A DNA stretch of 36,884 nucleotides, taken from positions 1-36,884 of the forward strand of contig CALIBQ010000014.1 in the NCBI GenBank assembly GCA_938049385.1. The letters are read 5' to 3'. The position numbers and the translations under genes were made by a program. The DNA comes from an uncultured Anaerolineae bacterium. GTDB lineage: Bacteria > Chloroflexota > Anaerolineae > JACIWP01. The notes beneath the pieces are model-generated. The model worked only from the letters and a program-made list of their open reading frames with translations, was not told where the DNA came from and searched no databases. Every line of letters begins with the position of its first letter. Position 1 is the first letter of the stretch. Positions 1-36,884 of this stretch are shown here, piece by piece.

Positions 1-40
1 CTGGCGGAGCGGGCAAAAGCCCACAGGGTTTCGCTCTTTC

Positions 41-65
41 CGCCCAGACGTGAAACGTCTGGGCG
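41..65. repeat. Perfect hairpin near the window start
   Basis: Arms CGCCCAGACG (41-50) and CGTCTGGGCG (56-65) enclose a 5-base loop. No U-run follows on either strand, so a terminator role is only possible. It probably belongs to the 3' end of a gene outside the window. Nothing coding is seen in 1-166. Confidence 0.5.
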
Positions 66-125
66 ATACCAGGCCGCTAGCATATTACAGGGAGACCGTT
101 CGGGCCATCGCACATTCGGAAAAGA

Positions 126-159
126 GGGCCTCCCGCATTACATATCGTGCGGGAGGCCC
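126..159 (-). terminator. Rho-independent terminator of the aminotransferase gene
   Basis: Twelve-base perfect arms (126-137 and 148-159) with a 10-base loop lie just after the aminotransferase stop codon. On the minus strand the stem is followed by a short U-rich run (TCTTTT, 125-120). The stem core GCGGGAGGCC is shared with the hairpin at 1449-1482. Confidence 0.75.
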
Positions 160-166
160 CGGGCGT

Positions 167-1330
167 TCAAAGGACTTTGCGCAGTCGTTCCACTGTCTCA
201 GCCAGCTTCTCGGTGGCATTGGCGAAGGAGAGCCGCACGTATCCCTCGCCGCTGGGGCCGAAGGCGGAGCCAGGGGTCATAACCACATGTGCCTCTTCCA
301 GCATGCGCTCGCAGAATTCCAGGGAGGTCATGCCGGTGCCGCTGATGTTCGGGAAGGCGTAGAAAGCGCCCTCCGGCGCCTCACAGCGCACGCCGGGCAG
401 GCTGTTCAGGCCGTCCACGATGAGCCGCCGGCGCTGGGCGTAGACCTCCACCATTTCGCGCACGCAGTCCTGTGAGCCGTTGAGGGCGGCGGCGCCGGCG
501 TACTGAGCAAAGGCCGCCGCGCAGGTGATGGTGTGCGACTGCACCTTGACCATCTGGCTCATGATGGGCTTGGGCGCCAGGGCAAAGCCCACCCGCCAGC
601 CGGTCATGGCATAGGTCTTGGAGAGGCCGTTCAGGATGATGGTGCGCTCGCGCATGCCCGGCAGGGTAGCGATGCTGATATGCTGATGGCCATCGTAGAG
701 GAGCTTGTAATATATCTCATCGGAGAAGACCAGCAGGTCATGGCGCAGGGCCACTTCGGCGGCGGCCTCCAGCTCCTGCCGGCTCAGCACACGGCCGGTC
801 GGGTTGCTGGGCGAGTTGAGGAGCAGGGCGCGCGTGCGGGGGGTGATTTTCTCCTCCAGTGCCTCGCGGGTCAGCAGAAAGTTATTTTTCGCGTCCAGGG
901 GCACCTCGACCGGCACGCCGTCCACGAGCTGGACCATGGGGACGTAGGAAACCCAGGCCGGCTCTGGGATGAGCACCTCATCGCCGCGATCGATGGTAGC
1001 CAGAATGGCGAGGTAGATGGCCATTTTGCCGCCAGATGTAACTAATATCTCGCTCTTGGGGTCGTACTGAAGGCCCTGTTCGGCGGCGTAATGGTTAGCG
1101 ATGGCTTCCAGGAAGGTGGGGATGCCGCGACTGCTGACATAGTGGGTGGCGCCCTTCTGGGCGGCAGTGAAGGCGGCTTCGATGATGTGAGCCGGCGTGG
1201 TGAAATCGGGGTCGCCGCCGGCGAGGTCAATCACGTTGATGCCCTTCTGCGCCATCTGGCGAGCGCGCTCGGAAAAGGCTAGTGTGGCGGACTCCGCCAC
1301 CTGCTGGAGACGTTCTGCACCGAGTTTCAT
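167..1330 (-). CDS. Class I/II pyridoxal-phosphate aminotransferase
   Basis: A 387-residue fold-type I aminotransferase of the aspartate-aminotransferase Ibeta-like group, which transfers amino groups between an amino acid and a 2-oxo acid in the cytosol. Visible features are the N-terminal LAGGDPDF substrate-binding stretch (37-43), NSPSNPTG (172-179), the cofactor-contacting Asp in SDEIY (about 204) and the Schiff-base Lys238 in LSKTYAMTGWR. The length is normal. The ATG at 1330 is chosen because GGGGAGGAAC lies directly before it; the frame stays open upstream but runs through the promoter. The gene has its own promoter (1405-1434) and is flanked by terminators, so it is probably transcribed separately from the acyl-CoA operon upstream. 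Substrate specificity cannot be read; Asp, aromatic, Ala or branched-chain amino acids are all possible. Confidence 0.93.
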   Translation of the reverse strand: MKLGAERLQQVAESATLAFSERARQMAQKGINVIDLAGGDPDFTTPAHIIEAAFTAAQKGATHYVSSRGIPTFLEAIANHYAAEQGLQYDPKSEILVTSGGKMAIYLAILATIDRGDEVLIPEPAWVSYVPMVQLVDGVPVEVPLDAKNNFLLTREALEEKITPRTRALLLNSPSNPTGRVLSRQELEAAAEVALRHDLLVFSDEIYYKLLYDGHQHISIATLPGMRERTIILNGLSKTYAMTGWRVGFALAPKPIMSQMVKVQSHTITCAAAFAQYAGAAALNGSQDCVREMVEVYAQRRRLIVDGLNSLPGVRCEAPEGAFYAFPNISGTGMTSLEFCERMLEEAHVVMTPGSAFGPSGEGYVRLSFANATEKLAETVERLRKVL

Positions 1331-1404
1331 AGTTCCTCCCCTGTTGTGCTTGCGTGGAATATCGCGAGGGAAGCGCCTTTGCCCAACCCCTTGTGGTTGG
1401 GTGC

Positions 1405-1434
1405 ACAATAGCATAAGGGGAGGCCGGCTGTCAA
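1405..1434 (-). promoter_or_regulatory. Sigma-70-type promoter of the aminotransferase gene
   Basis: The -35 is TTGACA (1434-1429), an exact consensus. The -10 is TATTGT (1410-1405) after an 18-base spacer, preceded by an extended -10 TGC (1413-1411). A CCCAACC/GGTTGGG hairpin (1382-1401) lies at the predicted 5' end of the transcript and may stabilise or regulate it. Confidence 0.7.
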
Positions 1435-1448
1435 ATGGCGGGAAACGC

Positions 1449-1482
1449 GGCCTCCCGCGAGCCAGCACACTCGCGGGAGGCC
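1449..1482 (-). terminator. Hairpin ending the acyl-CoA/Etf operon
   Basis: Perfect 12-base arms (1449-1460 and 1471-1482) with a 10-base loop sit 30 bases after the etfA stop codon. The following minus-strand bases hold only a short T run (CGTTTCC). It resembles the 126-159 hairpin in stem length, loop length and core sequence. Confidence 0.6.
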
Positions 1483-1512
1483 AAACCAAACCCTAGGGGT
1501 GAACAGTGTCTT

Positions 1513-2556
1513 TCAGGAGCCGCCGGCCAGCGCGGCGTTCAGGGCCTCCAGCACAGCCTTGGCGTCCGCCACCACGCCCAGGTCGGCATAGGGGAAAATC
1601 TCCGCCTTGGGGTCGGTGTTGATGGCGATAAGGCATTCCGTCCTGGCGATGCCCAGCATGTGCTGGATGGCGCCGGCCGCACCGCAGGCGATGTACAGCG
1701 CCGGCCGCACCGTCTGGCCGGCCATGCCGATGAGCTGTTCCTCGCTGATCCAGCCTTCGTCCAGCGCGCCGCGGGTGCCGGCGAGCCGGCCGCCCAGCCT
1801 CTCCGCCAGCCGGCGGGCCAGCTCGACCCCTTCCTCATCCCCCACGCCGCGCCCCACGCAGACGATGACCCGACTGCGGGATAGGGGCGGTTCCGGCAGG
1901 CCTTCGGGGAATGGGCCAAGCACTTCGACCCTGGCCGGCGGCAGGTCGTCGTAGGATACATGCTCCACACTGCCGTAGCGGTACGGGTCGGCGAAGGGCG
2001 CCGGCAGTACGCCCGGTTCCACCGTAGCAAACTGCGGGCGCAGGGTCGGGCTGACCAGAATCTCGTAATACTCGCCGCCCAGGCGCGGGACAGTGGCCAG
2101 CAGGGCGCGCAGTGCTTCATCCACCCCCAGGTCAATACAGTGGGTGAAGAGCGGGGCGCGGAAGCGCGCTGCCAGGCGCGGCGCCAGTTCACCGCCGAAG
2201 CTTGTGGCATTGAAGAGGACGATCTCGGGCCGGCCGCTCTCGATCTGGCGGGCTAAGGCTTCGACATAGGGTTCGACGGCGAAGGATCCCAGGCCGACGC
2301 CCTCCAGGAGATAGACGGTGTCGGCGCCGTAGGAGATCATCTCACTGCCGGCGGCTTCCTGCGCGCCGAACAGGATGCCCTTGACATATACCCCGAGCGC
2401 GTTGGCCATGTCGCGCGCTTTGCCCAGCAGGGCGCGGGTGGCCGGCGTCAGCCCCTCGCCGCTGACCTCGCCCACCACCCAGATATCTTGATATGCGGCT
2501 TCAGCGGCGGCCATCTCCTCGCCGCCCATCAGGCTTTGTAGAAAGTCCAGGTCCAT
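1513..2556 (-). CDS. etfA: Electron transfer flavoprotein alpha subunit
   Basis: A 347-residue EtfA, which binds FAD and passes electrons between acyl-CoA dehydrogenases and a downstream acceptor as a heterodimer with EtfB. The C-terminal FAD domain is clear: Arg262 in TRGALDEGW, GQTV (280-283), LYIACGAAGAIQHM (287-300) and AINTDPKAEIF (311-321). The ATG at 2556 is preferred to the GTG at 2562, because AGGAGG (2567-2562) overlaps the GTG. AGGAGGTGATC before the ATG is complementary to the whole 16S anti-Shine-Dalgarno end. It is the last gene of the operon, 43 bases after etfB. Whether the pair is an ordinary or a bifurcating Etf cannot be settled by eye. Confidence 0.94.
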   Translation of the reverse strand: MDLDFLQSLMGGEEMAAAEAAYQDIWVVGEVSGEGLTPATRALLGKARDMANALGVYVKGILFGAQEAAGSEMISYGADTVYLLEGVGLGSFAVEPYVEALARQIESGRPEIVLFNATSFGGELAPRLAARFRAPLFTHCIDLGVDEALRALLATVPRLGGEYYEILVSPTLRPQFATVEPGVLPAPFADPYRYGSVEHVSYDDLPPARVEVLGPFPEGLPEPPLSRSRVIVCVGRGVGDEEGVELARRLAERLGGRLAGTRGALDEGWISEEQLIGMAGQTVRPALYIACGAAGAIQHMLGIARTECLIAINTDPKAEIFPYADLGVVADAKAVLEALNAALAGGS

Positions 2557-2599
2557 GATCACCTCCTGACCTATATGCTGTGCGGAGGCCGGCGGGTGT

Positions 2600-3376
2600 C
2601 TATATCAGCCGGCGCTGGCGCAGGAGGGCGAGGATCTCGCCGGCCATCTGCTCCGGCGCGCCCTCGATGACGTTCCCCAGCTCGCGCTCCGGCGGGAAAA
2701 CCTGCCCCCGGCTCTCGATATTGGGCCTCAGCTCCTCAGCCGTGAAGCCCAGGTCCCCTGCCGTCCAGACGCTGACCCCCATCTGACGGTAGGCGTTGAG
2801 GATGCGGGCGCCGTGGGGATAGCGCGCCGGCGGTGCCAGGGGCGAGACTGCGATCAGGGCCGGCGGGGCGACCGCGACCATGATGGGCCGGCCGTCCCAC
2901 AGCCGCACCACTTTGAGCCGTTCACCGTCGAGGGAGAGGGTGACGGCGTGCAGGACCTGCGGCAGGCCCAACAGCTCCGCCAGCCGGCCGGCGGTCTGGT
3001 CGCCGCCGGTATCCGCGGCGGTCTGGCCGACCAGCACCAGGTCACAGGGTGCCAGGCGTTCGATGGCGCGTGCCAGGACCACAGCGGCGGTCGGGGCGTC
3101 GATGCCAGCGAGCGCCTTGTCGCTGATGAGCACCGCCTGGTCCGCGCCCAGGGCCAGCGCCTCGCGCAGGGCGTCATCGGCGGAAGGCCGGCCGAGGCTG
3201 AGGGCGATGACCTCTGCTCCGTGCGCATCTTTCAGGCGGAGGGCGGCTTCGAGGGCGCATTTGTCGGCGGGATTGATGATGCGCTCCTCGCGGTTGATGA
3301 AGATGCGTTCGCGCCGGCGGTTGACCGTGATGCCCTCTGGGTCCAAAATTTGCTTGACGGCTACTGCTATCCTCAT
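2600..3376 (-). CDS. etfB: Electron transfer flavoprotein beta subunit
   Basis: A 258-residue EtfB, partner of the downstream EtfA; the family binds AMP or a second flavin. It opens with MRIAVAVKQILDPE, typical of EtfB, and carries INPADKCALEAALRLKD (34-50), an ALREALALGADQA stretch (69-81) and VLVGQTAADTGGDQT (114-128) in the nucleotide-binding domain. The length is normal. The ATG at 3376 has AAGGAGGAAAAG before it. Etf genes directly downstream of two acyl-CoA dehydrogenases imply that these enzymes reduce this Etf. No ETF:quinone oxidoreductase or Rnf gene is present in the window, so the final acceptor is unknown. Confidence 0.94.
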   Translation of the reverse strand: MRIAVAVKQILDPEGITVNRRRERIFINREERIINPADKCALEAALRLKDAHGAEVIALSLGRPSADDALREALALGADQAVLISDKALAGIDAPTAAVVLARAIERLAPCDLVLVGQTAADTGGDQTAGRLAELLGLPQVLHAVTLSLDGERLKVVRLWDGRPIMVAVAPPALIAVSPLAPPARYPHGARILNAYRQMGVSVWTAGDLGFTAEELRPNIESRGQVFPPERELGNVIEGAPEQMAGEILALLRQRRLI

Positions 3377-3400
3377 CTTTTCCTCCTTGTCCGCCTCACC

Positions 3401-4567
3401 TCACGGGCTGATGCGCACGCCTTCCTGGCGCATAATGTCGGAGGCGATGACGATGCGCTGAATCTCGTTGGTGCCCTCGAAAATCTCGGCGATGCGGGCG
3501 TCACGGAACATGCGCTCGATCTCCAGGTCGCGGCTGTACCCCAGTGCGCCGTAAATCTGCACCGCCTGGGAGATACAGCGCGAGGCCACTTCGGAGCCGT
3601 AGAGCTTGCACATGGCCGCGTAGCGCGTGAAGGGCTGGCCGGTGTCCACCATCCAGGCCGTGCGATAGACCAGGGAGCGCAGGGCTTCGATTTCCGTGGC
3701 CATGTTGGCGATCATCCACTGGATGGACTGGTTGTGCACGATGGCCTTGCCGAACTGACTGCGCGCCTTGGCCCACTGGATACTGCGCTCCAGGGCGGCC
3801 TGCGCCCCGCCCAGACAAGCGGCGCCCAGGCTGACGCGGCCGACGTCGAGGGTTTTCATGAAAGTGACGAAGCCGGCGCCGAACTGCCCCAGGATGTTCT
3901 CCTTGGGCACGCGCACCTCGTCGAACACCAGTTCTGAGGTGCCGCTCCCGCGGATGCCCATCTTGTCCTCGACCTTGCCGACACTGCACCCCTTCCAGTC
4001 CATCTCGACGATGAAGGCGGTGATGCCGCCGCGCGGCCCCAGCGATGGGTCGGTGACCGCCATGACGCTGACAATATCAGCGATAGGGCCGTTGGTGATG
4101 AACATTTTGGAGCCGGTGAGGATGAAGTCATCGCCGTCGCGCACGGCGCGGGTGCGGATGGCGGCGGCGTCGGAGCCGGCGTTGGCCTCGGTCAAGGCGA
4201 AGGCCGCGATTTTCTCGCCGCGCGCCAGGGGGGTGAGGTATTTTTTCTTTTGCTCCGGCGTGCCGTCCAGGTAGATCGCCATAGCGCCGATGCCGGTGTG
4301 CGCGCCGATGACTGTGGCGGTGGAGGTGCAGACCCGGCCGATTTCTTCCATCAGGATGCAGTAGCCCAGCTCGCCGGCGCCCATGCCCCCGTACTCCTGC
4401 GGGAACGGCACTCCCATCATGCCCAGCTCCGCCGCCTTGCGGATGATCTCCCGCGGCACCTCTTCCTCAATGTCAATCCTCTTGGCCAGCGGAGCGACCT
4501 CCTGGCGGGCGAAGTCGCGAATCATGCGCCGTAGCAGTTCATACTCTTTGGGCAGTGTAAAATCCAT
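3401..4567 (-). CDS. Acyl-CoA dehydrogenase (first of two, Etf-proximal)
   Basis: A 388-residue flavoenzyme that oxidises acyl-CoA to trans-2-enoyl-CoA and hands electrons to Etf. The family signature AFALTEANAGSD (122-133) and the C-terminal block around QIYGALGYSRDLEIERMFRD are present. The catalytic base is Glu364 in EIFEGTNEIQR, the short/medium-chain position. The ATG at 4567 has AAGGAGG seven bases upstream; an in-frame extension to 4714 only overlaps the upstream dehydrogenase. It lies 22 bases after the other acyl-CoA dehydrogenase and 24 before etfB. Butyryl-CoA dehydrogenase, or a short branched-chain enzyme, is the likeliest role; chain length is inferred from context only. Confidence 0.93.
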   Translation of the reverse strand: MDFTLPKEYELLRRMIRDFARQEVAPLAKRIDIEEEVPREIIRKAAELGMMGVPFPQEYGGMGAGELGYCILMEEIGRVCTSTATVIGAHTGIGAMAIYLDGTPEQKKKYLTPLARGEKIAAFALTEANAGSDAAAIRTRAVRDGDDFILTGSKMFITNGPIADIVSVMAVTDPSLGPRGGITAFIVEMDWKGCSVGKVEDKMGIRGSGTSELVFDEVRVPKENILGQFGAGFVTFMKTLDVGRVSLGAACLGGAQAALERSIQWAKARSQFGKAIVHNQSIQWMIANMATEIEALRSLVYRTAWMVDTGQPFTRYAAMCKLYGSEVASRCISQAVQIYGALGYSRDLEIERMFRDARIAEIFEGTNEIQRIVIASDIMRQEGVRISP

Positions 4568-4589
4568 CGTTTGCCTCCTTCCCGGCGCG

Positions 4590-5756
4590 TCAGGGGCGCA
4601 GTGAGATGCCGTGCGGCGCAAACTGATCGCGGGCGATGAGGAAGCGCAGTATCTGGCTGGTTCCCTCGGCGATTTCCATGGCCCGCAGATCACGGTAAAT
4701 GCGCTCGATGGCATATTCTTTCATGTATCCATAGCCGCCGTGCACCTGAAGCATGCGGTTGGCGATGCGCATGGCGTACTCGGAACAGATAAGTTTGGTG
4801 ATGGCGGCCTGTGTCCTCAGCCGGCTGTCCCCTTGCTCCGCCAGCCAAGCGGCGTAATGCACCAGATGGCGCATGGCCTCGACCTCGGCGCGCGAGTCAG
4901 CGATGAAGTTCTGGATGGCCTGCTTGAGGGCGATGGGACCGCCGAACTGCTCATGCTCCACGGCGAAGCGCGTGCCGTTCTCCAGCGCGGCCTCCGCCGC
5001 CCCCAGGCAGATGGCTGATAGGCCGACGCGCGAGAGGTCCAGTGCCTCCAGGGCGATGGCGAAGCCTTGTCCCTCCTGGCCCAGCAGACGATCCGCTGGC
5101 ACCTCCGTCCCGTCGAAATAGACCGTGTTGGCGACCAGGCCGCGCAGGCCCATGGTCTTCTCGCGGTAGCCGACCCGCACCCCTGGGGTGTCCACGTCCA
5201 CCAGGAAGGCACTGATGCCTTTACCGCCCGGCTCGTCCGAGGTGCGGGCGAACACCAGCAGTAGCTGTCCGATGCCGGCGTTGGTGACCCACGTCTTGGA
5301 GCCGCGCAGGATGTAGCGGTCGCCCTGGCAGACAGCGGAGGTGCGCAGGGCGGCGGCGTCGGAGCCGGCGCCGCTCTCGCTGAGGGCGAAGGCTCCGATG
5401 ACCTCGCCGGCGGACATGGCCGGCAGAAGCTCCTCCTTCTGCTCCTCGGTGCCGTGGCGCAGGATGGCACTGCCCACCAGCGCCACGTGCACGTTGATAG
5501 TCAGCGCGGTGGAGGCGCAGGCTTTGCCCAAATGCTCCATCAGCAAGGCATAGGAGATCATGTCCAGCTCCGCGCCGTCGTATTTTTCCGGGAATATGGC
5601 GCCCAGGAACCCCTGTTCGGAGGCGGCTTCGAGCTGTTTCAGCGGGGGCTTCTCTTTATGGTCGGTCTCCTGTGCCAAGGGAGCGACTTCGTTGGCGCAG
5701 AAGTCCTCGAACATTTTCACAAACATGCGCTGGTCTTCGTTGAGCGAGAAATCCAT
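4590..5756 (-). CDS. Acyl-CoA dehydrogenase (second of two)
   Basis: Also 388 residues and collinear with its neighbour at 3401-4567, but clearly diverged, so an old rather than a recent duplication. It has GAFALSESGAGSD (121-133) and catalytic Glu364 in EIAEGTSQILR. It probably differs from the neighbour in chain length or branching preference. The ATG at 5756 follows GAGGAGGGAAGGC; the open frame beyond it runs into the palindromic element. It is the first gene after that element, so its transcription depends on readthrough across the element or on an unrecognised promoter within or beside it. Confidence 0.93.
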   Translation of the reverse strand: MDFSLNEDQRMFVKMFEDFCANEVAPLAQETDHKEKPPLKQLEAASEQGFLGAIFPEKYDGAELDMISYALLMEHLGKACASTALTINVHVALVGSAILRHGTEEQKEELLPAMSAGEVIGAFALSESGAGSDAAALRTSAVCQGDRYILRGSKTWVTNAGIGQLLLVFARTSDEPGGKGISAFLVDVDTPGVRVGYREKTMGLRGLVANTVYFDGTEVPADRLLGQEGQGFAIALEALDLSRVGLSAICLGAAEAALENGTRFAVEHEQFGGPIALKQAIQNFIADSRAEVEAMRHLVHYAAWLAEQGDSRLRTQAAITKLICSEYAMRIANRMLQVHGGYGYMKEYAIERIYRDLRAMEIAEGTSQILRFLIARDQFAPHGISLRP

Positions 5757-5791
5757 GCCTTCCCTCCTCTCCAGGCGCGGAAAGCGTCCTG

Positions 5792-6013
5792 CCCCGGTAA
5801 TGAGGGCGTTGAGAAAGTCCAAATATACAACCTGTGGAAGAGCGGCCTGGCGGCTGAAGCCACGGCAACAACTGCGAAGCCTGCGTAGGCAGGCTTCGCG
5901 AAGTCGGCCTGCGCCGACTTCGCAGACGCAGACGCAGTTTCAACTGCCAGGCGATGAGCCAATACCCGCAACTCGAATGGCAATCTTGACCTTTTCCACA
6001 CCCCGGTAATGAG
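5792..6013. mobile_element. Palindromic MITE/REP-like element with flanking direct repeats
   Basis: Identical 13-mers CCCCGGTAATGAG occur at 5792-5804 and 6001-6013. Between them the ends form imperfect inverted repeats: GGGCGTTGAGAAAGTCC (5804-5820) against GGGGTGTGGAAAAGGTC read on the minus strand from 6004. Inside, GCCTGGCGGCTG (5845-5856) pairs imperfectly with 5941-5952. Two perfect hairpins sit in the centre, 5874-5884/5889-5899 and 5898-5908/5913-5923. There is no transposase, and the open frames across it are low-complexity by-products of the palindromes. The structure fits a small non-autonomous insertion, with the direct repeats as target duplication. It fills the 307-base gap between the hydratase and the dehydrogenase genes. 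Confidence 0.65.
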
Positions 6014-6014
6014 C

Positions 6015-6053
6015 GCCGGCGGGGTAGCCGCTCTCCCCCGCTTCCCCGCCGGC
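6015..6053 (-). terminator. GC-rich hairpin after the enoyl-CoA hydratase gene
   Basis: Arms GCCGGCGGGG (6015-6024) and CCCCGCCGGC (6044-6053) begin 11 bases after the hydratase stop codon. No U-run follows, so it may be a weak or Rho-assisted terminator, or an RNA processing stem rather than a full stop. Confidence 0.4.
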
Positions 6054-6063
6054 CGGGGGCATC

Positions 6064-6849
6064 TCAGCGGTCCTTGAACTGCGGCTGTCGCTTTTCCAGG
6101 AAGGCGCGCACGCCTTCATGCATGTCCTCGGTCTCCAGCAGGGAGGCGAATTTGTCCGCCTCGTACAGCAGGCCCTCGCTCAGGCTCATCTTCAGGCCGG
6201 TGTCCACGCAGTCCAGGATGGCGCTGATGGCGATGGCACTGCGGGAGGCGATCTTTTTCGCCAGGCCCTGGGCGGCTTTCAGCACCTCGCCGGCCGGCAC
6301 CACCTGGTTCACCAAGCCGATGCGGTAGGCCTCCTGGGCGTTGATCATGTCGCCGGTGAGCAGAAGCTCCAGGGCTTTGCCCTTGCCGATCATGCGCGGT
6401 AGGCGCTGGGTGCCTCCCCAGCCAGGGATGATGCCCAGGTTGATCTCCGGCTGGCCGAAGCGGGCGTTGGCGCTGGCGATGCGGATGTGGCAGGCCATGG
6501 CCAGCTCGTTGCCGCCGCCCAGACAGACGGCGTTGATGGCGGCGATGACCGGCTTGCGGCTGGCCTCGATGCGGTTGAAGAGCGCCTGGCCGCGCAGGAC
6601 CACTTCTTTGGCCTGTTCCGGGCTTTTCAGGGCGTTGATCTCGTTGACGTCGGCGCCGGCGACGAAGGCGAACTGGCCGGCGCCGGTGATGATAATGACC
6701 TTGACCCTGGGGTCGTTGGTGGCTTCCTCAAAGGCGGCTTCCAGGTCCATCACGGTCTGGGTATCGAAGGCATTGGCCGGCGGGTGGTCAATGGTGATGG
6801 TGGCCACCCGATCGTCCACGCTGTAGCGCACATTCTGATACTCGCCCAT
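6064..6849 (-). CDS. Enoyl-CoA hydratase/isomerase family protein (crotonase)
   Basis: A 261-residue crotonase-fold enzyme that hydrates trans-2-enoyl-CoA to 3-hydroxyacyl-CoA. The oxyanion-hole stretches are AFVAGADVNEI (61-71) and AVCLGGGNELAM (107-118). Both catalytic glutamates are present, Glu115 (GGNELA) and Glu135 (GQPEINLGIIPGWGGTQ). Two ATGs compete; GGAG (6861-6858) is only two bases from the ATG at 6855 but eight from the ATG at 6849, so 6849 is chosen. It lies 37 bases after the hydroxyacyl-CoA dehydrogenase gene. The full catalytic pair favours a true hydratase over an isomerase. Confidence 0.92.
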   Translation of the reverse strand: MGEYQNVRYSVDDRVATITIDHPPANAFDTQTVMDLEAAFEEATNDPRVKVIIITGAGQFAFVAGADVNEINALKSPEQAKEVVLRGQALFNRIEASRKPVIAAINAVCLGGGNELAMACHIRIASANARFGQPEINLGIIPGWGGTQRLPRMIGKGKALELLLTGDMINAQEAYRIGLVNQVVPAGEVLKAAQGLAKKIASRSAIAISAILDCVDTGLKMSLSEGLLYEADKFASLLETEDMHEGVRAFLEKRQPQFKDR

Positions 6850-6886
6850 CGTCATGTCTCCTTTCTAGTGAGTGAGCGGCGGGTCA

Positions 6887-8110
6887 TCAGGCGTATTCCA
6901 GGAAGCCTTTGCCGACCTTCTTGCCGAGGTGCTTGGCGCGCACCTTGGTGCGCAGGAGGCGCGCCGGCCGGAACCGCTCGCCGTACTTGGCGGTGAATTC
7001 CTCCAGTTTTTGCAGGACGTAGTCCAGGCCGAGGGTGTCGGCCAATTGCAGAGGCCCCATGCGTTCGCCGCGATAGGTCATGCCGGTGCCGGCGATCATG
7101 GCCATGTCAATGTCGTTGACGTTGGCCACGTGCTCGGTGACGCAGAGGACGGCCTCGTTGATCATGGGCATCATCAGGCGTTCCTCGCTGAACTCGGTGC
7201 CGGTCTTGACCTCGCCGGATTCCTGCAGTTCCTTGATGAACTGCTTGACCGGTTCGTCGGTCTGGTCGCCGTAGCCGTAAAAGCCGGCGCCGGATTTCTC
7301 TCCCAGCCGGCCGGCCTGCACCAGTTTGGCGAAGAGCTTGGCCGGCTCCATGCGCGAGCCGTACTCCTGATACAGGTACATGCCCACATCGTAGCAGATG
7401 TCCAGCCCCAGCATGTCCATCAGGGTGAACGGACCCATCGGCCAGCCGAAGGCTGTCATGCGCTCATCAATCTCGGCGGCGGTGGCCGCGCCTTCCTCCA
7501 GCGCCTTCACCGCCTCGTTGAGGTAAGGCATCAGCAGGCGGTTCACCAGGAAGCCGGGACATTCCTGCACCACCACGGGGATTTTGCGCAGGCTTTCGGC
7601 AAACATGACGACGTCGTCCACGGTCTCCTGGGAAGTATCCAGGCCGGGGATGACTTCGACGAGCTTCATGACGTGGGCAGGGTTGAAGAAGTGCATGCCG
7701 ATGACCTTCGCCGGCCGTTTGGTGGCCGCCGCCATCTCCGAGATGGACAGAGCCGAGGTGTTGGAGGCGAAGATGGTGCCCTCGGGGCAGATTTCATCCA
7801 GCTCGGCGAAGACGCGCTGTTTGATGGACATCTTTTCCGGCACGGCCTCGATGACGATGTCCACATCCTCGAAGCCGTCGTAGGTGAGCGTCGGCGTGAT
7901 CAGGTCGAGTTTGGACTGCATCTCGCCGGCGCTCATCTTGCCTTTGTCGACGCGCCGCTGATAGATGTCGCGGATGCGCGCCATGCCCTTGTCCAGCATG
8001 GCCTGGTCCACGTCCTTCAGCACAACGGGCAGGCCGGAGTAGGAGATCACCTGAGCGATCTCCGCGCCCATTGCGCCGGCTCCCACAACACCCGCTTTGA
8101 AAATGTACAT
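6887..8110 (-). CDS. 3-hydroxyacyl-CoA dehydrogenase
   Basis: A 407-residue NAD-dependent enzyme oxidising 3-hydroxyacyl-CoA to 3-oxoacyl-CoA. The Rossmann motif GAGAMG is at 10-15. The catalytic dyad is His140 (GMHFFNPAHVMKLVEVI) and Glu152. It is longer than the roughly 280-residue clostridial Hbd because it has two successive C-terminal 3HCDH domains (about 189-285 and 305-405), as in the dehydrogenase half of FadB but without the hydratase half. The ATG at 8110 follows AAGGAGGAGGTCGAACG. The separate hydratase downstream supplies the activity missing compared with FadB. Confidence 0.94.
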   Translation of the reverse strand: MYIFKAGVVGAGAMGAEIAQVISYSGLPVVLKDVDQAMLDKGMARIRDIYQRRVDKGKMSAGEMQSKLDLITPTLTYDGFEDVDIVIEAVPEKMSIKQRVFAELDEICPEGTIFASNTSALSISEMAAATKRPAKVIGMHFFNPAHVMKLVEVIPGLDTSQETVDDVVMFAESLRKIPVVVQECPGFLVNRLLMPYLNEAVKALEEGAATAAEIDERMTAFGWPMGPFTLMDMLGLDICYDVGMYLYQEYGSRMEPAKLFAKLVQAGRLGEKSGAGFYGYGDQTDEPVKQFIKELQESGEVKTGTEFSEERLMMPMINEAVLCVTEHVANVNDIDMAMIAGTGMTYRGERMGPLQLADTLGLDYVLQKLEEFTAKYGERFRPARLLRTKVRAKHLGKKVGKGFLEYA

Positions 8111-8152
8111 CGTTCGACCTCCTCCTTCAGGTTATATGTGCGGGCCGCTCCA

Positions 8153-8422
8153 TCACCACGTCCGCAGGGCGATGGCCCGCTCCGGCTCACCGATGCGCAC
8201 GAAATAGACCCATTTGTCGGGATATTTGGCGTAGGCCAGGTCGTTGGCCTTGCCCAGGGTTGGGCCGATGAAGAAGTCGCCGGAATCTGCTTCAATGGCG
8301 GCAATCTGGCCGGCGTACTGTGCCTCCCATTCGGCGCGATGGGCCTCATACACCTGCATAGCCTTGCGGGCGAGTTCCGCCTGGGCCTTCTTGTCCTTGT
8401 GCATAGCGACGATGTCCATCAT
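8153..8422 (-). CDS. Hypothetical 89-residue protein in the acyl-CoA operon
   Basis: I do not recognise this family. The product is 89 residues, soluble, with no signal peptide or membrane segment. Its first half is rich in Ala, Lys, Glu and Gln and should be helical. The second half contains GDFFIGPTLGKANDLAYAKY and ends in ALRTW. A strong AAGGAGG seven bases before the ATG at 8422 (a second ATG lies at 8419), tight spacing (34 bases after thiolase, 42 before the dehydrogenase) and the absence of another plausible frame make it a real gene. Its place between thiolase and 3-hydroxyacyl-CoA dehydrogenase suggests an accessory role with these enzymes, which is inference only. Confidence 0.75.
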   Translation of the reverse strand: MMDIVAMHKDKKAQAELARKAMQVYEAHRAEWEAQYAGQIAAIEADSGDFFIGPTLGKANDLAYAKYPDKWVYFVRIGEPERAIALRTW

Positions 8423-8456
8423 CCATTTTCCTCCTTTCGCATGATACGATGCCGGC

Positions 8457-9656
8457 TTATGCCCGTTCGATGACGATAGCGCCGCCCATGCCGCCGCCGA
8501 CGCATGCCGTGGCCAGGCCCCACTGCACGCCGCGCTTGATCATCTCGTGCAGGAGGGTGACCACGATGCGGGTGCCGGTACATCCGACGGGATGTCCGAG
8601 GGCAATGGCACCGCCGTTGACGTTGACTTTGTCCCAATCCCACCCATCCGGCTCCAGCTCCCGGCCGACAGCCAGCACCTGGGCGGCGAAAGCCTCGTTG
8701 ATCTCGATGAGGTCAATGTCCTTCAAGGTCAGGCCGATGCGCTTCAGGGCGGCCGGCACAGCGCGCGCCGGGCCGATGCCCATGATCTCGGGTGGGACGG
8801 CGGCGTAAGCGTAACTGCGGACATAGGCCAGCGGCTTGAAGCCGAGGGCGTCCGCCTTCTCCTTAGTCATGACGATGACGGCCGCCGCGCCGTCGGAGAT
8901 GGGACAGGCGTTGGCCGGCGTGATTACCCCGCCCTCCTTGAACACCGTGGGATAGAGGGCGGCCTTCTGCACCGTCAGGCTGGGGTTGATGCATTCGTCC
9001 TGGATGATCTCCTCGCGGGCAACCTCCTGGCCGGCAGCGCGCTTGATGACCGGCACCGGCACAATTTCATCGCGGAAGCGGCCGGTGCGCGTCGCCATGA
9101 AAGCCTTCTTGTGCGACTGTACAGCGAACTGATCCAGCTCCTCGCGGGTCAGGCCGTACATCATGGCTAGGTTCTCGGCGGTGTACCCCATGATTTGGTT
9201 GCAGATGGGGTCGGTCAGCCCCTCCCATAGGGTGTCAATGAAGGTAGTGTGGCGCAGTTTCAGCCCCCAACGGGCGCCGCGCACCACATAGGGGGCGGTG
9301 GACATGGACTCTGTGCCGCCGCAGAGGAAGATTTCTCCGTCGCCGGCCTGGATGGCCTGATACGCGCTGGAGATGGCGACCATGCCGGAGACGCAGTTGC
9401 GCTGGACGGTGAAGCCCGGCACCCGAATAGGGATGCCGGCCATCAGAGCCGCCACCCGCGCGATGTTGGGCGCGTCGCTCTGCTGTCCGATGCATCCCAG
9501 GATGACCTCGTCAATGAGGCTCGGGTCCAGGCCGGTGCGCTCCAGCACGCCCCGCATAGCGATGCTGGCCAACTCCTGAGCGGTGATGTCACGAAATGCT
9601 CCACCATGTGCGCCGATTGGTGTGCGCACCCCTCCGATGATGACGACTTCTTTCAC
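8457..9656 (-). CDS. Thiolase (acetyl-CoA C-acyltransferase)
   Basis: A 399-residue thiolase that cleaves 3-oxoacyl-CoA, or condenses acetyl-CoA in reverse. The nucleophile is Cys88 (QRNCVSGM). His355 is in GHPVGCTGT, and the second catalytic cysteine is Cys385 (ACVGGGMGG). The start is taken as the GTG at 9656, six bases after AGGAGG. An overlapping ATG at 9658 is followed at once by TGA (ATGTGA), so it cannot be the start. The first gene of the acyl-CoA operon; a long leader with a candidate structured RNA lies upstream. Degradative and biosynthetic thiolases cannot be told apart here. Confidence 0.94.
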   Translation of the reverse strand: MKEVVIIGGVRTPIGAHGGAFRDITAQELASIAMRGVLERTGLDPSLIDEVILGCIGQQSDAPNIARVAALMAGIPIRVPGFTVQRNCVSGMVAISSAYQAIQAGDGEIFLCGGTESMSTAPYVVRGARWGLKLRHTTFIDTLWEGLTDPICNQIMGYTAENLAMMYGLTREELDQFAVQSHKKAFMATRTGRFRDEIVPVPVIKRAAGQEVAREEIIQDECINPSLTVQKAALYPTVFKEGGVITPANACPISDGAAAVIVMTKEKADALGFKPLAYVRSYAYAAVPPEIMGIGPARAVPAALKRIGLTLKDIDLIEINEAFAAQVLAVGRELEPDGWDWDKVNVNGGAIALGHPVGCTGTRIVVTLLHEMIKRGVQWGLATACVGGGMGGAIVIERA

Positions 9657-9857
9657 ATTGGCCCTCCTTTCTGGCAGGAAATGACGATAATGCGATGGAC
9701 GGTTGCAAATGGGCAAAAGCAGTACTGCGGCGAATGATACCCCAAGGATGCTGGCAGGGGCAGGGACGGGACCAGGAAGATGTAGCCCCAGGTCAGCGAT
9801 GGACGACGATGCTCTCGACGCGCCAAAGCGGTGGACAGGACAGCACGAACCCTAGCC

Positions 9858-10066
9858 AAACAAAACGGCCCTGCGCCATGAGAGGGCCGGCGCACCCGAA
9901 GGAGTGCTGGCTCTGGCGAGGGCCATTTGACATAATGGACGTATGTTCATTCCTAGAAGAACGGATGGGCAGGGGCAGATGAACATCAATGGACCTTCCC
10001 TGTTGTTCGGCGCCGCGCTGCGGAAACAGCCCCATTCCTCACGAACCAGTCCTTGTTCGCGATGAC
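9858..10066 (-). ncRNA. Candidate structured RNA or leader upstream of the thiolase operon
   Basis: A promoter (10073-10102) would start a minus-strand RNA near 10066. The RNA can form CGAAC/GTTCG and CCGC/GCGG stems near its 5' end and an ATGTTCAT/ATGAACAT stem (9978-9985 with 9944-9951). At its 3' end two interleaved stems compete or form a pseudoknot: 9894-9889 with 9877-9872 (TGCGCC/GGCGCA) and 9888-9883 with 9872-9867 (GGCCCT/AGGGCC). TTTTGTTT (9865-9858) follows. That is a terminator, or a conditional terminator in the leader of the thiolase gene. It does not match 6S, SRP, RNase P, tmRNA or a canonical T-box that I can recognise. No protein-coding gene is supported in 9657-10191. Confidence 0.35.
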
Positions 10067-10072
10067 ACTATT

Positions 10073-10102
10073 ATTGTACACCAAAACGGGTACGCTCGTC
10101 AA
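10073..10102 (-). promoter_or_regulatory. Minus-strand promoter in the thiolase-rnhA spacer
   Basis: The -35 is TTGACG (10102-10097), 5 of 6 to consensus. The -10 is TACAAT (10078-10073), 5 of 6, with an 18-base spacer. It points toward the thiolase operon and the candidate RNA. A weaker TATCAT (9739-9734) nearer the thiolase gene has no good -35. Confidence 0.5.
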
Positions 10103-10124
10103 GGCCGGCAAAAGAGAATTCGTT

Positions 10125-10152
10125 TTGCGAAACGGACGGTTTGCGTTATCAT
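10125..10152 (+). promoter_or_regulatory. Probable rnhA promoter
   Basis: TTGCGA (10125-10130), a 16-base spacer and TATCAT (10147-10152) would give a 5' UTR of roughly 30 bases before the rnhA ATG. The match is moderate. Confidence 0.4.
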
Positions 10153-10191
10153 TCAGCGGTAGGACGTGTATTCCACCTCACGGGAGCGAAC

Positions 10192-10680
10192 ATGGAGGAC
10201 CAACGCCCGGAAGTGATCATCTATACCGACGGCGCATGCGAGGGCAACCCGGGGCCGGGGGGCTGGGCGGCTCTGCTGATCTCTGGCCGGCATAGGAAGG
10301 AGCTGGCCGGCGGCTCCTCCCACACCACCAATAACCGCATGGAACTGCGGGCCGCCATCGCCGCGCTCAAGGCCCTCAAACGTCCTTGCAAGGTCACGCT
10401 GTACACTGATTCCCAGTATCTCCAGCGCGGCATCACGGAATGGCTCCCCAAATGGCGGCGCAACGGCTGGCGCACCGTTCAGAGGGGCCACGTGCGGAAC
10501 CAGGATTTGTGGCAGGAGCTGGCCGTTCTGCTGGATACACACGAGATCGAATGGCGCTGGACACGGGGACACGCCGGCGACCCCTACAACGAGCGCGTGG
10601 ACCAGCTTGCGCGGGAGGCGGTGCGCACCTTCGGCCGGCAGGCGCCCCCCGATATGGACCCCCAGAATCACGCCCGCTGA
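10192..10680 (+). CDS. rnhA: Ribonuclease HI
   Basis: A 162-residue RNase HI, which cleaves the RNA strand of RNA-DNA hybrids using two metal ions. All four catalytic acids are present: Asp13 ([14 protein letters not shown]), Glu51 (NNRMELRAA), Asp73 (LYTDSQYL) and Asp137 (NERVDQLA), with His127 in [12 protein letters not shown]. The length is that of the E. coli type. The ATG at 10192 is preceded by GGGAG; an in-frame TTG at 10141 lies inside the probable promoter. Its stop codon is one base from the stop of the convergent gene at 10682-12166, so there is no room for a terminator between them. Confidence 0.96.
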
Positions 10681-10681
10681 C

Positions 10682-12166
10682 CTAAAACTGCTCGGCGATG
10701 ATATGCATCCGCCCATCGGCCCCTGGCACGAAGCGGAACGGTCCCTGCGGGATGCGGCTCTCGATGACCAGTTTGCCGGCGTCCATGTATTCCCAGATGA
10801 GCTGGAAGGGCGCTTTGCCGGCGGCCCATTTTTCCACGATGACGGCACCATGCCCGGGCAAAATGGTGAAGATCACCTGCCGCGTGTCCTCAGGCCGGCG
10901 CAGGGCCTCGGAGCGGGCAAAGGCGCGGCGGATGCCCTCGGCCTGGGCCTGCGTGGCGCAGGAGACCGGGAAATAGTAGTAGGCTTCATCCAGGGGGACA
11001 AACTCGACCGCCGATGGATCGAACGCCGCCACACCGCGATGGCCGTGCAGTTTGGAGCGCGCCGCCGGCACCTCTTCCCAATCGCCCCATTCCGGGCCCA
11101 GTCGGATGCGGGGCAAATCCAGGTCCATCAGCATCAGCTCGACCGCTTCGGAAGAGGGCGGGGAGTTCTCCTTGCCGGCGACCTCGCGCACCAGCGCGCC
11201 GCGGCCGTCCGGCCGCAGTCCGACGATGACCGCCAGGTCGTCCTCGGTGATCGCATCTTTATTGATGGGGCGGGCACTGCCGGTGATCGTGGTGATGAGG
11301 GCATTCAGTGCCGGCTCCCAGGTGGCGAAGCACCCCTCGCTGTACTGCCGCGCCACCGCATCCTCGATGTAAGGCACTTCCACCAAGTCGCTGATGCGCA
11401 CCATGTCGGTGAAGAAGTTCCGCCGGCCCAGCTCGCGCGCGGCGCGGGCCATGGCCGCCGGCGTCTTCAGCTCATCCCATATCTCGCGCGGGATGGGTTC
11501 GCCGATGGTTTGATGCTCGGTAACCTCATGGGTGCAGGCATAGGCGGCCATGCGCAGGGCCAGCTCGTCGCAAAACGCGGTAAAGTTCGCGCCGCTCAGG
11601 CGCGGGTGTGCGCCGGCCAGGTCAAAGATATACGCCTCTTCGACCTCTTCATCTCCCACCACCAGCACGGAGCGGATGCTCTTGGCCTGGGCCTGCACGA
11701 CCCGCTCCAGCGCGAGGATGGGGCCGGCGCGCTTCCCCTGTTCGTACAGCACCTGGCAGGCCTGCGGGGCCAGGCCGGCGAATGGGAAGTCGGCCGGCTC
11801 GGGGGCCGGCCGCGCCAGCGCCCGGCGCAGTCGTCCCATGGCCCGGTGAAAGGCGTCCGGCAGGATATGCACCAGCGTGAACAGGGTCGGGGCGCGCTGG
11901 AGCCGGAAGCGCCGGCGGGCGGTGAACAGCAGTGCCTGGCGCCAGCTCAGCGGCTCTTCAAAGCGGGCAGTGGTGAGAAGCACCTCGGTGTCCGGGGCCG
12001 GCTCCGCCAGCACGTGATGCCCGCGCTGGCGGAAGCGCTCCAGCAAACCCCGCGCGACACGCTCCAGCAGGGGATGGGCCGGCCCGGGCACATAGGCGAC
12101 CTTGAGCGGGTACAGCCAGGGGTGCAGTGGACGAGAGAGGGAAGCATCCATATGGTACGGTTCCAT
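10682..12166 (-). CDS. Hypothetical 494-residue protein
   Basis: I do not recognise this family. The product is about 494 residues, with no membrane segment or signal peptide. The N-terminal third is Arg/Ala/Leu-rich, including a basic FTARRRFRLQRAP stretch. The middle contains GDEEVEEAYIFDLAGAHPRL and THEVTEHQTIGEPIPREIWDE. The end is WEYMDAGKLVIESRIPQG...MHIIAEQF. Few cysteines and no P-loop, HD or GNAT motif are seen. The start at 12166 (MEPYHMDASL) is weakly supported by AAAGGA; the ATG at 12151 is an alternative. It is the last gene of the DUF1349-fructokinase-SDR run, 28 bases after the SDR. The smooth high-GC coding pattern argues that it is real. Confidence 0.7.
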   Translation of the reverse strand: MEPYHMDASLSRPLHPWLYPLKVAYVPGPAHPLLERVARGLLERFRQRGHHVLAEPAPDTEVLLTTARFEEPLSWRQALLFTARRRFRLQRAPTLFTLVHILPDAFHRAMGRLRRALARPAPEPADFPFAGLAPQACQVLYEQGKRAGPILALERVVQAQAKSIRSVLVVGDEEVEEAYIFDLAGAHPRLSGANFTAFCDELALRMAAYACTHEVTEHQTIGEPIPREIWDELKTPAAMARAARELGRRNFFTDMVRISDLVEVPYIEDAVARQYSEGCFATWEPALNALITTITGSARPINKDAITEDDLAVIVGLRPDGRGALVREVAGKENSPPSSEAVELMLMDLDLPRIRLGPEWGDWEEVPAARSKLHGHRGVAAFDPSAVEFVPLDEAYYYFPVSCATQAQAEGIRRAFARSEALRRPEDTRQVIFTILPGHGAVIVEKWAAGKAPFQLIWEYMDAGKLVIESRIPQGPFRFVPGADGRMHIIAEQF

Positions 12167-12194
12167 GGATGAGCGATCCTTTCCATTCGAGAAT

Positions 12195-13004
12195 TTACTG
12201 CCGTTGGCTGTTCCTGGTGCGTCTGTCCCAACCCTCGAAATGGAAGACCCGCACCAGCCAGTCCCCCAATCGGGGCGAGAGGGTGTTGAAGTAGACCAGC
12301 GCTTTGGCGTAGCGCGGGACGATGACCTCGGGCTGACGCCGGCGGACCGCCCGCACGATGGCCTTGGCCACGTTTGCCGGCGGGATTTTGGCGGAGATGC
12401 GCGGCACATCCAGGTAGTCAATCAGCGGGGTGTCCACCCGGCCCGGGAAGACCGTGGTGACGAAAATCCCATACGGCCGCAGTTCCTGCCGCATGACCTC
12501 TCCCAGACCGCGCAGGGCGTATTTGGCGGCGACGTAGGGCGCGTCAAGCGGCATGCCCTTCTGCGCGTCCATGGAGCTGATCAGCACGATATGCCCCTGC
12601 CGGCGCTCCAGCATCGCCGGCAGGGACTCGACGATGAGATAGAGCGCGCCGTAAAAGTTGACCTGGAAGGATTCCTCGAAATGTTCCACGCGCATGGCCG
12701 GCACCGGGGTGCGGATATAGGCGCCGGCATTGGCCACCAGGATGTCAATACGCCCCCATGTTGCCAGCGTCTGACGCACCAGGCGGGATACATCCGCGCG
12801 CCGACGGACGTCCGTCGGGACGGCCAGCGCCTGGCGCCCCAGCCGGCGGACCTCCTCTGCCACCTCATCCAATTTATCCACCGAGCGGGCTGCCAGGGCC
12901 ACGTGGGCACCGCACTGCGCCAGTGCCAACACCGTGGCGCGGCCGATGCCGCTGGAGGCACCGGTAACGAGGGCAATCTGGTCAAGGAAAGGCGGTCGCG
13001 GCAT
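12195..13004 (-). CDS. Short-chain dehydrogenase/reductase
   Basis: A 269-residue classical SDR, an NAD(P)-dependent oxidoreductase of unknown substrate. Cofactor motif TGASSGIG (14-21), NAGA (92-95), catalytic Ser144, and Tyr157-Lys161 in YVAAK are all present, followed by PGRVDTPL. The C-terminal RVFHFEGWDRRTRNSQRQ tail is basic. The ATG at 13004 shares its A with the TAA stop of the upstream fructokinase gene (TAATG) and has GGAGG before it, implying translational coupling. Arg in the first beta-alpha turn region (AARSVDK) hints at NADP preference, which is inference. Confidence 0.9.
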   Translation of the reverse strand: MPRPPFLDQIALVTGASSGIGRATVLALAQCGAHVALAARSVDKLDEVAEEVRRLGRQALAVPTDVRRRADVSRLVRQTLATWGRIDILVANAGAYIRTPVPAMRVEHFEESFQVNFYGALYLIVESLPAMLERRQGHIVLISSMDAQKGMPLDAPYVAAKYALRGLGEVMRQELRPYGIFVTTVFPGRVDTPLIDYLDVPRISAKIPPANVAKAIVRAVRRRQPEVIVPRYAKALVYFNTLSPRLGDWLVRVFHFEGWDRRTRNSQRQ

Positions 13005-13921
13005 TATTTCCCTCCAGAGAGATGGGTCTGCTGAGCCAGGGCAATGGCGCCCAGCACGCCGGCGCGCTGGCCCAAGGCCGGCGGCAGAATGTAGCGTTCC
13101 ATGTCCTGCAGGAGCGCCGGGTTGGCCACATAGCCCTTGAAAAGCTGGAGCAGTTTCTGGCGGATGCGAGGGAAAAGATGGGACTGTTCCATGACCCCGC
13201 CGCCCAGGATGATGCGCTGAGGGGCCAGGGCATAGACCAGGTTCATAAGTCCCAGGGCGAGATAGTTGGCCTCCAGCTCCCAGGCGGGATGGTCCGGCGG
13301 CAGGCTCTCCGCCGGCTGGCCCCAGCGCGCTTCCAGGGCGGGGCCGGCGGCCAGCCCCTCCAGGCAGTCGCCGTGATATGGGCAAACGCCCGGAAAAGGG
13401 TCGCGCTCCCGGTCGTGCGGGATACGCATATGTCCCATCTCCGGATGCGCCAAGCCGTGCAGAAGCCGGCCGTGCACTATCGCCCCGCCTCCAATGCCGG
13501 TGCCGACCGTCAGGTAGACCAGGGTGTGCAGTCCTCGGCCGGCGCCCCAGCGCCACTCGGCCAGCGCGGCGGCGTTCACATCGGTATCGAATGCCGCTGG
13601 AAGGTTCAGGGCGCGCTGGACCGCGCCGGCGAAATCGGTGTTCGCCCAGCCTGGTTTGGGCGGCACGGTGATGTACCCGAAGGTAGGGGATGCGGGGTCG
13701 GCGTCCAGCGGCCCAAAGGAGGCGATGCCGATAGCCGACAGCGCCGGCCCGCCGGCCTCCTGCCAGCGGCGGAAGAAGGCGACCGCGCGGCCGATGGTCT
13801 CCGCCGGGGAGGTAGTGGGGAAGCGCTCTTCCGCCCGGATGTCGTCCGGGCCGGAGCCGATGGCGCAGATGAATTTGGTACCGCCGGCCTCGATGCCGCC
13901 GTACAGAGGTTCCACTTCCAT
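13004..13921 (-). CDS. ROK-family fructokinase-like sugar kinase
   Basis: A 305-residue ROK kinase that phosphorylates a hexose with ATP. It follows the Bacillus-type fructokinase pattern closely: [11 protein letters not shown] (7-17) phosphate-binding loop, [10 protein letters not shown] (89-98), catalytic Asp114 in [11 protein letters not shown], and [13 protein letters not shown] zinc site is visible at His164, Cys180, His183 and Cys186 (HPEMGHMRI...[12 protein letters not shown]). The ATG at 13921 has AGGAGAGACATCGTC upstream, a slightly long spacing. It is 95 bases after the DUF1349 gene and overlaps the SDR by one base. Fructose is the best guess; mannose or glucose is possible. Confidence 0.9.
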
Positions 13922-14016
13922 GACGATGTCTCTCCTGGCTGTGCCGGCCGTTGGTATGACCCAGGGCGGGGCAGGGTGCGGCCTGTGCGGCAGGACTTCT
14001 CGGAGGGCGGCTGGCG

Positions 14017-14586
14017 TCAGGGGTGCGGCTGGCGCGGCTGGATAATCTCCAACCCTTCGAATGAGGCGCTGAAGCCGTTCCCCATCGGAGAGGCCAGGTA
14101 AGGCCCTACATCCAGGGCCAGGGCATCGGAAAGCCGGCATTCCCGCACGGGGAAATAGCGCTTGCCGTCCAAGGAAGCGGACACGACCACGGCGTCGCGG
14201 TCGCGCTCCATGCGGAGCCAGATGCCGTGCTTGTCAATGGGCCGGCTGATGGCCCAATCGGAGAAGTCGCAGGTCAGCACGCTGGTTAGGTAGCAGGTGC
14301 CCTCGATATATTCTAGGCCGGCGCGCAGCCAAGTGGCGGCGTCGGCCATGACCATCAGGCCGGCCTGGTCGTAAGGGCTTTGGAACCGGCCGCTGACGTG
14401 CACCTGGGCGATGAAGTCGCCGCGCACCTGGACGGCATACAGATGGCCGTTTTCGTAGATGAAGCCGCTACGGGTTTTGCGCCAGAAATGGGTCTGTGGT
14501 CGGGCCTGGGCGATCAGTCGGCCCTTCTCATCCCACTGCCAGGCTGCCGGCTCATGGGTCCATACCGCCTCGGTCTTGATCATCAT
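14017..14586 (-). CDS. DUF1349 (concanavalin-like) domain protein
   Basis: A 189-residue single-domain protein of the DUF1349 family, a predicted beta-sandwich related to lectin/glucanase folds and often linked to carbohydrate genes. Typical blocks are the [17 protein letters not shown] stretch, [48 protein letters not shown] and [19 protein letters not shown]. No signal peptide is seen, so it is probably cytosolic. The ATG at 14586 is followed by a second at 14583; GGGGCGGAG is near both. First gene of a four-gene minus operon behind the promoter at 14640-14668. Binding rather than catalysis is likely, by family inference. Confidence 0.87.
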
Positions 14587-14639
14587 GCTCCGCCCCTATC
14601 ATTACAGGAAATCAGCAGGTAATTGCCGGCTTGCGGCGC

Positions 14640-14668
14640 ATTGTAGCATGGGCCGGCGAGGTGCGCAA
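14640..14668 (-). promoter_or_regulatory. Promoter of the DUF1349-fructokinase-SDR operon
   Basis: The -35 is TTGCGC (14668-14663). The -10 is TACAAT (14645-14640) after 17 bases, preceded by an extended -10 TGC. It is divergent from the rpsB promoter, with the two -35 boxes 13 bases apart. Confidence 0.6.
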
Positions 14669-14681
14669 GTGTCGGCAAAAT

Positions 14682-14710
14682 TTGCCCGAATATCCCCCCT
14701 ATGATATACT
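14682..14710 (+). promoter_or_regulatory. Promoter of the rpsB operon
   Basis: The -35 is TTGCCC (14682-14687) and the -10 is TATACT (14705-14710), spacer 17. The predicted transcript starts near 14717, giving a leader of about 160 bases before rpsB. Confidence 0.65.
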
Positions 14711-14731
14711 TGCCGCATGCAGTTACATCAC

Positions 14732-14760
14732 GCACGCCCATCGGACTGTTTGGGCCGTGC
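14732..14760 (+). promoter_or_regulatory. Hairpin in the rpsB leader
   Basis: GCACG-CCCA (14732-14740) pairs with TGGG-C-CGTGC (14751-14760), nine pairs with one bulged C and a 10-base loop. A second stem GTCGG/CCGAC lies further down near 14778-14801. S2 operons of many bacteria are autoregulated through leader RNA, and this could be such a site; the match to a known S2-leader model is untested. Confidence 0.4.
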
Positions 14761-14875
14761 CGGCTGACGGTGCGAGGTCGGACACAACGATGTGCCCGAC
14801 ATTGTTCTGTCAGGCGGTCCCCGGGCAGGCGGATGATGGGCGGACGTACAACGACTAACGGGAGGAACAGAACAA

Positions 14876-15769
14876 ATGGCTATCGTCACGATGAAAGCAC
14901 TGCTTGAGGCCGGCGTCCATTTCGGACACCGCACCCGCCGTTGGAATCCGAAGATGAAATCCTACATCTTCACGGAGCGCAACGGCATCCACATCATTGA
15001 CCTTCAGCAGACCGTCGCCCAGTTGGAAAAGGCCTATGCGCTGGTGCGCGATACCGTCAGCAAGGGCGGCATCGTCCTCTTTGTCGGCACCAAGCGCCAG
15101 GCGCAGGAGACCATCGAGGAGCAGGCCAAGCGGTGCGGCATGCCCTATGTCAACGAGCGCTGGCTGGGCGGCACCCTGACGAACTGGGTGACTATCCGCC
15201 GGCGGATTGACAAGCTCATCGAGATGGAGCGGCAGTTGGCCAGCGGCGAGTTCAACCGTCTCACCAAGAAGGAGGCGTTGTCCAAACAGCGGCTCATTGC
15301 CAAGCTTCAGCGCCGGCTGGGCGGCCTGCGCGACATGCACCGCCTGCCCGATATCGTCTTCATCACCGATACCACGCGGGAGGAGCTGGCGGTCAAGGAG
15401 GCCAACCGCCTGGGTATCCCCATCATCGCCATGGTGGATACCAACAGCGACCCCGACCCGATTGATATTTGCATCCCCTCCAACGACGACGCCATCCGCG
15501 CCATCAAGCTCATTGTCGGCAAGATCGCGGACGCGGTGATCGAGGGCCAGAACCTGCGGGCCACCCTGCAGGCGGAGGCCGAGGAGGAGGAAGAGATCGA
15601 GGAAATTGCGGAAACAGAGGGTGATGAGCGCTACCTGGCGCCCGGCCTGCTGGCCCGGGTGAAAGCCGGCGAATTCGGCGGTGGATTGGCGGGCGAGGAC
15701 GAAGACGAGGATTGGGAGGACGAGGAAATCCCCGCCGCCGAGCTGGCTGAGGAAGAGGACGAAGAATAA
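14876..15769 (+). CDS. rpsB: 30S ribosomal protein S2
   Basis: A 297-residue S2, needed for late 30S assembly and binding of S1-type proteins and mRNA. The family blocks [72 protein letters not shown] and [13 protein letters not shown] are all present. It is longer than the usual 230-260 residues because of a roughly 65-residue acidic C-terminal tail (from about 232) that contains long Glu/Asp runs around a less charged [20 protein letters not shown] segment. GGAGG lies ten bases before the ATG. First gene of the rpsB-tsf-pyrH-frr-uppS-cdsA block. Confidence 0.97.
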
Positions 15770-15804
15770 TACCGCCATTGTAGTAATAAAGAGGAGATAC
15801 GACT

Positions 15805-16398
15805 GTGGCTATTTCAACCGAAGACATCAAGCAACTGCGTGCGATGACCGGTGCCGGCGTCCTGGAGTGCCGCAAGGCGCTGGAAGAGGCCGGCGGTGAT
15901 ATGGATAAGGCTGTGGATATCCTGCGAGAGAAGGGTGCGGCCAAGGCCGCCAAGAAGGCTGATCGCGAGGCGCATGAGGGCGTCATCGGGCACTATGTGC
16001 ACACTGGCGCCCGTGTGGCGGCGCTGGTCGAGCTGAACTGCGAGACCGACTTCGTCGCCCGCACGCCTGAGTTCCAGCAGTTGGCACATGACCTGGCTAT
16101 GCAGGTCGTGGCGGCCAGCCCGCAGTACATCCGGCCGGAGGATATTCCGCCAGAGGTGCTGGAGCGCGAGAAAGAAATCTATCGCGCCCAGCTCGCCGAT
16201 TCGGGCAAGCCGGCAGAGGTCATCGAGAAGGTCGTCGAGGGCAAGCTTCAGAAGTTCTACGAGGAAGCCTGCTTGCTGAACCAGCCCTTCATCAAAGATG
16301 GCAACATCACCGTAGGTGAGCTTATCACCCAGGCCATCGCCAAGATGGGGGAGAACATCGTCGTCCGGCGCTTCGTGCGCTTTTCGGTGGGAGAATAA
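15805..16398 (+). CDS. tsf: Translation elongation factor Ts
   Basis: A 197-residue short-form EF-Ts, the nucleotide exchange factor that regenerates EF-Tu-GTP. The N-terminal UBA-like part carries [20 protein letters not shown], and the core has [19 protein letters not shown], the family signature. C-terminal [18 protein letters not shown] follows. It lacks the second core subdomain of the E. coli protein, as is common in Gram-positive and Chloroflexota forms. The start is GTG at 15805 with GAGGAG eight bases before it. It is 35 bases after rpsB and is followed by a hairpin before pyrH. Confidence 0.97.
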
Positions 16399-16419
16399 TT
16401 CCAATTCGGTACAACATTG

Positions 16420-16443
16420 ACTGGCCTGCACAAGCAGGCCAGT
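16420..16443 (+). terminator. Hairpin between tsf and pyrH
   Basis: Perfect 10-base arms ACTGGCCTGC and GCAGGCCAGT with a four-base loop (ACAA). There is no U-run afterwards, so it is more likely an attenuator or processing stem that lowers pyrH expression relative to rpsB-tsf. Confidence 0.5.
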
Positions 16444-16457
16444 CCCATATTGTGTAA

Positions 16458-17192
<735 letters not shown>

Positions 17193-17232
17193 CCGCAGGA
17201 CCGCGACCAACGCCGCAAAGAAGGAGGCGCCC

Positions 17233-17790
17233 ATGATCGACGAAGTATTAGCCGAAGCAACTGAAAAAATGGAAAAAGCGGTGGAGGCGCTTCAGGCAGA
17301 CCTGCGCGCTCTGCGCACCGGACGCGCCAGCCCGGCGCTGGTGGAGCGCATCAAGGTGGATTATTACGGCACACTGACCCCGCTGAATCAGCTTGCCACG
17401 ATCTCGGTGCCGGAACCCCGGCTGTTGACCATCCGCCCGTGGGATGCCAGCATCCTTTCCGCTATCGAGAAGGCCATTTTGAAGTCCGACTTGGGTCTGA
17501 CGCCGAACAACGACGGCAAGATCATCCGGCTGGTGATCCCGCGGTTGAACGAAGAGCGCCGGCAGGAGCTGGTCAAGGTCGTCAACAAGCGGGTGGAAGA
17601 GGCGCGCGTGGCGGTGCGCAACATCCGCCGCAGTGCCATTGATGACCTGCGCGAGCTGGAGAAAGAGAAGATCATCTCCGAGGACGATTTTCATAAAGGG
17701 CGGGATAAGGTCCAGGAGCTGACGGACCAGTTTATCGCCCGTATTGATGAGCTGGGCAAGCTGAAGGAGAAGGAAATCCTGGAGATTTAG
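17233..17790 (+). CDS. frr: Ribosome recycling factor
   Basis: A 185-residue RRF, a tRNA-shaped protein that with EF-G splits post-termination ribosomes. It shows the [14 protein letters not shown] block, [55 protein letters not shown] and the long C-terminal helix with [27 protein letters not shown] lies just before the ATG at 17233. It follows pyrH by 40 bases. Confidence 0.97.
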
Positions 17791-17831
17791 CCGGCTGGTT
17801 TCCTCGGCACGCATCCCATGCAACACTGTAA

Positions 17832-17868
17832 GGCGAGGGCTCGCGCCAGGCGGTCTCCTCGCCCCTTT
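17832..17868 (+). terminator. Hairpin between frr and uppS
   Basis: GGCGAGG (17832-17838) pairs with CCTCGCC (17857-17863), followed by CCTTT. The seven-base stem and short T run suggest a partial terminator; uppS begins 40 bases further on. Confidence 0.45.
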
Positions 17869-17907
17869 GTCTTCGCCGGCCTGTCCCAAACACAAGGAGC
17901 CTGAACT

Positions 17908-18630
17908 ATGGCGACAGAAGAGCGTGAACCGCTGACGCGCGTGCCCACCCATGTGGCGATCATCATGGATGGCAACGGGCGCTGGGCCAAGGCGCACGGC
18001 CTGCCGCGCGTCGCCGGCCACCGCGCCGGCACCGAAAACATCCGCCGCATCCTCGAAGCATGCGTCGATTTCGGCGTCAAAATCCTCACCATCTACGCCT
18101 TCTCGACGGAAAATTGGTCGCGCCCCCCGGAAGAGGTGGAAAGCTTGATGCGCCTCTTCGGCGAGGTCATTGACCGCGAGACCAAGCGCCTCAAGGCCCA
18201 GGGCGTGCAGATACGCCATATCGGCAGTCTCGACCGCATTCCGGAGCATCTCAAGCACAAGATGCTGGCGGCCATCGAGCAGACGAAGGATAACGATCGG
18301 CTCATCCTCAACGTGGCCTTCAATTACGGGGGCCGGGCTGAGATCGTGCACGCCATCCGCCGCATGATGGCGGACGGCCTGGCGCCAGAGCAAGTGACGG
18401 AAGAAGTGGTCAGCTCGTACCTGTACACCGCCGGCCTGCCGGATCCGGACCTCGTCATCCGCACCGCCGGCGAGATGCGGCTGAGCAACTTTCTCATCTG
18501 GCAGAGCGCCTACGCCGAATATTACTCCACCCCGGTGTACTGGCCGGATTTCGACCGAGAGGAGCTGTATAAGGCGCTGGTCGCCTACAGCCAGCGCGAG
18601 CGCCGCTACGGGCGCGTGCTCGACCAGTAA
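17908..18630 (+). CDS. uppS: Isoprenyl transferase (undecaprenyl diphosphate synthase)
   Basis: A 240-residue cis-prenyltransferase making the C55 lipid carrier for cell-envelope synthesis. The catalytic Asp21 lies in [11 protein letters not shown]; other blocks are [34 protein letters not shown] and [18 protein letters not shown]. The last differs slightly from the usual RTSGEQRLSNFLLWQ, with Ala and Met replacing Ser and Gln. AAGGAG lies eight bases before the ATG. It is followed by cdsA after 27 bases. Confidence 0.96.
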
Positions 18631-18657
18631 ATCTCACCCTCGCATCGGAGCAAGCGT

Positions 18658-19452
18658 ATGCTGCGCACCCGCGTCCTCAGCGCCCTGGTCCTTCTGCCCA
18701 TCGTTGCAGTGCTTCTCTATCTGGGCGGGTGGTGGTTCGCCGGCGCGGTGCTGGTAGCGGCCGGCCTGGCCCTCCATGAGCTGTACGGCTTGCTCCGCCA
18801 GGCAGAACTGGCCCCGCAGGAAGCTATTGGACTGCTCCTCGCGGCCGCTCTGGTGCTCCCGCCCATCCTGCCGCAGGGCCGGCCCTGGCTGGAGCTGATC
18901 CTCACCCTCTGCACCGCCGGCGCGCTGGTGTGGCATATGCTTCAGCCCGGACGGCCCCGTCCTGGCGTGGATGCACTGGCCACCCTGGCCGGTGCGCTCT
19001 ACCTGGGCTGGATGGGCCGGCATTTCGTCGCCCTGCGCCTGGTGCCGCAGGGCCTGCAGTGGACGGCACTGGCCCTGCTTTCGACCTGGATCACCGACAG
19101 CGGCGCCTATTTCGTCGGCCGGCGCTGGGGCCGGCGGCCCCTAGCGCCCCGGCTTAGTCCGAAGAAAACATGGGAAGGGGCGGTCGGGGGATGGCTGACC
19201 GGCGCGGCGCTGACGCCGGTGGTTGCCTGGCTGTTGGGGCTGTCCCCCTGGCACGGGCTGGCACTGGGCGCCGTCATCGCCACGGTGGCTCCCTTCGGCG
19301 ATTTGGCGGAATCCATGTTCAAGCGTCAGGTCGGCGCCAAGGATTCCAGCAAGCTCATCCCCGGCCACGGCGGGATGCTCGATCGGATTGACAGTCTGCT
19401 GTTCGTGATCCCCAGCGCCTATTATTACCTGCTCATCGCCGGCGTCATCTAG
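18658..19452 (+). CDS. cdsA: Phosphatidate cytidylyltransferase
   Basis: A 264-residue multi-spanning membrane enzyme forming CDP-diacylglycerol for phospholipid synthesis. Hydrophobic segments cover most of the protein. The C-terminal CdsA signature is intact: ESMFKRQVGAKDSSKLIPGH followed by GGMLDRIDSLLF. ITDSGAYFVGRRWGRRPLAP and LSPKKTWEG are also typical. GGAG lies seven bases before the ATG. No dxr or rseP follows. Its TAG stop overlaps the TAG stop of the opposing MttB-family gene in a shared CTAG. Confidence 0.96.
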   Translation: MLRTRVLSALVLLPIVAVLLYLGGWWFAGAVLVAAGLALHELYGLLRQAELAPQEAIGLLLAAALVLPPILPQGRPWLELILTLCTAGALVWHMLQPGRPRPGVDALATLAGALYLGWMGRHFVALRLVPQGLQWTALALLSTWITDSGAYFVGRRWGRRPLAPRLSPKKTWEGAVGGWLTGAALTPVVAWLLGLSPWHGLALGAVIATVAPFGDLAESMFKRQVGAKDSSKLIPGHGGMLDRIDSLLFVIPSAYYYLLIAGVI

Positions 19453-20912
19453 TTCTTGGCTTCCCACGCTCTCGCGATGGCGTCCAGCTCGCGCACCGCT
19501 TCCGACGGCAGGGGCGCCGGCTGGTGGGTCTCCAGCAGGTTCCGCAGGCGGGCGTGCACGCGCGCGGCGAAATCCGGTTTGCCGGCCAGCGTCCAGGCCT
19601 GATAGCCGCTCCGGTCCAGCAGAGCCGGCCGCCAGAAGGTCCGGAAGTGCCGCAGGGTATGCTCCAGCGTGAGGAACTCGCCGCCTGGCCCGGCCTCATC
19701 TATCAGGTCCAGCGCCGCGTCCTGCTCCTCGATGGGCATCCCCTTCAATATGACGTCCAACATGCCCACGATTTCGTCCACCACCAAATACATCGCCGGC
19801 ATAATCACTTGCGCACTGCCAAACAGTCCGACATCGTGAATCAGGTCGGCCCCGCTCAGCGCGGCAAAGGCGCAGGACAGCGAGGCCTCCAGCACAGCCT
19901 GGCCGTCAAACGTGCAGGCATCCCCACAGCCGGCAGTGCCGAAATTGGGCAGTCCGAAGTGCGCCGCCATCTCCGCCATGCCGGCCAGGAGCAGGTGCAG
20001 TTCCGGCGCACCGTAGGAGAAAACCGTGCTGTGCATGTCCATGACCGAGGGCATGGCACCGAAAATGAAGGGGGCGCCGGGGTTCGCCAGTTGATGGATA
20101 ACCAGCCCAGAGAGCGATTCGGCGCAGGCTTGTGCCAGTGCGCCGGCCATATCGCACGGGGCAGTGGCGCCCATAGCCAGGTACGGGGTATATACCAGCG
20201 GTATCTCCTTCTCGGCACAGTAAAGCAGTTTCTCGATGGATTCATCGGGGTGGAGCAGGGGGGATATAGGCTCCGAGTAGTGGAGCAGGAAGGGCTGTTG
20301 GCGCAGTCGCTTTTCGCCGCCGGCGATGACTGCCGCCATCTTATGCACTTCCGCCAGCGAGGCGAGCGACAGGGTGATGACCAGCACCGGTTTGGTCGTG
20401 TGGAGGAGCGCTTGGCGGGCGGCGAAGCGGTCGGCCAGATGCGCTGGCCGGTCGGCGGCGAAGCCGGCGGACATCAGGAAGCTCAGGTGCGGCAGGGTAT
20501 CCACCAGCCGGGCATGCCGGGCGTCATCCGCCTCCTCCTGTGGGCGGTGTTCGCCGGTGAGCGGGTCCAGGAGCAGGGGCGCGTCCATGTTGGCGCCGAA
20601 GTACGTGCGCCGCTGTCCCAGCCGCATGGCCGGCCGGCCCAGCCGGTCGTAAATGACCAGTTGGCGGGGCGCGGAATTCAAGGCCTTCTGCACCAGCCAG
20701 GCCGGCAGGCGGACGCGGTAGCCGGGGGTGCCGGCGGGGGTGGAAGAGTGCTCCACCCGCGCGCCGGCGCCGGCCAGCATTTCAGCGGCGCCGGCATGGC
20801 TCAGGTGCACGCCGGTGCGCTCCAGGATTTCCAGCGCACCCCCGGCGATGCGCCGGCGTTGATACGGGGACAGCACTGAGAGGCGCGGCCTGAAAAGCGT
20901 TTCATTTTCCAC
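19449..20912 (-). CDS. MttB-family methyltransferase (non-pyrrolysine), copy 1
   Basis: A 487-residue member of the trimethylamine methyltransferase (MttB) superfamily. Such proteins move a methyl group from a methylated amine to a cob(I)alamin protein. It is collinear with the second copy: LEILERTGVHLSHAGAAEML, RRTYFGANMDAPLLLDPLTG, HTTKPVLV, LLHYSEPISPL, GATAPCDMAGALAQ, LANPGAPFIFGAMPSVMDM and NFGTAGCGDACTFDGQA. No in-frame TAG occurs inside; the TAG at the end is the normal stop, so pyrrolysine is not used. The start is GTG at 20912 with GAGGAG eight bases upstream. Glycine betaine, proline betaine and carnitine enzymes belong to this Pyl-less group; the substrate here is unknown. Confidence 0.9.
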   Translation of the reverse strand: MENETLFRPRLSVLSPYQRRRIAGGALEILERTGVHLSHAGAAEMLAGAGARVEHSSTPAGTPGYRVRLPAWLVQKALNSAPRQLVIYDRLGRPAMRLGQRRTYFGANMDAPLLLDPLTGEHRPQEEADDARHARLVDTLPHLSFLMSAGFAADRPAHLADRFAARQALLHTTKPVLVITLSLASLAEVHKMAAVIAGGEKRLRQQPFLLHYSEPISPLLHPDESIEKLLYCAEKEIPLVYTPYLAMGATAPCDMAGALAQACAESLSGLVIHQLANPGAPFIFGAMPSVMDMHSTVFSYGAPELHLLLAGMAEMAAHFGLPNFGTAGCGDACTFDGQAVLEASLSCAFAALSGADLIHDVGLFGSAQVIMPAMYLVVDEIVGMLDVILKGMPIEEQDAALDLIDEAGPGGEFLTLEHTLRHFRTFWRPALLDRSGYQAWTLAGKPDFAARVHARLRNLLETHQPAPLPSEAVRELDAIARAWEAKN

Positions 20913-20933
20913 GAAGCATGCTCCTCTGTGCTC

Positions 20934-21022
20934 GAGGGTGTTGAAAAGCTTGATAGTTGAAAGCCGGCCGTGTTTGCGAAGCTTCGCCTGGCGGCTGGAA
21001 GCCGCCGGCGAACATCCGACAA
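20934..21022. repeat. Palindromic REP-like repeat, copy B
   Basis: Begins GAGGGTGTTGAAAA (20934-20947), identical to the start of the copy at 36460. It contains the self-complementary GCGAAGCTTCGC (20976-20987) and the hairpin GGCGGCT/AGCCGCC (20990-20996, 21000-21006). Its last 33 bases match 36494-36526 at 31 positions. It occupies the spacer between the racemase-like gene and MttB copy 1. Confidence 0.65.
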
Positions 21023-21082
21023 GCGCTGATGACCTCCTGGGCCAAGTCGAGAGCGGCCAAGAAGGTACCGAAGCCCCAGCCC

Positions 21083-21116
21083 CTATCCCCTTCCCCGTAC
21101 ACGGGGAAGGGGATAG
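21083..21116 (-). terminator. Long perfect hairpin after the racemase-like gene
   Basis: Sixteen-base arms (21083-21098 and 21101-21116) separated by two bases, 12 bases beyond the stop codon of the racemase-like gene. There is no clear U-run on the minus strand, so it may be a terminator, a processing stem or another dispersed repeat. It may reduce expression of MttB copy 1 relative to copy 2. Confidence 0.5.
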
Positions 21117-21128
21117 AATGTTGCGGCT

Positions 21129-21896
21129 TCAGCAGATACCCTGGTACGGCTTCTGCACGACGGCCGTGTACACCCAGCGGATGAGGGTGATGAAGTCAAA
21201 GACCGGCAGTTCCACCGCCGCCTGCACCGCCGCGGCGAAAGGCGGCAGATCACTGCATTCCAGCAGGATGGCGCCGACCTCCGGGTTTTCCCGCACCAAT
21301 TTCTGCGCGCTGGCGACGACCTCCTGCTCCAGGCGGTCGTAGTCGAACTCCCCCTTGCTGAAGAGGATTTTGCCGAACTCCGGCTGGTCCTCCAGTCCGA
21401 TGACGGCGATGGGAATATCCGGGGTGACGCCGCAGGCCTCCAGGGTTTGCCGGCGCAGGAAGCGGGAGTCGGCGCACATGATGCCGACCTTCTGCCCGGG
21501 TTTCAGGGCGCGGTGGATGATCGGCACTTGCAGGAGGCTGGAGAGGAACACCGGCACATCCAGCGCCGCGGCGACCTGCGGCTGGAAGTTGCCGAAGTAG
21601 CCGCAGGCGCCCACGATGGCGCGCACGCCTTCTTGCTCCAGCTCGCGGCCGGCGGCGATGATGTCATCCAGCAGGGTGGGGTCGCCGGCCAGCATGCGCT
21701 CCTGGGTCGCCCCTTTCACCAGCTTCAGGCGCACCGGGAAGTCATAGGTGCTGGCATTGACCACATTGCCAGGAATCAAGGGGTACCAGACCTCCAGGTG
21801 CAGGATGCCGATGGGATGGCCGGCGATATACTGCCCCGGCTTGATGCGGAAGACACGCCCATGTACGTCTCCCTTGCCCAGATAAGCGTATGTCAT
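21129..21896 (-). CDS. Asp/Glu racemase superfamily protein
   Basis: A 255-residue protein with the two-lobed layout of the aspartate/glutamate/hydantoin racemase superfamily. Two cysteines in the expected positions are Cys98 (VGACGYFGNF) and Cys214 (LLECSDLPPF), the acid-base pair of cofactor-independent racemases, maleate isomerases and related enzymes. The start at 21896 has GGGAGGGAAGCC directly before it. It lies between two MttB-family genes, 23 bases after copy 2, so it probably acts on the same compound or its product, for example interconverting enantiomers. That role is inference; decarboxylase or isomerase chemistry is also possible. Confidence 0.82.
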   Translation of the reverse strand: MTYAYLGKGDVHGRVFRIKPGQYIAGHPIGILHLEVWYPLIPGNVVNASTYDFPVRLKLVKGATQERMLAGDPTLLDDIIAAGRELEQEGVRAIVGACGYFGNFQPQVAAALDVPVFLSSLLQVPIIHRALKPGQKVGIMCADSRFLRRQTLEACGVTPDIPIAVIGLEDQPEFGKILFSKGEFDYDRLEQEVVASAQKLVRENPEVGAILLECSDLPPFAAAVQAAVELPVFDFITLIRWVYTAVVQKPYQGIC

Positions 21897-21919
21897 GGCT
21901 TCCCTCCCTTGTGAGCGGC

Positions 21920-23350
21920 TCAGCCGATAACCGCTCGCATGCGCTCGACCGTCTCTTTCGGAAGAGGTTCGGGTTGATGGGATGCCAGGATATCGCGCAC
22001 CCGCTGATTGAGCCGGCGGTACATGTCCTGGCCCCCGCGCGCCTGCCAATCCTCATAGGTGTAGCGGTCCGACAGGCTCGGGAACCAGAAGTCGCGGAAG
22101 TGGGAGACGGTCGAGGGATGCGCGAGGAAATTGCCGCCTGGACCGACCTCATGCAGGATGCCGACGCTCAGGGTTTCATCATTCACCTGGATGCCCTTGA
22201 TGAGATGGTCCGCCAGGGCGACCAGCTCATCGGTCAGCACGATCATCTCCAAAGAGACGGTCAGTCCGCTTTCCATGTAGCCCATGTCGTGAATCAGGTT
22301 GGCGCCGGAGAGCTTGGCCATGATGACGGAGAGCATGGCCTCGGCGGCGGCCTGCTCGTCCATGACCTTGGCATCGGAACAGCCGGCATAGCCCCAGGTG
22401 GGCAGGCCGTAGTAGCGGCCCAGCTCGGCTACGGCCGCCTTGGTGAGCTGGAACTCCGGCGAGGCGTAGCAGATCTGCATGGACTTCATGTCCATATGGT
22501 GCAGGCCGGCGCCGTAGACGAAGGGAGCGCCAGGGTTCTTGAGCTGGTGCACCACTAGGGCGCTGAGGATTTCGGCGTTGGACATGACCAGGCCGCCGGC
22601 CATATGGATGGGGGCGGTGGCACCCATCATCGGGCCGGGGGAGTGCACCACCGGTGTGCTCGTCTCGGCCATCAGCAGGAGCTTGTCAATGGCGGTCTCG
22701 CTCTGCTGGAGCGGGGAACTTGGCTCGGAATAGAGCAGGATGAGCGGGCATTCCCGAAGCCGCTCCTTGCCGCCCACGACGATGGAGGCCATTTCAATGA
22801 TGTTGGCGGCGTCGGCGTAGTCATTGCAGACGAAGACGATGGGTTTGGTGGTATGCTGGAGCAGGTGCAGGTACTGCCATTGATAGAGGGAGATTCCCTC
22901 GGGCACATCGTTGGGGATGCCGTTGGACATCTGGAAATGGATGTTGGGCAGGGCATCGCACAGGCGGTAGGAATCGCAGATGTCCTTGGTGGTCCACGGC
23001 CGGCGTTCGCCGGTGACGGGGTCCAGCAGGCGCAGGGTGTCGGAGCCGGTGCCGAAATAGGTGCGCCGGCCCTCCAACAGCATGGCCGGCTCACCGTGCC
23101 GGTCGCACATCACGATGCGGCGCGGCGCGGAGGCCAGGGCGCTCTCCACCAAGGAAGCAGGGAACTTCACCAGATTGCCGTCCACGAAGGCGCCGGCGCG
23201 GCGCAGGAGCTCCAGCGCGCCCTGATGATGGAAGCGCACGCCGGTACGGCGCAAGACCTCCAGCGTGGCAAGATGAATTTCCTCGAGCTGGCTTTCGGAC
23301 AGCAGGGCGAACTGTGGGGTGGCGTACGGCGCGTAACTGCTTCGGTTCAT
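21920..23350 (-). CDS. MttB-family methyltransferase (non-pyrrolysine), copy 2
   Basis: A 476-residue MttB superfamily protein, collinear with the gene at 19449-20912 but well diverged. Matching blocks are LEVLRRTGVRFHHQGALELL, GRRTYFGTGSDTLRLLDPVT, HTTKPIVFVCND, LILLYSEPSSPLQ, GATAPIHMAGGLVM, LKNPGAPFVYGAGLHHMDMK and TWGYAGCSDAKVMDEQAA. No internal stop is read through. AAAGGAG precedes the ATG at 23350. It is the first enzyme gene after the GntR regulator (28-base gap). No corrinoid-binding protein or corrinoid:folate methyltransferase lies in the window, so the methyl acceptor must be encoded elsewhere or the enzyme has another mode of action. Confidence 0.9.
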   Translation of the reverse strand: MNRSSYAPYATPQFALLSESQLEEIHLATLEVLRRTGVRFHHQGALELLRRAGAFVDGNLVKFPASLVESALASAPRRIVMCDRHGEPAMLLEGRRTYFGTGSDTLRLLDPVTGERRPWTTKDICDSYRLCDALPNIHFQMSNGIPNDVPEGISLYQWQYLHLLQHTTKPIVFVCNDYADAANIIEMASIVVGGKERLRECPLILLYSEPSSPLQQSETAIDKLLLMAETSTPVVHSPGPMMGATAPIHMAGGLVMSNAEILSALVVHQLKNPGAPFVYGAGLHHMDMKSMQICYASPEFQLTKAAVAELGRYYGLPTWGYAGCSDAKVMDEQAAAEAMLSVIMAKLSGANLIHDMGYMESGLTVSLEMIVLTDELVALADHLIKGIQVNDETLSVGILHEVGPGGNFLAHPSTVSHFRDFWFPSLSDRYTYEDWQARGGQDMYRRLNQRVRDILASHQPEPLPKETVERMRAVIG

Positions 23351-23378
23351 GTCTCTCTCCTTTCACGATACGATGTGT

Positions 23379-24074
23379 TTATTCCCTGGAGCCGGCGATG
23401 AGCTGTCCCAGGTACGCCATATGGCGTTCGGCGGCGCGGCGGGCGGCTTCCGGATCGCCGGCTTTGATGGCGTTCAATATCTCTCGCTGAAGCTGAATAG
23501 AATGCTCCTTCACCTGGGGCAGGGCCACCAGGTACTGAGTGGTTTCGGCCAGCAGTTCGCGGGAAACCTGGTAGAAGCGTTCGAGCAGGCGGTTGCGGGC
23601 GGCGCGGGCGACGGCCAGGTGGAACTCCAGGTCAGCGGCGGCGAAGGCCTGGTCATCATGCAGGTTCTCTTCCATACGCTGGAGGGCAGACTCGATGCCG
23701 GCGATGTCCTCGGCGGTGGCGCGCTGGGCGGCCATGACACTCAGCCCGACTTCGATCAACTGCCGCGCCTCGCAGAGCTGGATGGCGTCCAGCTCCTGGA
23801 GCCGGCTTCGCACCAGGGTGGAAGTGTCCAGGATGGCCGGCGCGTCCGGGCTGACCTGGGTGCCTCTGCCCGGCTGGGGGATGAGCAGGCCGACGAGCGC
23901 CAGGGCCTTAATGGCCTCGCGCACGGTAGAGAGGCCGACGCCGAAGCGCTGGGCCAACTCCGGTTGGGGAGGGAGCCAGCCGCCGGGTTCGACCTCGCCG
24001 GCGGCGATCATGCGTTGAAGCTCGCGAATGACGCCGTCGGTCAGGGTGTCGCGTGTCAGTGGTGCGATCGGCAT
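23379..24074 (-). CDS. GntR-family (FadR/FCD type) transcriptional regulator
   Basis: A 231-residue regulator. The winged helix-turn-helix is at about 8-75 (LQRMIAAGEVEPGGWLPPQP, LAQRFGVGLSTVREAIKAL, GLLIPQPGRGTQV). An all-helical FCD ligand domain follows, with EARQLIEVGLSVMAAQRAT, DLEFHLAVARAARN and RRAAERHMAYLG; the Asp/His residues fit the metal-ligand site of FCD proteins. The ATG at 24074 has AGGAG six bases before it. First gene of the MttB operon. The perfect palindrome at 24099-24121 in its leader makes autoregulation likely, and the MttB substrate or a product is the natural inducer candidate. Confidence 0.92.
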   Translation of the reverse strand: MPIAPLTRDTLTDGVIRELQRMIAAGEVEPGGWLPPQPELAQRFGVGLSTVREAIKALALVGLLIPQPGRGTQVSPDAPAILDTSTLVRSRLQELDAIQLCEARQLIEVGLSVMAAQRATAEDIAGIESALQRMEENLHDDQAFAAADLEFHLAVARAARNRLLERFYQVSRELLAETTQYLVALPQVKEHSIQLQREILNAIKAGDPEAARRAAERHMAYLGQLIAGSRE

Positions 24075-24098
24075 GGTATGCTCCTGAAAAAGCAGAAC

Positions 24099-24121
24099 AT
24101 CATAACATCTGATGTTATGAT
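24099..24121 (-). promoter_or_regulatory. Perfect palindromic operator before the GntR gene
   Basis: Arms ATCATAACATC (24099-24109) and GATGTTATGAT (24111-24121) surround one central T. It lies just downstream of the -10 and start site, 24 bases before the ATG, where bound repressor would block transcription. An AT-rich 23-base dyad stands out in this GC-rich DNA. Confidence 0.75.
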
Positions 24122-24132
24122 ATTTCAGGCAC

Positions 24133-24160
24133 ATTATACAGGGAATGCGGTAGATGTCAA
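24133..24160 (-). promoter_or_regulatory. Consensus promoter of the GntR-MttB operon
   Basis: TTGACA (24160-24155) and TATAAT (24138-24133), both exact, with a 16-base spacer. A transcript would start near 24126, at the edge of the operator palindrome. Confidence 0.8.
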
Positions 24161-24165
24161 ATCGG

Positions 24166-24222
24166 GTAGGGGCAACCCTTGTGGTTGCCCCTACGTGTGG
24201 TTGCCCCTACACGTGGTTGCCC
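24166..24222. repeat. Hairpin plus three direct copies of a 16-base unit
   Basis: GTAGGGGCAACC (24166-24177) is the inverse of GGTTGCCCCTAC (24183-24194). GTGGTTGCCC then recurs at 24181, 24197 and 24213, a 16-base period; the first two copies extend to CCCTAC. It lies between the two divergent promoters and may insulate them or terminate an incoming transcript. Confidence 0.65.
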
Positions 24223-24254
24223 TGTGGTTTGCCGCCCAACCCGCCGGCGAAAGG

Positions 24255-24282
24255 TTGACAGCCCCGCCGGCGCGGTTATAAT
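24255..24282 (+). promoter_or_regulatory. Consensus promoter of the yqeY operon
   Basis: TTGACA (24255-24260) and TATAAT (24277-24282), both exact, with a 16-base spacer. The predicted start is near 24289. Confidence 0.8.
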
Positions 24283-24287
24283 CAAAC

Positions 24288-24307
24288 GCACAGCATACGT
24301 GCTGTGC
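24288..24307 (+). promoter_or_regulatory. 5'-end hairpin abutting the yqeY Shine-Dalgarno
   Basis: GCACAGCA and TGCTGTGC pair around TACG. The stem starts at about the predicted transcript 5' end and stops one base before AGGAGGG (24308-24314). It could stabilise the mRNA, or serve as an operator on DNA. Confidence 0.45.
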
Positions 24308-24319
24308 AGGAGGGATAGC

Positions 24320-24769
24320 ATGACGGCACTGGAGCAGAAGATCAACCAGGATTATATAGAGGCGATGCGCGCCGGCGATGAACTGCGCAGGGAAACCCTG
24401 CGCTTCCTGCGCGCGGCGCTCAAGTCCGCGCAGATTGATAAGCGCGCCCCGCTGACCGAGGAGGAAATCTGGGAAATCATCAGGCGGCAGGCCAAACAGC
24501 GGCGGGAATCCATCGAGCAGTTCCGCAAAGGGAACCGCGATGACCTGGCTACGAAGGAAGAGGCCGAGCTGGCCATCATTGAGTCTTATCTGCCGGCGCA
24601 GTTGAGCCGCGAGGAAATTGAAGCGCTGGCCCGCCAGGTCATCGCCGAGGTGGGTGCCGCCGGCCCCCGCGATCTGGGCAAGGTGATGGGCAAGCTGATG
24701 CCTCTGGTCAAGGGCCGCGCCGACGGCCGGCTGGTCAACGAAGTGGTGCGCGCACTGCTGGGCGCCTGA
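24320..24769 (+). CDS. yqeY: GatB/YqeY domain-containing protein
   Basis: A 149-residue YqeY protein, homologous to the tRNA-binding tail domain of amidotransferase subunit GatB. Characteristic parts are LEQKINQDYIEAMRAGDELR, RETLRFLRAALKSAQIDKR, LTEEEIWEIIRRQAKQRRES, EEAELAIIESYLPAQLS and the C-terminal DLGKVMGKLMPLVKGRADGR. The ATG at 24320 has AGGAGGG five bases before it. The exact cellular role of the family is unsettled; tRNA or amidotransferase-linked work is assumed. Confidence 0.93.
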   Translation: MTALEQKINQDYIEAMRAGDELRRETLRFLRAALKSAQIDKRAPLTEEEIWEIIRRQAKQRRESIEQFRKGNRDDLATKEEAELAIIESYLPAQLSREEIEALARQVIAEVGAAGPRDLGKVMGKLMPLVKGRADGRLVNEVVRALLGA

Positions 24770-24784
24770 TGAACGGTTGATATC

Positions 24785-26947
24785 ATGGCCAAGCGTGCCT
24801 CGTCGCCAGGTTTGCTGGCATCGTACCGCAGGAAACGAACGGGTTGGAGCTTTTACCTCCGCAACCTGCTGTATCTCATTGTCTTCTGGCTGGTTGCGAC
24901 TACTGCCCTGGCCCTGCCCTTTCCGCCGGCCGGCAGCCTCCAGCTACGGGAAGGGGATGTCAGCCCCTCGGATATACGCGCCCCGCGCCGCTTCTCCTTT
25001 ATCAGCCAGGTGCTGACCGAAGATGCGCGTAAGCGGGCCGAGGATGCCGTCCAGGACATTTATGACCCTCCCCAAGCCCGCATCGCCCGCCAGCAGATCG
25101 AGCGCGCCCGGGCGGTGATCAATTTCGTGGATATGGTGCGCGCCGACCCCTTTGCCTCTACTGCTCGCAAAAGCGAGTGGCTGAGCAGTATCGCAGATGT
25201 CACCCTCAGCCCGGAGGCCATCAAGGCCTTGCTGAGCATGGATGACCGCACTTGGAAAGATGTCTCCACGGAGATCATCAACGTGCTGGACCGGGCCATG
25301 CGGGAGGAGATCCGCAGTTCCAATCTGGAGGCGGTCAAGCGCACCGTGCCGGCGCTGGTCAGCCCACAGTTCAACGAAGAGCAGAACCTGGTCATCAGCC
25401 AGTTCGTGCAGGGGCTGTTGAAACCCAATGCCTTTTTCAACGCTGAGAAGACGGCTGAAGCCCGGCGCAAGGCGCGTGAATCGGTCCAGCCTATCTCCCG
25501 CACCTTTGAGGAAGGGGAGATTATTGTGCGCGCCGGCGAGATCGTGGACGCGCTGGACGTGGAAGCGCTGGAGGCGCTGGGCCTTCAGCAGGAGCGCGTG
25601 GACTGGAACGATATCCTGGGCGCCGGCGGATTCGCCCTGCTCTGTACTGTCGGGCTGGGCTTGTACATGGTGCGCCACCTGCCGCTCCTGCGCTCACACC
25701 CGCGCTACAGCACCCTGCTTTTCGTCCTGCTGGTGACCTTCACCATCCTGCTCAAGGTCATGATTCCTGGCCAGAGCATGCTGGCCTATATGTTTCCCAT
25801 CGCGGCCTTGGCCTTCCTGGTCACGGTGCTGGTGGAATTCCCGATAGCCCTGGGTTCGGTACTGGTAGTCTCCCTGCTGGCCGGCTATCTCTCGCGCGGC
25901 TCCTTGGAACTGATGGTGTATCTCCTGTTGAGCGGGTTGTTTGCCGGCCTGGTGCTGGCGCGCACCGAGAAGATCAGCGCCTTTTTCTGGGCCGGCCTGT
26001 TCGTATCCGTCGTCAATGTCGCCATTATCCTCACCTTTCAACTGCCGGCCCGGGTGTATGACACTCTGGGGCTGTTGGGCATGGTCAGCATGGGCTTTGT
26101 CAACGGCTTGCTTTCGGCCGGCATCACCCTGGCTACCTTCTACTTCCTGGGGTCGGTCTTCGGCATCACCACTACCCTGCAGTTGATGGAACTCCTGCGT
26201 CCTACCCATCCCCTCCTGCGGGAGCTTCTCCTCAAGGCCCCGGGCACCTATCATCACAGCATCCTGGTCAGCAACATGGCCGAAGAGGCCGCCAGCCGCA
26301 TCGGTGCGGATACCCTGCTCACCCGCGTGGGGGCCTATTACCATGATATCGGCAAGGTCAAGCGCCCCTATTTCTTCGCCGAGAACCAGGTGGATGGGGT
26401 CAACGTGCATGAGGGGCTGGACCCACTGACCAGCGCGGATATTATTCGCCGGCATGTGGAGGAGGGCCTGGAGCTGGCGCGCGAGTATAAGCTCCCGCCG
26501 GCCATCCAGGCCTTTATCCCCGAGCATCACGGCACCACCGTCGCCACCTATTTCTATCACCAGGCCAAAGAAAAGGCGGCCGACCCGTCCCAGGTCAATG
26601 AGGATGACTTTCGCTATCCCGGCCCTAAGCCGCAGTCGCGCGAGACCGCTATCGTTATGCTGGCGGACGGGTGCGAGAGCGCCGTGCGCAGTAAGCGGCC
26701 GGCCTCCCCAGAACAGATTGACGAGATCGTCTATAAAATGATCCGCAGTCGCCTGCTGGATGGGCAGTTGGACGAATGCAACCTGACCATGCGGGATTTG
26801 CAGACGATTCGCGAGGCGTTCGTGGCCATGCTGGCGGCCGTGTTCCATCCGCGCATCCAGTACCCAGAGCCGGCCGCCGTACCACCGCCGGAAGAGCCGG
26901 CCGCCCCCGCGCCGGCGGGCATTCCAACTCAGGAGAGGCCCTCGTGA
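24785..26947 (+). CDS. 7TM-HD membrane phosphohydrolase (PgpH/YqfF family)
   Basis: A 720-residue protein of the 7TM-7TMR-HD family, whose characterised members degrade cyclic di-AMP. The layout is a first membrane helix at about 24-44, a large external domain (45-275), about seven helices between 279 and 458, then a cytosolic HD domain with HHSILVSNMAEEA (490-502) and the His520-Asp521 pair in YYHDIGK, plus EHHG further on. The C-terminal tail is Pro/Ala-rich. No good Shine-Dalgarno precedes the ATG at 24785, 15 bases after yqeY, so coupling to yqeY is likely. The order before ybeY and dgkA is widely conserved. Confidence 0.93.
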   Translation: MAKRASSPGLLASYRRKRTGWSFYLRNLLYLIVFWLVATTALALPFPPAGSLQLREGDVSPSDIRAPRRFSFISQVLTEDARKRAEDAVQDIYDPPQARIARQQIERARAVINFVDMVRADPFASTARKSEWLSSIADVTLSPEAIKALLSMDDRTWKDVSTEIINVLDRAMREEIRSSNLEAVKRTVPALVSPQFNEEQNLVISQFVQGLLKPNAFFNAEKTAEARRKARESVQPISRTFEEGEIIVRAGEIVDALDVEALEALGLQQERVDWNDILGAGGFALLCTVGLGLYMVRHLPLLRSHPRYSTLLFVLLVTFTILLKVMIPGQSMLAYMFPIAALAFLVTVLVEFPIALGSVLVVSLLAGYLSRGSLELMVYLLLSGLFAGLVLARTEKISAFFWAGLFVSVVNVAIILTFQLPARVYDTLGLLGMVSMGFVNGLLSAGITLATFYFLGSVFGITTTLQLMELLRPTHPLLRELLLKAPGTYHHSILVSNMAEEAASRIGADTLLTRVGAYYHDIGKVKRPYFFAENQVDGVNVHEGLDPLTSADIIRRHVEEGLELAREYKLPPAIQAFIPEHHGTTVATYFYHQAKEKAADPSQVNEDDFRYPGPKPQSRETAIVMLADGCESAVRSKRPASPEQIDEIVYKMIRSRLLDGQLDECNLTMRDLQTIREAFVAMLAAVFHPRIQYPEPAAVPPPEEPAAPAPAGIPTQERPS

Positions 26948-27474
26948 TGCATGAGGAACTGCTGGAAGTCACGCTGATTTATGGAGAGCACCTGCCGGCC
27001 GAGGAGCTGGCGGCCATCCCAGAGGAACGCCTGCTGACTGCCGCCAACCTGGCCGCTTTCCTGGCCGGACTGACCGAGCTGGCGGAGATGACGCTGGTCA
27101 TCACCGACGATGCGGAGGTGCAGGAGCTTAACCGCAACTATCGGGATGTGGATGCCACCACTGATGTGCTGGCCTTCGCCTTCGAGGAAGGGGCCGGCGA
27201 AGGGCAGGATGCCTTTGTGCTCCCGACTCAATCTCGCCGCTACCTGGGTGATGTGATCATCTCCCTGCCGCAGGCGCGCCGGCAGGCGGAGGCCGGCGGA
27301 CATGCCCTGGCCAGTGAGCTGTGCCTGCTGACGGTGCACGGCACCCTGCATTTGCTGGGCTATGACCATGCAGAACTAGAGGAAAAGTCCCGCATGTGGG
27401 CGCTTCAGCGTGAGGTGTTAGAGAGGCTGGGTTGCGCGGAGGCCGCGCCCCAGGAGGAGGAGAATGGCGGATAA
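26947..27474 (+). CDS. ybeY: Endoribonuclease/rRNA maturation factor YbeY
   Basis: A 175-residue zinc-dependent UPF0054 protein involved in 16S rRNA 3'-end maturation and ribosome quality control. The metal motif HGTLHLLGYDH gives His131, His135 and His141. Upstream are LNRNYRDVDATTDVLAFAF and YLGDVIIS. The ATG at 26947 shares its A with the TGA stop of the 7TM-HD gene (TGATG), implying translational coupling; an in-frame frame extension further upstream only overlaps that gene. A short Glu-rich tail follows the core. Confidence 0.95.
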   Translation: MHEELLEVTLIYGEHLPAEELAAIPEERLLTAANLAAFLAGLTELAEMTLVITDDAEVQELNRNYRDVDATTDVLAFAFEEGAGEGQDAFVLPTQSRRYLGDVIISLPQARRQAEAGGHALASELCLLTVHGTLHLLGYDHAELEEKSRMWALQREVLERLGCAEAAPQEEENGG

Positions 27475-27895
27475 GCCTTCCATCAGCCAGCCCTTTCTGG
27501 CTGTAGATGCGGTGGAAGACCCCAAAGGCGATCGTACGCTCCGCTCCAGCTTTCGCTGGGCCTTCGCCGGCATCTGGTACGCCCTGCGCACCCAGCGCAA
27601 TTTCCGCATTCATCTGCTGATCACCGCAGGGGTGATTGCGGCCGGCGTCTGGCTGGGGCTGAGCACGCTCGAATGGGTGGCCATCGCTCTGACGGTGGCG
27701 CTGGTGCTGATGGCCGAGATGTTCAACACCGTCGCTGAGACCGCCATAGATATGGCGACCCCGCGCTATCATCCGCTGGCGAAAATCGCCAAGGATGTGG
27801 CGGCTGGCGCCGTCCTCATATGCGCCATTATCGCGGTGATCATCGGGCTTTTGGTCCTGGGTCCGCACCTTGTCCAACGCCTGGCCACATGGTAA
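27464..27895 (+). CDS. dgkA: Diacylglycerol/undecaprenol kinase family protein
   Basis: A 143-residue integral membrane kinase of the DgkA family, which in Gram-positive-like bacteria phosphorylates undecaprenol. After a hydrophilic N-terminus it has three membrane helices (about 50-67, 70-88, 110-133). The active-site stretch is AEMFNTVAETAIDM (84-97), with Glu85, Glu92 and Asp96. The ATG at 27464 overlaps ybeY by 11 bases, and GGAGGAGGAG lies just before it inside ybeY. Together with uppS in this window it serves the lipid-carrier cycle. Confidence 0.94.
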   Translation: MADKPSISQPFLAVDAVEDPKGDRTLRSSFRWAFAGIWYALRTQRNFRIHLLITAGVIAAGVWLGLSTLEWVAIALTVALVLMAEMFNTVAETAIDMATPRYHPLAKIAKDVAAGAVLICAIIAVIIGLLVLGPHLVQRLATW

Positions 27896-27926
27896 AATGG
27901 CCTAACCCCTTTCCCGGAGGCACATC

Positions 27927-28352
27927 ATGAACGAATACACCATTACTGCCCGTTGGGTACGCAACCTGCAGTTTGTGGGCACCGACGGCGGCGGTCACTC
28001 CGTAGTCATGGACTCCCCCCTGGGGGAAAATACCGGCATGCGGCCGGCGGAGCTTCTTATGGTCGCGCTGGCCGGCTGTACCGCCATGGATGTCATTTCC
28101 ATCCTCCAGAAGAAACAGCAGAAGGTGGTGGATTTCGAAGTGAAGATCACCGGCCAGCGCCGGCCGGACCACCCCCGTGCCTGGACGCGCATGCATATTG
28201 AATACATTGTGCGCGGCAAAGAGGTGGACCGAGCGGCGGTGGAGCGTGCTGTGGAGCTGTCCACTACCAAGTACTGCTCCGTGCATGCCACCCTGGAAGG
28301 TAAGGTGGAAATGACCCATTCCATCACTATCGAGGAAGCGGAAGCCCGTTAG
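27927..28352 (+). CDS. OsmC family protein
   Basis: A 141-residue OsmC/Ohr-superfamily protein, thiol peroxidases acting on organic hydroperoxides. The two redox cysteines are Cys51 (LAGCTAMDV) and Cys117 (KYCSVHATL). The start resembles the YhfA-like branch (RWVRNLQFVGTDGGGHSVVM). GGAGG lies in the usual place before the ATG. It is 31 bases after dgkA and 10 before the glycosylase-like gene, so probably in the same transcript. The substrate is not determinable. Confidence 0.92.
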   Translation: MNEYTITARWVRNLQFVGTDGGGHSVVMDSPLGENTGMRPAELLMVALAGCTAMDVISILQKKQQKVVDFEVKITGQRRPDHPRAWTRMHIEYIVRGKEVDRAAVERAVELSTTKYCSVHATLEGKVEMTHSITIEEAEAR

Positions 28353-28362
28353 GCCAACCGGC

Positions 28363-29025
28363 ATGGCTCTATCTTCGACGCCGTCCCTTCCGCAACAGCT
28401 CGATGTACTGCAGGCCCTCATGCGGGCGTGCCGGCGCTGTCAGGAGGCCGGCTTCCCGGTGCAGGGGCCGGTGGTTTTTGCTGGCAGTGACCGTGCCCGG
28501 GTGATGGTCATCGGGCAGGCACCGGCCGCGGCAGACCTGCGCGCCGGCAGTATCCCTTGGTCGGGCGCCGCCGGGCGGAGGCTGCGTTCCTGGCTGGCGC
28601 AGGCAGGATGGACCAGTTCGGAGCTGGACGAATTGTTTTATTTCACTGCGCTGACGCGCTGTTATCCCGGCCGGCAGGCCGGCGGACACGGCGACCGTCC
28701 GCCAACCGCACAGGAAATCGCCCTGTGCGCTCCCTATCTCCAGCAGGAGCTGGACCTGATCCAGCCGCGCATCATCATCCTGGTGGGCAAACTGGCCCTG
28801 GCGTATTTCCTCGGCCCTGGCTCACTCTCCGATCATGTGGGTCGGGCCTACCGCGCCGGCGAGGCGCCGGACCGGCCGGCATACTATCGCCTGCCGGCGG
28901 ACGTATGGCTGGTGCCCCTTCCGCATCCATCGGGGGCCAGCGTGTGGCCCAACCAGCCGGCCAACCGTGAGAAATTGGAAGGGGCGATCGCGGCCTTGCG
29001 CATGCTGCGCGAGTCCATTGTCTGA
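28363..29025 (+). CDS. Uracil-DNA glycosylase superfamily protein (iron-sulfur type)
   Basis: A 220-residue protein of the uracil-DNA glycosylase superfamily. VMVIGQAPA (48-55) is the first active-site motif, followed by SIPWSGAAGRRL, FTALTRCYPG and the second motif LPHPSGAS with His188. Four cysteines, Cys23 and Cys26 (ACRRC), Cys100 and Cys122, match the 4Fe-4S ligands of family 4/5 enzymes. The first motif has GQAPA instead of the GEGPG or GEAPG usual in family 4, so activity on uracil is uncertain. The ATG at 28363 lacks a strong Shine-Dalgarno and lies 10 bases after the OsmC stop, consistent with coupling. Confidence 0.87.
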   Translation: MALSSTPSLPQQLDVLQALMRACRRCQEAGFPVQGPVVFAGSDRARVMVIGQAPAAADLRAGSIPWSGAAGRRLRSWLAQAGWTSSELDELFYFTALTRCYPGRQAGGHGDRPPTAQEIALCAPYLQQELDLIQPRIIILVGKLALAYFLGPGSLSDHVGRAYRAGEAPDRPAYYRLPADVWLVPLPHPSGASVWPNQPANREKLEGAIAALRMLRESIV

Positions 29026-29051
29026 ACAGCTCATATCAAGGGGGAATGGAC

Positions 29052-30557
29052 ATGAAAATTACGGTACAGCAGGGTTCCGCGCAGTCGTTTCCTGTGGAAG
29101 CGCTGGTGGTCAATCTGTTTGAAGGGGTTACGTCTCCTGGCGGGGCGACGGGAGCGGTAGATAAGGCGCTGAACGGGCGCATCAGCGCTTTGATTGCCGC
29201 CGGCGACATCCGGGGCAAGCTTGGGGAAGTGACGGTGCTCTATCCCGAGGGCGGGGTGGCCGCCAAGCGGGTCATCGTGGTCGGGTTGGGGAAGCAGGAG
29301 GAATTTGGCCTTGAGGCCATCCGCCACGCCGCCGGCGCGGCGGCCCAGAAAATCCGCTCCCTGGGGCTGACCTCGTTTGCCACCGTGGTGCATGGCTCCG
29401 GCGCCGGCGGCATCGCGCCGGAGGATGCCGCTCAGGCCCTGGTGGAAGGGAGTATCCTCTCCTTGTACACCTTTACCCGTCACAAGACGGTGGTGGAGGA
29501 GCCTATCACACCCATCGAGGAGATGGTGCTGATCGAGTTCGACGCCGGCAAGATACCTGCCATGCAGGCCGGCGCGCGGGCCGGCCAGGTCATCGCCGAG
29601 AGTGCCGCATATGTGCGCGACCTGGTCAATGAGCCGGCCAACATCACCACGCCGGCGGCCCTGGCCGGTAAGGCGCAAGCCATGGCCCAGGAGCTTGGCC
29701 TGCGCTGTCAGGTGCTGGAAAAAGCGGACATGGAATCCATGGGCATGGGCGCGCTGCTGGCGGTGAGCCGCGGCAGTGATGAGCCTCCCAAGCTCATCGT
29801 GCTGGAATATGAGCCTGACGAGGGTTTGCCCACCATCGCGCTGGTCGGCAAAGCCCTGACTTTCGATTCCGGCGGCATCTCCCTGAAGCCCAGCGAGGAC
29901 ATGCATAAGATGAAGGGGGACATGGCCGGCGGCGCGGCCGTCATGGGCGTCCTGCGAGCCGCGGCTGTGCTCCGCCTGCCGTTCCATTTGGTGGGCATCA
30001 TCCCCGCCACAGAGAATATGCCCAGCGGAAAGGCCACCAAGCCAGGCGACATCGTCACGTCGCTGTCGGGCAAGACCATCGAGATACAGAACACCGACGC
30101 CGAAGGCCGGCTCATCCTGGCCGATGCCCTGACCTATGCCGGCCGGTTCCAACCGAACGCCATCGTGGACCTGGCCACACTTACGGGGGCCTGTGTGGTC
30201 GCGCTGGGCAATATCACCACCGGGCTGCTGAGCACCGATGACCGCCTGGCGTCGCAGTTGGAGGCCGCCGGCCAGCGGAGCGGCGAGCGGGTCTGGCGCC
30301 TGCCGCTGTTCAAGGAGTACGGCGAGCAGTTGAAGAGCGATGTGGCGGACTTGTGCAATGTGGGCGGCCGGCCCGCCGGCGCCATCACCGCCGCCTACTT
30401 CTTGAGCCAGTTCGTCGGGGAGTTCCCCTGGGCGCACCTGGACATCGCCGGCACGTACTGGACCGATAAGCCGGCGAAGCCGTACCAGAGCAAGGGCGCT
30501 ACTGGGGTGGGGGTCAGGCTGTTGATGGAGTGGCTGCGCCGCTGGGAAGGCGCGTAA
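29052..30557 (+). CDS. pepA: Leucyl aminopeptidase (M17 family)
   Basis: A 501-residue cytosolic hexameric metallo-aminopeptidase with two metal ions per active site. VGKALTFDSGGISLKPSEDM and MHKMKGDMAGGAAVMG carry metal ligands and the catalytic Lys. NTDAEGRLILADALTYA is the M17 signature. The N-terminal macro-like domain comes first. Of two ATGs, 29052 is preferred: AAGGGGG (29038-29044) is seven bases from it but only one from the ATG at 29046. Last gene of the plus-strand run; a terminator follows. Confidence 0.95.
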   Translation: MKITVQQGSAQSFPVEALVVNLFEGVTSPGGATGAVDKALNGRISALIAAGDIRGKLGEVTVLYPEGGVAAKRVIVVGLGKQEEFGLEAIRHAAGAAAQKIRSLGLTSFATVVHGSGAGGIAPEDAAQALVEGSILSLYTFTRHKTVVEEPITPIEEMVLIEFDAGKIPAMQAGARAGQVIAESAAYVRDLVNEPANITTPAALAGKAQAMAQELGLRCQVLEKADMESMGMGALLAVSRGSDEPPKLIVLEYEPDEGLPTIALVGKALTFDSGGISLKPSEDMHKMKGDMAGGAAVMGVLRAAAVLRLPFHLVGIIPATENMPSGKATKPGDIVTSLSGKTIEIQNTDAEGRLILADALTYAGRFQPNAIVDLATLTGACVVALGNITTGLLSTDDRLASQLEAAGQRSGERVWRLPLFKEYGEQLKSDVADLCNVGGRPAGAITAAYFLSQFVGEFPWAHLDIAGTYWTDKPAKPYQSKGATGVGVRLLMEWLRRWEGA

Positions 30558-30573
30558 CCCGGGAAGCGCGCAA

Positions 30574-30610
30574 AAGGCGGCGGGGTGATGGTGTACAACC
30601 CTGCCGCCTT
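30574..30610. terminator. Bidirectional terminator between pepA and the sigma-factor operon
   Basis: AAGGCGGC (30574-30581) pairs with GCCGCCTT (30603-30610), and the stem extends inward with one mismatch (GGGG against CCCT). On the minus strand it ends in CCTTTTG, a good U-run for the gene at 30627-30938. Confidence 0.7.
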
Positions 30611-30626
30611 ATCGCGTCTTGGGGGA

Positions 30627-30938
30627 TCAAGCGGCCGGCGTGTGCACCGCCCGCTGAGAAAGCCGCCATTTGATGAGCAGGATGATGAGGCCGGCCAGCG
30701 AAACTACCGAACCCACCGCCGCGCCGATGAGCAGTTCCCGCCGGCCGGGGGCGAGCGCAAGCTGATTCAGCCGGCGTGCCGGCGCTTGCTGGGACATCTG
30801 CGCCGCCTGCTGGAGCAGTTCCTGCTTCAGCCAGGCGCGAAATTCGGCGCTGGGGCGCACCGGCGCCAGCGCAATATTCAACCACTGCCGCACTCGCAAC
30901 AGCGGCACCAGATCAACCATTTGCTGTGGCAGTGCCAT
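30627..30938 (-). CDS. Small single-pass membrane protein next to the sigma factor (possible anti-sigma)
   Basis: A 103-residue protein with no clear named domain. Residues 1-68 are hydrophilic and helical, with APVRPSAEFRAWLKQELLQQ. RRELLIGAAVGSVVSLAGLI and following residues form one membrane helix (about 67-90), with a short basic tail KWRLSQRAVHTPAA. It has no His/Cys zinc motif of the classical ZAS anti-sigma type. It follows the sigma factor by 33 bases, has GGAGGAAAGGA upstream of the ATG at 30938, and precedes a terminator. The pairing and topology suggest a membrane partner of the sigma factor, which is inference. Confidence 0.75.
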   Translation of the reverse strand: MALPQQMVDLVPLLRVRQWLNIALAPVRPSAEFRAWLKQELLQQAAQMSQQAPARRLNQLALAPGRRELLIGAAVGSVVSLAGLIILLIKWRLSQRAVHTPAA

Positions 30939-30971
30939 CCTCGATTCCTTTCCTCCACAGGATCGTGAAAC

Positions 30972-31595
30972 TCATAAAATCCCGCGTTTTTCCAGTTCTT
31001 CCCGCAGGGCCTGTAGTGTCCGATGATACAAGGATTTGACCGCTCCCTCCGTCCGGCCCAGCACCTGCGCGATCTCGGCGTTCGAGAGATGCTCCGAATG
31101 CTTCAGGATGAGCACCGTCTGGCGGTCCGGGCTGAGCTGTTTGACCACTTCCCTCACGGTCTCGATTTCCTCGCGGCGGATCACCTCGCGGTACGGGTCA
31201 TCGCTCCGTCGGTGAGAGGTGTACAGCTCGTCCAGGGCGACCTCTTTGCGCCGGCTGGTGTCGCGGTACCAGTTCGCCACCAGGTTGTGTGCGATGCGGT
31301 ACAGCCAGGCCGAGAACGGCGCACCGTGGTCCTCATACCGCCCGATGTGCTGTAACGCCCGCTGAAAGGTGCGGGCCGTCAAATCCTCCGCGTCCTGCGC
31401 GTTCCCCACGCGATGATAGATATAGTTATAAATGCGGTCCACATAGCGCTCGTACAGTTCGCCGAACGCCCGCGGGTCCCGCGCCGCGCGTTCAATCAGT
31501 TCTGCTTCGTCCATGGCCGTATAGGGAGTGTTCCCGTTCGGCCTGGGCGAGCGTATTCCCATACCTTGGGACTGCCCCGTTCCTCTTTTCACCAA
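30972..31595 (-). CDS. RNA polymerase sigma factor, ECF type
   Basis: A sigma-70 family protein with only regions 2 and 4. Region 2 is DPRAFGELYERYVDRIYNYI, then AEDLTARTFQRALQHIGRYE and FSAWLYRIAHNLVANWYRDT. Region 4 is LSPDRQTVLILKHSEHLSNA followed by EIAQVLGRTEGAVKSLYHRT. The start is uncertain: TTG at 31595 has GAGG at good spacing and gives 207 residues, whereas ATG at 31514 (MDEAELIERAA) is enough for region 2. It lies 25 bases after degV and before the small membrane protein. The target regulon is unknown. Confidence 0.9.
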   Translation of the reverse strand: MVKRGTGQSQGMGIRSPRPNGNTPYTAMDEAELIERAARDPRAFGELYERYVDRIYNYIYHRVGNAQDAEDLTARTFQRALQHIGRYEDHGAPFSAWLYRIAHNLVANWYRDTSRRKEVALDELYTSHRRSDDPYREVIRREEIETVREVVKQLSPDRQTVLILKHSEHLSNAEIAQVLGRTEGAVKSLYHRTLQALREELEKRGIL

Positions 31596-31620
31596 TTAGA
31601 ACACCTCGCCTTGCGAAAAG

Positions 31621-32499
31621 TTACTGTGCGGGTGACTGTGCCGGCGCCTGTTCTGCCTCGATGGGGTAGATGGCGGCACCGATGAGGCCAGGGCCGCCGT
31701 GGGTGCCCACCACCGGCCCCATCTCGGAGATGTACAGCCGGCGGCAATTATACCGCGAGCGCAGTTCATCGGCAAGCCACTGCGCTTCTTCCGGGCTGGC
31801 GGCGTGGGCGACGGCGCCAGCAATGGTGGCGCCGGGCGCGATGCCGGCCTCGAATATCTCCAGCATGCGCGCTTTGGCGGCTTTTTTACTGCGCACCTTG
31901 TGCAGGGGCTGGACCAGGCCGTCTTTGATGGTGAGCAGGGGCTTGATGTCCAGCAGGGTGCCGAGCATGGCCGAAGCGGTGCCGATGCGGCCGCCCTTCT
32001 GCAGGTATTCCAGCGTCTCGACGACGAAGACGATGTGGTAGGCGCGCACGATGGATTCCAGCACGGGGATAATGGCATGCGCCGGCACGCCGGCGGCCGC
32101 CATCTCCGCGGCTTTGATGGCCAGCAGGCTCAATGACACAGAGACGGCGCGCGTATCCATCACGTGAACGCGGCCAGGCGGGAACGCTTCCGCGGCCGTT
32201 ACAGCCGCCTGCCAGGTGCCGCTCATTCGGGAGGAGATGGTGAGGCACAGGACCTCACTGCCGTCGGCCGTCAGCCCCCGGAACACCTGTTCGAAGTCCC
32301 CGATAGAGGGCTGGGAAGTGCGCGGCAGTTCCCGCTCGGTGCGGAGCCGGTGGTAGAATTCCTGCCGGCTCAGCTCTTTCCCATCATCCCGATACGTGCG
32401 GCCGCCAATGGTGACGTACATGGGGATGATGTAGATGCCGTAGCCAGCCGCCTCTTCCGGCAAAAGGTCGCATGTGGAATCCACCAGGATTTTCAACAA
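31621..32499 (-). CDS. DegV family fatty-acid-binding protein
   Basis: A 292-residue DegV protein; characterised members (FakB) bind a fatty acid and present it to the kinase FakA. It shows KILVDSTCDLL at the start, RTSQPSIGDFEQVF (60-73, with the conserved Thr-Ser), ISSRMSGTWQAA (89-99) and VVETLEYLQKGGRIGTASAM. The start is the TTG at 32499, eight bases after AAAGGAG. It is the first gene of the degV-sigma-membrane protein run. No FakA gene is nearby. The C-terminus is Ala/Pro/Gln-rich. Confidence 0.93.
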   Translation of the reverse strand: MLKILVDSTCDLLPEEAAGYGIYIIPMYVTIGGRTYRDDGKELSRQEFYHRLRTERELPRTSQPSIGDFEQVFRGLTADGSEVLCLTISSRMSGTWQAAVTAAEAFPPGRVHVMDTRAVSVSLSLLAIKAAEMAAAGVPAHAIIPVLESIVRAYHIVFVVETLEYLQKGGRIGTASAMLGTLLDIKPLLTIKDGLVQPLHKVRSKKAAKARMLEIFEAGIAPGATIAGAVAHAASPEEAQWLADELRSRYNCRRLYISEMGPVVGTHGGPGLIGAAIYPIEAEQAPAQSPAQ

Positions 32500-32537
32500 A
32501 GTATCTACTCCTTTCGCTCCACTTATGTACCGGCCAA

Positions 32538-32566
32538 TTGTCGAGCAGGCCTGTTCACGTTATAAT
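32538..32566 (+). promoter_or_regulatory. Promoter of the GNAT gene
   Basis: TTGTCG (32538-32543), a 17-base spacer and an exact TATAAT (32561-32566). The start would be near 32573, about 30 bases before the GTG at 32602. The opposing degV gene must have its promoter in the same 102-base spacer, but none is clear. Confidence 0.6.
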
Positions 32567-32601
32567 GGCCGCGTGCCACTTACCCCGTGTGGAGGAGTGT
32601 C

Positions 32602-33333
32602 GTGTCGACCTTGAGCACCATCAGCGAACTGCGCCAGACGCTTCAGCGCTGGCTGGATACTTCGGATGTGGAGCAGGCCATTTTTGCCTATTACATGCTC
32701 TATCATCCCGCCTCGCGCACCCGTCTGTACGTGACCTATGACCAGAGCGGCGAGGTGGCCGGCGCGCTGGCCGAATGCCTGACCGGCTACGACCTGTTCC
32801 GCCCCCTCTATGTCATGCTGGCGGAGAACGAGCCGGCCCTGCGCCAACTGATACAGGAGATCGCCCCACAGCGCCGGCCGGGGTACCTCCTGGGGCCAAT
32901 CCACTATCTTCAGGTCTGGCGGGATTATTTCATCCTCTCCGGCGAGGAGGTCTTTCGCCTTTACGTGCTGGACGTTGCGAATTTCCAGCCCATCATCAAC
33001 ATCTTGGTAACGCGCGCCCAGTCCCCTGACGGCCAGCCGCGCTACGAGATTCGCTCTCCCAAGGACGAGGTGCTCGCCTTTGCCAGTGTGAACTGGCGCT
33101 CCCCGCGGTTCGCTGAAGTGGCGGTGCATGTGGAGCCGGCGGTGCAGGGCCGGCACTGGGGAGAGTCGGTCGTGTCCGCACTATGCGCGGAGCTGGTGCG
33201 GGACGGCGTGACGCCGCTGTACCTGGCCGGCGCGGTCAATCAGGCTTCCATCGCCCTGGCCGAGCGGGTTGGTTTTCAAGACAGCGGCCGGCGGCTGGCC
33301 TTTGCCGGCGCGGAATGGCGCCCAACCCTTTGA
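32602..33333 (+). CDS. GNAT family N-acetyltransferase
   Basis: A 243-residue protein whose C-terminal half is a GNAT domain: VNWRSPRFAEVAVHVEPAVQ, the acetyl-CoA loop QGRHWGES, then ALCAELVRDGVTPLYLAGAV and NQASIALAERVGFQDSGRR, typical of the FR47-like branch. The N-terminal half has no recognised domain and is probably a degenerate second acetyltransferase fold. The GTG at 32602 is chosen because GGAGGAG (32591-32597) precedes it; the upstream in-frame GTG at 32587 overlaps that site. The substrate is unknown. It ends seven bases before the convergent receiver gene. Confidence 0.87.
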   Translation: MSTLSTISELRQTLQRWLDTSDVEQAIFAYYMLYHPASRTRLYVTYDQSGEVAGALAECLTGYDLFRPLYVMLAENEPALRQLIQEIAPQRRPGYLLGPIHYLQVWRDYFILSGEEVFRLYVLDVANFQPIINILVTRAQSPDGQPRYEIRSPKDEVLAFASVNWRSPRFAEVAVHVEPAVQGRHWGESVVSALCAELVRDGVTPLYLAGAVNQASIALAERVGFQDSGRRLAFAGAEWRPTL

Positions 33334-33340
33334 GCGCCAA

Positions 33341-33694
33341 TTATATTGCCAGCAGTTCACGTGCCGCCGCCACGAGGCCCGCGAAGCCAGCGTCTTTGAC
33401 CACGTAGCGATCCGCGCCGCAGGGATCGGGTTGTTCGTCGCCAGTGATGATGATCACGGGGACGCTGCTCCAGCGCGTGTCCGATTTTAATGCCGCGCAG
33501 ACCTCGGTACCGCCCAGCTCCGGCATGCGGTTGTCCAGCACGAACAGGTCAAAGGTTTGGGCGTGTGCCAATTCCAGTGCCTGCCGGCCGTTTTCCGCCA
33601 GGGTAACGCTCAGGCCGGCCGCCTCCAGCGCCTTTTTCATCATGGCGCGCAGCATTGGGCTATCCTCGGCTATCAGCACCCTGGGCTTGTCCAT
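33341..33694 (-). CDS. Receiver-only response regulator (CheY-like)
   Basis: A 117-residue stand-alone receiver domain. All switch residues are present: Glu10-Asp11 metal ligands, phospho-acceptor Asp54 (FVLDNRMPE), Thr84 (IIITGDE) and Lys100 (YVVKDAG). It has no output domain and no histidine kinase beside it. GGGAGG lies seven bases before the ATG at 33694, and it follows the GcvT-like gene by 15 bases, so it is part of that operon. The signalling partner is unknown. Confidence 0.92.
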   Translation of the reverse strand: MDKPRVLIAEDSPMLRAMMKKALEAAGLSVTLAENGRQALELAHAQTFDLFVLDNRMPELGGTEVCAALKSDTRWSSVPVIIITGDEQPDPCGADRYVVKDAGFAGLVAAARELLAI

Positions 33695-33709
33695 GGCAGT
33701 GCCTCCCGT

Positions 33710-34825
33710 TCACATCCGCAGGCGGGTTCCTTCGGGGTCGTAGAGCGGCCGGCGTGCCACGCGCGCCGGGTGATGCCCGCCGGCGCTGTCCCGCACGCGC
33801 ACCGCATTGCCTTCAACGGCATGTTCCAGCGGCAGGTATCCAAAGGCCAGCGGATGACCCACGCTGTGGCCGAAGGCGGCGCTGGTAACCTTGCCGACCT
33901 CTCTGTCATCCACCAGCAGAGCATCGCCGCCGGCCGGCACGTATTCATCTTCCAACTGCAGGAGGGTCAGTTTTTCGGAGAAGCCGGCGGCTTTGCGGCG
34001 GAGCAGGGATTCCCGACCGATGAAGTCCCCCTTGTCCAGCTTCACGGTCCATCCCAGGCCGACCTCGTAAGGCGTGCGGCCGCCGGCGAAGTCCAACCGC
34101 ATGATGTAGCCCTTTTCCAGCCGCAGGCTGAAGGCCGCCGCCATGCCGCAGAGCGCCATGTCGTATGGTTTGCCGGCGGCGGTGAGGGTCTCCCAGAAGT
34201 CATGGGCGTGTTCCGCCGGCACCAGCACCTCATATCCCAGCTCGCCGGTGTAGCCGGTGCGGGAGATGTAAGCGCGGATGCCGGCCACATGCGCCGGCAT
34301 ACCCCACATATAACCCAGTGTATCAAAGGGTTCCTCGGTGATGGATCCGAGAATCTGACGGGAGAGGGGGCCTTGTACGGCCAGCAGGGCACTGCCCGAG
34401 GAAACATCGGTGACCGCGACGTTTAGGCCCGCGCTCCAGCGCAGGAGCCACTCGTATTCGGGCCGGGCGTTGGCCGCGTTACTTCCCCAGGCGGTCATGA
34501 GCATGTAATGCGATTCGCCCAGACGGTAGACAGTAATATCGGAGAAGATACTGCCGTCTTCCAACAGCATTGTGGTGTAGAGGACCTTGTTGACCGGCAT
34601 GCCGGCGGCGTCATTGACGATGACCTTCTGCACCAGCCGCAGTGCGTCAGGGCCTTGGACCTCGATCTCGCCGGTGGTGGACCAATCGAAAATGCCGGCG
34701 CGCTGACGCACCGCCAGATGCTCCTCACGGGGGCTGGTGAAGATGTTCGGAACCTCCCATCCCTGCACCACAGCCCACTGCGGGCCGGCCTGCTGAATGT
34801 CGCAGTAGAAGGGCGAGCGCTTCAT
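33710..34825 (-). CDS. GcvT-like aminomethyltransferase family protein
   Basis: A 371-residue folate-dependent aminomethyltransferase homologue. The N-terminal part has LAVRQRAGIFDWSTTGEIEV and LVQKVIVNDAAGMPVNKVLY, followed by MLLEDGSIFSDITVYRL, whose Asp corresponds to the catalytic acid of GcvT. RTGYTGELGYEVLVPAEHAH and GLGWTVKLDKGDFIGRESLL follow, and the C-terminal barrel ends with ARVARRPLYDPEGTRLRM. The ATG at 34825 has AGAGGAGG before it. No gcvH or gcvP is adjacent, so it may be a demethylase (for example of dimethylglycine or sarcosine-type compounds) rather than the glycine cleavage T protein. It follows the XRE-cupin gene by 16 bases. Confidence 0.88.
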   Translation of the reverse strand: MKRSPFYCDIQQAGPQWAVVQGWEVPNIFTSPREEHLAVRQRAGIFDWSTTGEIEVQGPDALRLVQKVIVNDAAGMPVNKVLYTTMLLEDGSIFSDITVYRLGESHYMLMTAWGSNAANARPEYEWLLRWSAGLNVAVTDVSSGSALLAVQGPLSRQILGSITEEPFDTLGYMWGMPAHVAGIRAYISRTGYTGELGYEVLVPAEHAHDFWETLTAAGKPYDMALCGMAAAFSLRLEKGYIMRLDFAGGRTPYEVGLGWTVKLDKGDFIGRESLLRRKAAGFSEKLTLLQLEDEYVPAGGDALLVDDREVGKVTSAAFGHSVGHPLAFGYLPLEHAVEGNAVRVRDSAGGHHPARVARRPLYDPEGTRLRM

Positions 34826-34841
34826 GGAGGGGCCTCCTCTG

Positions 34842-35381
34842 CTAGAAGATGGCCGGCGTGATGGCGGAGATGAACACCGCCTCCTCATCCCCCAACGCAC
34901 AGATGCTTTGCAGTTGGGAACCGTCGAAGTAAATGCTGTCCCCCGGCTCCAAATCGTACGCGTTGTCCGCCAGCTCCACCCGGATGCGCCCCTCCAGCAC
35001 CAGCAGGCATTCTTCCGTGCTGTGGCTCATCGGATGGGCGATATTGCCCTGCGATGGATGGATGCGGCCGATAAACATTTCCAGTTTATGGTTGAGGTCC
35101 GGGGTGAGCAGTTCGTAGGTGACCTGGGAGCGCGGCAGGGTGAGCCTTTTCCGCTCCTGCCGGCGCACCACCGGACGGTGCTCCTGTTCGTCCGACAGGA
35201 AATAGAAGACGGGCACCTCCAGCGCCTCTGCGATGCGGCGTAGGGACTTGATGGATGGGTCGGCCAGCTCGCGCTCGATCTGGCTCAGGAAGCTGGCCGT
35301 GACGCCAGCTTTCTCCGCGACCTCGCGCAGGCTCATACGCAGTTCGGTGCGTCTTTTCCGGATTCGTTCTCCGATCACCAT
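34842..35381 (-). CDS. XRE-family regulator with C-terminal cupin
   Basis: A 179-residue regulator with an N-terminal helix-turn-helix (5-61: RIRKRRTELRMSLREVAEKA, GVTASFLSQIERELADPS). A C-terminal cupin (about 108-175) contains HSTEECLLVLEGRIRVELAD and YDLEPGDSIYF. This is the architecture of PuuR-like sensors of amines or amino-acid derivatives. AGAGGA lies five bases before the ATG at 35381. Its place directly before a GcvT-like gene suggests that it controls use of a methylated amine or amino acid, which is inference. Confidence 0.92.
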   Translation of the reverse strand: MVIGERIRKRRTELRMSLREVAEKAGVTASFLSQIERELADPSIKSLRRIAEALEVPVFYFLSDEQEHRPVVRRQERKRLTLPRSQVTYELLTPDLNHKLEMFIGRIHPSQGNIAHPMSHSTEECLLVLEGRIRVELADNAYDLEPGDSIYFDGSQLQSICALGDEEAVFISAITPAIF

Positions 35382-35408
35382 ACTGTTCCTCTCCTAGATG
35401 TTTCACCC

Positions 35409-36371
35409 TTACTCGATGCCTAGATGACTGCCGATAAAGCCCGGCTGACCGCAGATGAAGCGGCGGATATCCAGAGCTCGCCGGCCGGCGAGCTGTACCC
35501 GCTCCAGCATCAGTACCCCGTCCCCGGCGGCGACGCCGATGCCCTGCGGCAGTGCCAGCACCGTGCCTGGCTCGGGGCGCTCCATGCTGGTATGAACATA
35601 GACCGCTTGGTTCAGCGGCCATGCCGCATGGATCAGCAGGCGCTGTCCCCGGTAGAACGTATAGGTGCCGGGCCATGGGGAAAGGGCGCGGCACCGGCGT
35701 GCCAGCTCCTCTGCCGCCAGTGTCCAGTCCAGCAGGCCATCGGCTTTGCGCAGACGGTCGACCCAGCTCGCCTGGCTGTGGTCCTGTGCGTAGGGCACGA
35801 TGGTGCCGTTCACCCAGCCGGCCAGCGTTTCCACGAAGAACGGTGCGCCAATATGAGCGAGCCGGTCCATCAACGTCGCGGTGGTATCGCCGGGCATCAC
35901 CGGCACGCGCATCTGGGCCAGGATATTGCCGGCATCCATCTCGTCCTCGACGAAGAGCACGCTCAGCCCGACCTCCGCTTCGCCGGCGAGCAAGGCCCCT
36001 ACCACCGGCGCCGCGCCGCGGTAGCGCGGGAGCAGGGATGGATGCAGGTTCAGCGAGCGCTTCGGCGGCAGGTTGAAAATTTCGCTTGGGATCCAGAGGC
36101 CGTAGGCCGCTACCGCAATCACATCCGGCTGGAGGCGGGCGATTTCCCGCACCGCCGCTGTCGTGCGCAAGCTGGCCGGCTGAAGCACCGGGATGCCCAG
36201 CCGTTCGGCCGCCCGCTTGATCGGCGGCGGAGTGCGCTTCAAGCTGCGGCCGGCCGGCTTATCCGGCTGGGTGACCACCGCGGCGACCTCGAAGCGCGGA
36301 TCATGGGCCAGCAGTGTCAGGGCCGGCACGCCGAAAGCCGGCGTGCTCATATAGACCACATGTATGGGCAC
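35409..36371 (-). CDS. fmt: Methionyl-tRNA formyltransferase
   Basis: A 320-residue enzyme that formylates initiator Met-tRNA using 10-formyl-tetrahydrofolate. The active-site residues Asn108 and His110 lie in SLNLHPSLLPRYRGAAP and Asp147 in FVEDEMDAGNIL. PDKPAGRSLKRTPPPIK is the tRNA-contacting loop. The C-terminal OB-like domain is present. The start is the GTG at 36371, with GGAGAG eight bases before it; the longer frame runs through the promoter. No def gene adjoins it. The XRE-cupin gene starts 27 bases after it and may be cotranscribed. Confidence 0.95.
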   Translation of the reverse strand: MPIHVVYMSTPAFGVPALTLLAHDPRFEVAAVVTQPDKPAGRSLKRTPPPIKRAAERLGIPVLQPASLRTTAAVREIARLQPDVIAVAAYGLWIPSEIFNLPPKRSLNLHPSLLPRYRGAAPVVGALLAGEAEVGLSVLFVEDEMDAGNILAQMRVPVMPGDTTATLMDRLAHIGAPFFVETLAGWVNGTIVPYAQDHSQASWVDRLRKADGLLDWTLAAEELARRCRALSPWPGTYTFYRGQRLLIHAAWPLNQAVYVHTSMERPEPGTVLALPQGIGVAAGDGVLMLERVQLAGRRALDIRRFICGQPGFIGSHLGIE

Positions 36372-36419
36372 AGCGTTCGCTCTCCTGCCGGCGTCAAGCC
36401 CCATGTCATATAATAAAAT

Positions 36420-36448
36420 AGTATAGCATATTACTGAAAAGGCGCCAA
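36420..36448 (-). promoter_or_regulatory. fmt promoter
   Basis: TTGGCG (36448-36443), a 17-base spacer and TATACT (36425-36420) with extended -10 TGC. The surrounding DNA is markedly AT-rich. The predicted leader is about 40 bases. Confidence 0.6.
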
Positions 36449-36459
36449 AAAAGAACGAG

Positions 36460-36526
36460 GAGGGTGTTGAAAAAGCCTGGCGGTTGAAACGCCGGCGGCT
36501 GAAAGCCGCCGGCGAACCTCCGACAA
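36460..36526. repeat. Palindromic REP-like repeat, copy C
   Basis: Starts GAGGGTGTTGAAAA (36460-36473), as in copy B. It then has GCCTGGCGGTTGAAAC and a perfect hairpin GCCGGCGGCT/AGCCGCCGGC (36491-36500, 36504-36513), ending GGCGAACCTCCGACAA. It sits immediately upstream of the fmt promoter. Confidence 0.65.
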
Positions 36527-36581
36527 CGAATGTGTTCAAGTAACTATTCAGGAATTGGTTACACTGATGTTCCCCCAGGTA

Positions 36582-36610
36582 TTGACAGCTTATGTTTTCT
36601 GTTCTATAAT
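36582..36610 (+). promoter_or_regulatory. Consensus promoter pointing into the IS630 remnant
   Basis: TTGACA (36582-36587), a 17-base spacer and TATAAT (36605-36610), all ideal. It is followed by a leader of about 80 bases with two purine-rich sites, AGGAGGG (36671-36677) and AAGGAGG (36685-36691). Confidence 0.75.
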
Positions 36611-36697
36611 TGCGGCTGGGTGAAACAACTCTGGGCACTTCTCAACAAAGCACGGGCGGGGATATAACTTAGGAGGGTTGTGTTAAGGAGGAACAAG

Positions 36698-36766
36698 GTG
36701 CTGAGAAGATTCTATGGGTCATTAATTGGGTGCCTGCAATCACAAACTACTACTTCACCACAATAA
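36698..36766 (+). pseudogene. 22-codon frame, possible 5' end of an interrupted gene
   Basis: GTG at 36698 stands six bases after a perfect AAGGAGG and downstream of a consensus promoter. It opens only 22 codons: it begins MLRRFYGSLIGCLQSQ, and TAA is at 36764-36766. The first residues look like the start of a signal peptide or lipoprotein signal, basic then turning hydrophobic with a Cys. The frame ends exactly where the stop codon of the opposing transposase begins. The simplest reading is a gene start displaced by insertion; a genuine leader peptide is the alternative. Confidence 0.35.
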
Positions 36767-36884
36767 TTATTGATGATATAGGCGATGGAACTTAAGCCGA
36801 GCATCGGTCGTGGTAAAGCGCCATTCGACGGTGGCCTGCGCCGCATTGCGGGTCTTCGCCCAGGCCTCTACCTCCTGCTGCACA
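36767..36884 (-). CDS. IS630-family transposase, C-terminal end (cut by window edge)
   Basis: Only the last 38 complete codons lie in the window; the gene continues past 36884. The visible protein reads QQEVEAWAKTRNAAQATVEW followed by RFTTTDARLKF, the standard C-terminal block of IS630-type DDE transposases. The stop is TAA (36769-36767). It ends HRLYHQ, where relatives often have KRLYP-type endings. The terminal inverted repeat of the IS should lie to the left of 36767; I could not define it without the other end. Confidence 0.8.
   Translation of the reverse strand, partial: VQQEVEAWAKTRNAAQATVEWRFTTTDARLKFHRLYHQ

Follow-up and report, generated by a model that had tools for sequence, protein, structure and literature searches.

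What lies ahead of the thiolase operon of this uncultured Anaerolineae bacterium, a device that gates transcription of the operon or an RNA with a role of its own? In the window (the whole stretch of DNA analysed, 36,884 nucleotides), the minus strand carries a promoter, a leader and a terminator in the interval that separates a thiolase gene from a divergently transcribed RNase HI gene. An earlier note had read this interval as a conditional terminator of riboswitch-like logic or, alternatively, as a stand-alone small RNA. The features of the locus are the following.

10195-10680, plus strand: rnhA, the RNase HI gene (Pfam), divergent from the leader
10073-10102, minus strand: sigma-70-type leader promoter TTGACG-18-TACAAT, with the same hexamers and spacing in 3/3 species of the genus compared
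10039-10062, minus strand: 5' hairpin of the leader, CGCGAAC...GUUCGUG (consensus z -3.89)
9962-10037, minus strand: conserved middle of the leader, without detectable structure (z +0.41)
9994-10001, minus strand: Shine-Dalgarno-like AGGGAAGG of the leader frame, in 3/3 species
9852-9986, minus strand: leader frame MFICPCPSVLLGMNIRPLCQMALARASTPSGAPALSWRRAVLFG, 44 codons from ATG 9986 to TAG 9854-9852, spanning the whole terminator
9928-9961, minus strand: variable linker of low identity, separating two conserved modules
9864-9927, minus strand: terminator hairpin of 64 nt, including stems A and B of the earlier note as sub-pairings
9858-9865, minus strand: U-tract UUUUGUUU, invariant in the genus (3 species)
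9657-9857, minus strand: gap of low conservation that separates the terminator from the thiolase (53-55% identity)
8457-9656, minus strand: thiolase (Pfam Thiolase_N and Thiolase_C), first gene of the operon, starting at GTG 9656
1513-8422, minus strand: remainder of the operon, named in part from Pfam and in part from recall, as in the next four lines
8153-8422, minus strand: ORF of 89 aa between the thiolase and the 3-hydroxyacyl-CoA dehydrogenase, with no Pfam match
6887-8110, 6064-6855 and 4590-5768, minus strand: 3-hydroxyacyl-CoA dehydrogenase, enoyl-CoA hydratase and acyl-CoA dehydrogenase, in that order (Pfam)
3401-4714, minus strand: presumably a second acyl-CoA dehydrogenase-like gene, named from its translation
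2600-3376 and 1513-2562, minus strand: what we take, from their translations, to be electron-transfer flavoprotein subunits

It can be seen that the promoter claimed by the earlier note is present: TTGACG-18-TACAAT is the sole strong promoter-like site on its strand in the rnhA-thiolase interval, both in the window and in two other species of the genus (G001 and G002). The window leader runs for about 205 nt from this promoter to the intrinsic terminator, where the U-rich run that had been noticed (9865-9858) follows a GC hairpin, and the thiolase start (GTG 9656) stands about 200 nt further on, the distance that had been given. As to the several stems that had been described, two elements fold better than chance. 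First, the 5' hairpin was equalled by 1/400 shuffled alignments in the three-species consensus. Secondly, the terminator region of the window (MFE -37.7 kcal/mol, z -4.06) was equalled by 0/200 shuffles, and its consensus over the three species (z -4.69) by 0/400 shuffled alignments. Against shuffled alignments of the three species, folding of the middle (10037-9962) was no better than chance, and the 5' half of the leader as a whole gave z +0.18. In the window alone, the fold of the whole leader was ordinary (z -1.53, 10/200 shuffles as good).

The strings of stems A and B, interleaved and read earlier as a riboswitch-like switch, are there letter for letter, but they are fragments of a larger hairpin with a better 5' arm from 9927. 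The terminator 3' arm pairs with this arm with a probability of about 1.0 in the window and of 0.97-0.99 in G001, and of only 0.21-0.24 in G002, where a competing alternative fold is strong against the terminator hairpin. An anti-terminator pairing common to all three species was not found; a single one of the 9 duplex tests, that of the 3' arm in G002, scored better than every one of 300 shuffles, and this pairing is not shared by the three. With A and B as parts of one hairpin, no conserved anti-terminator and a middle without conserved structure, switching between the two stems is not supported. Checked for covariation, the alignment of the three species gave two-sided changes in 2/67 predicted pairs, both within one long-range helix.

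Within the genus, the comparison covered the window and the two relatives, three close sequences in all, and rnhA, leader and thiolase are retained in both. The relatives are 81-86% identical to the window in the promoter, 84-87% in the 5' half of the leader (10065-9962) and 89% in the terminator, against 46-48% in the linker (9924-9961), 26-33% upstream of the promoter and 64-68% at fourfold sites of the thiolase. Because identity is high relative to the flanks and to these fourfold sites, promoter, leader and terminator look as if they had been selected as a block. It might be argued that a conserved promoter region precedes a non-functional hairpin by chance, a reading left some room by three close sequences and by two-sided changes in so few predicted pairs. 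The alignment score of the terminator, the invariant U-tract and the recurrence in 8 families described below speak against it, and we regard chance as scarcely credible.

Some further observations were made in the same comparison. A motif (C/T)CTGCCCCTGC occurs on the minus strand at 9969-9979 (leader middle) and at 9754-9764 (pre-thiolase gap); both copies are retained in G001 and G002, and with one mismatch allowed the window holds 8 matches vs 3.1 expected. On the plus strand, a promoter-like TTGCGA-16-TATCAT at 10125-10152 may serve the divergent rnhA, and a TATCAT-bearing site on the rnhA strand is also present in both relatives. The window thiolase is 95% identical to one in 'Anaerolineae bacterium RSWS7'.

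Rfam gave no family at the gathering threshold for the window, the two relatives or 13 related loci, in agreement with the earlier statement that the element fits no known class. HOTTIP_1 and sR32 produced one sub-threshold match each, which were judged to be chance. Identity with a housekeeping RNA was likewise rejected, the 6S RNA copy of this genome being located on another contig (G000:C13:45453-45633, 85.8 bits) and its small SRP RNA on a third (G000:C43:32843-32942, 70.5 bits). Outside the genus, blastn was run against the class (396 genomes) and the phylum (400 genomes), and the covariance model R1 against 298 genomes of the class; all of these returned only short or weak extra matches. 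Extra matches were inspected at the DNA level for L004, L008, L063, L081 and L082, with L064-L068 left out: L004 is a match of 50 bases, L008 lies inside a short-chain-dehydrogenase-like frame, and L063, L081 and L082 appear by eye to be coding, so that all five were put down to chance or to coding sequence. A pattern scan of viral contigs gave no match. As judged by sequence, the leader RNA seems limited to the genus.

Since the leader RNA has no sequence relatives, the upstream DNA of orthologous thiolases was compared instead. A thiolase search of the 396 class genomes (E<=1e-150) gave 76 loci in 75 genomes, and in 34/76 a same-strand TetR-type gene stands upstream of the thiolase. From the 42 non-TetR loci, four with less than 400 nt upstream (L110, L153, L163, L166) were dropped, leaving 38. 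A unit was scored where a promoter of score at least 10 was followed, 130-225 nt after the -10, by a hairpin of -18 kcal/mol or lower with a T-rich tail; these thresholds were chosen after the pattern was known, and the initial loci from a contig scan (GTDB) that had revealed it are excluded from the 22/38 counts. The promoter-leader-terminator unit was found at 22/38 non-TetR loci vs 3/34 TetR-type loci. In the controls it preceded 6/324 other ORFs and 3/90 other genes with an upstream gap of at least 180 nt (22/38 vs 3/90, Fisher 1e-11, loci of one genus not being independent). The 22 unit-bearing loci span 13 genera and 8 families of Anaerolineae, while 16/38 have neither a unit by the criteria used nor a regulator.

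Of 25 leaders delimited by hand, two (L129 and L143) did not look leader-like and were excluded. The resulting 23 include L127, which is below the promoter threshold, its genome G054 still being counted among 22 leader-type genomes. All 23 leaders are 145-209 nt long, about 190 nt being typical, and their sequences cannot be aligned between families. The upstream neighbour is rnhA in the window genus, a mutL-like gene in L086, L091, L101, L111, L126 and L162, and adenosine deaminase in L099 (called with Pfam on L086, L099 and L162, and by motif in the others). As the neighbour varies, the leader seems to travel with the thiolase, which argues for cis control. From terminator end to thiolase start there are about 37-83 nt in L086, L099-L101, L107, L111, L123 and L126, so that little room is left for a second promoter in those families. 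The gap of about 200 nt in the window could hold an unrecognised promoter; no conserved one was found in it (9657-9857) among the three species.

These results bear on the second proposal of the earlier note, the stand-alone small RNA. We take it here as an RNA that acts in trans and has a promoter and a terminator to itself, the thiolase being transcribed from a separate promoter. A promoter, a 5' hairpin, an unstructured conserved middle and a terminator make up the usual anatomy of such RNAs; conservation ends at the terminator, and the CUCCUU read in the terminator loop could pair with Shine-Dalgarno sequences. However, the unit keeps company with the thiolase in 13 genera though its sequence changes, its end comes within about 37-83 nt of the thiolase start in several families, and the gap that follows it in the genus is without a conserved promoter. 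A stand-alone small RNA therefore seems improbable, its anatomy notwithstanding. A cis-acting leader terminator of the thiolase/beta-oxidation operon is probable, and the conditional terminator first proposed gains support from the recurrence of the unit in 13 genera, even though the leaders cannot be aligned between families, and from the short distances to the thiolase in several families.

The TetR-type gene next to the thiolase at other loci encodes TetR_N and TetR_C_33 domains (Pfam). When the TetR of L098 was searched for, no match at E<=1e-15 was obtained in 20/22 leader-type genomes, and the matches in the remaining 2/22 are 29-30% identical and on other contigs. Matches of 50-81% identity were found in 10/10 TetR-type genomes searched; these ten were picked for having TetR at the thiolase, and only the absence side is informative. 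From these comparisons, the leader terminator appears to replace a TetR repressor at the orthologous thiolase locus. The two share the same position upstream of the thiolase in different Anaerolineae and differ in kind, the one being presumably a protein repressor and the other an RNA terminator.

A motif of the type GTGAA...ATCACCAAGTTGCC was also seen in the leader-type group, where several thiolase promoters have it at the -35 or immediately upstream of it (L015, about 3718-3741, and upstream of L091, L107, L019, L023 and L056). It is partly palindromic (TTTGTGAACTTCATCACAAA in L091) and is a candidate transcription-factor operator.

What might release the terminator? The leader contains a reading frame that is absent from the earlier note. 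It begins 80 nt into the window leader, and AGGGAAGG, whose duplex energy with the anti-SD is about -7 to -8 kcal/mol, sits 7 nt ahead of ATG 9986. The frames of G001 and G002, of 46 and 47 codons, are likewise open through the hairpin, and in the genus the stop codon lies downstream of the U-tract. For a wider test, the start with the strongest SD was picked by rule in 12 genus representatives and compared with dinucleotide shuffles of the leader. The best SD had a mean of -7.65 vs -5.33 in the shuffles, 0/500 of which were as strong. The frame belonging to it enters or passes the hairpin in 10/12 genera vs 5.84 in shuffles (8/500), and again in 10/12 with a second set of representatives (7/500), the other two frames being open in 2/12 and 6/12 (Fisher 0.012, pooled). 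The first set omits L104, of a 13th genus, in which the frame passes the hairpin. Over the 23 leaders, the frame ends past the hairpin in 10, in its 5' arm or apical loop in 8, in its 3' arm in 1 and before it in 4; it starts 49-83 nt into the leader in 20/23, and the hairpin begins 23-118 nt after the rule-chosen start codon.

Two related candidates were rejected. A hairpin sequestering the SD is not a general feature (mean z -0.26) and is present in some families only. An early mini-frame, from a GTG at about 10042 to a TGA at 9988-9986 that overlaps the ATG, has a weaker SD; read by hand, its changes have a weak codon-position bias.

An SD with a frame of roughly 25-50 codons, found in most families among the leaders listed, might also denote a gene that encodes a small protein and has an ordinary terminator. 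The peptides of different families, however, show no relation to one another, and within families conservation is poor, with nothing conserved in the genus past MxICPCPSV. When 10 pairs were compared, conservation of the SD frame was not consistently above that of the other frames. The codon changes between L087 and L088 comprise 16 non-synonymous and 0 synonymous ones, and several pairs of relatives are out of frame with each other owing to indels; L161 and L164 present the opposite case, with 17/26 residues identical and 6 synonymous changes. Moreover, the stop codon beyond the U-tract in the genus would leave the terminated mRNA without a stop. We consider a small-protein gene very unlikely. 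The leader frame, if it matters, would be a road for the ribosome rather than the source of a peptide. Tandem regulatory codons were also looked for: no run occurs in the window frame, and when the residues of 12 leaders are pooled (213 in total, with L 33, R 21, P 18 and C 14), none is indicated and no residue dominates beyond some leucine. At the nucleotide level, L161, L162 and L164, which belong to one family, have in common GACGCAGTGCGGCATAAAA at the 5' end of the leader and a GCAGACC.ATGATG block.

In the mechanism that we propose, transcription would start from the promoter at 10102-10073 to give the leader of about 205 nt, and by default RNA polymerase would halt at the U-tract (9865-9858). 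An early-loading ribosome close behind the polymerase would cover the 5' arm of the hairpin, so that the hairpin stays unfolded and the thiolase is transcribed; slow or absent translation of the leader would lead to termination. Because the hairpin begins only 23-118 nt after the start codon, termination may be the default, and readthrough would require that the ribosome load early or that the polymerase pause. In E. coli, a terminator usually remains active when it lies less than ~100 bp into a frame, the ribosome having not yet caught up (PMC4824070), and a translated stop codon a few bases upstream almost completely represses an intrinsic terminator (PMC4824070, PMC5021804). The same sources describe, in their passages on E. 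coli pyrBI (pyrL), a terminator placed within the leader frame and kept from folding by a tightly coupled ribosome (PMC5021804, PMC4824070).

The likeness lies in a leader frame with an SD that overlaps the intrinsic terminator, as in the window, both relatives and 10/12 genus representatives. pyrBI senses UTP via polymerase pausing. The present leaders belong to another operon and another phylum and are unrelated to it in sequence, and in several families their stop codon falls in the 5' arm or apical loop of the hairpin. With the amino-acid leader-peptide attenuators of the trp, his and ilv type they share an SD, a short frame and an intrinsic terminator ahead of an operon. In those systems the leader frame ends well upstream of the terminator, whereas here it overlaps the terminator, and neither a regulatory codon run nor a conserved anti-terminator pairing is found.

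Release might instead be due to an RNA fold that binds a ligand, to an antiterminator protein that binds the RNA, or to effects of Rho/NusA, the frames being incidental. Architecture and synteny require no translation, the leader peptides are without sign of selection, and strong local folds surround the start in some families (L107, z -3.67). Yet the genus is without a conserved aptamer-like structure (z +0.41 for the middle), there is no conserved anti-terminator pairing and no Rfam match, and both SD strength and openness of the frame exceed those of shuffles. We therefore hold non-ribosomal release to be rather unlikely. The architecture, its recurrence and the exchange with TetR come from sequence comparison, and from there we infer cis action, readthrough and ribosome coupling. 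Taken as a whole, we lean towards a cis conditional terminator that is relieved by a close ribosome, in a pyrBI-like manner, and that has replaced a TetR repressor. More tentatively, the beta-oxidation operon of Anaerolineae may be gated by a fast-evolving attenuator, with ribosome-polymerase coupling as the sensor and TetR replaced; in this joint claim, held with the same reserve, the architecture would be inherited and not the RNA or peptide sequence.

Among open-licence PMC papers, we found no report of attenuation of a thiolase or beta-oxidation operon, or of attenuation in Anaerolineae. Premature terminators have been surveyed by Naville and Gautheret (2010). The main text of that survey (PMC2965389) describes unrelated attenuators of one gene in different lineages, with a sensing part that diverges fast, and many short 'hypothetical' ORFs that are leader peptides; the string 'Chloroflex' is absent from it. 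Compared with the swaps described there, the exchange partner here is a protein repressor gene, and the 'fabH-leaders' of that text concern fatty acid metabolism but a different gene.

If the proposed reading is true, fatty-acid/butyrate-type catabolism would be subject to transcription attenuation in a phylum whose regulation is little known, and a repressor protein would have been exchanged for a leader terminator at a single locus. It would also mean that sequence-based searches for RNA families overlook attenuators that keep their architecture alone.

Follow-up and report, generated by a model that had tools for sequence, protein, structure and literature searches.

The window comprises all 36,884 bases of contig C14, one of the 85 contigs that make up a 3.37 Mb genome, and possesses a run of four reverse-strand genes encoding a GntR/FCD regulator, an MttB-superfamily protein (MttB-A), a racemase and a second MttB-superfamily protein (MttB-B). 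The genes, identified from open reading frames and Pfam matches, form one operon (Table 1). On balance, it is probable that this autoregulated operon serves to remove N-methyl groups from a chiral methylated amino acid, that is, an amino-acid betaine, anaerobically and by a corrinoid-dependent route. The strongest argument for a chiral substrate is that two unrelated racemase families accompany the same MttB clade.

Gene order, promoter and regulator

Two genomes of the same genus keep an identical gene order, which argues that the arrangement did not arise by chance. A same-genus genome matches the Anaerolineae MAG RSWS7 (95% identity in the racemase), which places the host among the Anaerolineae. 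The MttB-A and racemase genes are separated by 23 nt. A longer version of the racemase gene starting at a TTG codon (open reading frame to 22049) was rejected as a mere extension, the real start being the ATG at 21896. No transporter gene lies inside the operon, which counts against the preferred explanation. The first-pass annotation had described two diverged Pyl-less MttBs bracketing a racemase under a GntR/FCD regulator, and this description is borne out by Pfam, NCBIfam and the gene coordinates.

Table 1. Positions and assignments of the features detected in the operon
Feature	Position	Strand	Description
-35 hexamer TTGACA (6/6)	24155..24160	-	16-nt spacer to -10
-10 hexamer TATAAT (6/6)	24133..24138	-	perfect sigma-70-like promoter with -35
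Operator-like palindrome AACATCATAACATC-t-GATGTTATGATATT	24096..24124	.	directly 3' of -10
GntR/FCD regulator	23379-24074	-	Pfam GntR E=9.5e-16, FCD E=2.2e-25
MttB-A	21920-23350	-	predicted Pyl-less MttB-superfamily methyltransferase; Pfam MTTB E=2.4e-100
Racemase, PRK07475-type	21129-21896	-	Asp_Glu_race E=2.2e-8; predicted catalytic Cys98 and Cys214
Perfect 16-bp hairpin, no T-run	21083..21116	.	within racemase/MttB-B spacer
MttB-B	19449-20912	-	predicted Pyl-less MttB, racemase-associated clade; Pfam MTTB E=4.4e-81

Three promoter-like sites are present in the region, compared with 0.2 expected in shuffled sequences. The outer edge of the -35 hexamer, at 24160, coincides with the end coordinate that the first-pass annotation had given to the module. 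As to the palindrome, its two arms (24096-24109 and 24111-24124) are 14 bp each and 93% complementary, and its core recurs in front of the gntR ortholog in two genomes of the same genus. Judged from the sequence, it is probably an autoregulatory GntR/FCD site, and we infer a self-repressing gntR gene because a position just past the -10 is the usual layout. The regulator shares 53% identity with the GntR of a second module of the same genome (contig C10, see below) and about 40% with the GntRs next to two other MttBs of the MttB-B clade.

The spacer between the racemase and MttB-B genes, which contains the hairpin, measures 216 nt here; the sister genome has 32 nt at this place, which suggests a local insertion. 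Known RNA families were searched for in the operon and none was found.

MttB proteins and supply of the corrinoid protein

MttB-A and MttB-B are 44% identical, and the PF06253 MTTB match covers the whole protein in both. Against the NCBIfam equivalog for pyrrolysine-containing MttB, they stay below the cut-off (442 and 333 vs 525). The Pyl334 position is occupied by Cys in both proteins, in-frame stops are absent, and His is found at the Tyr364 position, both numbers referring to Methanosarcina MttB (PMC9842639). By these sequence characters, the two proteins are Pyl-less members of the MttB superfamily, for which methyl transfer activity is predicted. Orthologs of MttB-A with 63-71% identity are present in about ten other genera, mostly in islands that also encode methylaspartate ammonia-lyase and PLP enzymes; the PRK07475 racemase usually does not adjoin them, which counts against the chiral-substrate reading of the operon.

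No corrinoid-protein gene is present in the locus, as had been noted before. The first-pass annotation took this absence as unusual and proposed that the racemase replaces the corrinoid protein. The genome as a whole carries 21 MttB genes (one, on contig C24, seemingly broken by stops), together with about eight genes for stand-alone B12-binding proteins of the MttC type, four for PF00809 proteins and two for RACo activators, of which one adjoins acs-like (CODH/acetyl-CoA synthase) genes; the MttC-type, RACo and PF00809 genes all lie outside the operon. The search for MttC-type and activator genes that had been suggested was thus productive, and candidate genes for a corrinoid protein, a reductive activase and a tetrahydrofolate (THF) methyltransferase are available at the genome level. 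In Eubacterium limosum, MtpB, MtcB and MtyB share one MtqC encoded elsewhere (PMC8604678). With MttC and RACo genes elsewhere in the genome and this published supply in trans, a missing local corrinoid gene is ordinary, and the notion of the racemase as a stand-in for the corrinoid protein was abandoned.

The racemase and its association with MttB

The racemase reaches 304 bits against NCBIfam PRK07475 (cut-off 231), a family labelled 'hypothetical protein' there, and 34.6 bits against Pfam PF01177 Asp_Glu_race (cut-off 31). A sequence search of the PDB returned zero matches. For its AlphaFold model, which was built with 29 sequences and has a mean pLDDT of 89, the best PDB matches by Foldseek (TM-scores about 0.5-0.6) were the racemases for glutamate (MurI), aspartate and hydantoin, and arylmalonate decarboxylase was also among the structural matches. 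Both Cys98 and Cys214 are invariant in 29/29 homologues. Since the two expected catalytic cysteines are invariant and the fold matches agree, the sequence and the model support a cofactor-free racemase or epimerase of the Asp/Glu/hydantoin-racemase fold. Two observations count against this part of the preferred explanation, namely that the libraries used contain no characterised PRK07475 protein and that the fold family includes decarboxylases and isomerases too.

It is accordingly conceivable, if improbable, that the PRK07475 protein is another enzyme of this fold (an isomerase, a decarboxylase or a ring-opening enzyme) with a part in preparing or degrading the substrate of the MttBs. The arylmalonate decarboxylase match and the family's label would fit such an enzyme; however, arylmalonate decarboxylase has one active-site Cys, whereas both racemase cysteines are invariant here, and a gene of the proline racemase family substitutes in sister modules. 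A precedent for MttB genes recruiting a substrate-preparing enzyme is MthK, which acts for MthB (PMC12155760).

Among the genomes of the class, 28/396 gave racemase matches. An MttB gene lies no more than two genes from the racemase in 16 of 20 loci and no more than four genes away in 17 (two of the remaining three loci are cut or fragmentary), while by chance, given that a genome contains 10-30 MttBs, an MttB would lie that close to a given locus with a probability of about 1-3%. With 21 MttBs in many contexts of the present genome, any gene may adjoin one, and the two MttBs might therefore act on unrelated achiral quaternary amines beside a chance or loosely co-regulated racemase. This is very unlikely in view of the 16 loci just mentioned and of an association that recurs across families, phyla and a second racemase type.

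Among the best 80 GTDB loci, most racemases outside Chloroflexota adjoin transporters and lack an adjacent MttB, and the idea that the racemase is exclusive to MttB or to demethylation was discarded on this ground. Exceptions with an MttB directly beside the racemase include a Desulfosarcinaceae locus (L113) and a Synergistales locus (L100); within Chloroflexota, the two genes are adjacent in a Dehalococcoidales locus (L103). Rhizobial homologues of the racemase are located near genes for an L-pipecolate-oxidase-like protein, PurU (formyl-THF deformylase) and DMGDH/GcvT-like proteins. By gene content, these surroundings are an oxidative N-demethylation context, which points in the same direction as a role on N-methylated amino acids.

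In a tree of 121 MttBs (MtpB, MtcB and MtyB not included), MttB-B belongs to a clade of 21 members (support 0.991) from Chloroflexota, Desulfobacterota and Synergistota, to which the MttBs of L113 and L100 also belong. The nearest characterised reference, MtgB, is distant, a further point against the preferred explanation. Further loci were fetched by MttB similarity alone, giving a view unbiased towards racemases. In a genome of another family (G359, locus L239), the A-B pair is followed by a proline racemase (PF05544), and in G059 (L244) a B-clade MttB is accompanied by a proline racemase and a DAO oxidase; proline racemase copies of sufficient length keep both catalytic cysteines. OCD genes adjoin the B-clade MttB in G115 and in another G359 locus (L243, L249). 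Among five Desulfobacterota orthologs found in this way, two (L268 and L272) have a PRK07475 racemase in the same run, three genes from the B-clade MttB and together with octopine dehydrogenase and PanB-like genes. Octopine dehydrogenase, PanB-like, BCCT betaine transporter and MttC genes occur in L270 and L271. In L269, an A ortholog is near a B ortholog with no racemase at all, which again counts against the chiral-substrate reading. In sum, the genes beside B-clade MttBs encode a PRK07475 racemase, the unrelated proline racemase or further enzymes acting at the alpha carbon of amino acids, namely OCD, octopine dehydrogenase and DAO. Based on the G359 and Desulfobacterota loci beside those of the genome itself, the A-B pair of MttB homologues recurs in three distant lineages.

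The same genome possesses a second module on contig C10, in which a GntR gene and two MttB genes are followed by a proline racemase gene with both catalytic cysteines. This gene, the only one of its kind in the genome, is apparently split across two contigs, lying at the start of contig C10 and at the end of contig C23. Trans-3-hydroxyproline dehydratase and proline racemase are told apart by Cys or Thr at the second catalytic position, and the former assignment was judged unlikely for the C10 gene, as the second Cys is present. The single PRK07475 racemase and the single proline racemase of the genome are both found in MttB-MttB operons. A racemase of either type is nearby in 2/2 B-clade members and in 0/17 other MttBs of the genome (Fisher p=0.006).

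The association between MttB and racemase is therefore genuine and conserved, and it recurs with a racemase of a non-homologous family. It also fits the chiral methylated amine proposed in the first-pass annotation, and the neighbourhood comparison called for there gave the opposite of a racemase that never co-occurs, with recurrence in three phyla. No paper linking MttB and racemase was found in the literature covered, which lay outside subscription sources.

Candidate substrate and comparison with known systems

In the mechanism we favour, binding of an effector would release GntR from its site. MttB-A and MttB-B would then demethylate the substrate, either quaternary or already partly demethylated, and load the methyl groups onto a corrinoid protein whose gene lies elsewhere; from there, a methyltransferase would pass them to tetrahydrofolate and so into the Wood-Ljungdahl pathway. 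Inversion of the alpha carbon by the cofactor-free racemase would open both enantiomers to use, or supply the diastereomer required by the next enzyme. The two MttBs may be dedicated to two enantiomers or to two successive demethylations. Proline racemase, OCD and DAO as neighbours lean towards a proline-type substrate, such as stachydrine, hydroxyproline betaines or their N-methyl products; this is our best single guess, and a doubtful one. The octopine dehydrogenase and PanB neighbours at other loci leave room for compounds of another type.

Alternatively, the racemase might come into play only once demethylation has taken place, with the free or N-monomethyl amino acid as its substrate, and feed a D- or L-specific oxidase or aminotransferase downstream, with MttBs that are not stereo-limited. 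In this regard, the split proline racemase gene is followed on C23 by genes for a binding protein of the oligopeptide type, an aminotransferase and a DAO/2Fe-2S/FAD set similar to the subunits of sarcosine oxidase, which belong to the second module only if C10 and C23 join. In a Synergistaceae locus (L104), the racemase likewise occurs together with a set resembling sarcosine oxidase and a homologue of proline racemase, and aminotransferase genes are found near many racemases. However, the operon of the window has no downstream amino-acid enzyme, and the position of the racemase gene between two MttBs is a weak hint that the enzyme acts while the substrate is still methylated. We consider such a late-acting racemase unlikely, albeit less so than an enzyme of another activity.

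A broader form of the chiral-substrate explanation can be offered tentatively. The cross-phylum MttB clade might be dedicated to chiral amino-acid betaines and recruit PRK07475 or PF05544 racemases, so that both mirror forms feed corrinoid-dependent methylotrophy. PRK07475 would then be a new racemase on N-methylated amino acids, and the whole an anaerobic counterpart of the aerobic hydroxyproline-betaine epimerase pathways; a literature search on hydroxyproline betaine epimerase returned nothing relevant. By 2025, physiological substrates had been identified for only six members of the very large MttB superfamily (PMC12155760). The conserved helper gene of this clade reduces the possible substrates to a short list that can be tested. 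If true, the explanation would bring stereochemistry into the anaerobic use of quaternary amines and assign a function to PRK07475, a widespread family.

Among solved structures, the best relative of MttB-A and MttB-B is the glycine betaine methyltransferase MtgB (PDB 2QNE, 9YCE; E=1e-73 and 3e-53). MtgB acts on an achiral substrate, has Leu at the Pyl334 position where the MttBs of the window have Cys, and is distant in the tree. The MtpB-MtqC-MtqA proline betaine system of E. limosum, as well as MtcB and MtyB, uses a Pyl-less MttB that acts on a chiral carboxylated quaternary amine, as is predicted here, and its corrinoid protein and THF methyltransferase genes are away from the MttB gene, as in this genome (PMC8604678). 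It differs in having one MttB per substrate and no described racemase. Within the same genome, the proline racemase/4-hydroxyproline epimerase gene (PF05544) on C10 occupies a comparable GntR-MttB-MttB place and would likewise invert an alpha carbon with two cysteines, while it belongs to a family unrelated to PRK07475 and follows the second MttB rather than lying between the two; no description of PF05544 next to MttB was found in the literature searched. In the E. limosum choline system, the MttB gene mthB is co-localised with that of a non-corrinoid enzyme, MthK, which makes the substrate acceptable (PMC12155760), but there the helper is a kinase, and MthC and MthA are encoded within the same cluster. 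The recruitment of a helper enzyme by MttB genes is thus already known from MthB-MthK; a racemase in that role was absent from the non-subscription papers searched.

Racemase spacer and other window and genome features

The spacer between the racemase gene and MttB-B, one of the Pyl-less MttB-superfamily methyltransferase genes, is about 180 nt longer than that in same-genus genomes and contains a perfect 16-bp hairpin; no second copy was found in the own-genome loci examined. The GcvT-like and XRE-type pair, judged by eye, might be another C1-related unit. The split MttB gene, which has three stops within its shorter piece, is probably a pseudogene or a sequencing error.

Features located in the window and genome (G000)
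Feature	Position	Remark
Racemase/MttB-B spacer	window 20912-21129	
GcvT-like aminomethyltransferase-type gene adjoining XRE-type regulator gene	window 33710-35381	read by eye
MttB gene split over two frames	G000:C24:28757-30171	one of the genome's 21

MttB islands and PRK07475 racemase neighbourhoods

Big MttB islands are present in Anaerolineae (loci L078-L087 and own contigs C35, L029, and C46, L022), carrying Opp-type ABC transporters, Cys/Met-metabolism PLP enzymes, aminotransferases, PanB-like hydroxymethyltransferase, and methylaspartate ammonia-lyase. Many of these islands also hold a racemase with 38% identity. Speculatively, the islands could serve breakdown of a trimethylhomoserine (betaine-lipid) head group.

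Outside Chloroflexota (L094-L172), racemases of the PRK07475 subfamily often adjoin a conserved gene set: octopine-dehydrogenase-like genes, transporter genes of the TRAP or amino-acid ABC type, and PanB-like genes.
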